Shown in pieces: positions 1 to 64,000 of a DNA stretch of 64,000 nucleotides. Position 1 is the first letter of the stretch. The number at the start of each line of letters is the position of its first letter. A model generated the notes under the pieces. The model ran no database searches. It was given only the letters and a program-made list of their open reading frames with translations, and was not told where the DNA came from. The position numbers and the translations under genes are program-made. The stretch comes from Olsenella uli (GTDB lineage Bacteria > Actinomycetota > Coriobacteriia > Coriobacteriales > Atopobiaceae), in the NCBI RefSeq assembly GCF_016899935.1, contig NZ_JACJJK010000005.1, forward strand, positions 1 through 64,000, given 5' to 3'.

Positions 1-153
1 GCCACAATTCCCGAGTTGCGCGATCGGGCCGGTGGTCGTCAGCACACGTAAATCGGGAAACGTGACCATACGGACAACAATCCCGACTTGCGCGACGCGC
101 CGGGCGCGCGCAAGTCGGGATTTCTGGTCGCGCCCAAGAATCCCGAGTTACGC
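1..153. repeat. Alternating palindromic word array, left copy
   Basis: Five copies of a 10-13 base word of the form CCCGASTTRCGCG lie here in strictly alternating orientation: forward at 10-22, reverse at 47-57, forward at 82-94, reverse at 107-119, forward at 142-153. Starts are 25-37 bp apart. The copies at 82-94 and 107-119 form a perfect 13-bp stem. Bases 1-123 recur at 1472-1594 with only two mismatches, so the gene between them is bracketed by direct repeats. The left copy may extend beyond the window edge, and its last word overlaps the 3' end of the neighbouring gene. Confidence 0.85.
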
Positions 154-1266
154 ATCAGCATCTCCCCATCTCAGACGCGGCGGCAGAAGCTGGGCGAGAA
201 GGACCGTGCGCGCCGCGCGAATGTTAGGATCGCCCAGCACCCGCCGGGCCCGTCGCCCGAAAGCCGGCGCCTCGTAGGGCGCGATGATGGAGAGCAGCTG
301 GGCGAGAAGTACCGTGACCGCGTCGACGTCCCCCGCGTCCCGCTTGGTGAGGGGCAGATAGTGGATGTGGCAGAGCTCGTAGTCCCGCGCCCGGCGGCTG
401 TCCTCCTCGAGCGCCCGTTCGCTCGTGTGGTCGCCGCCCTGGTGCTCGCAGGCGGTCTCGTACTGTGGCCAGTGGAAGTCGGGACGCATGCGCCCGTGGC
501 TGACCAGACCGGCGACCCCGTCGGGCCAGTCGAGCGGGACGTTCTGGAGGGGACGCGCCAGATGGGCGCCCCCGAGGCGGGGAGGCAGGCAGAACACGCC
601 GTACCAGCAGGTCTCCATCGTCGAGCCCGAGCCGTCGTTGGCATACGACGCCGCCATGCGCGCGAGCTCGACGCCGTGCAGACCCGTCGGCTCGTCGAGA
701 AACGCCCTGAGCTCCTGGACGGACGAGACCGGCTCGATGTCGTGGGCGACGTCGCCCACGAGCGGCGCGCTGGGGTCGCGCGCATAGCGGCCGCAGAGCT
801 CCATCGCAAATCCCGTGAGACGCACGAGCGCCGCATCACGTGACAGCTGGCCCCGCCCCACCGCTCGGCCGAGCGTCACCGCCGCGCTCAGCAGGGAGAG
901 CGGTCCCGCCTCCACCAGCACGTGCGTGACCGTGCCCCCGCAGACACAGAGCGGGTCGCCGGCGGCGGTGAGCACCTCGAGATAGGCGTCGTCCGGCAGC
1001 CGCAGCAGTCCCGGGGAGGCGTGCACGCGCGAGCATCTGCTCCGGGCGGCGTCATCGTCAAAGCGCAGGTGAACGAGGCGCTGTGGGCTGGGCGAGAAGA
1101 GCTCTCCGGGCAGCGCGGCCCCGAGCGCGGCGGGATCGACCGCCCCGTCGCAGCCTCGCAGCACCTGCGCCGACGCCGGCGCAAGCATCAGATCGTCGCG
1201 ACGTCGGGCGTAGCGAAGCATCCTCAGGGAGTCGTCGTGCGCCAGGCACAGTCTCTTCTCGTCCAT
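148..1266 (-). CDS. DUF559/Vsr-like endonuclease-fold protein of unknown role
   Basis: A 372-residue protein whose C-terminal third contains RPDFHWPQYETACEHQGGDH near residue 260. This resembles the strand-helix core of DUF559/Vsr-like PD-(D/E)XK nucleases, which usually read DxxWP...EYDG. Here the second half is EHQGG, so catalysis is uncertain. A middle segment around STMETCW...LPPRLGG matches, from memory, a family of uncharacterised Coriobacteriia proteins that carry this nuclease-like end. No signal peptide or membrane segment is visible. The ATG follows a good ribosome site (GAGGAGG). The gene stands alone between two 123-bp direct repeats made of palindromic words, an arrangement that could mean mobility or target recognition. 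The family assignment is moderate; the function is unknown. Confidence 0.7.
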   Translation of the reverse strand: MDEKRLCLAHDDSLRMLRYARRRDDLMLAPASAQVLRGCDGAVDPAALGAALPGELFSPSPQRLVHLRFDDDAARSRCSRVHASPGLLRLPDDAYLEVLTAAGDPLCVCGGTVTHVLVEAGPLSLLSAAVTLGRAVGRGQLSRDAALVRLTGFAMELCGRYARDPSAPLVGDVAHDIEPVSSVQELRAFLDEPTGLHGVELARMAASYANDGSGSTMETCWYGVFCLPPRLGGAHLARPLQNVPLDWPDGVAGLVSHGRMRPDFHWPQYETACEHQGGDHTSERALEEDSRRARDYELCHIHYLPLTKRDAGDVDAVTVLLAQLLSIIAPYEAPAFGRRARRVLGDPNIRAARTVLLAQLLPPRLRWGDADA

Positions 1267-1471
1267 GGCCCCTCCTCGTGGAAGAGCATGGCCGAGACCG
1301 CGTGCACCAATCTCTCACATGCCTCTCCGTCAGCTTGCCGCCAGCGTCCATCAGGCTGACGGCACCTCGCTGACCTGCGGCGGATAGCGGCGACAGAGAA
1401 GGCCACGGCACGGGACGCCCGCAGACGGGAGGCGTCGAATCCACACGGCGTCCACAGGCGCGGCTCTCGCG

Positions 1472-1594
1472 GCCACAATTCCCGAGTTGCGCGATCGGGC
1501 CGGTGGTCGTCAGCACACGTAAATCGGGAAACGTGACCATACGGACAACAATCCCGACCTGCGCGACGCACCGGGCGCGCGCAAGTCGGGATTT
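1472..1594. repeat. Right copy of the 123-bp direct repeat
   Basis: This stretch matches 1-123 at 121 of 123 positions. It carries the same words at 1481, 1518, 1553 and 1578, alternating in orientation; the fifth word of the left array is absent. One mismatch (T to C in the third word) breaks a base pair of the stem, so the right copy has drifted slightly. The rest of the 1267-1634 gap holds the upstream region of the DUF559-like gene and a GTTCTTCTCGCC motif just after the argD stop. Confidence 0.85.
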
Positions 1595-1634
1595 TCCACA
1601 CATATGGGGGCGAGAAGAACCTCCCCGCGCGGCC

Positions 1635-2897
1635 CTACGCCAGGCGGGCGATGAGGGCCTCGAGGCGGTCGCAGGCCTCGTCAACCTGCTCGCGCGTGAT
1701 CACGAGCGGCGGCAGGAAGCGCAGGACGGAGTCGCCGATGTGGTTGAGGACGAGGCCCTCGGCCAGGCCCTCCTCCACGACCTGCGCCGCGATCGGCACG
1801 TCGAGCTGGGCGCCGCGCATGAGGCCGTGGCCGCGCACCTCCTCCACGTGCTCCATCGCGGTGAGGCGGTGGCGCAGGTGGCGCCCGACGGAGAGCACGT
1901 GCTCGCCCGTCTCCCCGTCGACGAGCGTCCGGACGCAGGCGAGTCCCACCGCGCAGGCGAGCGGGTTGCCGCCGAAGGTGGAGCCGTGGTCGCCGGGCTG
2001 CATGAGGTCGGCCACCTCGGCACGTGCGGCGACCGCGCCCATCGGGAAGCCGGCCGCGATGCCCTTGGCCATGGCCACCACGTCGGGCTCGATCTCGGAG
2101 CGCTGGAAGCAGAAGGGCGAGCCGCAGCGGTAGAAGCCGGTCTGGACCTCGTCGCAGATCAGCAGGAGGCCCTTCTCGTTGCAGAGCTCGCGCACGTCGC
2201 GCAGGTAGTCGTAGTTGGCGTTCCACACGCCGCCCTCGCCCTGCACGCACTCGAGCATGACGGCGCAGATCCCGCCGCGCTCCACGCGCTCGCGCAGGGT
2301 GTAGATGTCGTTCAGCGGCACCGAGACGAAGCCCTCGGGCAGCGGCCGGAAGCTGCGGTGGAACTTGTCCTGGCCGGTCGCCGCGAGCGTGGCCAGCGTG
2401 CGGCCGTGGAAGCTCTTGCGGGCGGTCACGATGGTGCTCGCGCCGTCGAGGTGCGTCTCGCCCCAGCGGCGCGCCAGCTTGATGGCGCCCTCGTTGGCCT
2501 CCGCGCCGGAGTTGGCGAAGAAGGTCTTCCAGCGCGTGCCGGTGGAGCCCATCTCGTGGCCGCCCTCGTCGGTCGTGGTGGAGAGCAGCGACGAGAGCGC
2601 CGCCGCCAGCTCGCCGCGGCTCTCGGCGTAGAAGTAGTTGCCCGTCTGCCAGACGCGGCCCGCCTGCTCGCGCAGGGCCTCGACCACGGCCGGGTGGGCG
2701 TAGCCCAGGCTCGCGCAGCCGATGCCGCCGAGCAGGTCCAGGTACTCGCGGCCCGCAGCGTCCACGAGCACGGCGCCGTGCCCGCTCACGAACTCCACGG
2801 GCAGGCGGCCGTAGGTGTGCATCACAAAGGCGTCGTCGAGGTCCCGTTCCTCGGGAGCGACGGCGGAAAGCTGGTCGTTCTTCTCGTCTGCGGACAT
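1635..2897 (-). CDS. argD: Acetylornithine aminotransferase
   Basis: A 420-residue class III pyridoxal-phosphate aminotransferase. It converts N-acetylglutamate semialdehyde and glutamate to N2-acetylornithine and 2-oxoglutarate in arginine synthesis, and may also serve as N-acetyl-diaminopimelate aminotransferase. Recognisable parts are the N-terminal YGRLPVEFVSGHGA start, SGAEANEGAIKLAR, the DEVQTGFYRCG loop and the cofactor lysine in AMAKGIAAGFPMG. It is the last gene of argC-argJ-argB-argD, 48 bp after argB. The ATG at 2897 begins MSADEKNDQ, slightly longer than many homologues. A G+C-rich dyad and a ribosome site lie in the short gap upstream. Confidence 0.95.
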   Translation of the reverse strand: MSADEKNDQLSAVAPEERDLDDAFVMHTYGRLPVEFVSGHGAVLVDAAGREYLDLLGGIGCASLGYAHPAVVEALREQAGRVWQTGNYFYAESRGELAAALSSLLSTTTDEGGHEMGSTGTRWKTFFANSGAEANEGAIKLARRWGETHLDGASTIVTARKSFHGRTLATLAATGQDKFHRSFRPLPEGFVSVPLNDIYTLRERVERGGICAVMLECVQGEGGVWNANYDYLRDVRELCNEKGLLLICDEVQTGFYRCGSPFCFQRSEIEPDVVAMAKGIAAGFPMGAVAARAEVADLMQPGDHGSTFGGNPLACAVGLACVRTLVDGETGEHVLSVGRHLRHRLTAMEHVEEVRGHGLMRGAQLDVPIAAQVVEEGLAEGLVLNHIGDSVLRFLPPLVITREQVDEACDRLEALIARLA

Positions 2898-2945
2898 GGG
2901 TGCGTCTCCCTTCGCCTGGCGGCGCGCCGCGCGGGCGCGCGGCGG

Positions 2946-3821
2946 CTAGTCTCTGGTGAACATGGTACCGCAGCCGGCGTCCGTGAAGATCTCAAGAAGC
3001 AACGAGTGCGGGAAGGTGCCGTTCAGGATGACGACCTCGGAGACGCCCCCGTCGAGGGCCTCCGCGATCGAGCGGATCTTGGGCAGCATGCCGCCGTCGA
3101 GCGTGCCGGACTCCAGCAGCTCGTGGGTCTCGGCGCGCGTGAGCGTCTGGATGAGGGAGTCCTCGTCGCTCACGTCCGCGAGCAGGCCGTCCACGTCGGT
3201 GAGGTAGATGAGCTTGTCGGCCGCGAGCGCCTCGGCGATCTTGCCGGCCGCCACGTCGGCGTTGATGTTGAAGAAGCCGTCCGGCGCACAGCCCACCGTG
3301 GCCACCACGGGGATGTAGCCGTCTTCGAGGATGGTCTCGATGAGGCTCGGGTCCACCTCGCGGATGCGGCCCACGCGCCCGAGCTCGGGGTCGATGGGCT
3401 CGGCCTTGAGGGTCTTGCCGTCCGCGCCCGAGATGCCCACCGCGTTGTGGCCGTACTCGTTGAGGGCCCAGACCAGGTCCTGGTTGACCTTGCCCACGAG
3501 CACCTCGCGCACGGCCTCCATCGTGGCGTCGTCGGTCACGCGCAGACCGCCCTTGAACTGCACGGGCAGGCCCAGCGCCTTGACGTGCGCGCTGATGGCC
3601 TTGCCGCCGCCGTGGACGAGCACGATGCGGATGCCGAGCAGCTTGAGCATCTCGATGTCGGCCACCACCTGGCGGCAGAGCGCGGGGTCCTCCATCGCCG
3701 AGCCGCCGTACTTGATGACGAAGGTCTTGCCCGCCATCCGGTGGATCCACGGCAGGGCCTCGTTCAGCACGTCGACCTTCAGGGCCGCGGCGTCGCGCTG
3801 CTGCCGGTCACGCTGCTTCAT
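2946..3821 (-). CDS. argB: Acetylglutamate kinase
   Basis: A 291-residue amino-acid kinase that phosphorylates N-acetylglutamate with ATP, usually the controlled step of arginine synthesis. The glycine-rich segments VIKYGGSAM and LVHGGGKAIS near the N-terminus bind the phosphates, and the C-terminal half has the expected LTDVDGLL and GGMLPKI segments. The extended N-terminal helix (about residues 1-25) is the kind found in arginine-inhibited hexameric enzymes, so feedback inhibition is likely but inferred. The ATG is preceded by AAAGGAG at good spacing. It follows argJ after a 147-bp gap that contains a large structured element. Confidence 0.95.
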   Translation of the reverse strand: MKQRDRQQRDAAALKVDVLNEALPWIHRMAGKTFVIKYGGSAMEDPALCRQVVADIEMLKLLGIRIVLVHGGGKAISAHVKALGLPVQFKGGLRVTDDATMEAVREVLVGKVNQDLVWALNEYGHNAVGISGADGKTLKAEPIDPELGRVGRIREVDPSLIETILEDGYIPVVATVGCAPDGFFNINADVAAGKIAEALAADKLIYLTDVDGLLADVSDEDSLIQTLTRAETHELLESGTLDGGMLPKIRSIAEALDGGVSEVVILNGTFPHSLLLEIFTDAGCGTMFTRD

Positions 3822-3867
3822 GGTTGCTCCTTTGATTTGCTGGCGAGAAGAACGTGGGGTCGCAGCC

Positions 3868-3959
3868 GTCGGCCCGGGACGGGGAAGTCCCGCCGCGAGT
3901 TCTTGGTCCGCTCTTGGCCAAGCTGTTCGAGCGCCGGGGCTTCCCCGCCCCGGGCCGAC
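3868..3959. repeat. Structured element S, copy 1 (argJ-argB gap)
   Basis: Outer arms at 3868-3887 and 3940-3959 pair at 19 of 20 positions. Inside, GCCGCGAGTTCT (3892-3903) and AAGCTGTTCGAGCGCCGGG (3920-3938) match the element at 63531-63619, and the right part resembles the element at 27090-27164. The apex differs between copies, but a small inner helix (CTTGG with CCAAG here) seems kept. It lies just downstream of argJ and upstream of argB within an operon, so it may act as an attenuator or RNA-processing site, or it may simply be a dispersed repeat. Confidence 0.75.
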
Positions 3960-3968
3960 GGTGGACGG

Positions 3969-5255
3969 CTACGTCCGGTAGTCGCCGTTGATCGTGACGT
4001 AGTCGTGGGTGAGGTCGCAGGTCCACACGCGGGTGGACGCCTCCCCCATGCCCAGGTCGACGGTGATCGTGACCTCCGGCGCCTCGAAGCGGCGGAGCAT
4101 GTCGTCCTCGTCCATCGGCACCGTGAGGCCGGCGCGGCAGACCGGCACGCCGAGGAAGTCGATGTCCACGTGGCTCTGGTCGAAGGCGACGCCGCACTTG
4201 CCGGCCGCCATCGCCACGCGCCCCCAGTTGGCGTCGTGGCCGAAGATGGCCGTCTTCACGAGCGGCGAGTTGGCGATCGAGCGGGCCACGGCGTCCGCGT
4301 CGGCGTCCGTGGCGGCGCCGGTGACCGTGACGGTGACGAGCTTGGAGGCGCCCTCGCCGTCGGCGGCGATCTTGCGGGCCAGGTCCACGCACGCGGCGCG
4401 CACGGCGGCCGCCACGACCGGGTAGGCGGGGTGCGCGGGGTCGATCTTCTCGCCCCCGGCGGCGCCCGTGGCGAGCAGGATGCAGGTGTCGTTGGTGGAG
4501 GTGTCCGAGTCCACGGTCACCTTGTTGAAGCTCTCCCCCACCGCAGCGGCGAGGGCCGCGCGGGCGGCCTCGGCCGTGAGCGGGGCGTCGGTGGCGAGCA
4601 CGGCGAGCATCGTGGCCATGTTGGGCTGGATCATGCCCGAGCCCTTGACGAAGCCGCCCACGTGGACGGTCACGGGGCCGTCGGCGACCTGCGGGACCGC
4701 GCCCGCGAGCGCGACCTCCTTGGCGACGGTGTCCGTGGTCATGACGGCGCAGGCGGCGTCGTGCGCGCCGGCCGCCGTGGGCGCGAGCGCGGCGGCCACG
4801 GCGGGCACGCCCGTCTCGTAGGGCTCCCACGGCAGCGGCACGCCGATCACGCCCGTGGAGCACACGAGCACGTCCTCGGCGTCGCAGCCGAGCTCGGCGG
4901 CCACGCGCTCGCAGGCGCGCTCGGCGCAGGCGAGGCCGGGACCCCCGGTCGCGGCGTTGGCGTTGCCGGAGTTGAGCACGACGGCGCGGGCGCGGGCGTT
5001 GGCCGCGTGGGCGCGGCTCACGGTGACGGGCGCGGCGCAGAAGCGGTTGGTGGTGAAGGTCGCGGCGGTCACGCAGGGCTCGTCGGCCGCGACGAGCGCG
5101 AGGTCGAGCCGGTTGGGGTTTCTGCGGAAGCCGGCCGAGACGCCGGCCGCGCGCACGCCGGCGGCGGCGCAGATGCCGCCCTCGCAGGGGACGAAGCCGC
5201 AGGCCTCGGGCGTATCGGGCGCCACGGGGACGGCGAGCGGGGATATGTTGGTCAT
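3969..5255 (-). CDS. argJ: Bifunctional ornithine acetyltransferase/N-acetylglutamate synthase
   Basis: A 428-residue ArgJ. It transfers the acetyl group from acetylornithine to glutamate, closing the acetyl cycle, and may also make N-acetylglutamate from acetyl-CoA. The self-cleavage site is clear: KGSGMIQPNMATMLAVLATD, with Thr215 as the nucleophile that splits the chain into alpha and beta subunits. The frame is open further upstream, but the ATG at 5255 follows GGAGAAG and gives the normal family length, so it is chosen. It starts 28 bp after argC. Whether it is mono- or bifunctional cannot be told from sequence. Confidence 0.94.
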   Translation of the reverse strand: MTNISPLAVPVAPDTPEACGFVPCEGGICAAAGVRAAGVSAGFRRNPNRLDLALVAADEPCVTAATFTTNRFCAAPVTVSRAHAANARARAVVLNSGNANAATGGPGLACAERACERVAAELGCDAEDVLVCSTGVIGVPLPWEPYETGVPAVAAALAPTAAGAHDAACAVMTTDTVAKEVALAGAVPQVADGPVTVHVGGFVKGSGMIQPNMATMLAVLATDAPLTAEAARAALAAAVGESFNKVTVDSDTSTNDTCILLATGAAGGEKIDPAHPAYPVVAAAVRAACVDLARKIAADGEGASKLVTVTVTGAATDADADAVARSIANSPLVKTAIFGHDANWGRVAMAAGKCGVAFDQSHVDIDFLGVPVCRAGLTVPMDEDDMLRRFEAPEVTITVDLGMGEASTRVWTCDLTHDYVTINGDYRT

Positions 5256-5283
5256 GAGGTTCTTCTCCGTTGTGACGGCGGGG

Positions 5284-6360
5284 TCAGATGAGGGGCGCCG
5301 GGGCGAGAAGCCCCGCAGTCTCGGGGAGGCCCAGCACGACGTTGGCGCACTGGACGGCCTGGGCGGCCGCTCCCTTCCCGAGGTTGTCGATCGCGCAGGA
5401 CGCGACGATCGTACGTCGTCGTCGGGCATCGAGCGCCACGCCCACCTGGGCGCGCGCGGTGGCGACGACGGAGGCCGTCGCGGGCATCTGACCGGCGGGC
5501 AGCGTCGTGACCAGAGGCTCGTCCGCAAAGAAGCGCTCGTAGGCGGCCTGGACGTCCTCGGCGGTCACGCCCGGCGCCGCCTCGAGGTAGACCGTGGAGA
5601 GGAGTCCCCGCGTGAGCGGCGCGAGGTGCGGCGTGAAGACGACGGACATCTCGCGGCCCGCCACCTCGGAGAGCGTCTGCTCGATCTCCGGCGTGTGGCG
5701 GTGCCTGGCCACGCCGTAGGCCTCCACGGACTCGTTGACGTGGCAGAAGTGGGTGCGCGCGGTGCAGCTGCGGCCGGCGCCGGAGACGCCAGAGATGGCG
5801 TCCACGATCACGAGGTCGCCGGTCACGAGGCCCGCCGCGAGCGCGGGGGCGGCGGCGAGCGCCGTCGCCGTGGGGTAGCAGCCCGGCACGGCCACGAGCA
5901 CGGGGGTGCCGGCCGCGCGCCGGGCGGCGAGCGCGGCCACGCCGTCGCGGAAGAGCTCCGGCAGGCCGTAGACGGTCTGGGAGAGCAGCTCCGGGCTCGT
6001 GTGCGGCGTGGCGTACCAGGCCTCGTAGGTGGCGGGGTCGTGCAGGCGGTAGTCCGCGGAGAGGTCGATCACGGTGACGCCGCGCCCGAGCAGCTCCGGC
6101 GTGAGCGCCAGGCTCGCGGTGTGCGGCACGGCGAGAAACGCCACGTCGGCGGCAGCCGCGATGGCGTCCGGCTCCGGCAGCGAGAGCACGAGGTCGCAGG
6201 CGCCCGCGAGCGACGGGTACACGGCGTCGAGGCGCGTCCCCGCCTCCTTGCGGTCCGTGGCCATCGTGAGCTCGAGCGCGGGGTGGCCGAGCACGAGGCG
6301 GCACACCTCGACCCCGGCGTAGCCCGTCGCCCCCACGACGCATGCCCGAACGCGCTCCAT
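5284..6360 (-). CDS. argC: N-acetyl-gamma-glutamyl-phosphate reductase
   Basis: A 358-residue NADPH-dependent reductase that turns N-acetylglutamyl phosphate into the semialdehyde. The nucleotide-binding GATGYAG is at residues 10-16 and the catalytic cysteine is Cys161 in VPGCYPTATALA. The ATG at 6360 follows GGGGGAGG and is preferred over an upstream in-frame GTG, because the longer form would start inside the promoter. It is the first gene of the arginine operon, with the promoter and a palindrome directly upstream. Confidence 0.95.
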   Translation of the reverse strand: MERVRACVVGATGYAGVEVCRLVLGHPALELTMATDRKEAGTRLDAVYPSLAGACDLVLSLPEPDAIAAAADVAFLAVPHTASLALTPELLGRGVTVIDLSADYRLHDPATYEAWYATPHTSPELLSQTVYGLPELFRDGVAALAARRAAGTPVLVAVPGCYPTATALAAAPALAAGLVTGDLVIVDAISGVSGAGRSCTARTHFCHVNESVEAYGVARHRHTPEIEQTLSEVAGREMSVVFTPHLAPLTRGLLSTVYLEAAPGVTAEDVQAAYERFFADEPLVTTLPAGQMPATASVVATARAQVGVALDARRRRTIVASCAIDNLGKGAAAQAVQCANVVLGLPETAGLLAPAPLI

Positions 6361-6379
6361 CGTGTCTACCTCCCCCGTC

Positions 6380-6390
6380 GTGTCTGACAC
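6380..6390. promoter_or_regulatory. Palindrome at the argC transcription start
   Basis: GTGTCTGACAC is a perfect 11-base dyad centred about 10 bp downstream of the argC -10 box. Its position over the expected start point suits an operator, but it does not look like a standard ArgR box, and no arginine regulator is encoded in the window. Confidence 0.4.
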
Positions 6391-6394
6391 GCCG

Positions 6395-6423
6395 ACAATG
6401 GCACGCGCCGCGACGCGCGTCAA
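6395..6423 (-). promoter_or_regulatory. Promoter of the arginine operon
   Basis: On the minus strand TTGACG (6423-6418) is followed after exactly 17 bases by CATTGT (6400-6395), a good housekeeping sigma-factor promoter. The start codon of argC is 35 bases downstream of the -10 box. Confidence 0.7.
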
Positions 6424-6525
6424 GGCGGCGTCACCTGCTTGTCACATGCGGGTCGCCGCCCGAGGTCCCTCTCGCCCCGCCGGCCCTTCTCGCCCCACAA
6501 GGCGCACGTCGGCATTGCCAGAAAT

Positions 6526-6682
6526 CCCGACTTACGCGCGCCACCGGGAGCCTGGAGGATCACGTAACTCGGATAATCTGTCCATTTGGACAAGACTCCC
6601 GACTTACGCGGGCCCATTCACAGCGGCGACATCGCGTAACTCAGAATTCTTGGCAGTGCCAGCACACCCTGACTTACGCGCG
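6526..6682. repeat. Alternating word array, 35-bp period
   Basis: The same word family as at 1-153 recurs with striking regularity: CCCGACTTACGCGCG at 6526, CGTAACTCGG at 6563, CCCGACTTACGCG at 6598, CGCGTAACTCAG at 6633 and CCTGACTTACGCGCG at 6668. Orientation alternates at each step and starts are 37, 35, 35 and 35 bp apart. The array fills most of the gap between argC and the DJ-1 gene (6361-6752). No open frame with coding character is seen in this gap. Confidence 0.85.
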
Positions 6683-6752
6683 ACATGCTCATGGAGGTGC
6701 GTTCCGGTCGGGACCATTGGGCGCAGGCGAGAAGAACGCACGGCGGACGGGC

Positions 6753-7334
6753 CTAGCGCAGGACGACGCCGGCGGCCACGCGCTCCACGGCCTCGTCGCC
6801 GAGGAAGTAGCGCACGATCTCCAGGCCAAAGGCCATCGCCGTGCCCGCGCCCTGGCTCGTGATCAGGTTGCCGTCCACGACGACCGGCGCGTCGGCCACG
6901 AGCTCTGCCCCGTGCTCGGCCAGCACGTGCTGGAAGCCGGGGTTGGACGTGGCGCGCCGGCCCTCGAGCAGGCCGAGCTCCGCCAGGATCGACGGCGCGG
7001 CGCAAATCGCGGCCAGTGGGCGGCCGGCGGCGGCGAACTCACGCAGCGCCGCGCAGAGCGGCTCGCAGGCGCGCAGGTTGGGCGTTCCGGGGATGCCGCC
7101 CGGCAGCACGAGCAGGTCGTAGTCGTCGAACGAGAAGCCCGGCTCCTCGATCGAGCGGTCGCACACGATCGTCACCTCGTGCGAGGACGTCACCTCGCGC
7201 TCGGGCGTGATGGCCACGGTGTCGCACGGGACGCCGGCGCGGAAGAGCAGGTCCACCACCGTGAGGCCCTCGATCTCCTCCAGCCCCGGGGCCACGAAGA
7301 CGGCCACGCGCGCGTCGCTGGTCTGCTTGAACAT
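6753..7334 (-). CDS. DJ-1/PfpI family protein
   Basis: A 193-residue single-domain protein of the DJ-1 (YajL/ThiJ-like) branch. It has the flavodoxin-like core, an acidic residue in APGLEEIEG near residue 19, and the nucleophile-elbow cysteine Cys111 in AAICAAPSILAELG. Members act on glyoxal-type aldehydes, act in protein repair or act as redox chaperones; the exact activity cannot be told. The ATG at 7334 is followed by MFKQTSDARVAVF. It is downstream of the PTS IIA gene, separated from it by a hairpin, and a GTTCTTCTCGCC motif follows its stop. Confidence 0.88.
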   Translation of the reverse strand: MFKQTSDARVAVFVAPGLEEIEGLTVVDLLFRAGVPCDTVAITPEREVTSSHEVTIVCDRSIEEPGFSFDDYDLLVLPGGIPGTPNLRACEPLCAALREFAAAGRPLAAICAAPSILAELGLLEGRRATSNPGFQHVLAEHGAELVADAPVVVDGNLITSQGAGTAMAFGLEIVRYFLGDEAVERVAAGVVLR

Positions 7335-7352
7335 GATGCCTCCCTATGACGA

Positions 7353-7382
7353 GGGCCCCGCCGGCGCGCGCCGACGGGGCCC
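7353..7382 (-). terminator. G+C-rich hairpin after the PTS IIA gene
   Basis: GGGCCCCG at 7353-7360 pairs perfectly with CGGGGCCC at 7375-7382, leaving a 14-base loop. It lies between the PTS IIA stop and the DJ-1 start on the minus strand. There is no clear U-run, so termination is only likely. Confidence 0.5.
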
Positions 7383-7406
7383 GAAGCCGCAGTTGCGAGC
7401 GGACGG

Positions 7407-7865
7407 TTACTCCTCCTCGATGCCGGCGTTGATGGCCTCGGCGATGGCGGCCGGGTCGTCCGTGCCGTGGACGAGGTTCTTGAACTCGTCCTTCATGAGG
7501 AGGACAGCGGTCTTGGAGAGGAGCTTGATGTGGGTGGTGCCGGCCTCGCCGCCGGGGACGAGCAGGGCGATGGCCACGTCGACGGGCTTCTCGTCAAAGC
7601 TCGGCCACTCGAGCGGGGTGGCGTTCTTGACCACGATCACCGCGGCGTCCTTGATGTCGTCGGACTTGGCGTGCGGCACGGCAAAGCCGTCGGTCATGCC
7701 GGTCTCGCCCATGGCCTCGCGGGCCATGAAGGCGTCGTAGACGGCGTCAGCATTGTCGGTGACGCCGAACTCGGCGGCCTTGTCGGAGACGAAACGGAGC
7801 AGCGCCTCGCGCGACTCCAGGTTCTGGTTGACGAAAACGCTCTTCTCGCTGACGAACTGGCTCAT
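7407..7865 (-). CDS. Stand-alone PTS IIA protein, fructose/mannitol type
   Basis: A 152-residue PTS EIIA-2 domain protein. The phospho-accepting histidine is His65 in GFAVPHAKSDD. It would take phosphate from HPr and pass it to a IIB domain, but no matching IIB/IIC genes are adjacent, so it could be regulatory (PtsN-like) or serve a distant permease. The ATG at 7865 follows AAGGAGA; the frame stays open far upstream without coding character. It is transcribed alone or with the DJ-1 gene, between fluC and a hairpin. Confidence 0.88.
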   Translation of the reverse strand: MSQFVSEKSVFVNQNLESREALLRFVSDKAAEFGVTDNADAVYDAFMAREAMGETGMTDGFAVPHAKSDDIKDAAVIVVKNATPLEWPSFDEKPVDVAIALLVPGGEAGTTHIKLLSKTAVLLMKDEFKNLVHGTDDPAAIAEAINAGIEEE

Positions 7866-7981
7866 GGTTCTCCTTCGCATCGGAACGGCAGGCCCGGGGC
7901 CTGGCGACTTCACGCACCTTATCATATCCCAGACGCGCGGCGAGCGGGACGAGAAGGGCGCCCGAAGCGCCGGGCGCGACG

Positions 7982-8356
7982 CTAGGCGGCGAGCAGGCCG
8001 GCCAGGCGCCAGCCCGCCCAGACGGCGAGCAGGCAGACGCCCACGTTGAGCACGACGTTGGCCGCCGCGCCGAGGAGCTGGCCACCCTCGATCATCTGCA
8101 GGGTCTCGTTGGAGAAGGTCGAGAACGTGGAGAGGCCGCCGCAGAGCCCGACCGTGAGCAGCAGGCGCAGGGGCTCGGACAGCGGGGACAGCGCGTGCGC
8201 TCCGCTCACGAGGCCGATCACCAGCCCGGCGAGCACGTTGGCCACGAAGGTCCCCACAGGTAGGCCGGGCAGGAGCGCCGAGAGCGCGATCCCCAGGCCC
8301 CAGCGTCCCGCGCTGCCCGCCGCCCCGCCGAGCGCCACGGCGAGAAGTTCCGTCAT
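7982..8356 (-). CDS. fluC: Fluoride channel FluC/CrcB
   Basis: A 124-residue protein with four membrane segments that exports fluoride as an antiparallel dimer. Family marks are the GGAAGSAGRWG start, the FVANVLAG asparagine segment and the GGLSTFSTFSNE pore motif near residue 70. Only one copy is present, so a homodimer is expected. The ATG at 8356 follows AAAGGGA. No fluoride riboswitch was recognised in the 90 bp separating it from ruvB, with which it may be co-transcribed. Confidence 0.93.
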   Translation of the reverse strand: MTELLAVALGGAAGSAGRWGLGIALSALLPGLPVGTFVANVLAGLVIGLVSGAHALSPLSEPLRLLLTVGLCGGLSTFSTFSNETLQMIEGGQLLGAAANVVLNVGVCLLAVWAGWRLAGLLAA

Positions 8357-8446
8357 CCCGCATCCCTTTCTCTGAAGCCCGCGCCCCCCGGCCCTCGGGC
8401 GACGCGGCACGGTCCCTGCCGGCGAGTGGGCGCCCGCCCGGCGCCC

Positions 8447-9508
8447 CTAGCGCGCCGGGGGCGGCTCGATCCCCAGGTGGTCGAAGGCCGCGAGCGTGGC
8501 CTGGCGGCCCTGCGGCGTGCGCACGATGAGGCCGCGCTGCAGCAGGTACGGCTCGTAGACGTCCTCCAGCGTGGAGGGGTCCTCGGAGACCGCGCTCGCC
8601 ACCGTGGTGAGGCCCACCGGGCGCCCCCGGAAGGTGGAGCAGAGCGCCGTGAGGATGCGCACGTCCATGGTGTCCAGGCCCAGGGCGTCGATCTCGAAGA
8701 ACTCGAGCGCCTCGGCGGCGACCTCGGCGGTGATGGTCCCCTCGCGCTTGACCTGCGCGTAGTCGCGCACGCGCTTGAGCAGGCGGTTGGCCAGGCGCGG
8801 CGTGCCGCGCGAGCGCGAGGCGATCTCGGCCGCGCCCTCCTCGTCTATGCCCACGCCGAGGATGCGTGCCGAGCGGGTCACGATGACGGCGAGCTCGGCG
8901 GGGGTGTAGTAGTCCAGACGGTACGAGATGCCAAAGCGGTCGCGCAGGGGCCCGGTGAGAAGGCCCGTGCGCGTGGTGGCGCCCACGAGCGTGAAGCGCG
9001 GCACGTCGATCCTGATGGAACGCGCGGCCGGCCCCTTGCCGATGACGATGTCCAGGAAGAAGTCCTCCATCGCCGGGTAGAGGATCTCCTCGATCTGGTG
9101 GTTGAGACGGTGGATCTCGTCCACGAAGAGCACGTCGCCCGCCTCGAGGTTGGTGAGGATGGCGGCGAGGTCCCCGGCGCGCTCGATCGCGGGGCCGGAG
9201 GTGGTGTGCATCTTGGCGCCCATCTCGTTGGCGACGATGCCCGCGAGCGTGGTCTTGCCCAGGCCCGGCGGGCCCGAGAAGATCACGTGGTCGAGCGACT
9301 CCCCGCGGTCGCGCGCGGCCTGGATGAGCACGCGCAGGTTCTCGCGGACGCGCTCCTGCCCGATGTACTCGTCGAGCGAGCGCGGGCGCAGCGTGCGGTC
9401 CTGGTCCAGGTCGTCGGCCGTGAGCTCGCCGGTGACGTCGCGCGGCCCCGCCGCGCGGGCGGCCGGGGCGGGCGTGGCGAAGAGGTCCTTCTCGCTTGCC
9501 TCCCACAT
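8447..9508 (-). CDS. ruvB: Holliday junction branch-migration helicase RuvB
   Basis: A 353-residue AAA+ motor that drives branch migration of Holliday junctions with RuvA. The Walker A segment is [18 protein letters not shown], Walker B is [11 protein letters not shown], and the winged-helix end has [14 protein letters not shown]. Its ATG shares one base with the ruvA stop (TGATG), which indicates translational coupling. It is the third gene of ruvC-ruvA-ruvB. Confidence 0.96.
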
Positions 9509-10140
9509 CAGCGACCACTCCCCAGGCGGCGCAGCGCGTAGGCGAGCACCTGCTCGATGGTGGCGGCGCCGGCCTCGTCATGCCCCTCGAGCGCGAGCTC
9601 CGCCTCCTGCGAGGTGAAGCCCATCGAGAGCAGGGCCTCGGTGGCGTCGGCCTCCACGCCTGCGGCGGGCGCGGCGGAAAGCGGCAGCGCCGCGTCCGGC
9701 TCGCTGAGCCCCACGAGGCCCCGGAGCTCGGCGTTTCTTGAGAAGACGTCGGAGAGCTCCACGAGCAGGCGGCTCGCCTTCTTGCGGCCTACGCCCGGCA
9801 CCTGCGCCATGCGCGCGGCGTCCTGCGCGATCACGACCTGCGCGAGTACCGCCGGCGAGAACGTGGAGAGCACCGACAGCGCGAGCTTGGGGCCCACGCC
9901 GGAGATGGCGCGCAGCTGGTCGAAGAGGGCGCGCTCCTCGCGCGTGGCAAAGCCGTAGAGCTCCATCGCGTCCTCGCGCACGATCATGCGCGCCAGCACG
10001 GTGACGCCCGCCTCGCCCGCGTGCGGCAGCGCGGCGGCCGTGGTGGACGAGACGCCGAGCTCGTAGCCGACGCCGCCCACGTCGAGCACGACGCGGGACG
10101 GCGTCACCTCCACGAGCGTACCGGTCAGCTGGACAATCAC
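9508..10140 (-). CDS. ruvA: Holliday junction recognition protein RuvA
   Basis: A 210-residue protein with an N-terminal OB fold ([11 protein letters not shown]), two helix-hairpin-helix motifs ([16 protein letters not shown] and [16 protein letters not shown]) and a C-terminal RuvB-binding UBA-like domain after an Ala-rich linker. Translation starts at GTG, overlapping the ruvC stop by four bases (GTGA). It holds the four-way junction flat for RuvB. Confidence 0.96.
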
Positions 10141-10643
10141 GTGAGGACCCTCCTTGCCTCGCCCAGGCTCTTGGTGCGGGAGACGTTGGCGTGGCAGACC
10201 GCCGCGGCGAGGGCGTCCGCCGCGTGGTCGGGGCGCGGCTCGTGGTCGAGCGCGAGGACGCTCCTCACCATGTACGCCACCTGGTGCTTGTCCGCCGCCC
10301 CGGTGCCGACGACCGCCTGCTTGATCTGCATGGGCGTGTACTCCCCCACCGTGAGGCCGGCCGCCGAGCACGCCACGATCGCCGCGCCGCGCGCCTGCGC
10401 CGTGGCGATGGCTGACTTGGTGTTCTCGCCGAAGTAGATGCTCTCTATGGCGAGCTCGGTGGGGCCGTACTTCTCGATCACCTCGGCCAGCGTGCGGCAG
10501 ATCCGACCGAGCCGCAGGTCGATGGGCTCGCGCGCCGTGGTGGTCACGCAGCCGTACGCCCGCGCGCGGCACGCGGTGCCCCGCGTCTCCACGACGCCCC
10601 AGCCCGTGTGGGCCAGGCCCGGGTCTATGCCGAGAATGACCAT
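10137..10643 (-). CDS. ruvC: Holliday junction resolvase RuvC
   Basis: A 168-residue RNase H-fold endonuclease that cuts Holliday junctions. The first catalytic aspartate is Asp7 in ILGIDPGLAHTGWG; the others fall in ELAIESIYFGEN and PDHAADALAAAVCHAN. It is the first gene of the ruv operon, with a promoter and LexA box immediately upstream. The ATG follows AGGGGGAG. Confidence 0.96.
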   Translation of the reverse strand: MVILGIDPGLAHTGWGVVETRGTACRARAYGCVTTTAREPIDLRLGRICRTLAEVIEKYGPTELAIESIYFGENTKSAIATAQARGAAIVACSAAGLTVGEYTPMQIKQAVVGTGAADKHQVAYMVRSVLALDHEPRPDHAADALAAAVCHANVSRTKSLGEARRVLT

Positions 10644-10662
10644 GCTCCCCCTGCCAGAATCA

Positions 10663-10674
10663 GAACGTCCGTTC
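10663..10674. promoter_or_regulatory. LexA (SOS) box of the ruv operon
   Basis: GAACGTCCGTTC fits the Gram-positive/actinobacterial LexA consensus GAAC-N4-GTTC. It sits just downstream of the ruvC -10 box and about 20 bases from the start codon, where bound LexA would block transcription. Damage-inducible ruvCAB is therefore expected. Confidence 0.75.
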
Positions 10675-10675
10675 T

Positions 10676-10704
10676 ATGCTAGCACAAACGCGGGCGCGCG
10701 TCAG
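10676..10704 (-). promoter_or_regulatory. Promoter of ruvC-ruvA-ruvB
   Basis: On the minus strand CTGACG (10704-10699) is followed after 17 bases by TAGCAT (10681-10676). The -35 box overlaps the last codons of the upstream NAD-synthetase-like gene. The LexA box is directly adjacent. Confidence 0.6.
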
Positions 10705-12533
10705 TTCTCGGAGAAGGGCCCGTTCCAGAGGCCGGGCGCCGGCGGGGTGCCGCCCTCGTGACGGCCGCCCTCCGGGCCGCGCCCACCCTCGAAGGCCGAG
10801 AAGGGCCCGCCGGCGGAGAAGTCGCGGAGGTAGCCCATGAGGTCGCGAATCTCCCCCTCCGGCGGCTCGGTTGCGGGGGCCGCCTCGTCGTCGGGCCCCG
10901 CCTCGCGCTCCCCCGAGCCGGCGCCGGGGGCGGAGACGAGCTCCTCGATGCGCGCGCCCAGCCGCTCGCCCTCGTCGCGCGGGCGGTCGCGCCAGGCGAG
11001 CCCCGCCGGCCAGCGCGCCTCCTCGAGCGTCCGCGATGAGAGGGTGGGACCGAGCGCGCGAGCGGGGCGCAGCGCGGCGAGGTCGTGCAGGCGGCCGACG
11101 ATGGCGGAGACGGTCTCGGCGTGGCCGCGCTCGGCCACGAGGTCGGAGACCGAGAGCTCCCACTCGAGGTGGCCCGACAGCACGAGGTCCACAAAGCCGA
11201 GAAGGGTCTCCGGGGAGGCGAGGTCGGCGGCGTCGGGCCCGAGCGGCCCCAGCTCCGGCGCACGCACGCGGGCGAGCGCCCCCTGCGGGACGACCGGGGA
11301 GATGGTGTTGCGCGTCCGGGCGAGCGCGAGCAGGTCGGTGCGGTAGACGTCGGCGAACGGCTCGATGCGCGCGGCGCTCGCCGAGGCGACGGGGGCCTCG
11401 AGGGCGCGGCCGGTCTTGTCGCGCGAGCCGAGCGGGACCCGGCCGGTGCGGCGCGCGAGCGCGGCGAGGGCGAGCTCGACGAGGTCGCGCGCGGAGGCCG
11501 CGTCGGGGGCGCCCGAGAGGTCGACGAGCTCCACGTCCTTCTCGGCAAGGCGCAGGGCGCGCACGAGGGCGAGCGCGTCGGAGCCCCGCCCGTCCGCCGC
11601 CACGACGGCGCTCACGTTGGTGGGCCCGAGCGCGTCCACGGCGAGCACGGCGGAAAGCATGCTCGCGAGGTCGTCGGTCACGGCGACGCAGGCGCCGATC
11701 GAGCCCGCCTCGCGCACGAGCGCCGCGAGCCCCATGCCGAGCGCGCCCCACGTCATGAGCGGCGCGTCGTAGACCTCGGGCGTCACGGGGTCGACCAGCG
11801 GGCCCTCTGCCGAGGGGTCGAGGTCGCAGACGAGCAGGTCCTCCTCGAAGGAGGGCGAGCTCGCGGCGAGCTCCCCCCAGGGCGCGAGCACGAAGCTCGA
11901 CCCGCAGAAGACCTGCGTGTCGTAGCAGCCGAGCGAGCCCACGCCCACGATCCAGGCGCCGGTCGCCTCCGCGTCGGCGGGAAAGCGTCCCTCGGTGAGC
12001 GAGGAGCCGAGCGCGCTCGACGGATCGTCGACGGCGTACCCGTAGCCGGAGAGGAACACGATCACGTCGACGTCGTAGTCGTAGTCGTCGTAGACGTCGA
12101 GGTCGTCGTAGGTGAAGGCGACGCCGAGCCGCGCGCCCCGGAAGGCGACCTCCGGCAGGGCGTCGAGCGGCTCCTCGCCCTCGTCGCCGGCGGCCAGGGC
12201 GTCCATGCGCGCCGCGAGGCGCACGGGGCGGAGCTCCCCCTCGTCGATCAGCAGCGCCTCGGGCTGCGGCTCGGGGTCGGTGTCCACGAGCATGGGCACC
12301 AGGCACGGGCACGCCAGTTCGTCGACCAGGTGCAGCAAGCACTCCATGAGGTCGAGCAGGAACCCCTCGCGATCCGCGCGCTGGACGGACGTGACGCCGC
12401 AGAGCGCCGCCATCGGAAAGACCAGCAGGTCGACGCCCTCGTCCGCCGCGCGTCGCGAGCGCTCCACCATCCGGCGCGCCGTCTCGGCGAAGTCGCCCGC
12501 CCTCGTCTCCATCTGCGCGATCGCGATTCTCAT
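10701..12533 (-). CDS. Degenerate NAD-synthetase-like protein (probable pseudoenzyme)
   Basis: A 610-residue protein laid out like glutamine-dependent NAD synthetase: an N-terminal nitrilase-like domain (about 1-265) and a C-terminal synthetase-like domain (about 270-460), then an acidic low-complexity tail. Homology shows in MRIAIAQMETRAGDF, CGSSFVLAPWGELAA and GSRDKTGRALEAP. Catalytic parts are lost: the nitrilase Glu is Met41 (FPMAALCGV), the Cys position reads Thr141 (GVAFTYDD), no matching Lys is seen, and the ATP-loop SGGxDS is replaced by VAVTDDLAS (283-291). The frame is intact, so it is not simple decay. The ATG at 12533 has GGGGAG upstream. A regulatory or scaffold role is possible. 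Confidence 0.7.
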   Translation of the reverse strand: MRIAIAQMETRAGDFAETARRMVERSRRAADEGVDLLVFPMAALCGVTSVQRADREGFLLDLMECLLHLVDELACPCLVPMLVDTDPEPQPEALLIDEGELRPVRLAARMDALAAGDEGEEPLDALPEVAFRGARLGVAFTYDDLDVYDDYDYDVDVIVFLSGYGYAVDDPSSALGSSLTEGRFPADAEATGAWIVGVGSLGCYDTQVFCGSSFVLAPWGELAASSPSFEEDLLVCDLDPSAEGPLVDPVTPEVYDAPLMTWGALGMGLAALVREAGSIGACVAVTDDLASMLSAVLAVDALGPTNVSAVVAADGRGSDALALVRALRLAEKDVELVDLSGAPDAASARDLVELALAALARRTGRVPLGSRDKTGRALEAPVASASAARIEPFADVYRTDLLALARTRNTISPVVPQGALARVRAPELGPLGPDAADLASPETLLGFVDLVLSGHLEWELSVSDLVAERGHAETVSAIVGRLHDLAALRPARALGPTLSSRTLEEARWPAGLAWRDRPRDEGERLGARIEELVSAPGAGSGEREAGPDDEAAPATEPPEGEIRDLMGYLRDFSAGGPFSAFEGGRGPEGGRHEGGTPPAPGLWNGPFSEN

Positions 12534-12588
12534 GTGCTCCCCTCTCGTCCCTCTCACCCCATTGTGGCACAGCCGCGCCACACGAGAA

Positions 12589-12608
12589 GGGCCCCGTCGC
12601 CGGGGCCC
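12589..12608 (-). terminator. Hairpin downstream of dfx
   Basis: GGGCCCCG and CGGGGCCC form an 8-bp stem with a 4-base loop. On the minus strand it is followed by CTTCTCGTG. It lies 25 bp after the desulfoferrodoxin stop and before the NAD-synthetase-like gene. Confidence 0.6.
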
Positions 12609-12632
12609 GTCGGACCGATTGCGCGCCGCGCG

Positions 12633-13019
12633 CTACGCGCCGACCTCCGCCTTCCAGAGCCCGTGCAGGTTGCAGTAGGCGTAGACCGTGCCGCCCGCGG
12701 AGTCGCAGGCGCCGAACTTGACGGACGGCGCGTCGCCGGGCGCCAGGTGCTTGAGGCAGAGCTTGCCGTCCGTGGCGAGGGCGACCCACTCGATGGAGTG
12801 CTCCTCGGTCATGGGGTGGGCCACCGCGCCCACGGAGACGACGATGTGGTTGCCGTCGCGCGTGACGACGGGCACGTGCTTCTCGGCGGCGGCGTCGACG
12901 GAGCCGGCCACGAGCAGCTCCATCGGCTCGCCGCAGCAGCTGGGGGTGACGCCCCCGTCCTTCACGACGGCCACGATGTTGCCGCAGTGGGCGCAGCGGT
13001 AGAACTTGACCTCGGCCAT
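12633..13019 (-). CDS. dfx: Desulfoferrodoxin (superoxide reductase)
   Basis: A 128-residue two-iron superoxide reductase that reduces superoxide to peroxide without making oxygen, typical of anaerobes. The N-terminal desulforedoxin domain has Cys9, Cys12, Cys28 and Cys29 for the first iron. The neelaredoxin domain supplies His48 (EKHVPVV), His68, His74 (TEEHSIEW), Cys116 and His119 (YCNLHGLW) for the catalytic iron. The ATG at 13019 is chosen because the desulforedoxin start MAEVKFYRC follows it. It appears to be transcribed alone, with a hairpin after the stop. Confidence 0.95.
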   Translation of the reverse strand: MAEVKFYRCAHCGNIVAVVKDGGVTPSCCGEPMELLVAGSVDAAAEKHVPVVTRDGNHIVVSVGAVAHPMTEEHSIEWVALATDGKLCLKHLAPGDAPSVKFGACDSAGGTVYAYCNLHGLWKAEVGA

Positions 13020-13128
13020 GGCGGGTCCTCTCTCACGTGTCGGGCGCCCGATGCGCCCGCTGCCCTTCTCGTACCCGCCCGTGCGCGCCGCTAAGCCGAG
13101 AAGGACGGGCGGAGTGGCCCGCCCCCCG

Positions 13129-13800
13129 CTACAACGCCTTCTTTCGCACGGTCTTGAGGACGTTTCTCCTGAACGTCCCCCACGAGCCAAAGAAGCGACG
13201 GTCGGTCGCCGTCTCCTCGTGCGCCTGGTACTTGAGGGCCGTCAGCTCGACCGCGCAGGCGTAGTCGGCGGCCTGGGAGAGCCGATACTCCGACGGCGTC
13301 GCCGAGCGGAACACCACGGCCTCTCGCGCGAGCGCGTACTCCAGCGCGTCATGGAGCGCCTGGGTCACCGCGTGCTGGCCGCCGTCGTAGTAGACCTTCA
13401 CCCGATCGAATCGCTGCAGGTAGTCGAGGTTGTCAAAGAGGAAGTTGACCACGTCGCGGCGCATCCGCTCCGACAGGCGCGCCGCGCTCGCGAACTCGCG
13501 CTTGCGATACGAGAAGGTCTTGTAGCGGATGGGGAGATATCGAAACAGCACGCGAAACGCAGCGAGGAGACGCGCCCGGTCGTCCACGTCCATGCGAGCA
13601 TATCCGTCATGTCCGTTTATCAAAGGTGACGCGTGGAACGGCACGTCGGGAAGACCACGGGCAGAGAGGCCCCGCTCATAATGGGAGACGCTATTCGACA
13701 AGGGGGCGTCCTGCTCATGAAACACCAGCGTGAGCAGATAGTAGTCGGAGTCGAGCCCGTCGGCACCGGACTCGTCCACGAAGATGCTCACCTCGCGCAT
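13129..13800 (-). CDS. DUF3800 domain protein
   Basis: A 223-residue soluble protein with the DUF3800 pattern: an N-terminal SIFVDESGADGLDSDYY, a mid-protein KVYYDGG, and a C-terminal LSQAADYACAVELTALKY. The fold is RNase H-like with conserved acidic residues, which suggests a nuclease, but no member function is settled. Such genes often sit on mobile or defence islands, and here the neighbour is a nucleotidyltransferase islet. The ATG at 13800 has AGAGGGGAC upstream; an ATG six codons earlier lacks a ribosome site. A strong minus-strand terminator lies immediately upstream, so it has its own promoter or follows readthrough. Confidence 0.8.
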   Translation of the reverse strand: MREVSIFVDESGADGLDSDYYLLTLVFHEQDAPLSNSVSHYERGLSARGLPDVPFHASPLINGHDGYARMDVDDRARLLAAFRVLFRYLPIRYKTFSYRKREFASAARLSERMRRDVVNFLFDNLDYLQRFDRVKVYYDGGQHAVTQALHDALEYALAREAVVFRSATPSEYRLSQAADYACAVELTALKYQAHEETATDRRFFGSWGTFRRNVLKTVRKKAL

Positions 13801-13820
13801 CTCTCGTCCCCTCTCCATAC

Positions 13821-13848
13821 AAAAAATGCCGGGGGAAACGCCCCCGGC
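13821..13848 (-). terminator. Rho-independent terminator on the minus strand
   Basis: GCCGGGGG (13828-13835) pairs with CCCCCGGC (13841-13848) around a 5-base loop, and the minus-strand transcript then runs into TTTTTT (13826-13821). It fits the end of a dnaE transcript, although dnaE now ends about 770 bp upstream of it. This supports the idea that DNA was inserted between dnaE and its original terminator. Confidence 0.85.
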
Positions 13849-13920
13849 GCTTGGAAGACCCCGAGGGGCCCACTTCTCTTATACCACAGGCGGCGCGGCG
13901 CTATGCGCGCTCGCGGACTC

Positions 13921-13952
13921 GCCCTGCGTCACGAGGACCTTGCCCTGACGGC
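13921..13952 (-). pseudogene. Duplicate of the dnaE 3' end (insertion-site repeat)
   Basis: These 32 bases match 14612-14643, the last codons of dnaE plus its stop region, at 30 of 32 positions. Read on the minus strand it gives RQGKVLV, like the dnaE C-terminus, and then continues in frame with a different tail to a TAA before the terminator at 13848. With the real dnaE end at 14615 it brackets 13953-14611 like left and right junctions of an inserted element. Confidence 0.7.
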
Positions 13953-13981
13953 AATGGGTATACTTGCCCCGAGGAGGAAGC

Positions 13982-14272
13982 GTGCCCAACCTGGGAAACA
14001 TACAGCGCGCCGTAAGAAGAATCGCGGCCGAGCATGGCCTCGACAAGGTCACGCTGTTCGGAAGCTATGCCCGAGGCAAGGCTCGGGAGGGCTCGGACGT
14101 CGACCTCGTCGTGGAGGCGTCGCGCCCGCTCGGCTTTGCGCGCGGTGCCATCTACCGGGAGCTCGAGGAGGCGCTCGGCTGTCCCGTCGACGTCATCTTT
14201 GGCGAGAGGAGCCTCTACCCGTTCGTCCGCCCCGCCGTGGCCTCCGAGGGCGTGGTGCTCTATGAGGCCTGA
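13982..14272 (+). CDS. Minimal nucleotidyltransferase (MNT/MntA-like)
   Basis: A 96-residue nucleotidyltransferase-fold protein. The core GSYARGKAREGSDVDLVV holds Gly27-Ser28 and the metal-binding Asp39 and Asp41; a further aspartate lies in CPVDVIFGE. Such proteins usually pair with a HEPN protein in a toxin-antitoxin unit where the MNT enzyme modifies and silences the HEPN ribonuclease. Here the following frame is only 41 codons and not a full HEPN. The GTG at 13982 has GAGGAGG upstream and is preferred over an in-frame TTG. It lies inside the segment bracketed by dnaE-end repeats. Confidence 0.85.
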   Translation: MPNLGNIQRAVRRIAAEHGLDKVTLFGSYARGKAREGSDVDLVVEASRPLGFARGAIYRELEEALGCPVDVIFGERSLYPFVRPAVASEGVVLYEA

Positions 14273-14387
14273 GCGCGAGGTGCCCGAGAACGCCAAGGCC
14301 TTCATCATCCAGGAGGTCGTCCGCACCTATCCCTGGGCTAACGTGGGCAAGTTGCGCAGCAAGGTCACCCCGGAGCGCGGCCTGTAA
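14262..14387 (+). CDS. Short frame overlapping the MNT gene, possible HEPN remnant
   Basis: A 41-codon frame that starts MRPEREVPENAKAF, overlaps the MNT stop by 11 bases and ends just before a repeat array. Its position is where the HEPN toxin of an MNT-HEPN pair would begin. It lacks the R-x4-H motif and the length of HEPN proteins, so it may be a truncated remnant or a short unrelated peptide. Confidence 0.35.
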   Translation: MRPEREVPENAKAFIIQEVVRTYPWANVGKLRSKVTPERGL

Positions 14388-14394
14388 GAAACTG

Positions 14395-14581
14395 TCGACT
14401 TGGCACGAATCGGTGGGCCGGATCGCACAAAGGAGCCGACTTGGCACGCCGCATGGCGGTGCTGAGAGGCGCGACCTGCGGTTCTTCTCGCCCACCTGCA
14501 AAAAGGGCCGATTTGGCAGGCGATTTCGTACCAAGTCGGCTCCTTTATGCATGCGCGGCTCCGGCTCCGTGCCAAGTCGGG
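14395..14581. repeat. Mirrored word array between the MNT islet and dnaE
   Basis: The word CCGACTTGGCAC occurs forward at 14395, 14436 and 14508 and reversed at 14529 and 14569. The copies at 14429-14444 and 14531-14546 form a perfect 16-bp inverted repeat (AAAGGAGCCGACTTGG). The gap 14388-14614 holds nothing else recognisable. Confidence 0.8.
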
Positions 14582-14614
14582 ACTTTTTGACGCGCGCGGG
14601 CGGACGCCGCCGCC

Positions 14615-17600
14615 CTACGCCACGAGGACCTTGCCCTGACGGCCCACGAGGTCGGTCATCTCGGCGAGAAGGACCATGTTGCGCGCGTCGATTCGGCAGG
14701 GCAGCTCCATGCGCATGACGTCGCCGGAGGTCGCCTCCACGCGCAGCTCCACGTGATCGAGGCCGGGGTAGCGCCCGAGCACCTCGCCGAGGCTGTCCAT
14801 ATAGGGGCGCGTGAGCAGCGCCGCCGGGATGTTCACCTCGAGGACCTTGGGGCGGTTGCTCTTCTCGTCCAGCACGAGCGGCTCCACCGACATGCAGATG
14901 ATCTGGTTGCCGCGGTCTGAGCGCTCGAGCTTGCCCTCCACCTTCACGAAGACGTCGCCAGCGCTCTCGCCGGTCTCCTCGTCCACCTGGCCGGCGAGCG
15001 TGGCGGCGCACTTCTTGTAGAGCTTGGGGAAGACGACGAGCGTGACCTCGCCCTCCATGTCCTCGAGCGTGACGATGGCCATGGAGTCGCCGTTCTTGGT
15101 GGTCTTCTTCTGCACGGCCGAGATCATGCCGGCGAGGCGGATGACCTTGCCCTCGGGCACCTTGAAGCGCTCGTGCACGGCGCCCGACGCGTCGGTGTGC
15201 TCCTCGGCGACCTCGATGTCGGCGATCGTGTAGTCGCGGTTCTTGGCGAGCGCGTACTCGTAGGGGCGCAGCGGGTGGTCGGAGACGTAGAGGCCGAGCA
15301 CCTCGTGCTCCTTGGCGAGCTTGACCGAGCGGTCCCACTCCACGCCGTCGGGCTCGGGGACCTGTTCCTCGAAGCCGGAGCCCTCCACGTCGCCGAAGAG
15401 GTCGAAGAGCGAGATCTGCCCGCTCGCGCGGACCTTCTGGCGGCGCGTGGCCGCGTCGATGATGTTCTCGGGGTTGGTCTTGTCCACGAAGCGCATGAGC
15501 TGCATGCGGGTGTAGCCCGTGGAGTCGAACGCGCCCGAGCAGATCAGCGCCTCGACCACGCGGCGGTTGGCCTGGCTCGTGTCCATGCGGTCGACGAAGT
15601 CGTGGAGGCTCTTGAAGGGGCCGTTTTTCTCGCGCTCCTCCATGATGGCCTCGCCCACGCCCTCGCCCACGCCGCGGATGCCGGCGAAGCCGAAGCGCAC
15701 GCCCTCCGGGACGGCCGTGAAGTCGCGGCCGGACTCGTTGATGTCGGGCGGCAGGATGGCTACGCCCTCGTGGCGGTAGGCCGTGACGTAGTGGACGATC
15801 TTGTCGGTCTTGCCCATGTAGGAGGTCAGGACCGAGGCCATGTACTCCTTGGGGTAGTGGGCCTTGAGCCAGGCCGTCTGCATGACCAGGATGGCGTAGC
15901 CCGCGGAGTGGGACTTGTTGAAGGCGTAGGACGCGAACTCCAGGACGTCGTCCCAGATGCGCTGGGCGATCTCCTTCTTGTAGCCGTTGGTGACGGCGCC
16001 GTTCATCCAGTGGTCGTAGGTGGTCTCGTCCTTGCCGTCGTCCCAGTGGAAGACCGTCGAGGTGAGGAGCTTGATCTTCTTCTTGGCCACCGGCTTTCTG
16101 ATGCGGCTGTCCGACTCGCCGGCCGAAAATCCCGACATCTTCATCGAGATCTTCATGACCTGCTCCTGGTAGACCATCGTGCCGTAGGTCTCGCCCAGGA
16201 TGTCGTCCAGGCGCGGGTCGTAGGAGACGGCCTCCTCGCGGCCGTTCATGCGGTTGATGTAGCTCGTGACCATGCCGGCGCCGAGCGGGCCCGGGCGGTA
16301 GAGGGCGATAAGGGCCACGACCTGCTTGTACTCGGTGGGCCGCATGTTCTTGATCGTGGAGGTCATGCCGGCGGACTCGATCTGGAAGACGCCCGCCGTG
16401 CGGCCCTCGCGCATGAGCTTGTAGATCTCCGGGTCGTCGAAGGGGATCTCGTCGACGTTGATGTCGATGCCGTGGTTGGCCTTGATGTTGGCGAGCGCCT
16501 TGGAGATGACCGTGAGGGTGCGCAGGCCCAGGAAGTCCATCTTGAGCAGGCCCATATCCGCGACCGAGTGGCCCTCGTACTGGGTGATCTCCACGCCGCC
16601 CTTGGTGTCAACCTTGGTGGGCACGTGGTCGTTCACCGGCGTGGGGGTGATGAGCACCGCGCAGGCGTGGACGCCCTCGCCGCGGTGCAGGCCCTCGATC
16701 GAGAGCGCGGCGTCGATGATGCGGCGCATGTCCGCGTCGTCGTTGTAGGCCGCCTCGAAGTCGGGCGAGTACTGGTCGGGGTGCTTCTCGGACTTGTGCA
16801 GGGCGTTCGCGAGCGTGAGCTTGGGGTCGTTGGTGAGCATCTTGGAGAGCTTCTGGCCCTGCCAGACGGGAAAGCCCAGCACGCGCGCGGCGTCGTTGAT
16901 GGCCTGCTTGGCCTTGATCGTGGAGTAGGTGATGACGTGGCAGACGCGCTCGGGGCCGTAGAGCTGACGGACGTGCTCCACGACCTCGAGGCGACGCTCG
17001 TCGTCGAAGTCCATGTCGATATCGGGCATCTCGGAGCGCTGCGGGGAGAGGAAGCGCTCGAACATGAGGCCGTTGTCGAGCGGGTCGAAGGTCGTGATGT
17101 CCATCGCGTAGGCCACGATGGCGCCGGCGGCCGAGCCTCGGCCGGGCCCCACGCCGATGCCGTTGCGCTTGGCCCAGCGCACGTACTCCTGCACGATCAG
17201 GAAGTAGTCCGCGAAGCCCTTCTCGCAGATGACCTTGTACTCGTACTCGAAGCGCTCGCGCACGTTCTCGCCGCCCACGGTGAGCGTGCGCCAGTCGGGG
17301 CCGTAGCGGCGCGCCAGGCCTTCCTCGCACTCCTTGCGGAAGCGCTCCTCCGAGGTCTCGCCGGGCTCGAGGTCCGGGAACTTGGGCAGGTACATGTGCG
17401 ACCAGTCGAGCTCGTAGGAGCACTTGGCCGCGACCTCGAGCGTGTTGTCTATGACCTCGGGCGCCCACGAGAAGAGCTCGCGCATCTCCTCCTCGCTCTT
17501 GATGTAGAACTCGGTGCCGGTCATGCGCTTGCGGTTCTCGTCGTCCAGGCGCGAGGCGGTGCCGATGCAGGAGAGGACGTCCTGGGTGGGCGCGTCCTCG

Positions 17601-18445
17601 CGCGTGAGGTAGTGGTTGTCGTTGGTGGCGATGACCTTGATGCCGAGCTCGGCGCCCAGGCGCACGATCTGCTCGGAGAGCGTGCGGTCGGTGAAGCCGC
17701 CCCAGTTGGGGTCCGCGAGGCCGTGGTCCTGCACCTCGAGGTAGAAGTCCTCGCCAAAGATCTCCTTATAGGTGAGGGCCCAGCGGCGCGCCTCGTCCGG
17801 GCGGCCCTCGAAGTACATGCGCGGGATGATGCCCGAGACGCACGCCGACGTGCAGATGATGCCCTCGTGGTAGCGGCGCAGCATGTCGAGCGTGGTGCGC
17901 GGGTAGTAGTAGAACATCTCGCCGGAGGCCGCCTCGCTCATCATCTTCATGAGGTTGACGTAGCCGGTCTCGTTCTTGGCGAGAAGGATCAGGTGGTAGC
18001 GGTGCTGCCGGGTGCCCTTCTCGATGCAGTCGTCCGTGATGAAGTAGGCCTCGCAGCCAAAGATCGGCTTGATGAGCAGGGAGGGGCGGTTGGCGCGCAC
18101 GGCGTCCAGGTCGTGGGTGCGGTTCCAGACCTCGACGTCGGAGGCCCACTGCGCGTGGACGCGGTCGTGCGGGGCGGCGTCTGCGGCGTCGGGCGCGGGC
18201 TCCTCGAGCTCCCAGCCCTTCTGGAAGCACTCGACGTCGTGGCGCCACTGGCCCATGTCCTTCTGGGCGTCGTTGTACTTGCGGCACTCCATGTCAAAGT
18301 CCGGGATGCCGAACATGTAGCCGTGGTCGGTGAGGGCGAGCGCCGGCATGCCGAGGTCGACGGCGCGCTTGACCATGTCCGAGACGCGGGTGGCCGCGTC
18401 GAGGATCGAGAAGTCCGAGTGGTTGTGCAGATGGACGAATGCCAT
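14615..18445 (-). CDS. dnaE: DNA polymerase III alpha subunit
   Basis: A 1276-residue replicative polymerase of the DnaE1 type. The N-terminal PHP domain begins FVHLHNHSDFSILD, the catalytic aspartates lie in MPDIDMDFDDERR near residue 470, and the C-terminus carries an OB-fold region with KVIRLAGMISAVQKK. It forms the core that copies both strands with the sliding clamp. The ATG at 18445 has GGAG upstream. The final residues GRQGKVLVA are duplicated at 13921-13952, a sign that an islet joined at its 3' end. The gene stands alone, with long repeat-filled gaps on both sides. Confidence 0.97.
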   Translation of the reverse strand: MAFVHLHNHSDFSILDAATRVSDMVKRAVDLGMPALALTDHGYMFGIPDFDMECRKYNDAQKDMGQWRHDVECFQKGWELEEPAPDAADAAPHDRVHAQWASDVEVWNRTHDLDAVRANRPSLLIKPIFGCEAYFITDDCIEKGTRQHRYHLILLAKNETGYVNLMKMMSEAASGEMFYYYPRTTLDMLRRYHEGIICTSACVSGIIPRMYFEGRPDEARRWALTYKEIFGEDFYLEVQDHGLADPNWGGFTDRTLSEQIVRLGAELGIKVIATNDNHYLTREDAPTQDVLSCIGTASRLDDENRKRMTGTEFYIKSEEEMRELFSWAPEVIDNTLEVAAKCSYELDWSHMYLPKFPDLEPGETSEERFRKECEEGLARRYGPDWRTLTVGGENVRERFEYEYKVICEKGFADYFLIVQEYVRWAKRNGIGVGPGRGSAAGAIVAYAMDITTFDPLDNGLMFERFLSPQRSEMPDIDMDFDDERRLEVVEHVRQLYGPERVCHVITYSTIKAKQAINDAARVLGFPVWQGQKLSKMLTNDPKLTLANALHKSEKHPDQYSPDFEAAYNDDADMRRIIDAALSIEGLHRGEGVHACAVLITPTPVNDHVPTKVDTKGGVEITQYEGHSVADMGLLKMDFLGLRTLTVISKALANIKANHGIDINVDEIPFDDPEIYKLMREGRTAGVFQIESAGMTSTIKNMRPTEYKQVVALIALYRPGPLGAGMVTSYINRMNGREEAVSYDPRLDDILGETYGTMVYQEQVMKISMKMSGFSAGESDSRIRKPVAKKKIKLLTSTVFHWDDGKDETTYDHWMNGAVTNGYKKEIAQRIWDDVLEFASYAFNKSHSAGYAILVMQTAWLKAHYPKEYMASVLTSYMGKTDKIVHYVTAYRHEGVAILPPDINESGRDFTAVPEGVRFGFAGIRGVGEGVGEAIMEEREKNGPFKSLHDFVDRMDTSQANRRVVEALICSGAFDSTGYTRMQLMRFVDKTNPENIIDAATRRQKVRASGQISLFDLFGDVEGSGFEEQVPEPDGVEWDRSVKLAKEHEVLGLYVSDHPLRPYEYALAKNRDYTIADIEVAEEHTDASGAVHERFKVPEGKVIRLAGMISAVQKKTTKNGDSMAIVTLEDMEGEVTLVVFPKLYKKCAATLAGQVDEETGESAGDVFVKVEGKLERSDRGNQIICMSVEPLVLDEKSNRPKVLEVNIPAALLTRPYMDSLGEVLGRYPGLDHVELRVEATSGDVMRMELPCRIDARNMVLLAEMTDLVGRQGKVLVA

Positions 18446-18622
18446 GGGGCGAAGCTCCCGTCAGTCTGGTGAGAGGTTCCCGTTGGTTTGCTGCGACAAG
18501 CATAGCCGACCGGCCGGACAAAGACGCGCCGCGCGACAGGCCCCCGAGCTGCGGATGATTCCGTTTGCGCAGGTGAGACGACCGGAAAATCTCCAGATTG
18601 GCCCCGGGACGGAGCCCCCTCC

Positions 18623-18769
18623 GGAGGTTGTGCGCGATCGCGGAGGTTGTGCACATCCGCCGAGGGTGTGCGCACGATTTCCTATTCTATATGCGCACGT
18701 AGATCCGCTGCCGAGAAGAACCTCTCGCCGCAGCCGTGCGCATAACCTCCGCGCGTGCGCACAACCTTC
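18623..18769. repeat. Mirrored word array upstream of dnaE
   Basis: GGAGGTTGTGCGC-like words run forward at 18623, 18642 and 18662, and reversed at 18736 and 18755; neighbouring copies are 19-20 bp apart. The arrangement is a mirror around an A+T-rich centre near 18690. The rest of 18446-18789 holds the dnaE upstream region without a clear promoter. Confidence 0.8.
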
Positions 18770-18789
18770 GATCCGGGCCGGGGCCGCGC

Positions 18790-21700
18790 TCACGCGCCGA
18801 AGGCGTAGCGGGCCACGAGGGGCTCGCCCGGCGCGTCCGGGTCGTCGCGCTCAACGCAGACGAAGGCGCACGTCACCCGCTCGAAGCCCTCGGCGAGAAG
18901 GACGCCCGCGTAGAACTCCGCCTGCATCGCGTGGCGCTCGCGCACCTCCTCGGGCGCGAGGCCGGCGTCCCCCGTCTTGTAGTCCACGACCAGCGTGCGG
19001 CGGCCCGCCCCGTCCGTACAGAGCAGGTCCATCGCGCCCTCGAGGTAGTCCCCGTGCGGCGAGCCCGGCTGCGGCTGGAAGAACGGGACCTCGGCGCGGA
19101 CGAGCGGCCAGCCGAGCGCCTCGGCGCGCACCGACGAGCGCTCCCAGCGCGCGAGCGCGGCGCGCAGGCGCGCCTCGGCGCGCGGCGAGAGGTGCCAGCG
19201 GCGCACCTGAGCCGCCACGCGCGCCTCGTCGACCGGGCCGCCGCCCTCGACCATGGCCTGCGCGAGCTCGTGGAACGCCGAGCCGAGGTTGGTGGCGCGG
19301 TCGGCATCGGCCGCGTCGGCGGCGCCGGACGCCTCGGCGGCGCGGGCCTCGCGCGTCGGCACGGTCGCGGGCTCGAGCGCGGCGTGCACGCTCGAGTAGC
19401 TGAAGACGCCCTCGCGGGCCCGCCAGGACCCCGTCGGCACCGTCGCCGCCTCCGCCGGCCGGAAGAGGTCGAACGGGACGGGGCCGCCGTCCTTCTCGGC
19501 GCTCCCCGCATCCGGGACCCCCAGGCGCACCACGTCGGCGGCGCGCTCCGGGAGCGGCCCGTCAAAGCCGGCCAGCGAGCCGCCGGACGTCGCGGAGACG
19601 ACCCTCTCGGCCCCCCGGCCCTCGGTCGTCACCTCGACGCAGCGCACGCGCGCGGGGGCGCTGCCGCCGTAGTCGACCCACGTCTCCCCCGGCATCGGGG
19701 CGCGGGCCTCGCCGAGCAGCGCCTCGAGCGTTCCCGCCGCGAGCTCCGACGACGGCGCGCCGTCCTTGTTGCCCGCCGCCGGGACCGCCAGGACCAGCGC
19801 CTCGCGGGCGCGCGTCAGCGCCACGTAGAGCAGCCGCGCGCGCTCGCGGGCGTCCGCCGTCGCGTCGCCCGCGCGCAGCGCGGCGTAGCGAGCCGCGAGC
19901 GGCGGCCGCTCCGAGCGGTCGAGCCCCACCTCGAGCTCCTCGGGATCGAGCTCGGCGAGGAGGGCAGCGAGCTTGCGGTCATCGTCGCGGGGGCGCAGCA
20001 CGAACGAGCGGCCGCCGTCCCGCAGGGGCCCGAGCGCGAGCGCCGCCTCGGACTGCGGGCGCGACCAGCACTCGGCGACGGCGCAGACGCCGAACTCGAG
20101 GCCCTTGGAGGCGTGTATCGTCATCACGCGCACCGTGCCGTCCCCGGTGGCGCCGTCGTCTCCCGCGAGCGACGCCGGCGGCACCTTGGCGACCTGGAGC
20201 CACGCGTCGAACTCCGTGGCCGCGCGGGCGGCCCCGAGCCCGAGGGTCTCCGTGAGGTCGCGCACGTAGCGCACGGCCGCGAGCACGTTGGCCGCGCGGG
20301 CGCGCCCCTCGGCGCCGCCGGCCTCCAGGCGCGCCAGCCACCCCGAGTCGCGCACCGCTTCGGCGCACACGTCGGCCACGGGACGCCAGCGGACCTGGTC
20401 GAGGGCGCGCGAGAGCACCTCGTGGGCGGCCGAGAGCCGCGCGGACGGCACGTGGCCGCCGTAGAACTCCATCGTCGCCAGACCCCGGTCGATGCCGCGC
20501 TTGGCGGGCGCGTCGAGCTTCTCCTGGGCGCGCGTGCCCAGCTCGCAGAAGTCGTTGGCGTCGAGGCCGAACATCTCGCTCGCCAGCAGCGGGAAGAGCC
20601 CGGACTGGGTGTCCGACGGGTTGGCCAGCGTGTGCAGCAGGGCGCACATGACCCTGACCTCGTCCGTGGAGGTGAAGGTGGAGCCGCCCGTGACCACGCA
20701 CTCCATGCCCCGCGCGCGGATCGCGTCGATGTAGAGCTCGGCGTTGGTCGTCACGCCGAGGAGCAGCGCCATGTCGCCCGCGCGCTCGCCGGCGGCGCGG
20801 TAGCGCGCCAGGGCGTCCGCCACCTGGGCCGCCGCCGTCGCCACCTGATGGCGGCTCGGCCGCCCGGCGACGCCCCGGCCCGCGCACACCTCCACGTCGA
20901 CGCGCGGCAGCTCGCGCGCCCGGTAGCCGTCCGCGCGCGTGGGGCAGGCGTCGAGGTGCATGAAGCCCTCGAGCACGCCGGGCGCGCCCGAGGCGCCGCC
21001 CGTGCACACGCGCTCCACGAGGGCGAGCACGTCCGCGTGGCTGCGGTAGTTGGTGTCCAGCCGGACGGTGCCGCGTTCGGCCACCCGCTCGCCGTGCCGG
21101 CGGAACACGCCCACGTCCGCGCCGCGGAAGCGGTAGATCGACTGCTGGGCGTCGCCGACGGTGCACAGGTGCTCCCCGCCCCCGCCGGCGAGAAGCCCGA
21201 TGAGCTCGAGCTGCGTCTCGTCGGTGTCCTGGAACTCGTCGACCATGACGAGGCGGAAGCGGCCCTCGTAGTCGCGGCGCACGTCGGGGTTGTCCCGCAC
21301 GGCGAGAAGCGCCTCGCGCACGAGGTCGTCGTTGTCCAGGCACCGCTCGGCGTCCTTGAGCTCGCGGTAGCGGCGCTCCACGCGGCGGGCGAGCTCGCAG
21401 AGGGGGTCCGCGAGCGGCGCGACGGCGCAGAAGCGCGCCTCGGCCAGGAGGAGCGCCCGCGCCGCCTTGGCGGCCTTGACCTCCTCCTTGATCGAGCCGC
21501 GCGCGGCGGGCAGCGACAGGCCGGAGACGAGCCCGCACAGGGCCTCGGGGGTGCGCTCGCGCCGGTCGCGTCCCGCGAGGGCGCGCAGCTCCTCGAGGGC
21601 GGGGCCCACCTTCCCCGCCGCGGCGGGCGTGAGGCGGCGCGCGCCGAGCTCCTCCATGCGGGACACGAAGGCCGCGAAGGCGTCGTCCAGGGCGGACGCG

Positions 21701-22308
21701 CCCGCCGGCTCGCCCGAGAGCGCCGCCGTGCCGCGCGCGCACGAGGAGCCCGCCGCCACCAGCCGCTCGACGAGCCCCATGGCGCCGGTGTAGCCGCTCC
21801 TCGTCCGCGTCCCCAGGTCGTACTCGGCGAACAGCGGGGCGAAGGCCGCCTCGCCGCGCGCCGCGCGCATGACCTCGTCCATGGCGCGGTCGAAGAGCGC
21901 CGCCTGCGCGGAGTCCGCCACGACCGAAAACGCCGGGTCGAGCCCCAGGTCGAGCGCGTGGCGGTGCAGGATGCGCGAGCACATGCCGTGGATCGTGGAG
22001 ATCCAGGCGTCGTCGACGGCGAGCGCCTGCTCGGCCATGCCCGCCGAGCGCAGCGTCCTTCTCGTCCGCTCCCTGATCTCGCGGGCGGCGGCCTCGGTGA
22101 AGGTGATGACGAGCACCTGGTCGAGCCCGTCGAGAAACGCCCCGCCGCCCGGGCCCGAGCCCGGGGAGAGCGCCCACGCGACGCGCTGCGTGAGCGTGAA
22201 CGTCTTGCCGGAGCCGGCGCCGGCCTCCACGAAGAGGGGCGCGTCGAGCGTCGTGGCGATGCGCCGCTGACGCTCGTTCAGCCGGGAGAGGTCGACCCGT
22301 GCGCTCAT
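18790..22308 (-). CDS. addA: AddA-type helicase-nuclease subunit
   Basis: A 1172-residue UvrD-like helicase with a C-terminal PD-(D/E)XK nuclease. Walker A is EAGAGSGKT at 28-36, Walker B is VMVDEFQDTDETQLEL, and the nuclease carries VVDYKTGDAGLAPEEV with QAEFYAGVL near the end. With AddB it resects double-strand breaks until it meets a Chi site, making 3' tails for RecA. The ATG at 22308 overlaps the addB stop (ATGA), which fixes the start although the frame stays open upstream. Confidence 0.93.
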   Translation of the reverse strand: MSARVDLSRLNERQRRIATTLDAPLFVEAGAGSGKTFTLTQRVAWALSPGSGPGGGAFLDGLDQVLVITFTEAAAREIRERTRRTLRSAGMAEQALAVDDAWISTIHGMCSRILHRHALDLGLDPAFSVVADSAQAALFDRAMDEVMRAARGEAAFAPLFAEYDLGTRTRSGYTGAMGLVERLVAAGSSCARGTAALSGEPAGASALDDAFAAFVSRMEELGARRLTPAAAGKVGPALEELRALAGRDRRERTPEALCGLVSGLSLPAARGSIKEEVKAAKAARALLLAEARFCAVAPLADPLCELARRVERRYRELKDAERCLDNDDLVREALLAVRDNPDVRRDYEGRFRLVMVDEFQDTDETQLELIGLLAGGGGEHLCTVGDAQQSIYRFRGADVGVFRRHGERVAERGTVRLDTNYRSHADVLALVERVCTGGASGAPGVLEGFMHLDACPTRADGYRARELPRVDVEVCAGRGVAGRPSRHQVATAAAQVADALARYRAAGERAGDMALLLGVTTNAELYIDAIRARGMECVVTGGSTFTSTDEVRVMCALLHTLANPSDTQSGLFPLLASEMFGLDANDFCELGTRAQEKLDAPAKRGIDRGLATMEFYGGHVPSARLSAAHEVLSRALDQVRWRPVADVCAEAVRDSGWLARLEAGGAEGRARAANVLAAVRYVRDLTETLGLGAARAATEFDAWLQVAKVPPASLAGDDGATGDGTVRVMTIHASKGLEFGVCAVAECWSRPQSEAALALGPLRDGGRSFVLRPRDDDRKLAALLAELDPEELEVGLDRSERPPLAARYAALRAGDATADARERARLLYVALTRAREALVLAVPAAGNKDGAPSSELAAGTLEALLGEARAPMPGETWVDYGGSAPARVRCVEVTTEGRGAERVVSATSGGSLAGFDGPLPERAADVVRLGVPDAGSAEKDGGPVPFDLFRPAEAATVPTGSWRAREGVFSYSSVHAALEPATVPTREARAAEASGAADAADADRATNLGSAFHELAQAMVEGGGPVDEARVAAQVRRWHLSPRAEARLRAALARWERSSVRAEALGWPLVRAEVPFFQPQPGSPHGDYLEGAMDLLCTDGAGRRTLVVDYKTGDAGLAPEEVRERHAMQAEFYAGVLLAEGFERVTCAFVCVERDDPDAPGEPLVARYAFGA

Positions 22309-25300
22309 TTCCGCAGCCTCCGCTCGCAGTTGAGGACCGGACAGAACTGGCACGCCTCGGCGTCGAGGGGGCTCGCCTCGATGTCGCCGGCGAGCAGGCG
22401 CGCCATCTTCCGCGCGATCGCCTCCTCGCTGGCGTCGAGCAGGGCCTCCATGCCGACGGCGCCCGTGCGGCCGAAGGTCTCCCCGCGCGGCACGGACACG
22501 GCCGGCGCCCGCCGGGAGGAGAGCCCCCGCTCGCCGAAGACGAGGTCGGCGAGGTTCTCGTCCACGGCGCCGGCGAGCGCGTGGGCGCCCTTGGTGCAGA
22601 GGTAGAGCGCGGCGCGCACGGTGAGGTCGGGGAAGGCGCGGCGGACGACCTGCGCGTAGATCAGCGACTGCACGCGCCGGGGCAGCGAGAAGGACCCCGG
22701 CTCGCGGGCCGGGTCGAGCGCGTCGTACTCGCGGGCGAAGGCGAGGTCGGACTTGTGCTTGTAGTCGATGACGGCCACCTGGCCGTGCGCGTCGACATCG
22801 ATGCGGTCCACGGTGCCCGTGAGCAGCACGCCCGCGTACTCCACCTTCGGGGCGGCGCCGCGCCCGAACCCCCACTCGAAGAAGCGCGGCTCGAAGCCCG
22901 CGAGCGCGGCGGCCTCGAAGTCGAGCAGCGTGTCCAGGTCGCGCCTGAGGCCGGCGAGCTGGCCGTGCTCGCGCGCGAGGTGCGGCACGAGCGCCTGGGG
23001 CAGCGGGCGGCGCCCGCCCACGAGCTGGTACTGGTGGGAGAGGTGCGCATCGAACTCCTCCGCGAGGACGGCGCGCGCCTCGTCGAGCGGCCCCTCGCCC
23101 GGCGCCGAGCCCGGAAGCCGGAGGGCAGGCTCGGCCTGGGCGCGCGCCAGCAGGCGCTCCACCTCCTCGCGGTAGTCCTCGCGCTGCAGGGCGTCCGCGT
23201 GGGCGGCGCGCAGGTCGGAGAGGGCGTGCCCGCCCTCGTGGCGCTCCCGGGCGCGCGCCGTGAGCTCGCGGCGGCTGACCTCGAGCACACGATGCGCGAA
23301 GGTGCCCATCTCGGCGCCCGTGAAGCCGGCGTCGGCATCGCGCAGGCGCAGGCGCCTCAGGCTGAACCACTTGTACGGGCACTCGAGGTAGCTCTCGATC
23401 TGGGAGGCGGAGAGGACCGGGCGGGAATCGTCCGCCGCCATGCCCTCAGGCGGGGGCGAGACGAGCTCGCGCTCGCGCGCGTCGATCCGGCCGGCGGGGG
23501 CCGGCGTCTCGCGTCCCGTCCGCGCCGGGGCGACGCCGTCCGGCGCGGCGTTCTCTCCGAGCGCGGACTCGGGTCGCGAGCGGACGTTCCTCTCGCCCAG
23601 GGCCCGGGCGATCGCCTCCGCGTCGGCCTCCGCACCCAGGCCGTAGCAGGCCATGACCTCGGAGAGCATCACGGAGGGGTAGCACCCCTTGCCGTCGGCG
23701 CCGAAGAGCGTCCGCTCGAGGACGAGCGCGCGGCGCGGCGCGCGGACGAGCGCGGAGAAGCGAGCGCGCTCGAGCTCCATGGCGCTCGGCGGCTCCTCGA
23801 CGCCCCAGGCGCGCAGGACGTGCGTGCGCGCGTCGTCCGTCTCGGAGACGGCGGCCTCGGCGGAGGTCTGGTCGAGCACGATGAGGGCGTCGACGGAGGC
23901 GGGTTCGAGGCGGCTCGCCGAGAGCTCGTCGAGGACGCGCACCGTCGCGCGGGAGGGCGTGGCGGAGCGCTCCGGGCGCAGGACGACGCGCGCGCGCCGC
24001 AGGGCCGCCTCGGCGAGCTCCACCAGCCGGGAGAGCGGGGCCGCGCCCGGCTGGGACGGGTCGGCCGTGACGCCGAGCTCCTTCAGGGTGCGGGCGACGT
24101 CGAGCACCGCCCCGAGCGCGGAGACGGCCTCGCTCGCCCCGGGGGCGCCTGCGGCGTCGCCGTCCACGTAGGGGGCGAGCAGCTTGGAGGCCGCCGACCC
24201 GAGCCGACCGCGCAGCAGCTCGCGCGTCGCGGCGGCCGCCTCGGCGCCGACCACGCGCGGCGAGGTCAGCTGCTCGAGCAGGACGCCGGGCGTGAGCAGG
24301 CGATTGGCGCGCCACTCGGCGTCGAGGCGCCGGGCGCGCTCGGCGCCCAGGTGGGAGACCTCGGAGACGAGGAAGTCGGAGAGGTCGCGCGGGGGCCACC
24401 AGGACATGTCCTCGAGGGTCACGCGCACGGTGCCGGCGCGCGGGGCGTCCGGGACCGGCGTTGCGGGGGGCCAGGTTCGGGCCAGCTCCGAGAGGCGGGC
24501 CACGCAGCGGGCGTACCCCAGGAAGGCCCGGCCGGGCTCGAGCTCACCGACGGCACGAGAGAGCTGGGCGCGCACGGAGACGCCTCGGGCGGCGAGGCGC
24601 GGGGCGAGCTCGCGCCAGGCCCGCGCCGTCTCCCGGGCCACCACGACGACGTCGGCGCACCCCTCCCCCACGAGCCCCTCCACCGCGCGGCAGACGAGCT
24701 CGGGGGCGGCGGACGGGCCGGCCGGCAGCAGCACGCGCACCGCCCCGGTGGCGCCGAGCGGCTCGGCGGCCGGGCCGAACAGCGTCCCGAGAAGCGCGAC
24801 GAGCTCGTCCGCACGGCCGCCGCCGCGAGCGGGCGCGCCGACGCCGAGCAGGGCGACGTCGCCGGACTCGGCGAGCCCCTCCGCGAGGGCGCGCTCGGCC
24901 CGGCTCAGGTACGGGAAGCCCACGAGAGTGACGGGCGGGACGCGGACGCCGGAGCCCGCGAGCGCGCGCGGCAGCGCGTCCATGACCTCGCAGCCCTCGA
25001 CCAGGCCGTGCGCGCGGAGCTCGGCGTCGAGCGCGGGCAGCAGCCCCACCAGGGCGCGCTCCGCCTCGGTCGCGCCCTCCGGCGCCGTCCGCTCCGCCAG
25101 GAGCCAGGGCAGCCCCACGCGGGCGAGGTCGGCGAGCAGGGCCGCCGTGCCCTCGGTGTCGGCGAGCGGGAGGCCCGGGCGCTCGCACGCGCGCCCCAGC
25201 ACGCGCGCCGCGAGCAGGTCGCGCGCCGCGCCGTCCGCCACGCGCCGGCCGTCCCCCCAGACCTCCCAGCGCTCCTGGGCCCACGCCGCCGGGGTGCTCA

Positions 25301-25478
25301 CGGTGACGCCGAGCGCGATTCCCCGCCCGGCGAGGCCGCGCTGCACGCAGAGCGCCTGGGCGAAGCTCGGGACGAGCACGACCGCGCGGCCGCACGACGC
25401 GAGCGCGTCGCGCACCCGGGCCACGAGCTCGGGCGAGACGAGGGCGTCGTCTGTTGCTGTCTGTGCGGTCAGCGGCAT
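22305..25478 (-). CDS. addB: AddB-type nuclease subunit
   Basis: A 1057-residue partner of AddA with a degenerate helicase half and a C-terminal iron-sulfur nuclease. The nuclease core is VAVIDYKHKSD; the cluster cysteines are in YLECPYKW and the final ACQFCPVLNC. The helicase ATP site is not intact, as in AddB/RexB, where this half reads the Chi sequence. The ATG at 25478 follows GGGAGG and is chosen over a GTG further up. It lies 84 bp after yerC and overlaps addA by four bases. Confidence 0.92.
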   Translation of the reverse strand: MPLTAQTATDDALVSPELVARVRDALASCGRAVVLVPSFAQALCVQRGLAGRGIALGVTVSTPAAWAQERWEVWGDGRRVADGAARDLLAARVLGRACERPGLPLADTEGTAALLADLARVGLPWLLAERTAPEGATEAERALVGLLPALDAELRAHGLVEGCEVMDALPRALAGSGVRVPPVTLVGFPYLSRAERALAEGLAESGDVALLGVGAPARGGGRADELVALLGTLFGPAAEPLGATGAVRVLLPAGPSAAPELVCRAVEGLVGEGCADVVVVARETARAWRELAPRLAARGVSVRAQLSRAVGELEPGRAFLGYARCVARLSELARTWPPATPVPDAPRAGTVRVTLEDMSWWPPRDLSDFLVSEVSHLGAERARRLDAEWRANRLLTPGVLLEQLTSPRVVGAEAAAATRELLRGRLGSAASKLLAPYVDGDAAGAPGASEAVSALGAVLDVARTLKELGVTADPSQPGAAPLSRLVELAEAALRRARVVLRPERSATPSRATVRVLDELSASRLEPASVDALIVLDQTSAEAAVSETDDARTHVLRAWGVEEPPSAMELERARFSALVRAPRRALVLERTLFGADGKGCYPSVMLSEVMACYGLGAEADAEAIARALGERNVRSRPESALGENAAPDGVAPARTGRETPAPAGRIDARERELVSPPPEGMAADDSRPVLSASQIESYLECPYKWFSLRRLRLRDADAGFTGAEMGTFAHRVLEVSRRELTARARERHEGGHALSDLRAAHADALQREDYREEVERLLARAQAEPALRLPGSAPGEGPLDEARAVLAEEFDAHLSHQYQLVGGRRPLPQALVPHLAREHGQLAGLRRDLDTLLDFEAAALAGFEPRFFEWGFGRGAAPKVEYAGVLLTGTVDRIDVDAHGQVAVIDYKHKSDLAFAREYDALDPAREPGSFSLPRRVQSLIYAQVVRRAFPDLTVRAALYLCTKGAHALAGAVDENLADLVFGERGLSSRRAPAVSVPRGETFGRTGAVGMEALLDASEEAIARKMARLLAGDIEASPLDAEACQFCPVLNCERRLRK

Positions 25479-25562
25479 GGGACCTCCCGGCGCGACGTTC
25501 TTCTCGGCACATCCTACCCTACCGCGCCGACCGGACAAAAACGTCCGCGCGGCCGGGCGGGC

Positions 25563-25856
25563 TCAGCCGTCGAGCCGGGAGAGCACCAGGCGGTAGCCGC
25601 CCGCAGGCCCGTTCAGGCACTTGGAGACGCGGCTCACCGTGGTCGAGGAGGCGCCGGTCGCGTGGGAGACGTCCACGTAGGACGCGCCGGCGGCGAGCAT
25701 CGTCGCCACCTCGAGGCGCTGGGAGAGGTCCTCGATCTCGCGCGGGGTGCAGAGGTCACAGAGCAGGGCCCGCGCCTCGTCCGGGGACGCGAGCGAGCAG
25801 AGCGCCTCCAACAGGCGCCGCGTCTGCGCCTCGCCGATGCCCCCGGGCTCTGCCAT
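25563..25856 (-). CDS. YerC/YecD family TrpR-related protein
   Basis: A 97-residue DNA-binding protein with the Trp-repressor fold. The helix-turn-helix is seen in LCTPREIEDLSQRLEVATML followed by ASYVDVSHATGASSTTVSRV. The residues that bind tryptophan in TrpR are not obvious, so the ligand is unknown. It heads the yerC-addB-addA string and diverges from the HAD gene across a 113-bp gap, so it could control either. Confidence 0.9.
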   Translation of the reverse strand: MAEPGGIGEAQTRRLLEALCSLASPDEARALLCDLCTPREIEDLSQRLEVATMLAAGASYVDVSHATGASSTTVSRVSKCLNGPAGGYRLVLSRLDG

Positions 25857-25969
25857 GCCGTCTCCTCCCCTCCGTGCCTCTCGGTCCTACACTTTAGCGC
25901 ATTAAAGCGCCTGCGCGCCAGACGCCGCGCTAGAATTGTGCGCTGACCGACCGCATGACAGGAGGGACG

Positions 25970-26824
25970 ATGAGAAGCTACCTCGAGGACGACCTCACGA
26001 ACGTTCGCCTGGTGGCGAGCGACATGGACTTCACGCTGCTCGCCGACGACAAGTCCATGCCCGACGGCATGCCCGGGCGCATCCGCGCGCTCGAGGGGGC
26101 CGGGGCGCTCTTCGCCGTCGCGAGCGGGCGGCCGCTCTACACGCTGCAGGACCTGTTCGGCGCATCCTGTGACCACATGGCCTTCGTCTCCGACAACGGC
26201 GGGGCGGTGGTCTGCCGGGGCGAGGTGGTCTTCAAGGACCTGCTTGACGAGACCGTGCTCGCGGAGCTCGTGGCCTTCACGCTCGAGCGGGCGCCGGAGG
26301 CGGTGCCGGTGATCTGCGGGCTCGAGCGCGCCGTCGTGCCCACGTGGGGACGCGCTCACGACGACGCCCTGCGCGTCTACTACCACGAGATCCTCTACGT
26401 GGACGACGTCACGGCCGTCCGCGAGGAGGCCAACAAGTTCACGGTCTACTTCCCGGAGAACAACTCCGCGGCCGCCTACGAGGAGCGCTTCGCGCCGGCC
26501 TTTGGCGAGCGGCTGTCGGTGACGTGCGCGGGCGTGGACTGGCTCGACGTCATGAACCGGGGGGTCGACAAGGGCGTGGGCATCGCGCGGCTCTGCAGGC
26601 ACCTGGGCATCTCCCGCGCCGACGTGGTCGCCTGCGGCGACACGGACAACGACGCGGAGATGCTCGAGGCCGTGGGGCACGGCTACCTCGTGGCCAACGC
26701 GGACGCGCGCATGGAGCGCTTCGCGGACTTCCGCATCCCCTCCAACAACGACCGGGGCGTGGCGCAGGTGATCGACGCCGTGCTGGCCGCGCGCGGCGCG
26801 TCCTTCTCGCCCGACGCGTTCTAA
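25970..26824 (+). CDS. HAD superfamily Cof-type phosphatase
   Basis: A 284-residue HAD hydrolase with a type IIB cap. Motif I is ASDMDFTLLADD (second aspartate present), motif II is AVASGRP, and motif IV is VVACGDTDNDAEML near residue 230. Relatives dephosphorylate sugar phosphates, flavin precursors or similar small molecules; the substrate is not predictable. The ATG at 25970 follows AGGAGGG and is preferred over an ATG five codons earlier. A TAGAAT at 25931 may be its -10 box. Confidence 0.9.
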   Translation: MRSYLEDDLTNVRLVASDMDFTLLADDKSMPDGMPGRIRALEGAGALFAVASGRPLYTLQDLFGASCDHMAFVSDNGGAVVCRGEVVFKDLLDETVLAELVAFTLERAPEAVPVICGLERAVVPTWGRAHDDALRVYYHEILYVDDVTAVREEANKFTVYFPENNSAAAYEERFAPAFGERLSVTCAGVDWLDVMNRGVDKGVGIARLCRHLGISRADVVACGDTDNDAEMLEAVGHGYLVANADARMERFADFRIPSNNDRGVAQVIDAVLAARGASFSPDAF

Positions 26825-26849
26825 AAACTTCTGGGTTTGGCGCGGCGGC

Positions 26850-26972
26850 TTCTAAGAAACGCCGCCCTTGTCGCGAGGGTTTCCGGGAAACGCCGCCCTT
26901 GTCGCAGTGGCTTCCAGGAATCGCCGCCCTTGTCGCACTACGTTCTAGAAAGTCCGGCCCTTGCACACCCGG
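26850..26972. repeat. 31-bp tandem repeat
   Basis: Three consecutive 31-base units (26850-26880, 26881-26911, 26912-26942) share AACGCCGCCCTTGTCGC and each starts TTC; a fourth, degraded unit follows at 26943. A weak reversed copy is seen near 27022-27045. There are no spacers between units, so this is not a CRISPR array. The gap 26825-27182 also holds structured element S copy 2. Confidence 0.85.
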
Positions 26973-27089
26973 ACGGCCTCCCGCTGGCCCAAACCCCCGA
27001 AATCCCGGACTCCCCCAGAACAAGAGCGCCCTTTCCTAGAATCCCCCGCACCAAGCCCGCCATTTTCGGGAAAGGAGCCCCGAGACAGC

Positions 27090-27164
27090 GGGGCCCGGCA
27101 CCTCGCCAAGCAAACTTCCTGAGCGCAGAGCGCGAAGCAGTTTGCGCGCGAGGTGCCGGGCCCC
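27090..27164. repeat. Structured element S, copy 2
   Basis: Perfect 16-bp outer arms (27090-27105 with 27149-27164) enclose an inner stem: GCAAAC with GTTTGC, and a GCGC tip. The right core GCGAAGCAGTTTGCGCGCGAG aligns with GCGAAGCTGTCTGAGCGCCGG of copy 3. It sits between the 3' ends of two convergent genes (HAD phosphatase and iron alcohol dehydrogenase), a position suiting a two-way terminator. Confidence 0.75.
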
Positions 27165-27182
27165 TCCACGTTGGCGAGGACG

Positions 27183-28346
27183 CTACGCCATCACCTTGCG
27201 GAACAGCTCCACGACGGCGGCGTGGTCGGCCTCGCGCGGGTTGCCCGGGAAGCAGGCGTCGGCGATGGCGTCGTCGGCCAGCTGGTCGAGATCGGCCTCG
27301 ACCAGGCCGTCGCAGGTCGGCTTGATGTTGACGTCGGCGGAGAGCTGGCGCACGGCGGCGATCGCGGCGTCGGCGGCCTCGTCCTCGGTCATGCCGGTGG
27401 TGTCCACGCCCATGGCCACGGCCACCTCGGCCAGGCGCTTGGTCACGACGGGCTTGTTGTACTCCATGGCGACCGGCAGCAGCATCGCGCAGGCGACGCC
27501 GTGCGGGGTGTCGTAGTGCGCGGAGAGGGTGTGGGCCATGGCGTGGTCGATGCCGAGGCCCACGTTGGAGAAGCCCATGCCGGCGATGTACTGGGCGAGC
27601 GCCATGCCCTCGCGGCCGGAGCCCGGGACGCCGCTCTTGGCCTCGGCCACGGCGTCGCGCAGGTGCTGGGAGATGAGCTGGATGGCCTTGTAGTGGAACA
27701 TGTCGGAGAGCTCCCAGGCGCCCTGGGTGGTGTAGCCCTCGATCGCGTGGGTGAGCGCGTCCATGCCGGTCGCGGCGGTGAGGCCGGCGGGCATCGAGGC
27801 CATCATGTCGGGGTCGACGACGGCCACGTCGGGAATGTCGTTGACGTCGACGCAGACGAACTTGCGGACCTTCTCGGGGTCGGTGATCACGTAGTTGATC
27901 GTGACCTCGGCGGCGGTGCCGGCGGTGGTGGGCACGGCGATGGTGAAGACGGCGTGCTTCTTGGTGGGGGCCACGCCCTCCAGGGACACGACGTCGGCGA
28001 ACTCGGGGTTGGCGACGATGATGCCGATGCCCTTGGCGGTGTCCATCGAGGAGCCGCCGCCGATGGTGACGATGCAGTCCGCGCCGGAGGCCTTGTACGC
28101 CTCGACGCCGTCCTGGACGTTCTTGATCGTGGGGTTGGGCTTGATCTCGGAGTAGAGCTCCCAGGCGATGCCCGCCTCGTCGAGCAGGTCGGTCACCTTG
28201 GCCACGACGCCAAACTTCACGAGGTCGGGGTCGGAGCAGACGAAGGCCTTCTTGTAGCCGCGGCGCTCGAGCTCGCCGGGGATCTCCTTGATCGCGCCGG
28301 AGCCGTGGTAGGAGATGTTGTTCAGGACGAAGCGGTTGACTGCCAT
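27183..28346 (-). CDS. Iron-containing alcohol dehydrogenase, FucO-like
   Basis: A 387-residue group III alcohol dehydrogenase, close in length to lactaldehyde reductase FucO. The NAD-binding GGGSSMDTAKG and the metal ligands in MDALTHAIEGY and GIDHAMAHTLSAHYDTPHG (Asp plus three His) are intact. It probably reduces lactaldehyde, butyraldehyde or a similar aldehyde with NADH during fermentation. The ATG at 28346 follows AAGGGGGAA. It is flanked by repeat arrays on both sides and looks monocistronic. Confidence 0.9.
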   Translation of the reverse strand: MAVNRFVLNNISYHGSGAIKEIPGELERRGYKKAFVCSDPDLVKFGVVAKVTDLLDEAGIAWELYSEIKPNPTIKNVQDGVEAYKASGADCIVTIGGGSSMDTAKGIGIIVANPEFADVVSLEGVAPTKKHAVFTIAVPTTAGTAAEVTINYVITDPEKVRKFVCVDVNDIPDVAVVDPDMMASMPAGLTAATGMDALTHAIEGYTTQGAWELSDMFHYKAIQLISQHLRDAVAEAKSGVPGSGREGMALAQYIAGMGFSNVGLGIDHAMAHTLSAHYDTPHGVACAMLLPVAMEYNKPVVTKRLAEVAVAMGVDTTGMTEDEAADAAIAAVRQLSADVNIKPTCDGLVEADLDQLADDAIADACFPGNPREADHAAVVELFRKVMA

Positions 28347-28469
28347 GGTTCCCCCTTTTTGGTTGCGTGCCGGGCGGGCGCCCGACAATCCGGTGCGGAG
28401 TATACGCCCGCGCGGATGTTAACGTACTCACATCTCCGCGGACGGCGCAGCGCGTCGGCGACCGTGCGT

Positions 28470-28550
28470 CGATACGCGACTTCCGACGAACGGGGCGCAA
28501 AAAACGTCGGCAATCGCGTATCGACGGAAGCCAATACGCGATTGCCGACG
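28470..28550. repeat. Three-copy word array upstream of the alcohol dehydrogenase
   Basis: The 19-base word CGATACGCGACTTCCGACG at 28470 is followed by a reversed copy at 28505-28523 and a forward copy at 28532-28550. The reversed and last copies could form a 17-bp hairpin. The 265-bp gap 28347-28611 shows no gene. Confidence 0.8.
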
Positions 28551-28611
28551 GAATCGGGCGCCAAAGCGCAGGAAAGCACATATCGGCCGAGAAGAACCTC
28601 GGCCCGCCGCC

Positions 28612-29313
28612 CTACAGCGCGCGCAGCGCGTCAACGAGCGCGGTCTTGTCGGCGGTCTTCTCGTCCTTCATCTTGATCACGCGCGCCGGGCAGCCCGCCA
28701 CGACGGCGCCGGCGGGCACGTCCTCCACGCAGACGGCCCCGGCTGCGACGACCGCGCCCGCGCCCACGCGCACGCCCTCGATGACCACGGCGTTGGCGCC
28801 GATCATGACGTCGTCCTCCACAATGACGGGCGTGGCGCTCGCCGGCTCCACGACGCCCGCGAGCACGGCTCCGGCGCCCACGTGGCAGTGCGCGCCCACG
28901 ATCGCGCGGCCGCCGAGCACGGCCCCCATGTCAATCATGGTGCCCGCGCCCACGACGGCGCCGATGTTGATGACGGCGCCCATCATGACCACGGCGTTGT
29001 CGCCGATCTCCACCTGGTCGCGGATGATGGCGCCCGGCTCGATGCGGGCGTTCACGTGCGTGAGGTCCAGCAGCGGCACGGCGGAGTTGCGCGCCGCGCA
29101 CTCCACGTCAACGTACTCGATGGAGTCCGCGTTGGCGAGAAGGACGGGCTCGAGCGCGGCCCACTCGCCGAGGACGATCTTGCCGTCGCGCCCGCCGTAG
29201 ACGTGGGCGTCGCCCCAGTCCACGCGCATGCCGCACTTCTCGCGCACGTACACCTTGACCGGCGTCTTCTTCGGCGCCGTGGCAATGAAGTCGATAATCT
29301 CTTGCGCGTCCAC
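28612..29313 (-). CDS. dapH: Tetrahydrodipicolinate N-acetyltransferase
   Basis: A 233-residue left-handed beta-helix acyltransferase. The hexapeptide repeats run from about residue 85 to 205 (for example [20 protein letters not shown]), after an N-terminal alpha domain beginning [19 protein letters not shown]. It follows the DapH rather than the succinylating DapD pattern, so the lysine pathway here uses acetyl intermediates. It is 25 bp after dapB and is the last gene of lysA-dapA-dapB-dapH. Confidence 0.92.
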
Positions 29314-29338
29314 GTACTATCCTTCCCGGTCGTGCGTT

Positions 29339-30058
29339 CTAGTCAAACATCAGGGTATCAAAGTCGTAGAAGCCGGGGGCGCGCTCGAGCAGGCGCGCGG
29401 CGGCGGCCACGGCGCCGGTGACGAAGATCTGGCGGCTCGTGGCGCGGTGCGTGAGGCAGACCTCCTCGTCGGTGCCGAAGAAGTGCACCTCGTGCGTGCC
29501 GGCCACGGTCCCGCCGCGCACGGCGTGGACGCCGATCTCCCCGGGGACGCGCGGGCCGCAGAGGCCCTCGCGCCCGCCCACGACGGGCCGCTCCCCCGTG
29601 GGGTCCACGGCCGCGACGAGCGCCTTCGCGGTGCCGGACGGCGCGTCGGCCTTCTGGTTGTGGTGGGTCTCCACGATCTCCACGTCCCAGCCGGCAAGCG
29701 TGGCCGCCACGAGCGCCGTCGCCCGGCGCAGCGCCGCCACGCCGAGGGAGTAGTTGGACGCCCAGATCACGCGGTTCTTCTCGCCCAGGGCGCGCAGCTC
29801 GTCCAGCTGCTCGGCCGAGAGGCCCGTGGTGCCGCAGACCACCGCCGCGCCGGTGCGCCGGGCGTAGGCCAGCGTGTGCGGCAGCGCGGCCGGCGCCGAG
29901 AAGTCCACGACGACGTCGGCCGCCGGGGCCGCCTCGTCCAGCTCGTCGATGTTGTCCGCGTCGTAGGAGCCGAGAAGCTCGAAGCCGCGCGCCTCAAGCT
30001 CCGCGCGCACGAGGCGGCCCATGCGCCCGGCGCCGCCGACCACGACCGCGCTAGCCAA
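29339..30058 (-). CDS. dapB: 4-hydroxy-tetrahydrodipicolinate reductase
   Basis: A 239-residue NAD(P)H-dependent reductase. The Rossmann loop is VVVGGAGRMGR, and the catalytic VETHHNQKADAPSGTA holds His132, His133 and Lys136. The length is short, as in other actinobacteria. Translation appears to start at a TTG (30058) that lies eight bases inside the dapA 3' end; no better start in frame keeps the nucleotide-binding strand. Coupled translation with dapA is likely. Confidence 0.93.
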   Translation of the reverse strand: MASAVVVGGAGRMGRLVRAELEARGFELLGSYDADNIDELDEAAPAADVVVDFSAPAALPHTLAYARRTGAAVVCGTTGLSAEQLDELRALGEKNRVIWASNYSLGVAALRRATALVAATLAGWDVEIVETHHNQKADAPSGTAKALVAAVDPTGERPVVGGREGLCGPRVPGEIGVHAVRGGTVAGTHEVHFFGTDEEVCLTHRATSRQIFVTGAVAAAARLLERAPGFYDFDTLMFD

Positions 30059-30941
30059 GGAGACCGACCCCCCTCATCGCGGCGACGAGGCGCTCGCGGC
30101 CGGCGTCGGAGATCTGCCAGAGCGGCTGGCGGTAGTGCTCCTCGAGCAGGCCCATCTCGGCGAGGGCGCACTTGACCGGGATCGGGTTGACCTCGCAGAA
30201 GAGCGCGTGGATGAGCTCGAGGTTCTCCAGCTGCGTGCGGCGGGCGGCCTCGATGTCGCCGGCGAGGAAGTCCGCGCACATCTGGTGGACCGTGGCGGGG
30301 GCCACGTCCGCCCACACGGAGATGACGCCCTTGGCGCCGAGGCTCATGAGCGGCACCACGATGTCGTCGTTGCCGGAGAACATGCGGAAGTCGTCGGAGA
30401 GGTACTGCGCCGCCATCGTGGCGTAGCTGATGGAGCCCGAGGCCTCCTTGAGGCCCCAGGCGTTGGGGTGCTTGGCCAGGCGCGCGAGGTTCTTCTCGCT
30501 GATGGAGCAGCCGGTGCGGCCGGGGATGTTGTAGAGGATGCAGGGAACGTCCACCTTGTCGAGGACGGCGGTGAAGTGGCGGTAGATGCCCTCCTCGTTG
30601 GACTTGTTGTAGTAGGGCGTGATGAGCAGAAGCCCGTCCACGCCCACGTTCACGAGGCCGGCGGCCTTGCGCTCAGACTCGAAGGTGGCGTTGGAGCCGG
30701 CGCCGCCGATAACGGGGACGCGGCCGGCCACGCGCTCCACGACGCAGCGGGCCACGGCCAGGTCCTCCTCGTCGGTCATCGTGGAGGACTCGCCGGTGGT
30801 GCCGAGCACGAGGATGCCGTCCGTGCCGTTTGCCAGGTGGAAGTCCACGAGGCGCTCGAGCGCGGCAAAGTCCACGCTGCCGTCCTCGGCGAACGGCGTC
30901 ACCAGTGCGACAATCGATCCGGTCAGGTTGGTCATGTCCAT
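30051..30941 (-). CDS. dapA: 4-hydroxy-tetrahydrodipicolinate synthase
   Basis: A 296-residue TIM-barrel aldolase that condenses pyruvate with aspartate semialdehyde. It has GTTGESST at 47, the catalytic Tyr137 in ILYNIPGRTG and the Schiff-base Lys165 in WGLKEASGS. The ATG follows GGAGAGAGG. It lies 55 bp after lysA, the gap being filled by a 29-bp palindrome, and overlaps dapB by eight bases. Confidence 0.95.
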   Translation of the reverse strand: MDMTNLTGSIVALVTPFAEDGSVDFAALERLVDFHLANGTDGILVLGTTGESSTMTDEEDLAVARCVVERVAGRVPVIGGAGSNATFESERKAAGLVNVGVDGLLLITPYYNKSNEEGIYRHFTAVLDKVDVPCILYNIPGRTGCSISEKNLARLAKHPNAWGLKEASGSISYATMAAQYLSDDFRMFSGNDDIVVPLMSLGAKGVISVWADVAPATVHQMCADFLAGDIEAARRTQLENLELIHALFCEVNPIPVKCALAEMGLLEEHYRQPLWQISDAGRERLVAAMRGVGLLG

Positions 30942-30962
30942 GGTTGCCTCTCTCCTCTCGTC

Positions 30963-30991
30963 GCCTAAAATGGGTCAGACCCCTTTTAGGC
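30963..30991. repeat. 29-bp palindrome F, copy 1 (lysA-dapA gap)
   Basis: GCCTAAAAT-GGGTCAGACC-CCTTTTAGGC folds on itself with one mismatch. A perfect version occurs at 38358-38386. As RNA it would form a hairpin between lysA and dapA and could protect or partly terminate the message. Confidence 0.8.
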
Positions 30992-30996
30992 ATCTT

Positions 30997-32244
30997 TTAC
31001 AAATCCAGGGTCGCAAGGTAGTCGGCGGGGGTCTCGGCGCGGCGGATGAGCTCCACCGAGCCGTCCTCGCGCAGCAGCAGCTCGGCGGAGCGCAGCGCGC
31101 CGTTGTAGTTGTAGCCCATCGAGTGGCCATGGGCGCCCGCGTCATGAATGAACAGCAGGTCGCCGACGTGGCACTCCGGCATGAGGCGGTCGCGGGCGAA
31201 CTGGTCGTTGTTCTCGCAGAGCCGGCCGACCACGTTGTAGCGGCGCGTGGCCGGCGCGTCCTCGGCGCCCATCACGGTTATGTGGTGGTAGGCGTCGTAG
31301 ATCGCCGGGCGCATGAGGTTGGCCGCGCAGGCGTCCACGCCCAGGTAGTCGCGGTAGGTGACCTTCTCGTGGATGACGCGGGTCACGAGCGCCCCGGCCG
31401 GCGCGAGCATCCAGCGGCCGAGCTCGGAGAACACGGCCACGTCGCCCATGCCGGCGGGCACGAGCACGTCCTCGTACGCCTGGCGCACGCCCTCGCCAAT
31501 GACGGACAGGTCGCAGGGGGTATCGTCTGGGTGGTAGGCCACGCCGATCCCGCCGGAGAGGTCAACGAAGCCCACGTGGACGCCCAGGCGCGCGGAGAGG
31601 TCCGCAGCCATCTCAAAGAGCTGGCGCGCGAGGCGCGGGTAGTAGTCGTTTACCTGCGTGTTGCTGGCGAGAAACGCGTGGATGCCAAACTCCTCCACGC
31701 CGAGGGCGGCAAGCTCGGCAAAGGCCTCCTCGAGCTGCGCCGGCGTCATGCCGAACTTGGAGTCCTCGGGCGAGCCGATGATGCCGTTCTCGCTCTCGAA
31801 GGTGCCGCCCGGGTTCACGCGGCAGCATACCGTGCGCGGCACACGGCCGCCGAGGGCGCGCGCGAGGCACGCCACCATGTCCAGCCCGTCCAGGTTGATG
31901 ATCGCGCCGCGCGCGTCGGCCGCGCGGAAGTCCTCGTCGGGCGTGTCGTTGGAGGAGAGCATGATGTCGCGGCCGGTGACGCCCGCGCGGTCCGCGAGCA
32001 GGAGCTCCACGCCCGTGGCGCAGTCGCAGCCGCAGCCGCACTCCGCGAGGATCTTGAGGATCGCCGGATTGGGCGTGGCCTTGACGGCGAAGTACTCCTT
32101 GAAGCCGGGGTTCCAGGCGAAGGCGGCGTTGAGCTCGGCGGCGCGGCGGCGAATCTCGGCCTCGTCATAGAGGTAGAACGGCGTCGGGAACTCCGCCGCG
32201 ATGGCCTCGAGCTTCTCGCGCGTGACAAACGGACGCTTCTGCAT
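30997..32244 (-). CDS. lysA: Diaminopimelate decarboxylase
   Basis: A 415-residue fold-type III pyridoxal-phosphate decarboxylase that makes lysine from meso-diaminopimelate. The cofactor lysine is Lys55 in EYFAVKATPNP; the glycine loop is DLSGGIGVAYH, and the cross-subunit cysteine is in GRLCENNDQFARD. The ATG at 32244 follows GAGGGGTG. It is the first gene after the lysine riboswitch. The usual EPGR loop reads ELGR here, a minor departure. Confidence 0.9.
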   Translation of the reverse strand: MQKRPFVTREKLEAIAAEFPTPFYLYDEAEIRRRAAELNAAFAWNPGFKEYFAVKATPNPAILKILAECGCGCDCATGVELLLADRAGVTGRDIMLSSNDTPDEDFRAADARGAIINLDGLDMVACLARALGGRVPRTVCCRVNPGGTFESENGIIGSPEDSKFGMTPAQLEEAFAELAALGVEEFGIHAFLASNTQVNDYYPRLARQLFEMAADLSARLGVHVGFVDLSGGIGVAYHPDDTPCDLSVIGEGVRQAYEDVLVPAGMGDVAVFSELGRWMLAPAGALVTRVIHEKVTYRDYLGVDACAANLMRPAIYDAYHHITVMGAEDAPATRRYNVVGRLCENNDQFARDRLMPECHVGDLLFIHDAGAHGHSMGYNYNGALRSAELLLREDGSVELIRRAETPADYLATLDL

Positions 32245-32331
32245 GGCACCCCTCGCTCGCCGTGCAGGTGCGCGGCCCCGGGGCGGACGTGCGTCCGGAC
32301 AAGGATAGCGCCCCTGCAAGTTCTTCTCGCA

Positions 32332-32462
32332 GACAGTCCCGAGGGTCTTTCCCGCGGGCCCACCGCCGCGCCGCGCCCGACGTGGCAGTTCGGCGGACCT
32401 CGCCTCCCCCGGGATCAGCGCCTGCCGACTCCCCACGGGCTCTTCGTGTCCGCTCCTCTATC
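32332..32462 (-). ncRNA. Lysine riboswitch (L box)
   Basis: On the minus strand the 131-base leader begins GATAGAGGAGCGGAC, contains GGGGGAGGCGAGGTCCGCCGA in the middle and ends GGGACTGTC. These are the conserved P1/P2 start, the GCCGAA core and the closing ACTGTC of lysine riboswitches, in the right order. It lies between a well-placed promoter and lysA. The remaining 87 bases before the ATG hold alternative stems (GGACG with CGTCC; TGCAGG with CCTGCA) that could form the switching part. Lysine would be expected to repress lysA-dapA-dapB-dapH. Confidence 0.85.
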
Positions 32463-32471
32463 GATGTGGCA

Positions 32472-32500
32472 AGCCTAGCACCGGCCCGCGCGCGCCACAA
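32472..32500 (-). promoter_or_regulatory. Promoter of the lysine operon
   Basis: TTGTGG (32500-32495) and TAGGCT (32477-32472) on the minus strand are 17 bases apart. Transcription would begin within a few bases of the riboswitch P1 stem. Confidence 0.65.
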
Positions 32501-32565
32501 GGCGCATAACGAACCGGAAACATCACGGCCGCGCGTCCTTCTCGCCCGCGCGCGGCACCGCCCCA

Positions 32566-32641
32566 AATAACGCGCTCAATCGTACAAGCGCGTTATTCTT
32601 ACCTGCGGATATAGATAGTTGTGCTTAATCGAGCGCATTGT
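32566..32641. repeat. Word array H, copy 1
   Basis: AATAACGCGCT (32566-32576), its reverse AGCGCGTTATT (32587-32597) and a weaker reverse copy at 32631 share geometry with 62525-62601: the starts are 21 and 44 bp apart here, 22 and 45 bp there. A shared GGATATA-ATA segment lies between the second and third words. The word itself differs (GCGC versus GTAC), as if covarying. Confidence 0.75.
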
Positions 32642-32728
32642 CCGCTGGGACAACACGCCCGGCTGCCTAAAACCCGGCCGTCACGCCCCGCACCCTGCGC
32701 TACCCTAGGGGCGAGGAAGGGAGGCACG

Positions 32729-33889
32729 GTGGACGAGAAAATCAGGCGCGTCGCGCGGGCCTACGCCGACGAGTGCTACGAGGAGGAGCTCGAGCTCCTG
32801 CGCACGCTCGCGCAGATCCCGGCGCCGTCCGGCCATGAGGAGCGACGCGCGGAGTTTATCCGCGACTGGCTGCTCGCCCAGGGCGCGCCCGTCTCCGCCG
32901 TGCGCATCGACGACGCCAAGAACGTCATCCTCAGCCTGCCCGGCCCCGCGGACGGCGACGACGGCATCGCGGTCTTTGCCGCCCACACCGACGTGGTCTT
33001 CCCGGACACCGAGCCGCTCCCGCTCGCCGAGAGCGCCGAGCGCCTGCTGGCCCCGGGCGTCGGCGACGACACGGCCAACCTCGTGGGGCTGCTCCTCGCG
33101 GCCCGCTACCTGCTGCGCCACCACGTGCCGCTCGACCGGCGGGTGCTCGTGGTGGCCAACTCGTGCGAGGAGGGCCTCGGCAACCTCGCCGGCACGCGCG
33201 AGCTCTTCCGCCACTACGACGGCAAGGTTCGCGAGTTCACGAGCTTCGACCTCTACCTGGGCATGCACGTGGTCTCGGCCGTGGGCAGCCACCGCTGGCG
33301 CGTGAGGTGCCACACCGAGGGCGGCCACTCCTGGGAGAACTTCGGGCGCGACAACGCGATCGAGGCGCTCTGCAGCTTCATCGAGGACCTCTACGCGCTC
33401 GAGCTGCCCACGCGCGCCAAGACCACGATCAACGTGGGGCGCTTCGTGGGCGGCACCACGGTGAACTCCATCGCGGAGGAGGCGAGCGTGCTCGTGGAGT
33501 ACCGCTCGGCCTCCGAGGAGTGCCTCGAGGAGATGTACGGCAAGTTCGTGGTGCTCGTGGAGGAGCACCTCAAGGAGAACACCCGCATCGACGTGCAGCT
33601 CATTGGCCGCCGCCCCGCCTCCGGCGAGCACGTGCCCGAGGGCCAGGCGGCGCTCATCGCCCGCACCGACGAGGTCCTGCGCGAGCTCGGCGGCGTGCGC
33701 CAGATCAACCACCAGGAGTCCTCGACCGACGCCAACATCCCGCTCTCGCTGGGCATCCCCGCCCACACCGTGGGCACCGTCGAGGGCGACCTGCTCCACA
33801 CGCGCGAGGAGTGGGTCGAGAAGGCCAGCCTGCGCCAGGGCCTGGCGGTCATCCTGGCCCTCATGCTGGACCACGCGACGAGGCTCTGA
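32729..33889 (+). CDS. M20 family metallopeptidase
   Basis: A 386-residue zinc peptidase of the M20 family, near peptidase T and tripeptidases. Metal-binding segments are AAHTDVVF, GVGDDTANLVGL and NSCEEGLGN, with the dimerisation domain starting around VGSHRWRVRCHTEGGHSWEN. It would trim small peptides in the cytoplasm. The GTG at 32729 follows GAAGGGAGG. The substrate is unknown. Confidence 0.9.
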   Translation: MDEKIRRVARAYADECYEEELELLRTLAQIPAPSGHEERRAEFIRDWLLAQGAPVSAVRIDDAKNVILSLPGPADGDDGIAVFAAHTDVVFPDTEPLPLAESAERLLAPGVGDDTANLVGLLLAARYLLRHHVPLDRRVLVVANSCEEGLGNLAGTRELFRHYDGKVREFTSFDLYLGMHVVSAVGSHRWRVRCHTEGGHSWENFGRDNAIEALCSFIEDLYALELPTRAKTTINVGRFVGGTTVNSIAEEASVLVEYRSASEECLEEMYGKFVVLVEEHLKENTRIDVQLIGRRPASGEHVPEGQAALIARTDEVLRELGGVRQINHQESSTDANIPLSLGIPAHTVGTVEGDLLHTREEWVEKASLRQGLAVILALMLDHATRL

Positions 33890-33933
33890 CGATCGCAGGG
33901 CCAGCGGCGGCCTTGTCCCGGGCGCGCCGCGCC

Positions 33934-33960
33934 AAAAAAAATAGGAGCCCGCAGGCTCCC
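33934..33960 (-). terminator. Rho-independent terminator of the small gene at 33984
   Basis: On the minus strand GGAGCC pairs with GGCTCC around a short loop, followed by TATTTTTTTT. It is 24 bases past the stop codon. Confidence 0.85.
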
Positions 33961-33983
33961 GCACGAACGCTCTGTCACGCGCC

Positions 33984-34211
33984 TTACGCGGCGCGGACGC
34001 ACTTGACGAGCAGGTGCGAGTCTGCGTGGTTCTGCTCGTGAGCGGAGAACCACTGGTCAACGTCGTTGAACAGGATACTCGGGCTGTCGGCCCAGAAGCG
34101 ACGCTCGTGGCCGTCGAAGAGCGCGCGGTACTCACCGCTCATGAACCAGCCGTTACGGCAGGCGTCGTGAACCTTGCGCTGGCGACGACCCATGTTCTTG
34201 ACCTTGGTCAT
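33984..34211 (-). CDS. Small conserved-looking protein of unknown function
   Basis: A 75-residue protein with a basic start (MTKVKNMGRRQRKVHDAC) and an aromatic middle (RRFWADSPSILFNDVDQWF), then a His-rich helix. It has AGGAGGG at good spacing, a promoter-like GGGTATAACGAACG 33 bases upstream and a strong terminator, so it is a real, separately expressed gene. Its base composition is less G+C-biased than its neighbours. I do not recognise the family. Confidence 0.75.
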   Translation of the reverse strand: MTKVKNMGRRQRKVHDACRNGWFMSGEYRALFDGHERRFWADSPSILFNDVDQWFSAHEQNHADSHLLVKCVRAA

Positions 34212-34243
34212 AGGTACTTCCCTCCTTCCAAAACCGTCTGACG

Positions 34244-34257
34244 CGTTCGTTATACCC
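34244..34257 (-). promoter_or_regulatory. -10 region GGGTATAACGAACG, copy 1
   Basis: This 14-mer includes TATAAC as a -10 box and is repeated exactly at 44080-44093, at nearly the same distance (29-33 bp) before a start codon. The two genes may share a sigma factor or regulator. Confidence 0.5.
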
Positions 34258-34335
34258 ATTCAAACCGTTCGTGGAAAGACGCTTGACAAAATACTGATTT
34301 CTCCTACGCAAACGCTCCACAACTGTCGCGGGCGC

Positions 34336-34352
34336 CTTAACCAAACGTTAGG
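34336..34352 (+). promoter_or_regulatory. CTTAAC-N5-GTTAGG box before the C39-like peptidase gene
   Basis: CTTAACCAAACGTTAGG matches the box before the two-component operon (37264-37280) with identical half-sites and 5-base spacing. It is 68 bp upstream of the peptidase start. It is probably a binding site for the adjacent response regulator. Confidence 0.6.
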
Positions 34353-34420
34353 AACCGGTTCAGGACGCGTTATGGGCACGTCTCCGACCATGGGACGCGT
34401 CACCGAGCGAGGGAGGAACC

Positions 34421-35095
34421 ATGACCCGTATGCGCATCGCACCGAGCCGCTACGTCAAAATCCGCCGGGCGAGAAGAACGCCCCTGCTGGCGCTGCTCGC
34501 GGTGGCTGCTGTGGGGCTGATCGCGCTCGCCGCGTCCGCCCTCTTCGCGGCGTCATCACCCGCCGCAGCCGCCGAGCCCGCGACCTCGACGCCGCGCTCC
34601 GAATGGCACGCCGGCGAGGTCCCCTACCTCTACCAGACCGACCCCGCCTGGTCGCAGGAGCCCTACGCCGGCGGGACCGTCGAGAAGAACGGCTGCGGCC
34701 CCACCTGCCTCTCGATGGCCTACGTCGCGCTCACCGGGAGGACCGACCTCGATCCCGCACAGATGGCGGCCTTCGCCGAGCGCGGCGGCTACGTGCAGGA
34801 CGGCATGAGCACCTGGACGCTCATGAGCGAGGGGGCCGAGCAGCTGGGCCTCTCCTCCGAGGAGCTGCCGGCGGACGCCGACGTCGTGCGCGCGGCGCTT
34901 TCGGCCGGCAAGGTGGTCATCTGCAGCGTGCGACCCGGGGACTTCACCTCCGCCGGCCACTTCATCGTGCTCGCCGGGCTCACCGAGGACGGCGAGGTCG
35001 AGGTACGCGACCCCAACAGCGCCGCGCGCAGCCACGCCTGGGACCCGGACCGCGTGCTCGGCCAGTGCGCCAACCTCTGGGCGCTCTCGGCGTGA
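34421..35095 (+). CDS. Exported C39-like cysteine peptidase
   Basis: A 224-residue protein with a basic N-terminus, a hydrophobic segment (about 22-48) ending in an Ala-rich stretch, then a papain-like C39_2 domain. The catalytic cysteine is in EKNGCGPTCLSMAY, the histidine in SAGHFIVLAG and the aspartate in VEVRDPNSA. It is either anchored or cleaved near ASSPAAAAEP, and likely acts at the cell surface. The ATG has GGGAGGAA upstream. It lies next to a two-component system and carries the same upstream box, which suggests control by it. Confidence 0.85.
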   Translation: MTRMRIAPSRYVKIRRARRTPLLALLAVAAVGLIALAASALFAASSPAAAAEPATSTPRSEWHAGEVPYLYQTDPAWSQEPYAGGTVEKNGCGPTCLSMAYVALTGRTDLDPAQMAAFAERGGYVQDGMSTWTLMSEGAEQLGLSSEELPADADVVRAALSAGKVVICSVRPGDFTSAGHFIVLAGLTEDGEVEVRDPNSAARSHAWDPDRVLGQCANLWALSA

Positions 35096-35096
35096 G

Positions 35097-35291
35097 GCCG
35101 CTCGCCGCCTCTGCGGCGCCGCCTTCGGGACGGGCCGCGTGATCGGCAACTACACCTATCAGGACACCTTCAAGGGCCAGGAGATCGAGTCCCTGCTCAC
35201 CGTCTCCGTGGCCGCAAATCCCGAGTCGCTCCCCGACCCCGACATGCCGCTGGCCGTCACCTACGGGCCCTACCTCTCTGAGATGGCCTAG
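35097..35291 (+). pseudogene. Orphan C-terminal gene fragment
   Basis: Directly after the peptidase stop an in-frame stretch reads ...AAFGTGRVIGNYTYQDTF... to ...TYGPYLSEMA and stops at 35291. Its composition is that of a normal protein, but it has no good start (only GTG at 35139, without a ribosome site). It looks like the 3' end of a deleted gene and overlaps the histidine kinase stop by four bases. I do not recognise the parent protein. Confidence 0.55.
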
Positions 35292-36514
35292 GCAGAGCGC
35301 GGCAGCTCCACGGTGAAGGTGGTCACGCCGCCCTCGCTCGCGGCGGCGATGGTGCCGCCGTGGAGCTCCACGATCTCGCGCGCGATGGCGAGCCCCAGTC
35401 CCGCGCCGCCCGTGGCGGAGGCGCGGGACTCGTCGAGCCGGTAGAACTTGTCGAAAATCGTCCGCAGCTTGTGGCTCGGGATCGTGGCACCGGTGTCAGT
35501 GACCTCGATGCGCACGAGGTCCTTCTCGCCCGTCGCACGCAGCGTGATCGGCGTGCCCTCGTCGCTGTAGGCGATCGCGTTCTTGAGGAGGTTCCCCAGC
35601 ACGCGCGCGAGCCGCGCGGCGTCGGCCGTGACCACGAGCGGCGCGCCCGGCTCGTCGGTCGTGCGCTCCGTCCCGTCCACCTCAACGCGCGCCGTGTTGC
35701 CGTGCGCCCCGAGCGCCGGGTAGAACTCGTCGGCGAGCTGGACGAGCAGCGCCGCCAGGTCCACCGGCGCGCACTCGAGCTCGACGTGCGTGAGGTTGTA
35801 GCGCGTGATGTCAAAGAACTCGTTCACGAGGCGCTCGAGCCGGCACGCCTTGTCGAGCGCGACGCCGGTGTAGCGGACGCGCTGCGCCTCGGGCATGTCC
35901 GGCACCTCGTCGAGCAGCGACAGGTAGCCGATGACCGAGGTGAGCGGCGTCTTGAGGTCGTGCGCGAGGTAGGTCACGAGGTCGCCGCGCCGGGCCGCCT
36001 CGTCCTCCAGCCGCCGGGCCTGGTCGGCCGAAGCGCGCTTGGCGTCCGCCGCCACGAGGGCGAGCTCCTCCCAGCCCGCCGGGAAGGCCTCGCGGGCGTC
36101 CAGGTCATGGGCGAGAAACGCGCGCAGCAGCTCGGCCGCGCGGGCCCGCTCCTCGCGGCGGGCGCGGCGGGCGGCGAGCACGGCAGCCACGGCGCATCCC
36201 ACGGCGAGAAGAACGATGCCGCAGATGCCCAGCTGCATGAAGAAGTACTTGGTGCCGGAGACGTCCAGCACCATCTCTGGCCAGACGCCGAACTCGTTCA
36301 GGTTGTTGAGGTCCAGGATCTGCGTGGCCAGCCAGTCCATGAACGAGCCGTTCCAGGCCGTGTCCACGAAGCCGAAGACCGTGTTGAACGCGACGGTCGC
36401 CACCAGGATCGCGCCCGCCACCGCCGCGACGGTCAGAAGGGCCGCGCGGACCCCGCCGTTCTTCTCGTCCGCGAGGGCCCCTGCCGCCCCGCGGCTCTTC
36501 TCGCTAGCGCTCAA
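35288..36514 (-). CDS. Sensor histidine kinase, VanS-like
   Basis: A 408-residue membrane kinase. Two transmembrane segments (about 22-45 and 90-115) flank a short outside loop of some 45 residues. The dimerisation box is YLAHDLKTPLTSVIGYLS with the phospho-accepting His. The ATP domain has LGNLLKNAIAYSDEG, IEVTDTGATIPS and GGAGLGLAIAREI. The start is uncertain: a TTG at 36514 overlapping the regulator stop by 11 bases is chosen. It is paired with the response regulator upstream; the short sensor loop suggests a cell-envelope signal. Confidence 0.88.
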   Translation of the reverse strand: MSASEKSRGAAGALADEKNGGVRAALLTVAAVAGAILVATVAFNTVFGFVDTAWNGSFMDWLATQILDLNNLNEFGVWPEMVLDVSGTKYFFMQLGICGIVLLAVGCAVAAVLAARRARREERARAAELLRAFLAHDLDAREAFPAGWEELALVAADAKRASADQARRLEDEAARRGDLVTYLAHDLKTPLTSVIGYLSLLDEVPDMPEAQRVRYTGVALDKACRLERLVNEFFDITRYNLTHVELECAPVDLAALLVQLADEFYPALGAHGNTARVEVDGTERTTDEPGAPLVVTADAARLARVLGNLLKNAIAYSDEGTPITLRATGEKDLVRIEVTDTGATIPSHKLRTIFDKFYRLDESRASATGGAGLGLAIAREIVELHGGTIAAASEGGVTTFTVELPRSA

Positions 36515-37214
36515 TCTTGTATCCGCACCCCCAGACGGTCCTGATGTAGGCGGGGTCCTCGAAGGAGTCCCCCAGCTTCTCGCGCAGGTGACGCACGTGG
36601 ACGGTGATGGAGCCCGAGCCGTTCTCATAGTAGGCGTCACCAAAGATGCGCTGGTAGAGCTCGCGCGCGGAGACCACGGCGCCGTTTGCCTCCAGGAGGA
36701 TCCGCAAAAGCGAGAACTCCGTGGGCGTGAGCTGGAGCGGGCGCTCGTTCAGGGTGGCCTCGTGGGCGCGCGCGTCCAGCACGAGGCCGCGACACACGAG
36801 CACCCCGTCCCGCTCGCCACGCGCCTCGGCCGCGTTGTAGGTGGTATAGCGCCTCAGCTGCGCCTTCACGCGCGCGACCAGCTCGAGCGGCAGGAAGGGC
36901 TTGGTCACGTAGTCGTCCGCGCCGAGCGTGAGGCCGGAGATCTTGTCCGCCGCCTCGCCACGCGCCGTGAGCATGATGATGGGATAGCTGTGGCGCGCGC
37001 GGATGGCGCGACAGACCTCGAGGCCGCTCGCACCGGGCAGCATGACGTCCAGGATCGCGAGGTCGATCGCCGGGGCGGCCGCATCCGCCACGCGCGCGAG
37101 CGCCGCCGCGCCGTCGTGCAGGCGCTCCACGTCGAAGCCCTCCGCCTCTAGGTAGACGGCCACGAGCTCGCAGATCTCCGGCTCGTCGTCCACCACCAGT
37201 ATCCGTGCCCCCAT
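36504..37214 (-). CDS. OmpR/VanR-family response regulator
   Basis: A 236-residue regulator with a receiver domain (VVDDEPEICELV; phosphorylated Asp in AILDVMLPGASG; Lys in DYVTKPF) and a winged-helix DNA-binding domain ending IRTVWGCGYKIER. The ATG at 37214 follows AAGGGAGG. It likely binds the CTTAAC-N5-GTTAGG box 50 bp upstream and the matching box before the peptidase gene. Confidence 0.93.
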   Translation of the reverse strand: MGARILVVDDEPEICELVAVYLEAEGFDVERLHDGAAALARVADAAAPAIDLAILDVMLPGASGLEVCRAIRARHSYPIIMLTARGEAADKISGLTLGADDYVTKPFLPLELVARVKAQLRRYTTYNAAEARGERDGVLVCRGLVLDARAHEATLNERPLQLTPTEFSLLRILLEANGAVVSARELYQRIFGDAYYENGSGSITVHVRHLREKLGDSFEDPAYIRTVWGCGYKIER

Positions 37215-37263
37215 GCGCCTCCCTTCGACCCCCCTGAGGATACGCGAGGGACCGGACGGAAAT

Positions 37264-37280
37264 CCTAACGATCGGTTAAG
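37264..37280 (-). promoter_or_regulatory. CTTAAC-N5-GTTAGG box of the two-component operon
   Basis: Minus-strand CTTAACCGATCGTTAGG has the same half-sites and spacing as 34336-34352; the shared context extends to 15 of 18 bases. Autoregulation is the simplest reading. Confidence 0.6.
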
Positions 37281-37342
37281 AGGCGCCGCGACGGGGGTCT
37301 CTCGCTCGGACGGGGGCTTGTCCCGCCACAACGGGACGCTAT

Positions 37343-37421
37343 CATACATTGGCTAGCTGAAAATGGCCTTCCGATCAACATAATCCCAGTTCGCAAAATT
37401 CTTTCAGGTAGCCAATGTATG
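37343..37421. repeat. 20-bp inverted repeat, A+T-rich
   Basis: CATACATTGGCTAGCTGAAA (37343-37362) pairs with TTTCAGGTAGCCAATGTATG (37402-37421) at 19 of 20 positions around a 39-base centre. The A+T content stands out from the surroundings. It lies in the divergent gap between the response regulator and a LysR gene, so it may be an operator or a small MITE-like remnant. Confidence 0.7.
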
Positions 37422-37520
37422 TTATTGGAGCAACGGCCGACTGACTCCGCAGTGCAACGGCCGCAAATGCCCCCCAGCGATACAATTTCCGTATGTCGAG
37501 GCCATCCGAGGAGGCGTCCC

Positions 37521-38363
37521 GTGAATCTCAAGCAGCTCGAGTACTTCGTCGCGATCGCCGAGGAGGGGCAGATCACCGCCGCCGCCCGGCGTCTGCACAT
37601 CTCGCAGCCGCCGCTCTCCTACGAGCTCGCCCAGCTCGAGCGCGAGCTGGACGCCCAGCTCGTGCGACGCGGGCCGCGTGGCGTCACGCTCACCGAGGCG
37701 GGCCGGCTCCTCTACGAGCGCGCGGGGCGCATCCTCGCCATGGCCACCGCCACGGCGCGCGAGGTCTCCAGCGTGGGCAAGGGGCTCACGGGGACGCTCT
37801 GCCTGGCCATCTGCGACTCGGCCGCCGGGCTCGCGCCGGGCGGGCGGCTCGGCCCGCTCGCCGACCTCGCGCCGGACGTCTCCCTCGAGGTGCGCGAGGG
37901 CGGCGTGCCGGAGGTGCTCGAGCTCGTGGCGAGCGGCATCGCGGAGGTCGGCGTCGTGCGCACGCCGTTCGCGACCCAGGGGCTGCGCACCCGCTACGCC
38001 CCGGCGGAGCCGCTCGTGGCCGTGATGCCGCCCGCGCTGGAGCGCGGCAACGAGCTCACGGTCCTTCTCGCCCAGCTCGACGACGTGCCGATCGTCTGCG
38101 ACTCCCGGACGGCGGCGTCCCTGGGCCGCGCGCCCTTCTGCGTCACCGAGGACGCCCGCACCACCTGCTCGTGCGCGGCGGCCGGCCTGGGCGTGGGCCT
38201 CGTGCCGCGCTCGCTGCTCACCATCTGCGACACCGGCCCCTGCTACATAAAGACGCTCGCCGAGAAGGACCTCGAGTCGCGCGCCGCCGTCATCTGGAAG
38301 GCCGAGCGCGCCCTCTCCCCGCTCGCCGAGCGCGCCGTCGCCCTTCTCGGAGAACTTGCCTAA
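37521..38363 (+). CDS. LysR-family transcriptional regulator
   Basis: A 280-residue LysR protein: helix-turn-helix in QITAAARRLHISQPPLSYELAQ, then an effector domain from about residue 90. The GTG at 37521 follows GAGGAGG. Target and ligand are unknown; it diverges from the two-component operon. Its last codon and TAA stop lie within a 29-bp palindrome. Confidence 0.9.
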   Translation: MNLKQLEYFVAIAEEGQITAAARRLHISQPPLSYELAQLERELDAQLVRRGPRGVTLTEAGRLLYERAGRILAMATATAREVSSVGKGLTGTLCLAICDSAAGLAPGGRLGPLADLAPDVSLEVREGGVPEVLELVASGIAEVGVVRTPFATQGLRTRYAPAEPLVAVMPPALERGNELTVLLAQLDDVPIVCDSRTAASLGRAPFCVTEDARTTCSCAAAGLGVGLVPRSLLTICDTGPCYIKTLAEKDLESRAAVIWKAERALSPLAERAVALLGELA

Positions 38364-38386
38364 AAGGGGTCTGACCCCTTTTAGGC
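38358..38386. repeat. 29-bp palindrome F, copy 2
   Basis: A perfect dyad, GCCTAAAAGGGGTC-T-GACCCCTTTTAGGC, that supplies the TAA stop of the LysR gene. Compare 30963-30991. It could act as a terminator hairpin. Confidence 0.85.
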
Positions 38387-38393
38387 AACAGGA

Positions 38394-38422
38394 CGCCCCC
38401 GGAGGGAAAGGGTCCGGGGGCG
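38394..38422 (-). terminator. Hairpin after tatA
   Basis: CGCCCCCGGA pairs with TCCGGGGGCG over 10 bp with a 9-base loop, 23 bp past the tatA stop. It could serve both convergent genes. No U-run is seen. Confidence 0.6.
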
Positions 38423-38444
38423 CAGGAGGAAGGACGTCTTTGCG

Positions 38445-38648
38445 CTAGCGCTGGTCCTGGTCAGCTTGGTCGGCCTCGTCGGCGGGAGGCTCGTCGTCGG
38501 AGGGGGCGTCCTCCGCCATGCCCTCGCGGACGTTCTTGACCGTCTTTCCGATGGCCGTGCCCATCTTGGGGAGGTTCTTCGGCCCAAAGATCACCAGGAC
38601 CACGAGCAGGATGACCGCCAGCTCAGGAACGCCGAGACCAAGAATCAT
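38445..38648 (-). CDS. tatA: Twin-arginine translocase subunit TatA/E
   Basis: A 67-residue protein with one N-terminal membrane segment (GLGVPELAVILLVVLVIFGP), the FGPKNLPKMG hinge, an amphipathic helix and an acidic tail. It forms the pore part of the Tat export system. TatC is not in this window. The ATG at 38648 follows GGGAGG. Confidence 0.92.
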   Translation of the reverse strand: MILGLGVPELAVILLVVLVIFGPKNLPKMGTAIGKTVKNVREGMAEDAPSDDEPPADEADQADQDQR

Positions 38649-38710
38649 AAGAGGTGCCTCCCCAGACGCAGGTTCTTCTCGACCCATGATAGGACGGACG
38701 GGACCTGCGG

Positions 38711-38763
38711 AAAAATACATATGAGAGGGGGTTGCCATACAACAGCTGTATGACAACCCCCTC
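38711..38763 (-). terminator. Strong terminator after the ACT-domain gene
   Basis: GAGGGGGTTGTCATACA pairs with TGTATGGCAACCCCCTC on the minus strand with one G-U pair, and the transcript then passes a run of five U (38715-38711). It ends the paaK-ACT operon and separates it from tatA. Confidence 0.85.
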
Positions 38764-38789
38764 GGCCGAGAAGAGCGTCGGGACGCGCC

Positions 38790-39218
38790 CTACTCCACCT
38801 CGTCCTGGTCGAAGACGTGGAAGCCGGCCTTCTCGATGGCCCAGCTCGCCTCGGCGGCGCTCGCCGGGTCGGCGATCTTGAGCGCGAGCACCGCCATGTC
38901 GTCGGTCGTGGAGAAGCAGTAGAAGTACTCGATGTCCACGTCGAGGTCGTCGAGCTTCTCGAGCAGGTCCGCCGCGCCGCCCGGGTGGTGCGGGACGGCG
39001 ATGGCCATCACCTTGGTCTTGATGGCGCGGTAGCCGCCGGCGTCGAGCGCCGCGAGCGCGGCCGCCGTGTCGCTGCAGATGATGCGCACGATGCCGTACT
39101 CGGTGGTGTCGGCCACGGAGAGCGCGGCCATGTTGATGTTGGCGTCGCCGAGCGTGCGGCACAGCGACGCAATCCGGCCGCGCTTGTTCTCGAGGAAGAC
39201 GGTGATCTGGTCAATCAT
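38790..39218 (-). CDS. Tandem ACT-domain protein
   Basis: A 142-residue protein with two ACT domains (DQITVFLENKRGRIASLC and, after residue 70, VMAIAVPHHPGGAADLLEKL). ACT pairs bind amino acids or related acids. Such genes are commonly coupled to phenylacetate-CoA ligase-like enzymes; here the start overlaps the ligase stop by one base (TAATG). It may sense the aromatic substrate or product. Confidence 0.88.
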   Translation of the reverse strand: MIDQITVFLENKRGRIASLCRTLGDANINMAALSVADTTEYGIVRIICSDTAAALAALDAGGYRAIKTKVMAIAVPHHPGGAADLLEKLDDLDVDIEYFYCFSTTDDMAVLALKIADPASAAEASWAIEKAGFHVFDQDEVE

Positions 39219-40528
39219 TACTTGATCCCCTTTCGCAGGTCGACGATGCGCTTGGCCTTGCCCTCGCTGCGCGCGATGGTCTTGGGCTCCACGAGCTTGA
39301 CGCGCACGCCCACGGAGAGCGCGGTCTTGAGGCGCGCGGACATCTCCTTCTGCAGGCGCTCGACGGCGGCCACGGAGTCGAAGGCGAAGTCGGGGTTGAC
39401 CTCGGCCTTGAGCGTGACGAGGTCGAGCGAGCGCTGGTCGGTGTCGATCTCGATCTGGTACCAGGAGCTGACCTGCGGGAACGTCTTCATGACGTCCTCG
39501 ATCTGGCTCGGGAAGACATTGACGCCGCGGATGATGAGCATGTCGTCGGTGCGGCCGTGGATGCGGTCGATGCGCCGGTGCGTGCGGCCGCAGGCGCACT
39601 CGCCGGGGAGGATCCGCGTGATGTCGCGCGTGCGGTAGCGCACGACGGGCGTGGCCTCGCGGTCGGTGGTGGTGAGCACGAGCTCGCCCCACTCGCCGTC
39701 GGGCAAGACCTCGCCGGTGTTGGGGTCGATGATCTCCGCGTAGAAGTGGTCCTCGGCCAGGTGCAGGCCGTCCTGCTCCCAGCACTCGATGGCCACGCCC
39801 GGGCCCATGGTCTCGGTCAGGCCGTAGACGTCGAGCACGTGGTAGTTGAGCTTGCGCTCCAGGTCGCGGCGGAAGTTGTCGGAGAAGGGCTCGGCGCCGT
39901 GGATGCCCGCGCGCAGGTGGAAGTCGCGCGCGGGGTCGATGCCCATCTCGAGGGCGGTGTCGGCGATGTGCATGGCGTAGCTCGGCGTGCAGCAGATGAT
40001 CGTGGAGCCCATCTCCTTGAGCACGCGGATCTGGCGCTCGGTGTTGCCGGCGCTCATGGGAATGACCGTGGCGCCGGACCAGAGGCCGCCGTAGTGGGCG
40101 CCCAGGCCGCCGGTGAAGAGGCCGTAGCCGTAGCAGACGTGGCAGATGTCGTCCTCGCCGCCGTTTGCGTACTCGATGCCGCGCGCGAAGCACTCGCCCC
40201 AGATCTCCAGGTCGTGCTGGGTGTAGCCGCCCACCGTGGCCACGCCCGTGGTGCCGGAGGACATGTGGATCTCACGGCAGTTCTTGAGCGGCTCGGCGAA
40301 CATCTGGTAGGGGTAGTTGTCGCGCATGTCCTGCTTGGTGGTGAACGGCGCCTTCTCAAGGTCGGCGAGGCTCGCGACGGAGTACGGGTCAAAACCCGCC
40401 TCGTCGAACTTCTCGTGGTAGAACGGCACGTTCTCGTAGCACTTAATCACGGTCTTCTTGATGCCCTCGAGCTGGATCTCCTCGATCTGCTCGTGGGGCA
40501 TGTGAAGGATGTCCTCTTGCTTGCCCAT
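39218..40528 (-). CDS. Phenylacetate-CoA ligase family enzyme
   Basis: A 436-residue adenylate-forming enzyme of the PaaK family. The ATP loop is HMSSGTTGVATVGGYTQ, followed by DVYGLTETMGPG and the C-terminal hinge GRTDDMLIIRGVNVFP. It activates arylacetates or similar acids as CoA thioesters. In anaerobes such ligases often work with indolepyruvate oxidoreductases in aromatic amino-acid breakdown, but no such genes are nearby. The ATG at 40528 is preferred over an upstream start by position of the conserved MGKQEDILHMP. Confidence 0.9.
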   Translation of the reverse strand: MGKQEDILHMPHEQIEEIQLEGIKKTVIKCYENVPFYHEKFDEAGFDPYSVASLADLEKAPFTTKQDMRDNYPYQMFAEPLKNCREIHMSSGTTGVATVGGYTQHDLEIWGECFARGIEYANGGEDDICHVCYGYGLFTGGLGAHYGGLWSGATVIPMSAGNTERQIRVLKEMGSTIICCTPSYAMHIADTALEMGIDPARDFHLRAGIHGAEPFSDNFRRDLERKLNYHVLDVYGLTETMGPGVAIECWEQDGLHLAEDHFYAEIIDPNTGEVLPDGEWGELVLTTTDREATPVVRYRTRDITRILPGECACGRTHRRIDRIHGRTDDMLIIRGVNVFPSQIEDVMKTFPQVSSWYQIEIDTDQRSLDLVTLKAEVNPDFAFDSVAAVERLQKEMSARLKTALSVGVRVKLVEPKTIARSEGKAKRIVDLRKGIK

Positions 40529-40649
40529 GCGCTGCCTTTCGTCCGCGGGTACACACATCTTGAAATTGTATGTCGCCGCGGCGGCGGGCGGCCCCACCCG
40601 TCGGGGAACGGCGGGTCGGACGCGAGACGGCGGGACGGGGCGGGCGAGG

Positions 40650-41069
40650 CTAGCGCATCGCCTCCAGGCGCGCGAGCACGGTGCGCGTGGCCGCGATCGC
40701 GGCCTGGACGCTCTCGTCGGCGTCCTGGATCTTCTTCTGCACGTAGAGGTCGACGAACGGGTTGTCGAGAAGGACGTCGAGCGCGGAGGCGAGGCCGCCC
40801 ACGTTCACGCGCAGCTCGTCGATCGCGCTCACGTCGGAGAGCTCGCGCGTGAAGACGCGCAGGTCCGCACGGGCGCGCTCGAGCGCCTCGCGGGCGTCGT
40901 TGATGCGCCAGTGCTTGAAGACGCTCGTCATGAGGCCGCCCGCCACAAGATCGAAGAGCCCCCAGTTGGTCGCGCTGTCCAGTGCGTCGGCGGCCTCCTC
41001 CAGGCTCTCGAGCGCCCTGCGACCGGCCGCCACGGCCTCGGCCACCTTGCGCCTCTCGTCCGCCGTCAT
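40650..41069 (-). CDS. Hypothetical helical protein
   Basis: A 139-residue, largely helical protein with heptad-like runs of Ala, Glu and Leu and the central segment TNWGLFDLVAGGLMTSVFKHWRIN. It has no signal peptide. The middle glycine-rich stretch could touch a membrane. The ATG follows GGAGG. I do not recognise a family. It may be co-transcribed with the ligase downstream. Confidence 0.7.
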   Translation of the reverse strand: MTADERRKVAEAVAAGRRALESLEEAADALDSATNWGLFDLVAGGLMTSVFKHWRINDAREALERARADLRVFTRELSDVSAIDELRVNVGGLASALDVLLDNPFVDLYVQKKIQDADESVQAAIAATRTVLARLEAMR

Positions 41070-41130
41070 GCGCGCCTCCGATCCCCGCGTTCTTCTCGCC
41101 CATGGTAGCAGGCGCGCCCGGCCCCGGAAG

Positions 41131-41157
41131 GTGGAAAAGGGACAGTCCCTTTTCCAC
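41131..41157. repeat. 27-bp palindrome G, copy 1
   Basis: GTGGAAAAGGGAC-A-GTCCCTTTTCCAC is a perfect dyad. Two more copies lie at 61335 and 61436. Similar GGGACNGTCCC palindromes are known, from memory, as dispersed repeats in other bacteria. Confidence 0.85.
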
Positions 41158-41289
41158 GTGCACGTCGCAGAGCGCGCGGCAGGCCCTGAGAACGATACCG
41201 CTCGCGGATAAGGGCGCCTGCCCGGCAAAATGAGGCGCATACTTTGCCTATCTGTGGTCCTGAGGCACGTTACGAGGGAAGGAAAGCCC

Positions 41290-42369
41290 ATGCTTCGAGT
41301 CGGTCTTCTCACGAGCGGCGGCGACTGCCAGGCGCTCAACGCAACCATGCGCGGCATCGTCAAGACGCTCTACCGCCAGTCCAGCGAGCCCGTGGAGGTC
41401 TACGGCTTCGAGGACGGCTACCAGGGCCTCATCTACGAGCACTACCGCATGATGGACAACCGCGACTTCTCCGGCCTGCTCACGCGCGGCGGCACCGTCC
41501 TCGGCACGAGCCGCACCCCGTTCAAGCTGCTCGACACCCCCGAGGCCGACGGCATCAACAAGGTCGAGGCGATGAAGCACACCTACCGCAAACTCAAGCT
41601 CGACTGCCTGTTCATGCTCGGCGGCAACGGCTCCACCAAGACCGCCAACCGCCTCTCCGAGGAGGGCCTGAACGTCATCGCCCTGCCCAAGACGATCGAC
41701 AACGACACCTGGGGCACGGACATGACCTTCGGCTTCACCAGCTCCGTCGAGGTGGCCACCCGCTGCATCGACGAGATCCACACCACCGCGAGCTCCCACG
41801 GCCGCGTCTTCGTGATCGAGATCATGGGCCACAAGGTCGGCTGGATCCCGCTGTACGCGGGCGTGGCCGGCGGCGCCGACGTCATCCTCATCCCCGAGAT
41901 CCCCTACGACATGGACAACGTGGTCCGTGTGATCGAGGACCGCGACAAGGCCGGCTCGCGCTTCACGATCGTCGTGGTGGCCGAGGGCGCCATCTCCAAG
42001 GAGGAGGCGGCGCTCTCCAAGAAGGAGTACAAGAAGCTCGTGGCCGCGCGCACCACGCCGTCGATCGCCTACGACATCGCCGCGGAGATCGACAAGCGCA
42101 CCGGCCGCGAGATTCGCATCGCCGTGCCCGGCCACACCCAGCGCGGCGGCCAGCCGGACGCCCAGGACCGCATCTTCGCCACGCAGTGCGGCGTCGAGGC
42201 CGCGCTCGGCTGCCTCGAGGGCGAGTTCGGCTTCATGGTGGCCCAGAAGAAGGGCAAGATGACCCGCGTGCCGCTCAAGGACGTGGCCGGCAAGCTCAAG
42301 TACGTCGACCCCAAGGGCGACCTCGTCCGCGAGGCCAAGGCCATGGGCATCAGCTTCGGCGACGAGTAG
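41290..42369 (+). CDS. pfkA: 6-phosphofructokinase
   Basis: A 359-residue phosphofructokinase of the group III type. Glycolytic landmarks are LLTSGGDCQALNATMRG, MLGGNGSTKTA, LPKTIDNDTWGTD with the catalytic aspartates, and PGHTQRGGQPDAQDR. The phosphoryl donor is unclear: glycine follows in GGNGS (ATP-like) while PKTIDND carries the lysine common in pyrophosphate enzymes. The ATG at 41290 has GGGAAGGAAA upstream. Monocistronic with a good terminator. Confidence 0.93.
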   Translation: MLRVGLLTSGGDCQALNATMRGIVKTLYRQSSEPVEVYGFEDGYQGLIYEHYRMMDNRDFSGLLTRGGTVLGTSRTPFKLLDTPEADGINKVEAMKHTYRKLKLDCLFMLGGNGSTKTANRLSEEGLNVIALPKTIDNDTWGTDMTFGFTSSVEVATRCIDEIHTTASSHGRVFVIEIMGHKVGWIPLYAGVAGGADVILIPEIPYDMDNVVRVIEDRDKAGSRFTIVVVAEGAISKEEAALSKKEYKKLVAARTTPSIAYDIAAEIDKRTGREIRIAVPGHTQRGGQPDAQDRIFATQCGVEAALGCLEGEFGFMVAQKKGKMTRVPLKDVAGKLKYVDPKGDLVREAKAMGISFGDE

Positions 42370-42393
42370 CGGTTCTTCTCGACAGCCGGACGG

Positions 42394-42426
42394 AACGGGC
42401 GGGGTCCTGCGGGGCCCCGCCCGTTT
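42394..42426 (+). terminator. Terminator of pfkA
   Basis: AACGGGCGGGG pairs perfectly with CCCCGCCCGTT around a 10-base loop, 25 bp past the stop, followed by TTT. Confidence 0.75.
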
Positions 42427-42482
42427 GCGTGGATGCGCCAGGCGAGAAGGACGGGCGAGAAGGACGGCGCCCCCGGCGCCCG

Positions 42483-43445
42483 CTACAGCATGTTGCGGGC
42501 CGCGAACTCAGCCTGCACCGTGGCGAGCATGAGCTCCACGTCGTCGAGGCCGAGGTGGCGCTCGGACTCCCCCGCCTTGAGCGTGCCGCGGCGGCGCGCC
42601 CAGCTCTCGAGCGAGGCGGGACGCTGCTCGTGCGGCAAGATCTTGGTCTCGGGGTCCACACGACGGCAGATGTCGCGCGTGTCGATGGGCACCACGCGAC
42701 CCGCCTTGCGCGCCTCGGCGTAGCCGTCGATGTGCAGCATGAACCAGGAGTCCTCGAAGGCGGCGTTGTGCGCCATGAACGGGTAGGCCGTGAGGGCGGC
42801 GAGAAGCGCGGCCTGGACCTGCCTGTCCTCGCGGAACGGGCGACGCCCCTCGAGGTCGGACCACTCGATCTTGTGGATGTCCGCCAGCGGCACGCCCTTC
42901 TCGGCGTACATCTCGGGCAGGCCGAAGTAGCCGGCGAAGGGGTCGTGCGGCTTGGCCTTGGGGCCCACGGTCATGAACTCCAGGCCCACGTTGATGATGT
43001 AGCCGCGCGAGGGGTCGCGGTCGGTGGTCTCGATGTCGATGCCCACGACCATGCCCGAGACCGGCGCGTCCACCCACGCCACGTTGAGGTCGCGCGCGTC
43101 CGGGCCGGCGAGGGCGCTCACCTGGGCGTCCGTCCGGTGCTGGAGCACGGCGACGGCGTGGACGAGCTCGGAGTTGGAGAGGGAGCGCGAGAGGCACGTG
43201 GGGTTCACGTCGCGCAGGCGCTCGATGCCGTAGCGGTCGCAGACGTCGCGGTTGCGGTCGGCGAGCTCGCGGATGAGGCCAAAGTCGCAGGGCTCCCTGC
43301 CGGCGTCGGCGTCACGCCAGGCGGCCATCAGCGTGACGAGCGCGTCCTCGTTGCGCGTGCGCTCGGCCGCGAGCGAGGCGTCGTCCACGAGGAACCCGGG
43401 GAACGTCAGGGCGCTCGCGCACTCTATGGCCTGGCTCAGATCCAC
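42483..43445 (-). CDS. DEDDh-type 3'-5' exonuclease
   Basis: A 320-residue protein with an uncharacterised N-terminal part (1-130) and a DnaQ-like exonuclease domain. ExoI is VVGIDIETTD with Asp137 and Glu139, ExoII is MAHNAAFED, and ExoIII is HLGLDDVELML. It probably trims single-strand DNA or RNA ends in repair. A GTG at 43445 with GGGAG at 8-base spacing is preferred; a TTG six codons upstream is also possible but sits by a terminator. Two CGAGAAGGAC motifs follow the stop. Confidence 0.85.
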   Translation of the reverse strand: MDLSQAIECASALTFPGFLVDDASLAAERTRNEDALVTLMAAWRDADAGREPCDFGLIRELADRNRDVCDRYGIERLRDVNPTCLSRSLSNSELVHAVAVLQHRTDAQVSALAGPDARDLNVAWVDAPVSGMVVGIDIETTDRDPSRGYIINVGLEFMTVGPKAKPHDPFAGYFGLPEMYAEKGVPLADIHKIEWSDLEGRRPFREDRQVQAALLAALTAYPFMAHNAAFEDSWFMLHIDGYAEARKAGRVVPIDTRDICRRVDPETKILPHEQRPASLESWARRRGTLKAGESERHLGLDDVELMLATVQAEFAARNML

Positions 43446-43465
43446 GTTGCTCACTCCCGTCAACG

Positions 43466-43496
43466 GAAAAAGGCGCCGAGAAGAACCCGGCGCCTT
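43466..43496 (-). terminator. Terminator of the nitroreductase gene
   Basis: AAGGCGCC pairs with GGCGCCTT around an 11-base loop that contains TTCTTCTC on the minus strand, followed by TTTTT. Confidence 0.85.
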
Positions 43497-43529
43497 CCTA
43501 GGCTAGCAGAACGCCCGACCGTCCCGCGC

Positions 43530-44051
43530 CTACTCCGCGTAAAACACGCGACCGTCGTTTCTCGGCTTGGCCTCGGGGGTCTCCGCGGGGTAGCCCAGGA
43601 TGCAGTGGCCGATGCCCTCGTAGTCGCCCTCGACGCCCAGCTCGGCGAGGATGGCCTTGCCCTCGGGCGTGTCAAACTCCTCGCGGGCGCGGTGGATCCA
43701 GCAGCTGCCCAGGCCGAGCGAATGAGCGGCGAGCATGAGGTTGCCCATCACGAGGCTGCCGTCGTAGACGCGGTTGGGCTGGTCGCGCGGGGCGAGCACG
43801 ACCAGGACGACCGGGGCGCCGTAGAACGGGTCGGTGCCGGGGCGGCCCATGATGTCCGCGTTCATGGCCGAGAGCCGGTCGCGCAGCTCGCTGTTCGTGA
43901 CCGCCACGACGATGGGGCCCTGGCGGTTCATGCCGCTCGCGGCCCAGAGGCCGGCCTCGATCACCGCCTCGATCTTCTCGCGCTCCGGCATCTCGTCGGT
44001 GTAGGCGCGCACGCTGCGGCGCTCCTCCATGGCCCTGATGACCTCGTTCAT
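43530..44051 (-). CDS. Nitroreductase-family flavoprotein
   Basis: A 173-residue FMN enzyme with the family start MEERRSVRAYTDEMP, a central DGSLVMGNLMLAAHSLGLGSCW and a short ending GYPAETPEAK. Relatives reduce nitro groups, quinones or flavins with NAD(P)H. The substrate is unknown. A GGGTATAACGAACG promoter-like element lies 29 bp upstream, and a terminator follows the gene. Confidence 0.9.
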   Translation of the reverse strand: MNEVIRAMEERRSVRAYTDEMPEREKIEAVIEAGLWAASGMNRQGPIVVAVTNSELRDRLSAMNADIMGRPGTDPFYGAPVVLVVLAPRDQPNRVYDGSLVMGNLMLAAHSLGLGSCWIHRAREEFDTPEGKAILAELGVEGDYEGIGHCILGYPAETPEAKPRNDGRVFYAE

Positions 44052-44079
44052 GGCGCTCTCCTCTCGGGCTGGTCCGTCA

Positions 44080-44093
44080 CGTTCGTTATACCC
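44080..44093 (-). promoter_or_regulatory. -10 region GGGTATAACGAACG, copy 2
   Basis: Identical to 34244-34257 and at a matching distance from the nitroreductase start. No consensus -35 box is seen, so another sigma factor or an activator may be involved. Confidence 0.5.
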
Positions 44094-44108
44094 GAGAGGG
44101 CGCGGGTG

Positions 44109-44477
44109 CTATTCCTTGACCTCGCGCAGAAGGTCGGCGGGGTCCACGCCGTAGAGGCGCGCCAGCTTCACGAGGTTCGTCGTCGAGGGCTCCGTCTTGC
44201 CCTGCTCCCACTTGGACACGGCCTGCCTGCTCACGCCGAGCTTCTCGGCCACGAGCTCCTGCGTCATCTTGCAGCCCTCGCGGCGCTCGCGCAGCACCTC
44301 ACCGAGCGAGCGGCGGGCGGCCACGGTCTCGGGGCTCTTGTCGGCCTTCTCCTGGCGCAGGAACCAGCGGATGGCGAGGACCACCAGCACGATGAAGAGG
44401 ACCCACGGCACCACCCTGCCAAGGAGGATCGGGAACAAGATCATCACGAGCTCCATCGGCCCCATTCCATAGATCAT
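44109..44477 (-). CDS. Membrane-anchored XRE-family regulator
   Basis: A 122-residue protein with an N-terminal hydrophobic segment (about 8-40, LVMILFPILLGRVVPWVLFI) and a C-terminal helix-turn-helix (MTQELVAEKLGVSRQAVSKWEQG). The usual order in such proteins is the reverse, DNA-binding domain first. The ATG has AAAGGAGGG at ideal spacing. It may hold a target promoter near the membrane or report an envelope signal. Target unknown. Confidence 0.88.
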   Translation of the reverse strand: MIYGMGPMELVMILFPILLGRVVPWVLFIVLVVLAIRWFLRQEKADKSPETVAARRSLGEVLRERREGCKMTQELVAEKLGVSRQAVSKWEQGKTEPSTTNLVKLARLYGVDPADLLREVKE

Positions 44478-44596
44478 GACGCCCTCCTTTCGCCGACTTT
44501 GCCCCACTGTAGCCGAGCTGCGCGGTTGCGCCCACCACCTATCGCGCAACGTGCGGTTGCGTTTGGGTTGCGGCAGCCGAGAAGGGCACGGCGCCG

Positions 44597-45496
44597 CTAC
44601 GCCAGCGCGAGCATCCGGGAGAGCGCCCGCCGGAAGACGACGAAGTCCACGCTGCCGGACCCGCGCAGGGTGGAGAGGAAGATCGGCACCGGCACCATCT
44701 CCGGCGCCGCGACCGGCCGGCTCACGCAGCCCTCGACCGTGCCGGTGATGTCGGCCGCGACCTGGAACGCGTAGCCGCAGAACCCCTCGGGCACCCCGCC
44801 CCGCTCGCCGGCCTCCCCGTCGACCTCGACCTCCACGACCGGCGAGGCCAGCCCCCGCTCGAGGTAGGGCCGCACGACGGAGAACACGAAGTGGTCGTAG
44901 TCCACGGGGCAGAGCAGCGGGTAGGCGCCCAGCTCCCCGATCGTGAGCTCCTCGCGCGCGGCGAGCGGGTGGTCGGCGGCGAGAAGGACGCTCGAGGCGA
45001 GCGTCCCGAGCGAGCCGCACGTCACGTCGCCGGCCTCGAGCGGCGCGAGGGTGACGAGCGCGTCCACCCGCCCGGACCGCAGCTCCTCGAGCGCGTCGGC
45101 GCAGCTCGTGAGGGACGTCCGCACCTCCCTGCCGACGGCGCGGGCGGAGACGGCGGAGACGAGCGCGACCAGGCGCTCGACCCCCGGGTAGCGCGGGCAG
45201 CAGAGGCCCATGCGGAAGGGCGTCTCCGCGACCGTCGCACCCGGGCCCTCCGCGAAGCGCTCGAGCGCCTCCCACTCGTCCAGCACGCGCCGGGCCCGCG
45301 CCGCGAAGGCGCGCCCGAGCGGCGTGGGCGTGACGCCGACGCTGCGGCGCTCGAAGAGGGGCCCGTCGAGCGCGGACTCGAGCTCGGCCATGGCCTTGGA
45401 GACGGCCTGGACGGAGACGCCCTCGCGCGCGGCGGCAGCTGAGAAGCTCCCGAGCTCCACGATGGCGCACACGTACCTGACCTGCTTGATGTTCAC
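44597..45496 (-). CDS. LysR-family transcriptional regulator
   Basis: A 299-residue LysR protein: helix-turn-helix in SFSAAAAREGVSVQAVSKAMAE and an effector domain with an unusual LCCPRYPGVERL entry. The GTG at 45496 follows GAGGAGGAG. It diverges from the amylosucrase gene across 242 bp and could influence it, although a LacI-type operator is the clearer control site there. A TATAGA on the minus strand near 45535 may be its -10 box. Confidence 0.9.
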   Translation of the reverse strand: MNIKQVRYVCAIVELGSFSAAAAREGVSVQAVSKAMAELESALDGPLFERRSVGVTPTPLGRAFAARARRVLDEWEALERFAEGPGATVAETPFRMGLCCPRYPGVERLVALVSAVSARAVGREVRTSLTSCADALEELRSGRVDALVTLAPLEAGDVTCGSLGTLASSVLLAADHPLAAREELTIGELGAYPLLCPVDYDHFVFSVVRPYLERGLASPVVEVEVDGEAGERGGVPEGFCGYAFQVAADITGTVEGCVSRPVAAPEMVPVPIFLSTLRGSGSVDFVVFRRALSRMLALA

Positions 45497-45668
45497 GGCT
45501 CCTCCTCGACCGCCCGTCCCTTGTGCAGCCTTTCTATATTGGCACGCACACCCCCTCCCCCGGGCGTGACCGCCCTGCGCTAAACGGCCGGTTGAGCGCA
45601 CCCCGTCGCGCTCGGCGGATTCTCGGCTCGCTCACGGGATTGAGCCGCGCGGCGGGCGGTTTCGGCCC

Positions 45669-45698
45669 TACAATGCGAGAAATGTGAGAACGTTTTCA
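45669..45698 (+). promoter_or_regulatory. Amylosucrase promoter -10 with LacI-type operator
   Basis: TACAAT at 45669-45674 is a likely -10 box. TGAGAACGTTTTCA at 45685-45698 covers the expected start and resembles the scrA operators (GGGAACGTTCTCAT). Repression by the sucrose regulator is the natural reading. No good -35 box is seen. Confidence 0.6.
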
Positions 45699-45738
45699 GT
45701 ATACCCGGCAGTGCGCCCGACGCGAGAGGCGGTCACCC

Positions 45739-47667
45739 ATGGCAAAGAAGCAGGAGAAGCAGGCAGACGAGAAGAACACCGCGCAGGCCGCCCCCACGGC
45801 AAGGCAGCCGCTCGCGCGCTCCGCGGCGAAGGCCCGCGCCGACGCGGCGTTCCTGCGCCGCCTGCGCCGCCACCACGACGAGCTGCGCTGGCTCTACATG
45901 GAGCTCTACGACAACGGCGCAATGTTCGCCGAGCTCTGCGACCAGATGAAGGCCTTCTACGACGCGCGCCCTGAGGCGCTGCGCGCGCTCGACGAGCGCC
46001 GCGAGGGCCGCGCGTGGTATCGCGACCGCGACCTTCTCGGCATGCAGATGTACATCGACAACTTTGCCGGCAACATCAGGGGCGTCGAGGACCGCCTGGA
46101 CTACCTCGAGCGCACCGGCGTCACCTACCTGCACCTCATGCCCTTCCTGGACACGCCTGCGGACAAGAGCCGCTCCGACGGCGGCTACGCGGTCTCCGAC
46201 TTCCGCCGCGTCAAGCCCGAGCTGGGCACGATGGCCGACCTCGCGCACCTGGCCGAGAAGTGCCACGAGAAGGGCATCAGCCTCTGCATGGACTTCGTCA
46301 TGAACCACACCTCGGAGGACCACGAGTGGGCGCGGCGCGCCCGGGCCGGCGAGGGCGAGTACATGAGCCGCTACTTCTTCACGAACGACCAGGCCGTGAT
46401 CGACCAGTACACCCGCGACGTCCCCCAGGTCTTCCCCACCACCGCGCCCGGCCACTTCACCTACCTGCCGGAGCTCGGCCAGTCCGTGATGACGCAGTTC
46501 TACCCCTACCAGTGGGACCTCAACTACAAGAACCCGCGCGTCTTCAACGAGATGATGTACGACTTCCTCTACCTGGCCAACCAGGGCATGGACGTCATCC
46601 GCATCGACGCCGTCCCCTACATCTGGAAGCAGCTCGGCACCAACTGCCGCAATCTCCCGCAGGTCCACACCATCGTGCGCATGATGCGCATGATCGGCGA
46701 GATCGTCTGTCCCGGCATCGTGCTTCTCGGCGAGGTCGTGATGGCACCGGTGGAGGTCGTGCCGTACTTCGGCACCGTGGAGAAGCCCGAGTGCCACATG
46801 CTCTACAACGTCACGACGATGGCCACCACCTGGAACACCGTGGCCTGCCGCGACACGCGCCTCCTGCGCCGTCAGCTCGACGCCGTCTGCGGCCTGCCGC
46901 GCGAGTACACCTTCCTCAACTACCTGCGCTGCCACGACGACATCGGCTGGGGCCTTGACTACGCCACGCTCTCCGACTGGGGCATGGAGGAGGTGCCGCA
47001 CAAGCGCTACCTCAACGACTACTTCTGCGGCCACACCGAGGGCAGCGTCTCGCGCGGCGAGCTCTACAACGCCGACCCCGTGACCGGCGACGCGCGCTTC
47101 TGCGCCACGACGGCCTCCATGTGCGGCATCGAGGCGGCGGGCTTCGAGGGCGACGCGGCCGCGATGGATACGGCCATCCGCAAGGACGTCATGCTCCACG
47201 CCTACCTGCTCAGCCAGTCCGGCCTGCCGATCATCTACAGCGGTGACGAGGTCGGCCAGGTGAACGACTACACCTACCACGACGACCCCGAGCGCGCGGA
47301 CGACTCCCGCTACATCCACCGAGGCCGCTTCGACTGGGTGCTCGTGGACAAGGTGGACGAGAAGGGCACCGTCCAGCAGCGCCTCTACGACGCCCTGCAG
47401 ACGCTCGAGGGCATCCGGCGCGACGAGCCGGTCTTTGGCGCGGACGCCGAGATGCGCGTCGTGGGCTACGGCGACCCGGCGATCCTGTGGATCGAGCGGC
47501 GCCTGGGCGACGAGACCCTGCACGCGGTCTTCAACTTCAGCGACGAGGACCGCACGGTCTGGATGCCGGAGCGTGCCGCCTACACCGACCTCGTGACCGG
47601 CGAGAAGGACGACGGCCTGGAGAGCTTCGAGCTCGCCGCCTGGGACTTCAGGTGGCTGCTGCGCTAG
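45739..47667 (+). CDS. Amylosucrase (GH13)
   Basis: A 642-residue GH13 enzyme that builds alpha-1,4-glucan from sucrose and frees fructose. Catalytic residues are Asp290 (GMDVIRIDAVPYIWKQLGTN), Glu332 (LLGEVVMAP) and an Asp near 400 (LRCHDDIGWG); the IWKQLGTNC stretch is typical of amylosucrases rather than sucrose phosphorylases. There is no signal peptide, so it should work in the cytoplasm on unphosphorylated sucrose. The first 30 residues are a charged extension. It stands alone behind a LacI-type operator. Confidence 0.9.
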   Translation: MAKKQEKQADEKNTAQAAPTARQPLARSAAKARADAAFLRRLRRHHDELRWLYMELYDNGAMFAELCDQMKAFYDARPEALRALDERREGRAWYRDRDLLGMQMYIDNFAGNIRGVEDRLDYLERTGVTYLHLMPFLDTPADKSRSDGGYAVSDFRRVKPELGTMADLAHLAEKCHEKGISLCMDFVMNHTSEDHEWARRARAGEGEYMSRYFFTNDQAVIDQYTRDVPQVFPTTAPGHFTYLPELGQSVMTQFYPYQWDLNYKNPRVFNEMMYDFLYLANQGMDVIRIDAVPYIWKQLGTNCRNLPQVHTIVRMMRMIGEIVCPGIVLLGEVVMAPVEVVPYFGTVEKPECHMLYNVTTMATTWNTVACRDTRLLRRQLDAVCGLPREYTFLNYLRCHDDIGWGLDYATLSDWGMEEVPHKRYLNDYFCGHTEGSVSRGELYNADPVTGDARFCATTASMCGIEAAGFEGDAAAMDTAIRKDVMLHAYLLSQSGLPIIYSGDEVGQVNDYTYHDDPERADDSRYIHRGRFDWVLVDKVDEKGTVQQRLYDALQTLEGIRRDEPVFGADAEMRVVGYGDPAILWIERRLGDETLHAVFNFSDEDRTVWMPERAAYTDLVTGEKDDGLESFELAAWDFRWLLR

Positions 47668-47680
47668 GGCGCCGGGGTCG

Positions 47681-48214
47681 CTAGGCCTGAGCGAGGCCGC
47701 GCAGGAAGCGGGCCGCGGAAAGGGCGGCGACGCTCGCCGAGCCGTCGGATGCGCGCTCGGCGGCGTCGGCGGCGTCGTCGAAGACCTCCGGCTCGTCCTC
47801 GCTCATGTCCGCCGCAGAGCACGCCGCGGCGACGACGTCGAGCGCGGCGGCGTCGCCGAGCCCCGTCCCGAGCGACCGGGAGACCTCGTCGCGCCCGAGG
47901 GCGAGCATCGCCCTGAACTGGTCCAGGTCCATCTCGTCATCGCCCGGCGCCCCCTCGGCCAGGCCCTCCAGCCAGGCGTCCCAGAACTCGACGGTGCCAC
48001 CCGAGACGTCGAGCCTCGAGACGGCGCGCGCCGCGTCGTCGAAGAGGTCCAGGATGTCGCCTGTTGACGCGGCGATCGAGCTGCTGATGGCAGAGGCGAC
48101 CTCCACCATGATGTGCCCGGCCGCGACATCGATCTGCGCCAGCTCGTCCTCCGAGGTGATGACCTCCATGCAGGCGTGCAGCAACCGCACGGCAAGCCCG
48201 TCGCGCTCGATCAT
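47681..48214 (-). CDS. Hypothetical acidic protein
   Basis: A 177-residue, Ala/Asp/Ser-rich helical protein without signal peptide or membrane segment. Segments such as VEFWDAWLEGLAEGAPGDDEM suggest a soluble helical bundle. The ATG has GAGGGGAGA upstream. No family is recognised. It converges on the amylosucrase gene with a 13-bp gap. Confidence 0.65.
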   Translation of the reverse strand: MIERDGLAVRLLHACMEVITSEDELAQIDVAAGHIMVEVASAISSSIAASTGDILDLFDDAARAVSRLDVSGGTVEFWDAWLEGLAEGAPGDDEMDLDQFRAMLALGRDEVSRSLGTGLGDAAALDVVAAACSAADMSEDEPEVFDDAADAAERASDGSASVAALSAARFLRGLAQA

Positions 48215-48297
48215 GGCTCTCCCCTCAGCTCGGCGTTCCCCCTGATATTCTACGGAGGGGGGCGTTCGGGGAACTCGCTGCTCAGGCTGTGTGGGAC

Positions 48298-49209
48298 CTA
48301 CGCCTCGGCCAGCGGCGCGCGCTCGGTGCCCGGACGGCGTCCCGGGGGCATGAGCGCGAGCAGGGCGGCCATCGCAGGTGACACCGCCTTGCGCCGATGC
48401 CTGATGACGAGCAGGTCGCGCGCGAGCTCGAGTCCGTCCACCTCGATGCGCGCGAGGCGCCCCTCGGCGACGTCACGCGCGACGAGGTCCGCCGGCAGCA
48501 CGGAGAGCCCGAGGCCCGCCTCCACGGCAGAGCGTATCGCCTCCGTGCTGACGCTCTCCCAGACGGGGTCGACGGCGAGGCCGTGCGCGGTAAGCGCCGC
48601 CTCGAGGAGCTCGCGCACGCCGCTGCCCCGCTCGCGCAGGACCAGCGGCTCGCGGACGAGGTCCCTCACGCCCAGTCGCCCGCCCGTGCGCCCGGGAGGG
48701 CCCACGACGACGAGCTCGTCTCGGGCAAAGGGCACGGCGACGATCTCGTCGCTGTGCACGAGTCCCTCCACCAGCCCGAGGTCGACGTCGTTGGCGAGGA
48801 CGTCGCGCTCCACGCTCCCCGAGTCCTCCACCCGGACGCGCACCTTGACGCCGCCCTCGCGCTCACGGAGCGCCGAGAGGAGCCGGGGCAGGTGGCACGT
48901 GCCGCAGGTGATGCTGGAGGCCAGACGCAGCACCGAGACACCGCCCTCCCCCATCGCACGCTCGAGCTCCTCCAGGTCGTCGAGCACCTCACGGGCGTGG
49001 TCGAGCAGGCGCCTCCCCGCCTCGGTCACGTCCATGCGCCGGGAGACGCGGTCAAAGAGCGTCGTCCCAAACCGCTCCTCGAGGTCGCGCACCGCCTGGC
49101 TCACCGAGGGCTGCGAGACGCCCAGCTCCCGTGCTGCCGCGCTCACGCCGCCGCAGGCGCAGACCGCCGAGAAGAGCTCGAGATGCCTCACCGTGAGCCG
49201 ACCCGCCAT
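48298..49209 (-). CDS. LysR-family transcriptional regulator
   Basis: A 303-residue LysR protein: helix-turn-helix in GVSAAARELGVSQPSVSQAVRDLE and an effector domain from about residue 90. The ATG at 49209 has GGAAGCGG upstream; a TTG four codons earlier is less likely. It diverges from the P-type ATPase gene over a 115-bp A+T-rich gap and probably controls it. Confidence 0.9.
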   Translation of the reverse strand: MAGRLTVRHLELFSAVCACGGVSAAARELGVSQPSVSQAVRDLEERFGTTLFDRVSRRMDVTEAGRRLLDHAREVLDDLEELERAMGEGGVSVLRLASSITCGTCHLPRLLSALREREGGVKVRVRVEDSGSVERDVLANDVDLGLVEGLVHSDEIVAVPFARDELVVVGPPGRTGGRLGVRDLVREPLVLRERGSGVRELLEAALTAHGLAVDPVWESVSTEAIRSAVEAGLGLSVLPADLVARDVAEGRLARIEVDGLELARDLLVIRHRRKAVSPAMAALLALMPPGRRPGTERAPLAEA

Positions 49210-49234
49210 GTCCGCTTCCAATCAATCGGGTTTT

Positions 49235-49262
49235 TTGATCAAAAGTATACGAATAATAGTAT
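49235..49262 (+). promoter_or_regulatory. Promoter of the P-type ATPase gene
   Basis: TTGATC (49235) and TAGTAT (49257) are 16 bases apart in an A+T-rich island between divergent genes. GTATAC and GTAT half-sites around 49245-49262 may belong to the LysR binding site. Confidence 0.5.
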
Positions 49263-49324
49263 TTTACATATATCTTTCGGCGGGCTACCCTCTCACGAGA
49301 AGAACCGCGGCAAGAGGGGGCGAC

Positions 49325-51646
49325 ATGGCGGACCCAGGCGAGAGGGACGACGAGCGGGGGCTCACGGGCGCCGAGGCGGCGCGTCTGCTCGAGGAGGTGG
49401 GCCCCAACGAGATCCCGGAGCGGAGGCGCAACCCCGTGCTCGCGTTTCTCGCCCGCTACTGGGGGCCCATGCCCTGGCTGCTCGAGCTCGCCGCCGCGCT
49501 CGCGCTCCTCGCGGGGCACGTCACGGAGACGGCGGTCATCCTGGTGCTGCTCACGATCAACGCCGTGGTCGGCCAGGCCCAGTCCCGGAGCGCGCAGCGC
49601 GCCGTCGCCGCGCTGGGGCGCGAGCTCGAGGCGCGCGTCCCCGTCCTGCGCGACGGTGCGTGGGCGGACATCGCGGCGCGCGAGCTCGTCCCCGGAGACG
49701 TGGTCTCGCTCGCGCTCGGGGCCATCGCCCCAGCCGACGTGCGCGTCACCTCCGGAGACGCCGACGTCGACCTCTCGGCGCTCACCGGCGAGTCGCTGCC
49801 GCGCCCCGTGGCCGCGGGCGACGGGCTCCCCGCGGGTGCCGTCATGTGCTGCGGCGCCGTGCGGGCGCGCGTCACCGCCACCGGGGAGCGCTCCGAGCTC
49901 GGCCGCACCGCCGCGCTCGTCCGCGACGCGCGCCCGCGCTCCCGTCAGCAGGGGCTGCTCTTCCAGATCGTGCGCTCTATGATGTACGTGGGCGTCGCGG
50001 CCTCGGTGGTCGTGGGCGTCCGCGCGCTGGTGGCTGGGAGCGGCCTCGTCGACGTCGCCTCGCTCGTCGTGACCTTCCTCATGGGGGCCGTCCCCGTGGC
50101 CCTGCCGGCCGTCCTCGCCATAGTGCAGGCGGCAAGCGCCCGGGCCCTGTCGCGCGAGGGGGTGCTCGTCACCCGGCTCGACGCCGTGGAGGACGCGGCG
50201 GGCATCGACGTCTTCTGCCTCGACAAGACCGGCACCATCACGGCCAACCGCCTCGAGGTCACCGAGGTCGTGCCCCTCTGCGACCGCAGCGAGGGGGACG
50301 TGCTCGCGCTCGCCGTGCTTTCCTGCGAGACCACGGGCGCCGAGGCGATCGACGCCGCGATCCTACGCGCCGCCGGGGCGCGCGGCCAGGCAGGGCGCCA
50401 GCTCGCCTACACGCCCTTCGACCCCGCCCTCAGGCGCACCGAGGCAACGGCGTGCCTCGCCGACGGCACGACCGTCCTTCTCGCCAAGGGGGCGCCGCGC
50501 ACGCTCGCTCCCGAAGACGCGAACGTGCGACGTCACGTGGAGGAGCTCTCCGTGCGGGGCCTGCGCTGCGTCGCCGTCACGCTCGACGGCGCGCCCCTGG
50601 GGCTGCTCGGGCTCTCGGACCCGCCGCGCGAGGACGCCGCGGAGCTCGTCGCCCGCGTTCGCGCCCACGGCGTCCGCCCGCTCATGCTCACCGGGGACGA
50701 CGTCGCCGTCGCGCGCGAGGTGGCACGGTCCGTGGGGATCGGAGACCGCCTCCTGCGCGCCGCCGACCTGAGGGGACTCGCCGAGGCCGACCAGATCGCG
50801 CTCGTGGAGGCGTCCGACGGCTTTGCCGAGGTGCTGCCGTCGGACAAGCACCTCATCGTGCACCTCCTCCAGGAGGCGGGCCACTCCGTGGGCATGACCG
50901 GGGACGGCGTCAACGACGCTCCCGCCCTCGCCCAGGCGGAGCTCGGCTGCGCCGTGGACGGCGCAACCGACGTGGCCCGGTCCGCGGCGTCCGCCGTGCT
51001 CACGCGAGAGGGGCTCGGTGGCATCGTGGACGCGCTCGACGAGAGCCGCCGCAGCTACCAGCGCATGCTTACGTGGGTCGTCAACAAGGTGACCAAGGTC
51101 GTCGAGGTCGTCGCGCTCCTCTCCGCGGGATATCTCCTCACCGGGGACATGCTCGTGTCGCTCATGGGCATGAGCCTGCTCGTCCTCGCCAACGACTTCG
51201 CGACGATGTCGATAGCCACGGACAACGTGCGGGCCTCGAGCTCCCCTGACGCCTGGGACCTGCGCTCCGTCACGACGGCGGCCGGCGCGCTCGGGGCGCT
51301 CTTCGCCCTCGAGGACCTGCTCGTCGCGTCGCTCGGCGCATTCGTACTGCACCTCGACGCCGCGCAGCTCCAGACACTCGTGATGTATGCGCTCGTGGTG
51401 AACTCGCAGGTGCGCATCCTCACGGTCCGCGAGCGGGGACACCTCTGGGCGAGCAGGCCGTCGGCGGGGATGCTGGCGGTCGCCGCCCTGGTCACGACGC
51501 TCTTCACCGCGCTCGTCCTTCTCGGCTGGCCCGTGCCCGCGCTGGCCCCGGCCGCCGTGGCCGCCACGCTGGCGGCCTGCGGCGTCGGCGGGCTCGCGCT
51601 CGACGCCGCCAAGGTCGCACTCTTCCGGCGCTTCGGCGTCGGCTGA
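49325..51646 (+). CDS. P-type ATPase, plasma-membrane H+-ATPase-like
   Basis: A 773-residue P3A-like cation pump. The actuator loop has LSALTGESLP, the phosphorylated aspartate is in FCLDKTGTIT, and the hinge is MTGDGVNDAPALAQAELG. About ten membrane segments are visible in pairs near 50-90, 225-280 and from 590 on. The transported ion is probably H+ (possibly Mg2+), judged only from family resemblance. The ATG at 49325 follows GAGGGGG. It is divergent from the LysR gene and converges on the ABC permease. Confidence 0.88.
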   Translation: MADPGERDDERGLTGAEAARLLEEVGPNEIPERRRNPVLAFLARYWGPMPWLLELAAALALLAGHVTETAVILVLLTINAVVGQAQSRSAQRAVAALGRELEARVPVLRDGAWADIAARELVPGDVVSLALGAIAPADVRVTSGDADVDLSALTGESLPRPVAAGDGLPAGAVMCCGAVRARVTATGERSELGRTAALVRDARPRSRQQGLLFQIVRSMMYVGVAASVVVGVRALVAGSGLVDVASLVVTFLMGAVPVALPAVLAIVQAASARALSREGVLVTRLDAVEDAAGIDVFCLDKTGTITANRLEVTEVVPLCDRSEGDVLALAVLSCETTGAEAIDAAILRAAGARGQAGRQLAYTPFDPALRRTEATACLADGTTVLLAKGAPRTLAPEDANVRRHVEELSVRGLRCVAVTLDGAPLGLLGLSDPPREDAAELVARVRAHGVRPLMLTGDDVAVAREVARSVGIGDRLLRAADLRGLAEADQIALVEASDGFAEVLPSDKHLIVHLLQEAGHSVGMTGDGVNDAPALAQAELGCAVDGATDVARSAASAVLTREGLGGIVDALDESRRSYQRMLTWVVNKVTKVVEVVALLSAGYLLTGDMLVSLMGMSLLVLANDFATMSIATDNVRASSSPDAWDLRSVTTAAGALGALFALEDLLVASLGAFVLHLDAAQLQTLVMYALVVNSQVRILTVRERGHLWASRPSAGMLAVAALVTTLFTALVLLGWPVPALAPAAVAATLAACGVGGLALDAAKVALFRRFGVG

Positions 51647-51684
51647 GCGTGGCCCCGGGACGTCGAGGGGCCCGAGCGCGTCCT

Positions 51685-54600
51685 CTAGTCCACGCTCTTG
51701 AGGGCCTCGAGCATGTCGACATGGCGCAGCCTGTGGAGCACCACGAAGTACAGGACCAGCGTGATCGCGCAGATCACGGCAGTGGGCACGATGAACTCGA
51801 TCGCCGAGAGACCGGGGTTGAACATCACGTTGTCCGGCGGCACTACCCACAGGATGTACTCGTGGAGCCCCACGCCCAGGCAGAAGCCCGCCAGCAGGCC
51901 CAGCGCCGTGAGGATGACGGTTTCGCGATAGATGTACATCGTGGTCTCGTTGGTGTGGAAGCCCAGGACCTTGATGGTGGAGAGCTCGCGCATGCGCTCC
52001 GACACGTTGAGGTTGGTGAGGTTGTACATGATGACCAGCGCCAGCATCGACGACACCAGGATGAGCACCTCCATGATCATGTCGAGCGAGTCCACGATGG
52101 TGTTGACCTGGTCCTCGAGCGCCGTGTTCTGTACCACGCCCGCCACCCCGGGAAGCTCCATAAAGCGCGTCGCCGCGCGCTCCACTCCCTCCGTGGAGCC
52201 GTCGTCCAGGATGACCAGGCTCGCGTTGGGCGAGAAGGACTTCCCGAACGCGTCCTCGTAGGCGTCCGCCGAGAGGAACACGAAGTGTCCCATGTACATC
52301 TCCGTGACGCCGGTCACGGTGACGCTCCGCTCGACGCCCTCGGCGTCCTCGAAGGTCAGCTCGTCGCCGACGCCCGCGCCGGTCAGGCTCGACAGCCGCT
52401 CTGAGATCACGGCCCCCGACTCGCCCAGCTCGATTCTCTCGCCGCTCGCGCGCTCGGCGAGCCCCACGTAGCGGTCGAGCCCCTCCGCGTCCTCGCAGGC
52501 GATGAGCGTGATGTCCTGACGGTCCCCTGCCTCCCCGGCGACCTTGGACGCGCTCTCGTAGTGCACCGGCAGGCTGCTCTCCACCACCGCCTCGTCGGCG
52601 AGAAGCGCCTCGACCTCGTCGACCTCGGCGTCCGTGGCGGAGCTCGCGTCCGCGACGATCATGTCGTAGCGGATGATCTCTCCGAACTGGCGCCCGCCCA
52701 TCTCCTGGATCGAGGCGCGCACGCCGAAGCCCGTGACGAGCATGCAGACGGCTCCCGCCACGCCCACCACGGTCATGAGCATGCGCTGCTTGTAGCGGAA
52801 GAGGTTGCGCGCCGTGACCTTGTGCGTGAAGGAGAGCCGGTTCCACAGCGGCCGCACGCGCTCGAGGAAGATCTTGGAGCCGGAGCGCGGCGGCTTGGGC
52901 AGCAGCAGCTGGGCCGGTCGCTCGGAGAGCTCGCGCTTGACCGCCAGCCACGCGGGAAGCACCGAGCAGAGCCCGGCCAGAACGAGCGCCACCACGGTGA
53001 TGCCCGGGTAGAAGGAGAGCTGGATCGGCGGGAGCGTGAAGGACCCGCCGTATGCGAGGTAGACGATCCACGGCAGCAGCGTGTGGCCGAGCGCGATGCC
53101 GACGAGCGCGCCGGCGCCGCCCGAGATGGCGCCGTATGCCACGAACTTGCGCGCGATGGCGGCGTCGGAGTAGCCGAGCGCCTTGAGCGTGCCGGAGTTG
53201 ACGCGCTCCTCGTCCACCATGCGCGTCATGGTGGTGAGCGTCACGAGGGCGGCCACGAGGTAGAGGAAGACCGGGAACACCAGGGCGAGCGAGTCCACGA
53301 TCTCCGAGATGGTGTCGTAGGTCACGTAGGCGTCCGAGCCGGGGGTCTCGCGCCGGGAGTCCACGTCATAGGAGGGCGTGGCAAGGCCCTCCATGCGCTC
53401 GCGCGCCTCGGCAAGCTCCGTCTCGGCGTCGGCGATCTCCTCCTCGGCGTCCGGGAGGGCGGACTCGTACTCGTCGAGGGCGTCGAGGTACTCTCCGCGC
53501 CTCTCGGCGAGCTCGTCCTCGGCGTCCGCTATCTGGGCCTCGCCGTCGGCACGGGAGCTCTCCAGCTCGGCCGCGCCCGCCCAGTAGGCGTCGAGACCTT
53601 CGTTGTAGGCGTCGACCCCCTCGTTGTACGATTCCCGTCCCGCGTCGTAGCTCGCCCGCGCAGAGTCGAGCTGCGCGGACCTCTCGCTGAGGGCCGCGCC
53701 GGAGGCCTCGAGCACATCGCCCTTCTCGGCGAGCTCGCCCATGCCGGCGTCGTACTCCGCCCAGCCCGCGTCGAGCTGCGCCCGGGACGCGTCGAGCTGC
53801 GCCTGGAGCTCGTCTCGGCCCTCAGCGAAGGACGCGAGCTGATCGTAGCCCGCCTTGAGCTCGTCGAGCTGGGCGAGGCTCTGCGAGAGGCCCTGGTAGT
53901 GGGCGAGCATCGCAGCTGCGTCCTCGTCGGTTGGGTCGGCGTCGACCATTGCCTGATAGGTCTCGATGGCCTGGGCGATGGCGTCTCGCTGGGCGTCGAG
54001 CTCGGCCCAGGTCGCCGAGGACGCCTCCCACTGGGCGCTCACGGCGGGCCACTGCTGCTCGTAGGCCGCCTCCGCGGAGGCGAACTCCGCCGCCGCGTCG
54101 TCGTATTCCGTCTGCATCCGATCGAGGGTCGCGCGCGCCTCGGCGAGCTGAGCCTCCGCGGCGTCAAACTCCGCCTGCCCTGACGCGAGCTGCTCGCGCG
54201 CGGCGGCAAGCTGCGCCTCCCCGTCCGCGATCTGCGCCGCAGCCGCCTCCAGCCGCGCGCGGGCGTCAGTGAGCTGGGAGGCCGAGACCTCGAGCAGCGC
54301 CCAGCTGGCGTCGAGCTCCGCCTGCCCGTCGGCCACGCCGCTGTCGAGCGCGGACCGGGCGTCGGCAATCTGTCTCTCGGCGTCGGCGATCTGCGCCGCC
54401 GCGTCGTCGAGCTGGGCGGCCGCGTCGTCGAGCGCGGAGCGCGCGTCGTCGACCTCGGCCTGGCCGGAGTCTATCTGCTCCTGGTACTGCGAGCGCACCG
54501 TGGCGAGCCGTGCGGCGGGCCTATCGGCGAGAAGCTCCTCGAGCTCGTCCTTGTGCGCCTGGACGGCGTCGCGATAGGCGTCCGAGTACGGGTCCATGCC

Positions 54601-55293
54601 CTCGGTGTCGTCGAAGGCCAGGCGGGCGAGCATGTAGACGTCCGAGTCGAAGGCACTCTGCGTGACCACGGCATAGCCGGCGAGCGAGCCCGTGCCCGCC
54701 GTCGACTGCCCCATGTTGACGGTCGAGACGATCTCGCTCGAGTTGACGTGGCCCACGACGGTGAACTCAGCCTCGGAGAGCACGGTGGAGCCGGAGACGG
54801 AGTCCGCCTTCTCGTCCACGCGAATCGTCTCGCCGAGCGGGTAGTCCTCGGCGAGGTCGGAGTCCAGGGCTATCTCCCCTGCGGCCTCGGGCATGCGCCC
54901 GTCCACGAGCTCGAACTGCGACAGCTCGTCCGTGGCCGACATCACGCGCACGCCCGTGGTGGTCCCGTCGATGGTCACGTCCTTGAAGTAGCCGTACTCG
55001 ACCTCGCGCACCCCGCTCGCCTGCCCGATGGCCGTCACGTCGTCGGCATCGAGGCCAAAGTCGGAGATCACGGTCACGTCCGCGAGGTCGTGCCCGTCAA
55101 AGTAGGCCCGGGCAGTCGACCGCATGTCGGGACCGGCCACGAACAGGCCCACGAGCGCAAACGAACCGAGCGCCATGAGCAGCACGATCGAGACGAAGCG
55201 CCCCTTCGAGCGTCCCACGGAGCGCAGGAAGTCCCTGCGGAGCGCAGATCCGCCGGCCCTTCTCGCCGAGCCGCGCGTCGCCTGTGTCGTCAC
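51685..55293 (-). CDS. Large FtsX/MacB-type ABC transporter permease with coiled coil
   Basis: A 1202-residue membrane protein. An N-terminal membrane segment (about 33-54) leads to an outside domain, then a long coiled coil (about 265-640) rich in Ala, Gln, Glu and Asp with repeats such as AQLDDAAAQIADAERQIADA. A membrane trio (about 690-820), a MacB-like outside domain and a final membrane trio follow. Such permeases move lipids or peptides out of the membrane or work as mechanotransmitters. It starts at GTG 55293, 10 bp after the ATPase gene. Confidence 0.88.
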   Translation of the reverse strand: MTTQATRGSARRAGGSALRRDFLRSVGRSKGRFVSIVLLMALGSFALVGLFVAGPDMRSTARAYFDGHDLADVTVISDFGLDADDVTAIGQASGVREVEYGYFKDVTIDGTTTGVRVMSATDELSQFELVDGRMPEAAGEIALDSDLAEDYPLGETIRVDEKADSVSGSTVLSEAEFTVVGHVNSSEIVSTVNMGQSTAGTGSLAGYAVVTQSAFDSDVYMLARLAFDDTEGMDPYSDAYRDAVQAHKDELEELLADRPAARLATVRSQYQEQIDSGQAEVDDARSALDDAAAQLDDAAAQIADAERQIADARSALDSGVADGQAELDASWALLEVSASQLTDARARLEAAAAQIADGEAQLAAAREQLASGQAEFDAAEAQLAEARATLDRMQTEYDDAAAEFASAEAAYEQQWPAVSAQWEASSATWAELDAQRDAIAQAIETYQAMVDADPTDEDAAAMLAHYQGLSQSLAQLDELKAGYDQLASFAEGRDELQAQLDASRAQLDAGWAEYDAGMGELAEKGDVLEASGAALSERSAQLDSARASYDAGRESYNEGVDAYNEGLDAYWAGAAELESSRADGEAQIADAEDELAERRGEYLDALDEYESALPDAEEEIADAETELAEARERMEGLATPSYDVDSRRETPGSDAYVTYDTISEIVDSLALVFPVFLYLVAALVTLTTMTRMVDEERVNSGTLKALGYSDAAIARKFVAYGAISGGAGALVGIALGHTLLPWIVYLAYGGSFTLPPIQLSFYPGITVVALVLAGLCSVLPAWLAVKRELSERPAQLLLPKPPRSGSKIFLERVRPLWNRLSFTHKVTARNLFRYKQRMLMTVVGVAGAVCMLVTGFGVRASIQEMGGRQFGEIIRYDMIVADASSATDAEVDEVEALLADEAVVESSLPVHYESASKVAGEAGDRQDITLIACEDAEGLDRYVGLAERASGERIELGESGAVISERLSSLTGAGVGDELTFEDAEGVERSVTVTGVTEMYMGHFVFLSADAYEDAFGKSFSPNASLVILDDGSTEGVERAATRFMELPGVAGVVQNTALEDQVNTIVDSLDMIMEVLILVSSMLALVIMYNLTNLNVSERMRELSTIKVLGFHTNETTMYIYRETVILTALGLLAGFCLGVGLHEYILWVVPPDNVMFNPGLSAIEFIVPTAVICAITLVLYFVVLHRLRHVDMLEALKSVD

Positions 55294-55303
55294 ATCAGCC
55301 TCC

Positions 55304-56005
55304 CTACCACTCGATGTCGGAGATGGGCGTGGGCGCCGCGTTGGTCTCGACCGAGGCGACGCGGGCGTCGTGCATGCGTATCACGCGGTCGGCGATGGGC
55401 GCGATGGCCGCGTTGTGCGTCACGATGACGACCGTGGCCCCGCGCTCGCGGCTCATGGACTCGAGAATCCCGAGCACCTGCTTGCCCGTGCGATAGTCCA
55501 GCGCTCCGGTGGGCTCGTCGCACAGCAGCAGCTTGGGGTTCTTCGCCACGGCGCGCGCTATGGCCACCCGCTGCTGCTCGCCGCCGGAGAGCTGCGCGGG
55601 GAAGTTGTTCTCGCGGTGGGCCAGGCCGACGTCGGAGAGCGCCCGCGAGGGGTCCTCGGCATGCTCCACGATCTGCGAGGCGAGCTCCACGTTCTCCCGT
55701 GCCGTGAGGTTGGGCACGAGGTTGTAGAACTGGAAGACGAAGCCCACGTCGGTGCGCCGGTAGTTGGTGAGCTGGTGGGAGGTGTAGGTGGCGATGTCGC
55801 TGCCGTCCACGAGCACCTGCCCCTCGCTCGGCGAGTCCATGCCGCCCAGGATGTTGAGCAGCGTGGACTTGCCCGCTCCCGAGGCACCGAGGATCACGGC
55901 GAGCTCGCCGCGCTCGACGGAGAAGCTCACGTCGTTGTTTGCAACCACCGGCGTGGCACCGCCCTCGTAGCGCTTGGTCTCGTGCCGGACGTCTATGTAG
56001 GGCAT
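55304..56005 (-). CDS. ABC transporter ATP-binding protein, MacB/LolD type
   Basis: A 233-residue ATPase: Walker [10 protein letters not shown], signature [14 protein letters not shown], Walker [13 protein letters not shown], and the H-loop VTHN. It powers the permease that follows. The ATG at 56005 follows AAGGAGA, which itself lies within an operator arm shared with the divergent TetR gene. Confidence 0.93.
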
Positions 56006-56012
56006 CGGTTCT

Positions 56013-56113
56013 CTCCTTAAATGAACAACGTGTTGATTGGATGCGGAATGGACTATACCCATTGCTCCATACTTATTCATGAACAATAATCAACGTGTTG
56101 TTCATTTAAGGAG
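56013..56113. promoter_or_regulatory. Paired TetR operators in the divergent gap
   Basis: Two 26-base arms (56013-56038 and 56088-56113) mirror each other at 24 of 26 positions and each holds the dyad CAACGTGTTG. The arms include the Shine-Dalgarno AAGGAG of both divergent genes. TetR bound at both could block the exporter operon and its own gene. Confidence 0.75.
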
Positions 56114-56131
56114 AACGGACAGAGGATGCAC

Positions 56132-56725
56132 ATGCGCAGGGGCAACACGACAAGGAGCACGGGGACACGGGCGCGCATCAAGGCCGCCCTTGCCGGGCTC
56201 ATCGGCGATAAGGGCTTCGAGGAGCTCACCGTGAGCGACCTCACGCGAAGGGCCGGAATCAACCGTGGCACCTTCTACCTGCATTTCGTCGACAAGTACG
56301 ACCTGCTCGACCAGCTCGAGGGCGAGGTCATCGCCCAGCTCGAGAAAAACCTGCTCTCCGGCGACGGGCGCGGTGCGGAGGGGGGCGACCTCTTCCCCTA
56401 CGAGCGCGTCCGCGCGGCCCTCGCCTACGTGTACGGGGACTTCTCCTTCGTCGCGGCGATCTCCGGACCGGGGGGCGACCCTCAGTTCCGCTCAAAGCTC
56501 ACGCGCGTCATAGGGACGCTGCTCGACGAGGGGCTCGAGGCCGCGGGGGAGCGGGTCCGAGGCGACGGGACCTACCCCGCCGTGTATGCGCGGGAGGTCG
56601 TGCTCGGCAGCGTCATGGCCGTCATCAACCTCTGGCTCACGCGAGGGGGCCGCGAGTCTCCCGAGCAGGTGGCCGCCATGATCTGCTCGCTGAAGGACCG
56701 CACGCCGGCGAGCTTCGTCGCGTGA
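56132..56725 (+). CDS. TetR-family transcriptional regulator
   Basis: A 197-residue regulator with the TetR helix-turn-helix (FEELTVSDLTRRAGINRGTFYLHF) and a C-terminal ligand domain of the TetR_C_33-like sort. The ATG at 56132 has AGAGG at 6-base spacing; an ATG two codons upstream is an alternative. It faces the ABC exporter genes across mirrored operators, so it most likely represses them until a ligand binds. Confidence 0.92.
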   Translation: MRRGNTTRSTGTRARIKAALAGLIGDKGFEELTVSDLTRRAGINRGTFYLHFVDKYDLLDQLEGEVIAQLEKNLLSGDGRGAEGGDLFPYERVRAALAYVYGDFSFVAAISGPGGDPQFRSKLTRVIGTLLDEGLEAAGERVRGDGTYPAVYAREVVLGSVMAVINLWLTRGGRESPEQVAAMICSLKDRTPASFVA

Positions 56726-56812
56726 CGGCGGCGCCCGCCTTGCCGCCGGAGCGCCCCTCCAATGGCTCGGCAAAGGGGCCGCGCATGCGCTACACTCTGT
56801 GTGGCTGAGGAG

Positions 56813-56824
56813 GTTAACGTTAAC
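56813..56824 (+). promoter_or_regulatory. Operator between Shine-Dalgarno and start codon of scrR
   Basis: GTTAACGTTAAC is a perfect 12-base dyad lying exactly between GAGGAGG (56807-56813) and the ATG at 56825. It shares the AACGTT centre with the scrA and amylosucrase operators. It suggests autoregulation, and the dyad could also affect translation. Confidence 0.65.
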
Positions 56825-57808
56825 ATGGACATCAACCAGATCGCGCAGATGGCCGGGGTCTCCCGTGCCACGGTGTCGCGCTACCTGAACGACGGCTACG
56901 TCTCCCAGGAGAAGCGCGCCGCCATCCGCCGCGTCATCGAGCGCACCGGCTACGTCCCCTCCCGCCAGGCCAAGACCCTGCGAACCGGCAAGACCAACGT
57001 CGTCGGCGTCATCATCCCCAAGATCAACTCCGCCTCGGTCAGCCGGATGGTCGCCGGAATCACGCTCGTCCTGAACGACGCCGGCTACCAGGTCCTGCTC
57101 GCCAACACCGACAACGACGCCGCACGCGAGGTGGACTACCTGCACCTGTTTGCCGAGAAGAGCCAGGTGGACGGCGTCATCCTCATCGCCACCGTCGTCA
57201 CCCCCGAGCACCGCGAGGCCATCGCCGCCCTGCCGGTGCCGATCGTGGTGCTCGACCAGGAGGTGGACCTCTGCTCCTGCGTCTACCAGAACGACCGCGA
57301 GGGCATGCGCGACGTGGCGGCGGTCGCCCTGCGCGACGCGCGCCACCCCGCCTACATCGGCGTCTTCGAGGAGGACGTCGCCGTGGGCCAGATGCGCCGC
57401 GCGGGCTTTCTGGACGCGTGCGCCGCGGCGGGCGTCGAGGTGCCCGAGCGGGCCCTGCGCATCGCCGACTTCACCCTGGACTCCGGCTACGAGCAGGCCG
57501 AGGCGCTGCTCGAGGACTACCCCGAGCTCGACGCCATCGTGTGCGCGACCGACTCGATCGCCTACGGCGCGCTCACCTGCCTGCGCGAGTACGGCCACCG
57601 CGTGCCCGAGGAGGTCAGCGTCACCGGCATGGACGACTCGGAGATATCGCAGATCGTCACCCCCACGCTGACCACGGTCCACCTCCACTACAAGACGTCC
57701 GGTGCCGAGACGGCCAAGATGCTCGTGGACCTCATGTCCGGCGAAGAGCGCGTCACGCGCCGCATCAAGATGAGCTACGAAGTCGTGACGAGAAACTCCA
57801 CCCGCTGA
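56825..57808 (+). CDS. scrR: LacI-family sucrose regulator
   Basis: A 327-residue repressor: helix-turn-helix in INQIAQMAGVSRATVSRYLND, hinge around RQAKTLRTGKTN, and a periplasmic-binding-like sensor domain ending SVTGMDDSEISQIVTPTLTTV. The adjacent sucrose PTS, sucrose-6-phosphate hydrolase and fructokinase genes support the sucrose role; sucrose-6-phosphate or fructose would be the inducer. The symbol is assigned by context. Confidence 0.85.
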   Translation: MDINQIAQMAGVSRATVSRYLNDGYVSQEKRAAIRRVIERTGYVPSRQAKTLRTGKTNVVGVIIPKINSASVSRMVAGITLVLNDAGYQVLLANTDNDAAREVDYLHLFAEKSQVDGVILIATVVTPEHREAIAALPVPIVVLDQEVDLCSCVYQNDREGMRDVAAVALRDARHPAYIGVFEEDVAVGQMRRAGFLDACAAAGVEVPERALRIADFTLDSGYEQAEALLEDYPELDAIVCATDSIAYGALTCLREYGHRVPEEVSVTGMDDSEISQIVTPTLTTVHLHYKTSGAETAKMLVDLMSGEERVTRRIKMSYEVVTRNSTR

Positions 57809-57839
57809 CGCCTCCTCGAGCAAACCACCGTTCACCGAC

Positions 57840-57881
57840 AAGAACATGCCGCTCGCGGATCAGCTCCGCCCGTTTGTTCTT
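57840..57881 (+). terminator. Terminator-like stem after scrR
   Basis: AAGAACA pairs with TGTTCTT and an inner GCGGA with TCCGC, ending in TTCTTCTCGTCG. It would separate scrR from scrA transcription. Confidence 0.5.
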
Positions 57882-57894
57882 CTCGTCGTATTGT

Positions 57895-57926
57895 GGGAAC
57901 GATTTCATATGGGAACGTTCTCATAT
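57895..57926 (+). promoter_or_regulatory. Tandem LacI-type operators before scrA
   Basis: GGGAACGATTTCATAT (57895-57910) and GGGAACGTTCTCATAT (57911-57926) are adjacent 16-base direct repeats; the second is a near dyad centred on AACGTT. They lie 29 bp before the scrA start. Confidence 0.75.
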
Positions 57927-57954
57927 GAGGAACGTCGAGGGAAAGGTGGACCGA

Positions 57955-59928
57955 ATGGCACTCGACTACAGGCAGGCGGCACAGGAGATCCTGGACGCGA
58001 TCGGCGGGCCCGGCAACGTGGTCTCGGCCGCGCACTGCGCCACTCGCCTGCGCCTCGTGCTCGCCGACGACGCGAAGGTCGACCAGGCGAAGGTCGACAA
58101 CGCGACCGGCGCCAAGGGCAACTTCAAGGCGTCCGGGCAACTCCAGGTCATATACGGCACCGGCACGGTGAACAAGGTCTACGACGAGTTCATCGACCTC
58201 GGCCACATCACCGCCGCCACCAAGGCTGAGGTCAAGGAGGCCGCCGCGCAGCAGCAGACCAACCCGTTCATGCGCGCGATCAAGCTCCTCGGAGACGTCT
58301 TCGTGCCCATCATCCCGGCCATCGTGGCCTCGGGCCTGCTGCTCGGCATCATGAGCGCCCTCTCCTTCATGGACACCAACGGCTTCATCACGCTCGACAC
58401 CAACAACGCGTGGTATCAGATCCTGAACCTCGTCTCCAACACGGCGTTCACGTTCCTGCAGATCCTGATCGGCTTCTCCGCGGCCAAGGCCTTCGGCGCC
58501 AACCCCTACCTCGGCGCCGTCGTGGGCATGCTGCTCATCAACCCGGGCCTGCAGAACGCCAACACCGTGGCCACCGAGGGCGTGCAGCAGACCTACGCCG
58601 TCATCCCCGGCCTCTACTCCATCGAGTGGACCGGCTACCAGGGCCACGTCATCCCCATCGTCATCGCCTGCGGCATCCTTGCCTTCATCGAGAAGCGCCT
58701 GCACAAGGTGGTGCCGGAGGCCTTTGACCTCTTCGTGACGCCGCTCGTCTCGGTGGCGGCCACGGCCTACGTCACCATGCTCGCCGTCGGCCCGATCTTC
58801 GTCTGGGCCGAGAACGCCATCCTCGGCGGCATCCAGTTCCTGCTCACGCTGCCGCTCGGCCTGGGCTCGCTCATCATGGGCGCCCTCTACGCCCCCACAG
58901 TCGTCACCGGCATCCACCAGATGTACACCACGATCGACCTCGGCCAGATCGCCACGTACGGCGTGACCTACTGGCTGCCGCTCGCCAGCGCCGCCAACAT
59001 CGGCCAGGCCGGCGCCGCCCTCGCCGTGGCCCTCAAGACCAAGGACGTCAAGATCCGCTCGCTCGCCCTCCCCTCCTCGCTCTCCGCGTTCATGGGCATC
59101 ACCGAGCCCGCCATCTTTGGCGTGAACCTCCGCTTCTTCAAGCCCTTCGTGGCCGGCTGCATCGGCGGCGGCCTGGGCGCCATGTTCGCCTCGATTGTGG
59201 GGCTCGCCGCTGCGGGCACCGGCGTCACCGGCATCTTTGGCATCCTGCTCTGCCTGAACCAGCCCGTCCAGTACGTGATCATGTTCGCCATCGCGGGCGT
59301 CGTGGCCTTCGCGATCTCCTACGCGCTCTACAGGGACCCCGAGGCGGCCGCCGAGCAGCCCGTCGTCCAGGCGTCCGTCAGCGCGCCGGCCGCAGACGAG
59401 GCCAACGCCGCCGCCCTCTCCGCCGCCGCGGCCGACGCCGCCGTCGCTGCGGTGACCGACGTCGCGCCCGCCGTGCGCGCCGAGGTCCTTCTCGCCCCGA
59501 TGAGCGGCACCGCGATCAAGATGACCGAGGTCCCCGACCCCGTCTTCGCGAGCGAGGCCATGGGCACCGGCGCCGCCGTGCGCCCCACCGAGGGCAGGCT
59601 CTGCGCCCCCGCCGCGGGCACCGTCACCGTGCTCGCCGAGACCGGCCACGCGCTCGGCATGACCACCGACGCCGGCTGCGAGGTCCTCATGCACATCGGC
59701 ATCGACACCGTGACGCTCGAGGGCAAGCCGTTCACCGCGCACGTCAAGGTGGGCGACCACGTGGAGGCCGGCCAGCTCCTCATGGACGTCGACCTCGACG
59801 CCATCCGCGCGGCCGGGCTCGACCCCGTGACCCCGGTCATCGTCACCAACACCGACGCCTACGCTGAGGTCACGCCGCACGCGGGCGCCGAGGTGCACGC
59901 CGGCGACGCCCTCGTGGACCTGGCGTAA
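57955..59928 (+). CDS. scrA: Sucrose-type PTS permease, EIIBCA
   Basis: A 657-residue fused PTS permease. The IIB domain has the phospho-cysteine Cys28 (SAAHCATRLRL), the IIC domain spans about residues 100-460 with many membrane segments and GITEPAIFGV, an Ala-rich linker follows (about 465-510), and the IIA domain has the phospho-histidine in VLMHIGIDTVTLEG. It imports and phosphorylates sucrose (or a related disaccharide). The ATG at 57955 follows AAAGGTGG. First gene of scrA-scrB. Confidence 0.92.
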   Translation: MALDYRQAAQEILDAIGGPGNVVSAAHCATRLRLVLADDAKVDQAKVDNATGAKGNFKASGQLQVIYGTGTVNKVYDEFIDLGHITAATKAEVKEAAAQQQTNPFMRAIKLLGDVFVPIIPAIVASGLLLGIMSALSFMDTNGFITLDTNNAWYQILNLVSNTAFTFLQILIGFSAAKAFGANPYLGAVVGMLLINPGLQNANTVATEGVQQTYAVIPGLYSIEWTGYQGHVIPIVIACGILAFIEKRLHKVVPEAFDLFVTPLVSVAATAYVTMLAVGPIFVWAENAILGGIQFLLTLPLGLGSLIMGALYAPTVVTGIHQMYTTIDLGQIATYGVTYWLPLASAANIGQAGAALAVALKTKDVKIRSLALPSSLSAFMGITEPAIFGVNLRFFKPFVAGCIGGGLGAMFASIVGLAAAGTGVTGIFGILLCLNQPVQYVIMFAIAGVVAFAISYALYRDPEAAAEQPVVQASVSAPAADEANAAALSAAAADAAVAAVTDVAPAVRAEVLLAPMSGTAIKMTEVPDPVFASEAMGTGAAVRPTEGRLCAPAAGTVTVLAETGHALGMTTDAGCEVLMHIGIDTVTLEGKPFTAHVKVGDHVEAGQLLMDVDLDAIRAAGLDPVTPVIVTNTDAYAEVTPHAGAEVHAGDALVDLA

Positions 59929-59963
59929 CGCCGGAAGTCATCTGTCCCTGTCCCTCCTTCCGG

Positions 59964-59988
59964 GGCGGCCCGTGCCGGACGGGCCGCC
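59964..59988 (+). terminator. Intercistronic hairpin between scrA and scrB
   Basis: GGCGGCCCGT pairs with ACGGGCCGCC over 10 bp with a 5-base loop. It lacks a U-run, so partial termination or mRNA stabilisation is more likely than a full stop. Confidence 0.5.
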
Positions 59989-60008
59989 TCCTCACACAAA
60001 GGAGCCTC

Positions 60009-61400
60009 ATGTCACACGACACCTGGCGCATGGGCTTTCACCTCATGCCCCCGACCGGCTGGCTCAACGACCCCAACGGCCTCTGCCAGCTGAACGGCAC
60101 CTATCACGTGTTCTTCCAGTACAGCCCCGACTGGCCCGCCCCGCACGCCCCGCGCGGCTGGGGCCACTTTGCGAGCGACGACCTCGTGAGCTGGCGCGCC
60201 GTGAGCCGCGGCTTTGTCATCGCGCCGGACACGCCGGACGAGGCCTCGGGCGCCTACTCGGGCTGCGCCGTGCCCGTGAACGGCGGCGCGCGCTTCTACT
60301 ACACCGGCAACGTCAAGGAGGTCGGCGACTTCGACTACGTGCACGACGGCCGCCGCTCCGTGCAGATCCTCATCGAGAGCCCGGACGGCTACCAGATGGG
60401 CGAGAAGAACGTCCTGCTGAGAAACGCCGACTACCCGGCGTTCTGCACCCGCCACGTGCGCGACCCCAAGGTCTGGCGCGCGGGCGGCACCTGGTGGATG
60501 ACCCTGGGCGCGCGCGACGAGAACGACTGCGGGCTCGTGCTCAAGCTGCACTCGGACGATGGCCTCGCCTGGGAGAACGCGGGCACCGTGCGGACCGGCG
60601 AGCCCTTCGGCTTCATGTGGGAGTGCCCGGACCGCGTGGCGCTCGACGGGCGCGAGTGGCTCTCGCTCTGCCCGCAGGGCATGCAGGGGCTGCCCTGGGC
60701 GAACGGCGTGCGCGACCAGTCCGGCTACCTGCCGCTGCCCGAGGGCGAGACGCTCGGGCGGGCAGGCGAGACCATGCTCGACACCGCCCGCTTCCGCCGC
60801 TGGGACCGCGGCTTCGACTTCTACGCGCCGCAGACCTTCGTGGACGAGTCCGGCCGCACGCTGCTGGTTGGCTGGATGGGCGTGCCGGAGGTGAGCTGGG
60901 AGAGCGCACCCGAGGGACTCTCGTGGTGCCACTGCCTCACGGTCCCGCGCGAGGTCACGGCCGGCGCGGACGGCGTGCTGCTCCAGCGGCCGGCGCGCGA
61001 GCTGGAGGCGCTGCGCGGCGCGCGGCACGAGCTCGCGGCGGGCGGGACGCTCGAGCTCGCGGAGCACCGCGCGGACGTGGTGGCCGAGCGGGTCGCGGGG
61101 CCGCTCGAGCTCACGCTGGACGACGCGCTCACCGTCTCCTGGGACGGCGCGCGCCTTGCGCTGCGCTTCTCGGACGACGCCGTGGGCTGCGGCCGCACGG
61201 AGCGGAGCGCCCCCTGCGACGACCTGCGCGACCTGCGCGTCCTTATCGACAGCTCCGCCGTCGAGGTCTTTGCGAACGACGGCGAGCTCGCCTTTGCCAC
61301 CCGCTGGTTCCCCCGCGCGGACACCCTCGCGATCGTGGAAAAGGGACCGTCCCTTTTCCACGTCTGGGAGATGGGCGACGGCATGGCGGGGACGTACTAG
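60009..61400 (+). CDS. scrB: Sucrose-6-phosphate hydrolase (GH32)
   Basis: A 463-residue GH32 enzyme. The nucleophile is Asp21 (GWLNDPNG), the stabiliser Asp152 (RHVRDPKVW) and the acid Glu205 (MWECPDRV). It splits sucrose-6-phosphate from the PTS into glucose-6-phosphate and fructose. The ATG follows AAAGGAG. Its last 20 or so residues run through a 27-bp palindrome (61335-61361), giving the C-terminal sequence VEKGPSLFHV. Confidence 0.95.
   Translation: MSHDTWRMGFHLMPPTGWLNDPNGLCQLNGTYHVFFQYSPDWPAPHAPRGWGHFASDDLVSWRAVSRGFVIAPDTPDEASGAYSGCAVPVNGGARFYYTGNVKEVGDFDYVHDGRRSVQILIESPDGYQMGEKNVLLRNADYPAFCTRHVRDPKVWRAGGTWWMTLGARDENDCGLVLKLHSDDGLAWENAGTVRTGEPFGFMWECPDRVALDGREWLSLCPQGMQGLPWANGVRDQSGYLPLPEGETLGRAGETMLDTARFRRWDRGFDFYAPQTFVDESGRTLLVGWMGVPEVSWESAPEGLSWCHCLTVPREVTAGADGVLLQRPARELEALRGARHELAAGGTLELAEHRADVVAERVAGPLELTLDDALTVSWDGARLALRFSDDAVGCGRTERSAPCDDLRDLRVLIDSSAVEVFANDGELAFATRWFPRADTLAIVEKGPSLFHVWEMGDGMAGTY
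61335..61361. repeat. 27-bp palindrome G, copy 2, inside scrB
   Basis: GTGGAAAAGGGAC-C-GTCCCTTTTCCAC lies in frame within the scrB C-terminus and encodes part of EKGPSLFHV. This suggests that a dispersed palindrome entered the end of the gene and extended or replaced it. Confidence 0.85.
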
Positions 61401-61435
61401 AAATCCCGGGCAGCGCCGGCCTCTCGCCGCGTGAC

Positions 61436-61462
61436 GTGGAAAAGGGGCGGTCCCTTTTCCAC
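61436..61462. repeat. 27-bp palindrome G, copy 3
   Basis: GTGGAAAAGGGGC-G-GTCCCTTTTCCAC, one mismatch in the dyad, 36 bp after the scrB stop. Together with copy 2 it makes a pair 101 bp apart. Confidence 0.8.
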
Positions 61463-61513
61463 GTCCGGAAGGACCTTTTGCCGAGAAGAGCGGCGCGGCC
61501 GCGCATGACGGGC

Positions 61514-61537
61514 GATAATGGGTGTGGAATCGATTCC
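61514..61537 (+). promoter_or_regulatory. Promoter -10 and dyad operator before the fructokinase gene
   Basis: GATAAT (61514-61519) is a good -10 box and is followed by the perfect dyad GGAATCGATTCC (61526-61537). Its centre ATCGAT differs from the AACGTT sites, so a second regulator may act here. Confidence 0.55.
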
Positions 61538-61556
61538 GCCAACGAAAGGACCCCTC

Positions 61557-62510
61557 ATGTTCTCCGTCTCCGCACTGGGCGAGCTCCTCATCGACTTCAC
61601 CGACGCCGGCACCTCCGCAGGCGGCCAGCGCCTCTTCGAGCGCAACGCCGGCGGCGCGCCCGCCAACGTCCTCGTGGCGCTGGAGAAGCTCGGCCACAAG
61701 ACGGCCTTCCTGGGCAAGGTGGGCTGCGACATGCACGGCGAGTTCCTGCGCGCCACCCTGGAGGAGCAGGGCATCGACACCACGGGTCTGATCTCCGACC
61801 CGGACGCCTTCACGACGCTCGCCTTCGTGGCCCTCTCGCCGGACGGCGAGCGCGAGTTCTCCTTCGCGCGCAAGCCCGGCGCGGACACCCGCATCACGGC
61901 CGACGAGCTGGCGCGCGACGTGATCGCCGACTCGCACGTCTTCCACGTGGGCTCGCTCTCCCTCACCGACGAGCCCGCCCGCTCGGCCACGCTCGCGGCG
62001 CTCGCCTGCGCGCGCGAGGCCGGCTGCACCCTCTCCTACGACCCCAACTACCGCGCGAACCTCTGGCCCTCGCGCGAGGCGGCCGTGGAGCAGATGCGCG
62101 CCGTGGTGCCGCAGATGGACCTCATGAAGCTCTCCGACGAGGAGTGCGAGCTGCTCACGGGCGAGGCCGACCCCGAGGCCGCAGCGACAGCGCTCCTGGC
62201 GGCCGGCCCCAAGGTCGTTGCCGTGACGCTCGGCGCGGGCGGCGCCTACGTGCGATGCGCCGACGGCGGCGCCGAGGTGACGGGCTTCCCGGCGGACGCC
62301 GTGGACGCCACCGGCGCCGGCGACTCCTTCTGGGGCGGCTTCCTCGCGGGCTTCTGCGAGAGCGGCAAGGCGGCGGGCGACGTCACGGTCGAGGACGCCG
62401 CGAGCTTCGCGCGGCTGGGCAACGCCGTGGCGTCCCTCTGCGTCCGCAAGCGCGGCGCCATCCCCGCGATGCCCGAGCGCTCCGAGGTGGAGGCCCTTCT
62501 CGGCGCGTAA
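61557..62510 (+). CDS. scrK: Fructokinase, PfkB family
   Basis: A 317-residue ribokinase-fold enzyme. The substrate-binding FERNAGGAPANV and the ATP/catalytic DATGAGDSFWGGFLAGF near residue 250 are intact. It phosphorylates the fructose freed by scrB, and also that from amylosucrase. The ATG at 61557 follows AAAGGA. It has its own promoter-like region but may also be read from scrA-scrB. Confidence 0.93.
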   Translation: MFSVSALGELLIDFTDAGTSAGGQRLFERNAGGAPANVLVALEKLGHKTAFLGKVGCDMHGEFLRATLEEQGIDTTGLISDPDAFTTLAFVALSPDGEREFSFARKPGADTRITADELARDVIADSHVFHVGSLSLTDEPARSATLAALACAREAGCTLSYDPNYRANLWPSREAAVEQMRAVVPQMDLMKLSDEECELLTGEADPEAAATALLAAGPKVVAVTLGAGGAYVRCADGGAEVTGFPADAVDATGAGDSFWGGFLAGFCESGKAAGDVTVEDAASFARLGNAVASLCVRKRGAIPAMPERSEVEALLGA

Positions 62511-62524
62511 CGGTGACCCAGGGA

Positions 62525-62601
62525 AATAACGCACATAATTCGACATGTACGTTATTTTCAACTGGGGATATACATATCTGAAGCAAATTCTGTACGTTAT
62601 T
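62525..62601. repeat. Word array H, copy 2
   Basis: AATAACGCAC (62525) and two reversed GTACGTTATT copies (62547 and 62592) repeat the geometry of 32566-32641. The last word supplies the TAA stop of the glycosylase gene on the minus strand. Confidence 0.75.
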
Positions 62602-63112
62602 CGGGGGCAAGCGCGGCGAGAAGGGCCTCGCGCCAGCGTGCCTCAAGCCGCTCCGCGGACCAGGCGGCGTTCGCCGGGCTCGTGGACGGCAGCGTCCCGG
62701 CCGCGATGCCCGTCACGGGCTCCAGCCAGCGGTGATAGAGGCGTGCCGCCGTCCCGCCGTTGCAGAGCACGGAGCGAATCGGCGCCACGGACGTGACGCG
62801 TGCCACGTCCGCCGGGACCACGTTCCGGATGGAGGCGTCCGCCGACCCGCGCACGTCGCAGCTCTCGATCACGTCCCACAGTGCGACGCTGTGGCGCAGC
62901 AGCAGCGCGCGCTTGCCGGCGATGTCGTCCGTCGCGGGCTCCGGCTCGCCCAGCACGTCGGCCACCACGTGCCAGAAGCGGTTGCGCGGGTTGCCGTAGT
63001 AGAAGCGGTTCTCGCGCGAGAGCACCGACGGGAACGACCCCAGCACGAGCACCCGACTGCGCTCGTCGAAGACCGGCTCAAATCCGTGGGCTATGTGCTG
63101 GTAGGCGTTCAT
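62597..63112 (-). CDS. DNA-deoxyinosine glycosylase (uracil-DNA glycosylase fold)
   Basis: A 171-residue protein of the MUG/TDG-like superfamily, closest to hypoxanthine-DNA glycosylases. Marks are VLVLGSFPSVLSRENRFYYG with PRNRFWHVV after it, and the C-terminal STSPANAAW. It would remove deaminated adenine from DNA. The ATG at 63112 has a weak ribosome site but begins at the expected family position. Confidence 0.87.
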   Translation of the reverse strand: MNAYQHIAHGFEPVFDERSRVLVLGSFPSVLSRENRFYYGNPRNRFWHVVADVLGEPEPATDDIAGKRALLLRHSVALWDVIESCDVRGSADASIRNVVPADVARVTSVAPIRSVLCNGGTAARLYHRWLEPVTGIAAGTLPSTSPANAAWSAERLEARWREALLAALAPE

Positions 63113-63258
63113 GCGGTCATGGTAGCGCGCTCGCCGCGCCCGCGCTACCGTCCGCCGGCGGCCGCCCACGCGCTCGGCGACTTTCCCGTACCGGATGGCG
63201 CGCGCGAACGTAAGGTTTATGGAGATGGGCCGCCACCTCGACCCCCGGAGAGGAAGCC

Positions 63259-63513
63259 ATGCTCGAGATTCCCTGCACCATCACCGACCCGCTGGGGCTG
63301 CACGTGCAGCTCGCGGTCCTTCTCGCCAGCGAGGCGCAGCGCTGGCGCAGCCGCGTGACCCTCGAGCACGCCGGGCGCTCCGTCGGGGTCTCGCAGCCCA
63401 TGGACCTCATGATGCTCGGGGTCCGCTCCGGCGAGCAGATCATCGTGCGCGTGGACGGCCCCGACGAGGCCACCGCCGCCGAGGCCCTTCGCAAGATCAT
63501 GGCGACGTTCTAG
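63259..63513 (+). CDS. Non-canonical HPr-family protein
   Basis: An 84-residue HPr-fold protein. His15 is kept (PLGLHVQLAVLL), but the adjacent Arg17 is Gln and Pro18 is Leu, and the regulatory Ser46 position is Gln (GVSQPMDLMMLG). Phosphate transfer from Enzyme I may be altered, and HPr-kinase control is excluded. It may be a specialised carrier or a regulator. The ATG has GAGAGGAAG upstream. It stands alone. Confidence 0.82.
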   Translation: MLEIPCTITDPLGLHVQLAVLLASEAQRWRSRVTLEHAGRSVGVSQPMDLMMLGVRSGEQIIVRVDGPDEATAAEALRKIMATF

Positions 63514-63530
63514 CAGGCATGTCGCATCCG

Positions 63531-63619
63531 GCGGGAAGGGACCTATGCCCGCCGCGAGTTCTGCAGCCGCGTCCTTTGCGGCGAAGCTGTCTGAGCGCCG
63601 GGCATGGGTCCCGTCCCGC
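63531..63619. repeat. Structured element S, copy 3
   Basis: Outer arms 63531-63550 and 63600-63619 pair at 18 of 20 positions plus one G-U. The inner GCCGCGAGTTCT is identical to copy 1, and AAGCTGT with GAGCGCCGGG also match. A GCCGC/GCGGC tip is present. It lies between two convergent gene ends. Confidence 0.75.
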
Positions 63620-63632
63620 CCGACACCGCGCG

Positions 63633-64000
63633 CTACCGCCTGATCTCGCTCAGCGCCACGCGTACGGCCTCGTCCTCGTCGTCGGTCATCACGACGAGCT
63701 CCGGGTCGAGCGGCGAGATGTTGCCCGCGTCCAGCACGGTCCCCTCGAGCCAGTCCATGAGCCCGCCCCAGTACTCGGTCCCGAAGAGCACCACCGGCAT
63801 GCGCGCCACCTTGTGCGTCTGCACGAGGGTGAGCAGCTCAAACGCCTCGTCGAGCGTGCCGAAGCCGCCGGGGAACACGATGGTCCCGCTCGCGTACTTC
63901 ACGAACATCGTCTTGCGCACGAAGAAGTACCGGAAGGACATCCCCAGGTTGACCCACTTGTTGATGCCCTGCTCGTGCGGCAGCTCGATCCCCAGGCCCA
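63633..64000 (-). CDS. LOG-family nucleotide-binding protein (5' part beyond window)
   Basis: The C-terminal 122 codons of a Rossmann-like protein with the family motif FPGGFGTLDEAFELLTLVQ. Relatives remove ribose-5-phosphate from nucleotides (LOG/YgdH type). The frame runs off the right edge of the window (upstream residues GIELPHEQGINKW), so the start is not seen. It ends on the far side of structured element S copy 3. Confidence 0.88.
   Translation of the reverse strand, partial: GLGIELPHEQGINKWVNLGMSFRYFFVRKTMFVKYASGTIVFPGGFGTLDEAFELLTLVQTHKVARMPVVLFGTEYWGGLMDWLEGTVLDAGNISPLDPELVVMTDDEDEAVRVALSEIRR

Follow-up and report, generated by a model that had tools for sequence, protein, structure and literature searches.

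A NadE-derived candidate pseudoenzyme with an invariant C-terminal FSxN tail in Atopobiaceae

Why would genomes hold an enzyme whose catalytic residues are gone? The question is raised by one gene of Olsenella uli in the stretch of DNA analyzed here (the window, 64,000 nucleotides of contig NZ_JACJJK010000005.1), which a sequence-only reading had described as an NAD-synthetase-like pseudoenzyme. The gene, called X (pseudo-NadE) below, lies on the minus strand of the window, with its ATG at 12533 and its stop at 10701-10703, and encodes 610 aa. The frame has no internal stop, and a Shine-Dalgarno-like AGGGGAG is located 3 bases 5' of the ATG, in agreement with the intact 610-codon frame and the good ribosome site that had been read from the letters. 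Translated in frame 1, the plus strand at 10701-12533 yields a peptide that is unrelated and interrupted by a stop. A promoter and terminator scan over 10500-13200 returned no match. The features of the locus are as follows:

10704..12533, minus strand: X, pseudo-NadE gene, 610 aa (open frame, homology, family comparison)
11784..12533, minus strand: nitrilase-like (glutaminase) domain, residues ~1-250 (PF00795, 47 bits; the model resembles nitrilase and NadE structures)
12411..12413, minus strand: Met41, replacing the nitrilase catalytic Glu (5kha alignment; Glu absent from the column of 100 sequences)
12111..12113, minus strand: Thr141, replacing the nitrilase catalytic Cys (alignment; Cys absent from the column of 100 sequences)
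10989..11771, minus strand: NAD-synthetase-like domain, residues ~255-515 (model residues 256-491 against H. pylori NadE 1xng_B)
11661..11687, minus strand: altered P-loop VAVTDDLAS, residues 283-291, at the position of the SGGxDS loop (alignment; SGGxDS in 0/107 relatives)
10704..10973, minus strand: C-terminal extension, residues 521-610, made up of a variable linker, a short helix EIRDLMGYLRDF, a Gly-rich linker and the tail (conservation blocks, pLDDT)
10704..10715, minus strand: C-terminal FSEN, the invariant FSxN-stop (107/107 Atopobiaceae and 12/12 f3)
10137..10643, minus strand: ruvC, followed by ruvA and ruvB down to 8447 (PF02075, 180.2 bits; neighbor, outside X)
12633..13022, minus strand: dfx, desulfoferrodoxin, upstream of X (PF01880, 67.6 bits; PF06397, 48.2 bits)
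10663..10674, no strand: LexA-type box GAACGTCCGTTC, a palindrome between X and ruvC (box in 99/99 gaps)

The two-domain layout of NadE, nitrilase followed by NAD synthetase, is kept in X as had been claimed, with homology to both domains by Pfam, NCBIfam and structure alignments. In Pfam, CN_hydrolase (PF00795) exceeded its cut-off (23.2 bits); the NAD_synthase score is itself sub-threshold (14.9 bits, cut-off 21), and the NadE half was assigned by NCBIfam, structure-sequence alignments and the predicted model. The NCBIfam NAD+ synthase entry PRK13981 (PRK13981.1) scored 98.5 bits, below its equivalog cut-off of 479, and neither Pfam nor NCBIfam named any other enzyme family for X. The solved structures closest in sequence are 5kha, 3n05 and 4f4h, of which 5kha is the best relative (E = 3.7e-22, residues 2-311 and 391-514 matched). 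With these glutamine-dependent NAD+ synthetases of the PRK13981 / NF010588 type, X shares the domain order, the fold of the NadE half, and the conserved segments FxGxSF...FEED in the nitrilase part and DVYRT..ARxRN in the NadE part; it differs from them in lacking the nitrilase Glu and Cys, SGGxDS and NKSE, and in its extra C-terminal linker and FSxN. Alignment with true NadE, one of the checks that had been proposed, bore out every replacement read from the letters: FPE of 5kha is FPM in X, the Cys position is Thr141, and SGGIDS is aligned with TDDLAS.

The order-level search, in which an alignment of 34 members was run against 395 genomes, gave a match in 375 of them, a number that includes the ordinary NadE of other families. 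In the first family, taken to be Atopobiaceae because of the organism names on the named loci, the profile matched 135 of 140 genomes, the match in G033 being the ordinary NadE frame of that genome, and an X homologue is present in 134/140; the named relatives with X are Olsenella, Atopobium sp. UBA1382, Thermophilibacter and uncultured Atopobiaceae. All 65 genomes of another family (f3, at a guess the Collinsella family) matched the X profile as well (E = 1.6e-89 or better), and X of Atopobiaceae and f3 together make up one side of a branch with an SH-aLRT of 100. Sequences were read from 109 of the 134 Atopobiaceae genomes (30 loci and 79 genomes), plus the named loci, and from 12 of the 65 f3 genomes. 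Merging of identical rows left 115 rows, and omission of 8 (canonical enzymes of other phyla, L020-L022; partial or interrupted L017, L019, L099 and L123; very divergent L120) left 107 distinct sequences, with 100 rows below 90% identity.

Among these 100 rows, the Glu column contains A 36, M 25, L 15, S 7, V 4, Y 4, F 4, T 3, R 1 and P 1, and the Cys column T 53, S 26, D 11, G 5, N 4 and Q 1; the tallies are taken from alignment columns, and the catalytic Lys column, which is poorly aligned, is excluded from the claims. Neither SGGxDS nor NKSE occurs in any of the 107 distinct sequences, and YGD, found in 7 rows, stands at other places. The 12 f3 sequences have A 9, T 2 and V 1 in the Glu column, an alignment gap at Cys (12/12), no SGGxDS or NKSE (0/12), and a P-loop of the type LTGDLQSS or LEGDLPSS. 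The positions of both old active sites vary freely among the Atopobiaceae rows. The loss of catalytic residues is lineage-wide and not one strain's, and chance is excluded because the same losses recur across the family members read. Judged by these alignments, X is a descendant of a two-domain NadE with the motifs of both sites gone, and its catalysis has apparently been lost.

An AlphaFold2 model of X (15 rows) has a mean pLDDT of 65.8 and a pTM of 0.47, with pLDDT of 74-94 per ten-residue block over residues 261-490 and below 50 over 534-610. In VIA-align the model matched 3n05_A with Z = 25.2 over 406 aligned residues at an rmsd of 15.8, the domains being displaced, and H. pylori NadE (1xng_B) with Z = 22.4 over 214 aligned residues (residues 256-491) at an rmsd of 2.2 and 18% identity. 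The whole-chain TM-scores from Foldseek are about 0.3, which is probably due to the two domains being misplaced against each other in the model. The firm part of the prediction is the NadE-domain match; the nitrilase half and the tail are weak. Invariant residues within the fold are G202, G211, S213, E231, K373, T374, D395 and W514, which might also form a new active site. The FSxN tail is disordered in this model of modest quality, which is compatible with docking and equally with no docking.

Nei-Gojobori w (dN/dS) of X in the 30 closest pairs ranged from 0.028 to 0.295, and was compared with w of ruvC, ruvB and dfx from the same loci where present. Between the window and L004, its nearest named full-length relative, w was 0.259 for X, 0.107 for ruvC, 0.101 for ruvB and 0.333 for dfx, and X evolved faster than ruvC and ruvB in most pairs. 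The low dN/dS among relatives, another of the proposed checks, indicates that X is clearly constrained and under purifying selection. Plain decay, which had been named as the outcome speaking against a maintained protein, is rare: among the loci read, G061 has one in-frame TAG and G044 an assembly gap, beyond which they reach the tails GMFSNN and GPFSDN, respectively, and the match of G072 to X spans a TGA. The alignment, the second NadE described below and these w values support the earlier suggestion that the pseudoenzyme is probably kept for another role.

The end of the protein shows a distinct pattern of conservation. All X sequences read end with FSxN immediately before the stop (107/107 distinct Atopobiaceae, 12/12 f3), the commonest ends being GPFSEN (35) and SPFSEN (25) in Atopobiaceae and PFFSQN (7) in f3. 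Mean conservation is 0.18-0.23 in blocks 521-560 and 581-600 and 0.54 in block 561-580, and reaches 1.00 at F607, S608 and N610. The very divergent L120 (G017), a 1085-codon frame at the X position of which little can be aligned, ends with NPFSIN. A set of FSxN-tailed proteins in the Olsenella uli genome was also considered and was treated as chance, since the DNA pattern for FSxN gave 18 matches there against 17 in the reversed control; three other FSxN-stop ends were seen in this genome, one of them on a plausible small membrane protein.

The remaining proposed check concerned a second intact nadE. Contig C102 of the same genome carries a 688-codon NadE frame with PEL (Glu), CEDLW and SGGLDS intact. 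This frame is of the PRK02628 / NF002730 type, which we take to be the M. tuberculosis type, and belongs to the same two-domain class as X; unlike X it has Glu, CEDLW and SGGLDS, and it lies at another locus and on a distant tree branch (2 changes per column long). Presumably it makes NAD in these cells. Among 60 hand-chosen genomes, NF002730-type NadE was found above cut-off in 44 (35/36 Atopobiaceae, 9/9 f3, 0/15 others); G019 among the 36 has fragments only, and the 35 include G026 and G033, which lack X. In all tested genomes whose X has lost the synthetase motifs, another NadE was found, except for the fragments in G019.

Outside the X group, the nearest homologues are hybrids ("INTERMEDIATES" homologues), 23 of which were read from families f2 and f5-f10 and one f4 genome (G279), as 23 rows among L142-L165. 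As in X, the nitrilase Glu is absent from them (A 15, Q 2, S 2, P 2, V 1, N 1), and the Cys column contains D 13, N 3, E 2, G 2, S 1, R 1 and one gap; in one or two rows a Cys stands 1-2 columns ahead, where the alignment is uncertain. Unlike X, with SGGxDS and NKSE in 0/107, all 23 hybrids keep SGGxDS, NKSE and YGD. Their motifs suggest that NAD synthesis by them would depend on ammonia, the glutaminase part being a vestige. None of the 13 tested hybrid-carrying genomes has an NF002730-type NadE above cut-off. The intact hybrid is not necessarily the sole NadE, because in G140 and G279 a second, weaker frame resembling NadE (~120 bits to PF02540) occurs as well. Among the six f4 genomes, the synthetase is a stand-alone protein of 283-316 codons in four, G279 has its hybrid, and G277 gives a weak match only.

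The tails of the hybrids bear on the order of losses. One of the 23 (L142) ends with FSKN and the f9 rows end with [FIY][SLM]xN (10/10), a pattern that is absent from the hybrid rows of f2, f5-f8 and G279. Among the hybrids, the enzyme of the f10 genome G394 has an intact P-loop and the end PIFSKN, and this genome has no other PF02540 match above 30 bits. The FSxN tail seems to be older than the loss of the synthetase site, the second loss, because it is also present on this enzyme. In G393, also of f10, parts of the gene lie on two contigs; it has LAGDLDSS at the P-loop, CDKT for NKSE and the end PLFSKN; the genome has a separate 369-codon NadE frame with SGGKDS and YGD, and G392, the other genome of that genus, has no PF02540 match. 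In quick trees with long branches, G393 falls beside G394 by its N-terminal half (support 80) and beside X by its C-terminal half (support 98), DKT being common to that half and X; a tree that places the C-terminal half with G394 is more likely still and passes the AU test (p-AU 0.69). The synthetase site may have been lost once or twice: the C-terminal grouping with X and the shared DKT speak against a firm count of at least two independent losses.

The usual order at the locus, on one strand, is dnaE - dfx - X - ruvC - ruvA - ruvB. In a tally of 126 rows, in which several genomes appear twice and many rows are ended by contig ends, dfx lies upstream in 107, ruvA downstream in 112 and ruvB downstream in 111; dfx, ruvC, ruvA and ruvB are present at 12/12 f3 loci. 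Of the 107 distinct Atopobiaceae rows, 99 have ruvC on the strand of X and no more than 300 bp after it (median gap 72 bp); in the others, ruvC lies about 2.1 kb downstream (L067, L071, L079 and L126), upstream on the opposite strand (L093 and L108), or out of reach (L018 and L065). An apparent upstream "RuvC" at about -2400 was discarded, as it represents stop-to-stop frames starting inside X and not genes. An exact GAACNNNNGTTC is present in 99/99 gaps between X and ruvC (last 30 bp of X included), and a LexA-type box lies 3' of X at 12/12 f3 loci; up to 300 bp upstream of X the exact GAACNNNNGTTC occurs in 0/99 Atopobiaceae and 0/12 f3 loci, where weaker boxes or read-through may exist. By its position, the box would belong to the ruv promoter and not to X. 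The earlier statement that X sits just ahead of an SOS-controlled ruv operon is thus right, with GAACGTCCGTTC lying between the two and X outside that box. In G394 the tailed enzyme starts ~95 bp after dfx, if it begins at GTG, and ruvC is on another contig; therefore closeness to dfx may predate closeness to ruvC.

Genomes lacking X were inspected at the same locus. G009 (79% complete) has dnaE - FKBP-like - dfx with ruvC on another contig, and X is at neither place nor elsewhere; X is either dispensable in this genome or was missed there. Co-loss of X and ruvC was tried as a functional link, as G026 and G033 have neither X nor a true RuvC/RuvB match, but their DnaE match is also absent; the argument was dropped because the whole dnaE-ruv block is missing or unreadable in both. 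The others are uninformative: ruvC of G004 is near a contig end, and a ruvC match is absent both from G010 (57% complete) and from G015 (69% complete), the latter with ruvB near a contig end.

Pseudoenzymes are inactive paralogues that have turned into regulators or scaffolds, and in general they show what is seen in X: a conserved fold, lost catalytic residues and purifying selection. We know of no NadE-derived pseudoenzyme, and a literature search, with most subscription papers and all bioRxiv preprints outside its scope, listed none that deals with a NadE devoid of catalysis in these bacteria. On balance we favor the reading that X descends from a glutamine-dependent NAD synthetase and now serves as a non-catalytic folded scaffold or adaptor. 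Its body would be the scaffold, and the FSxN tail might be a docking peptide for a putative partner protein or a neighboring subunit. The second job may have begun while the enzyme was still active, and X could have been retained after NAD synthesis passed to another NadE because that job predated the catalytic loss. A wider proposal, possible though doubtful, is that the NAD synthetase of this order had a second, non-catalytic function through the FSxN docking peptide, that the task of making NAD later fell to another NadE, perhaps in each of two lineages, and that the sites died while the docking protein stayed; X would then represent a new class of NadE-derived adaptors with a dedicated putative receptor, and might link redox or NAD state (by its neighbor dfx) with replication and repair (by its neighbors dnaE and ruvCAB). 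In a sharper version, which is offered as an idea, the C-terminal Asn would pass for glutamine, thanks to its side-chain amide and its free carboxylate, and block the dead glutaminase pocket in the same or an adjacent subunit; a finely kept pocket is disfavored because the old Glu and Cys positions vary freely.

Other functions were weighed against the same evidence. X might instead act in NAD metabolism, as a regulatory pseudo-subunit or as a sensor, forming mixed oligomers with true NadE or binding ATP, NaAD or NAD, and thereby tune synthesis. We consider this unlikely: true NadE does accompany X in the tested genomes (G019 with fragments only), the NadE domain is well modeled (74-94 over 261-490) and K373, T374 and D395 of the old site are invariant, but the ATP loop and NKSE are absent in 107/107, the YGD of 7 rows is elsewhere, and the true NadE is a distant subtype, 2 changes per column away. 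The persistence of invariant internal residues over ~100 divergent sequences could also reflect a neo-enzyme that built a new active site from S213, E231, K373, T374 and D395 for another reaction; however, many of the invariant residues are shared with ordinary NadE (in 5kha, VGGQD..F.G.SF, FKED, DVYKT and RN), both old-site positions vary freely, and Pfam and NCBIfam offer no other enzyme family, so that the odds of this are lower still. That X is a DNA-repair factor acting with RuvCAB inside the SOS response would fit its place ahead of ruvC (99/107 rows within 300 bp; ruvC, ruvA and ruvB after X in 12/12 f3). X is not placed under the LexA-type box, however, because the box lies between X and ruvC (99/99, 12/12) with none upstream; the tailed G394 enzyme adjoins dfx with ruvC on a different contig, and the arrangement is missing in 8/107 rows, which makes a repair role quite improbable. 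Least credible is a functionless relic persisting by chance. In most pairs X does change more rapidly than ruvC and ruvB, one locus has an in-frame TAG, and one genome has dfx and ruvC without X; yet 107 distinct open frames, w well below 1 and an invariant tail after a variable linker leave this reading strongly disfavored by the sequence comparisons.

One- and two-domain NadE have been surveyed (PMC3376133), and by word count 'inactive', 'Atopobium' and 'Collinsella' are absent from that survey. Present-day genomes offer a series from the canonical enzyme through one dead site, and one dead site with the tail, to two dead sites with the tail, which is unusually complete for an essential metabolic enzyme turning non-catalytic. 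Beyond the sequence-only reading, the comparison adds the loss across the whole family, the half-dead intermediate in sister families, and the invariant C-terminal FSxN. Annotation by domain names could label X as NAD synthase or carbon-nitrogen hydrolase and so introduce errors into metabolic models of Atopobiaceae and related bacteria. Why these genomes hold a dead enzyme is directly testable through the four-residue motif, and the conserved dead enzyme with the same tail in two families suggests that a second job of the old enzyme outlived its chemistry.

Two genes lie between dnaE and the desulfoferrodoxin gene (dfx) in the window:

13129-13818, minus strand, DUF3800 protein
13964-14272, plus strand, small nucleotidyltransferase (NTP_transf_2)

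When neighbour genes were compared, with just 1-3 kb of upstream sequence in many rows, the DUF3800 marker was detected in 1 of 126 rows, which is the window's own, and the pair looks like a recent accessory insertion.

The window's DnaE and RuvC as queries obtained no match in genomes G026 and G033, and RuvB obtained weak AAA matches and nothing else. The block with dnaE and the ruv genes seems to be absent or not readable in these two genomes, of which G026 is assembled as one contig (99% complete). Two differing copies of the pseudoenzyme gene were found in G136 (L135 on G136:C97 and L136 on G136:C37), each at a dfx/ruv locus of its own; this genome may be a mixed assembly, because its listed contamination is 5%.

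In the Atopobiaceae genome G017 (contig G017:C10, L120 / L169), the place of the pseudoenzyme gene is occupied by a 1085-codon frame, in which the pseudoenzyme is reduced to remnants, the P-loop is altered, an acidic extension is present and the C-terminal FSIN is retained.

Hybrid two-domain NadE proteins, in which the nitrilase Glu is missing and the synthetase motifs are intact, were identified at L202 (G394) and in 22 rows among L143-L165, spread over several families of the order. Judged by sequence, these hybrids would represent a natural ammonia-dependent fusion.
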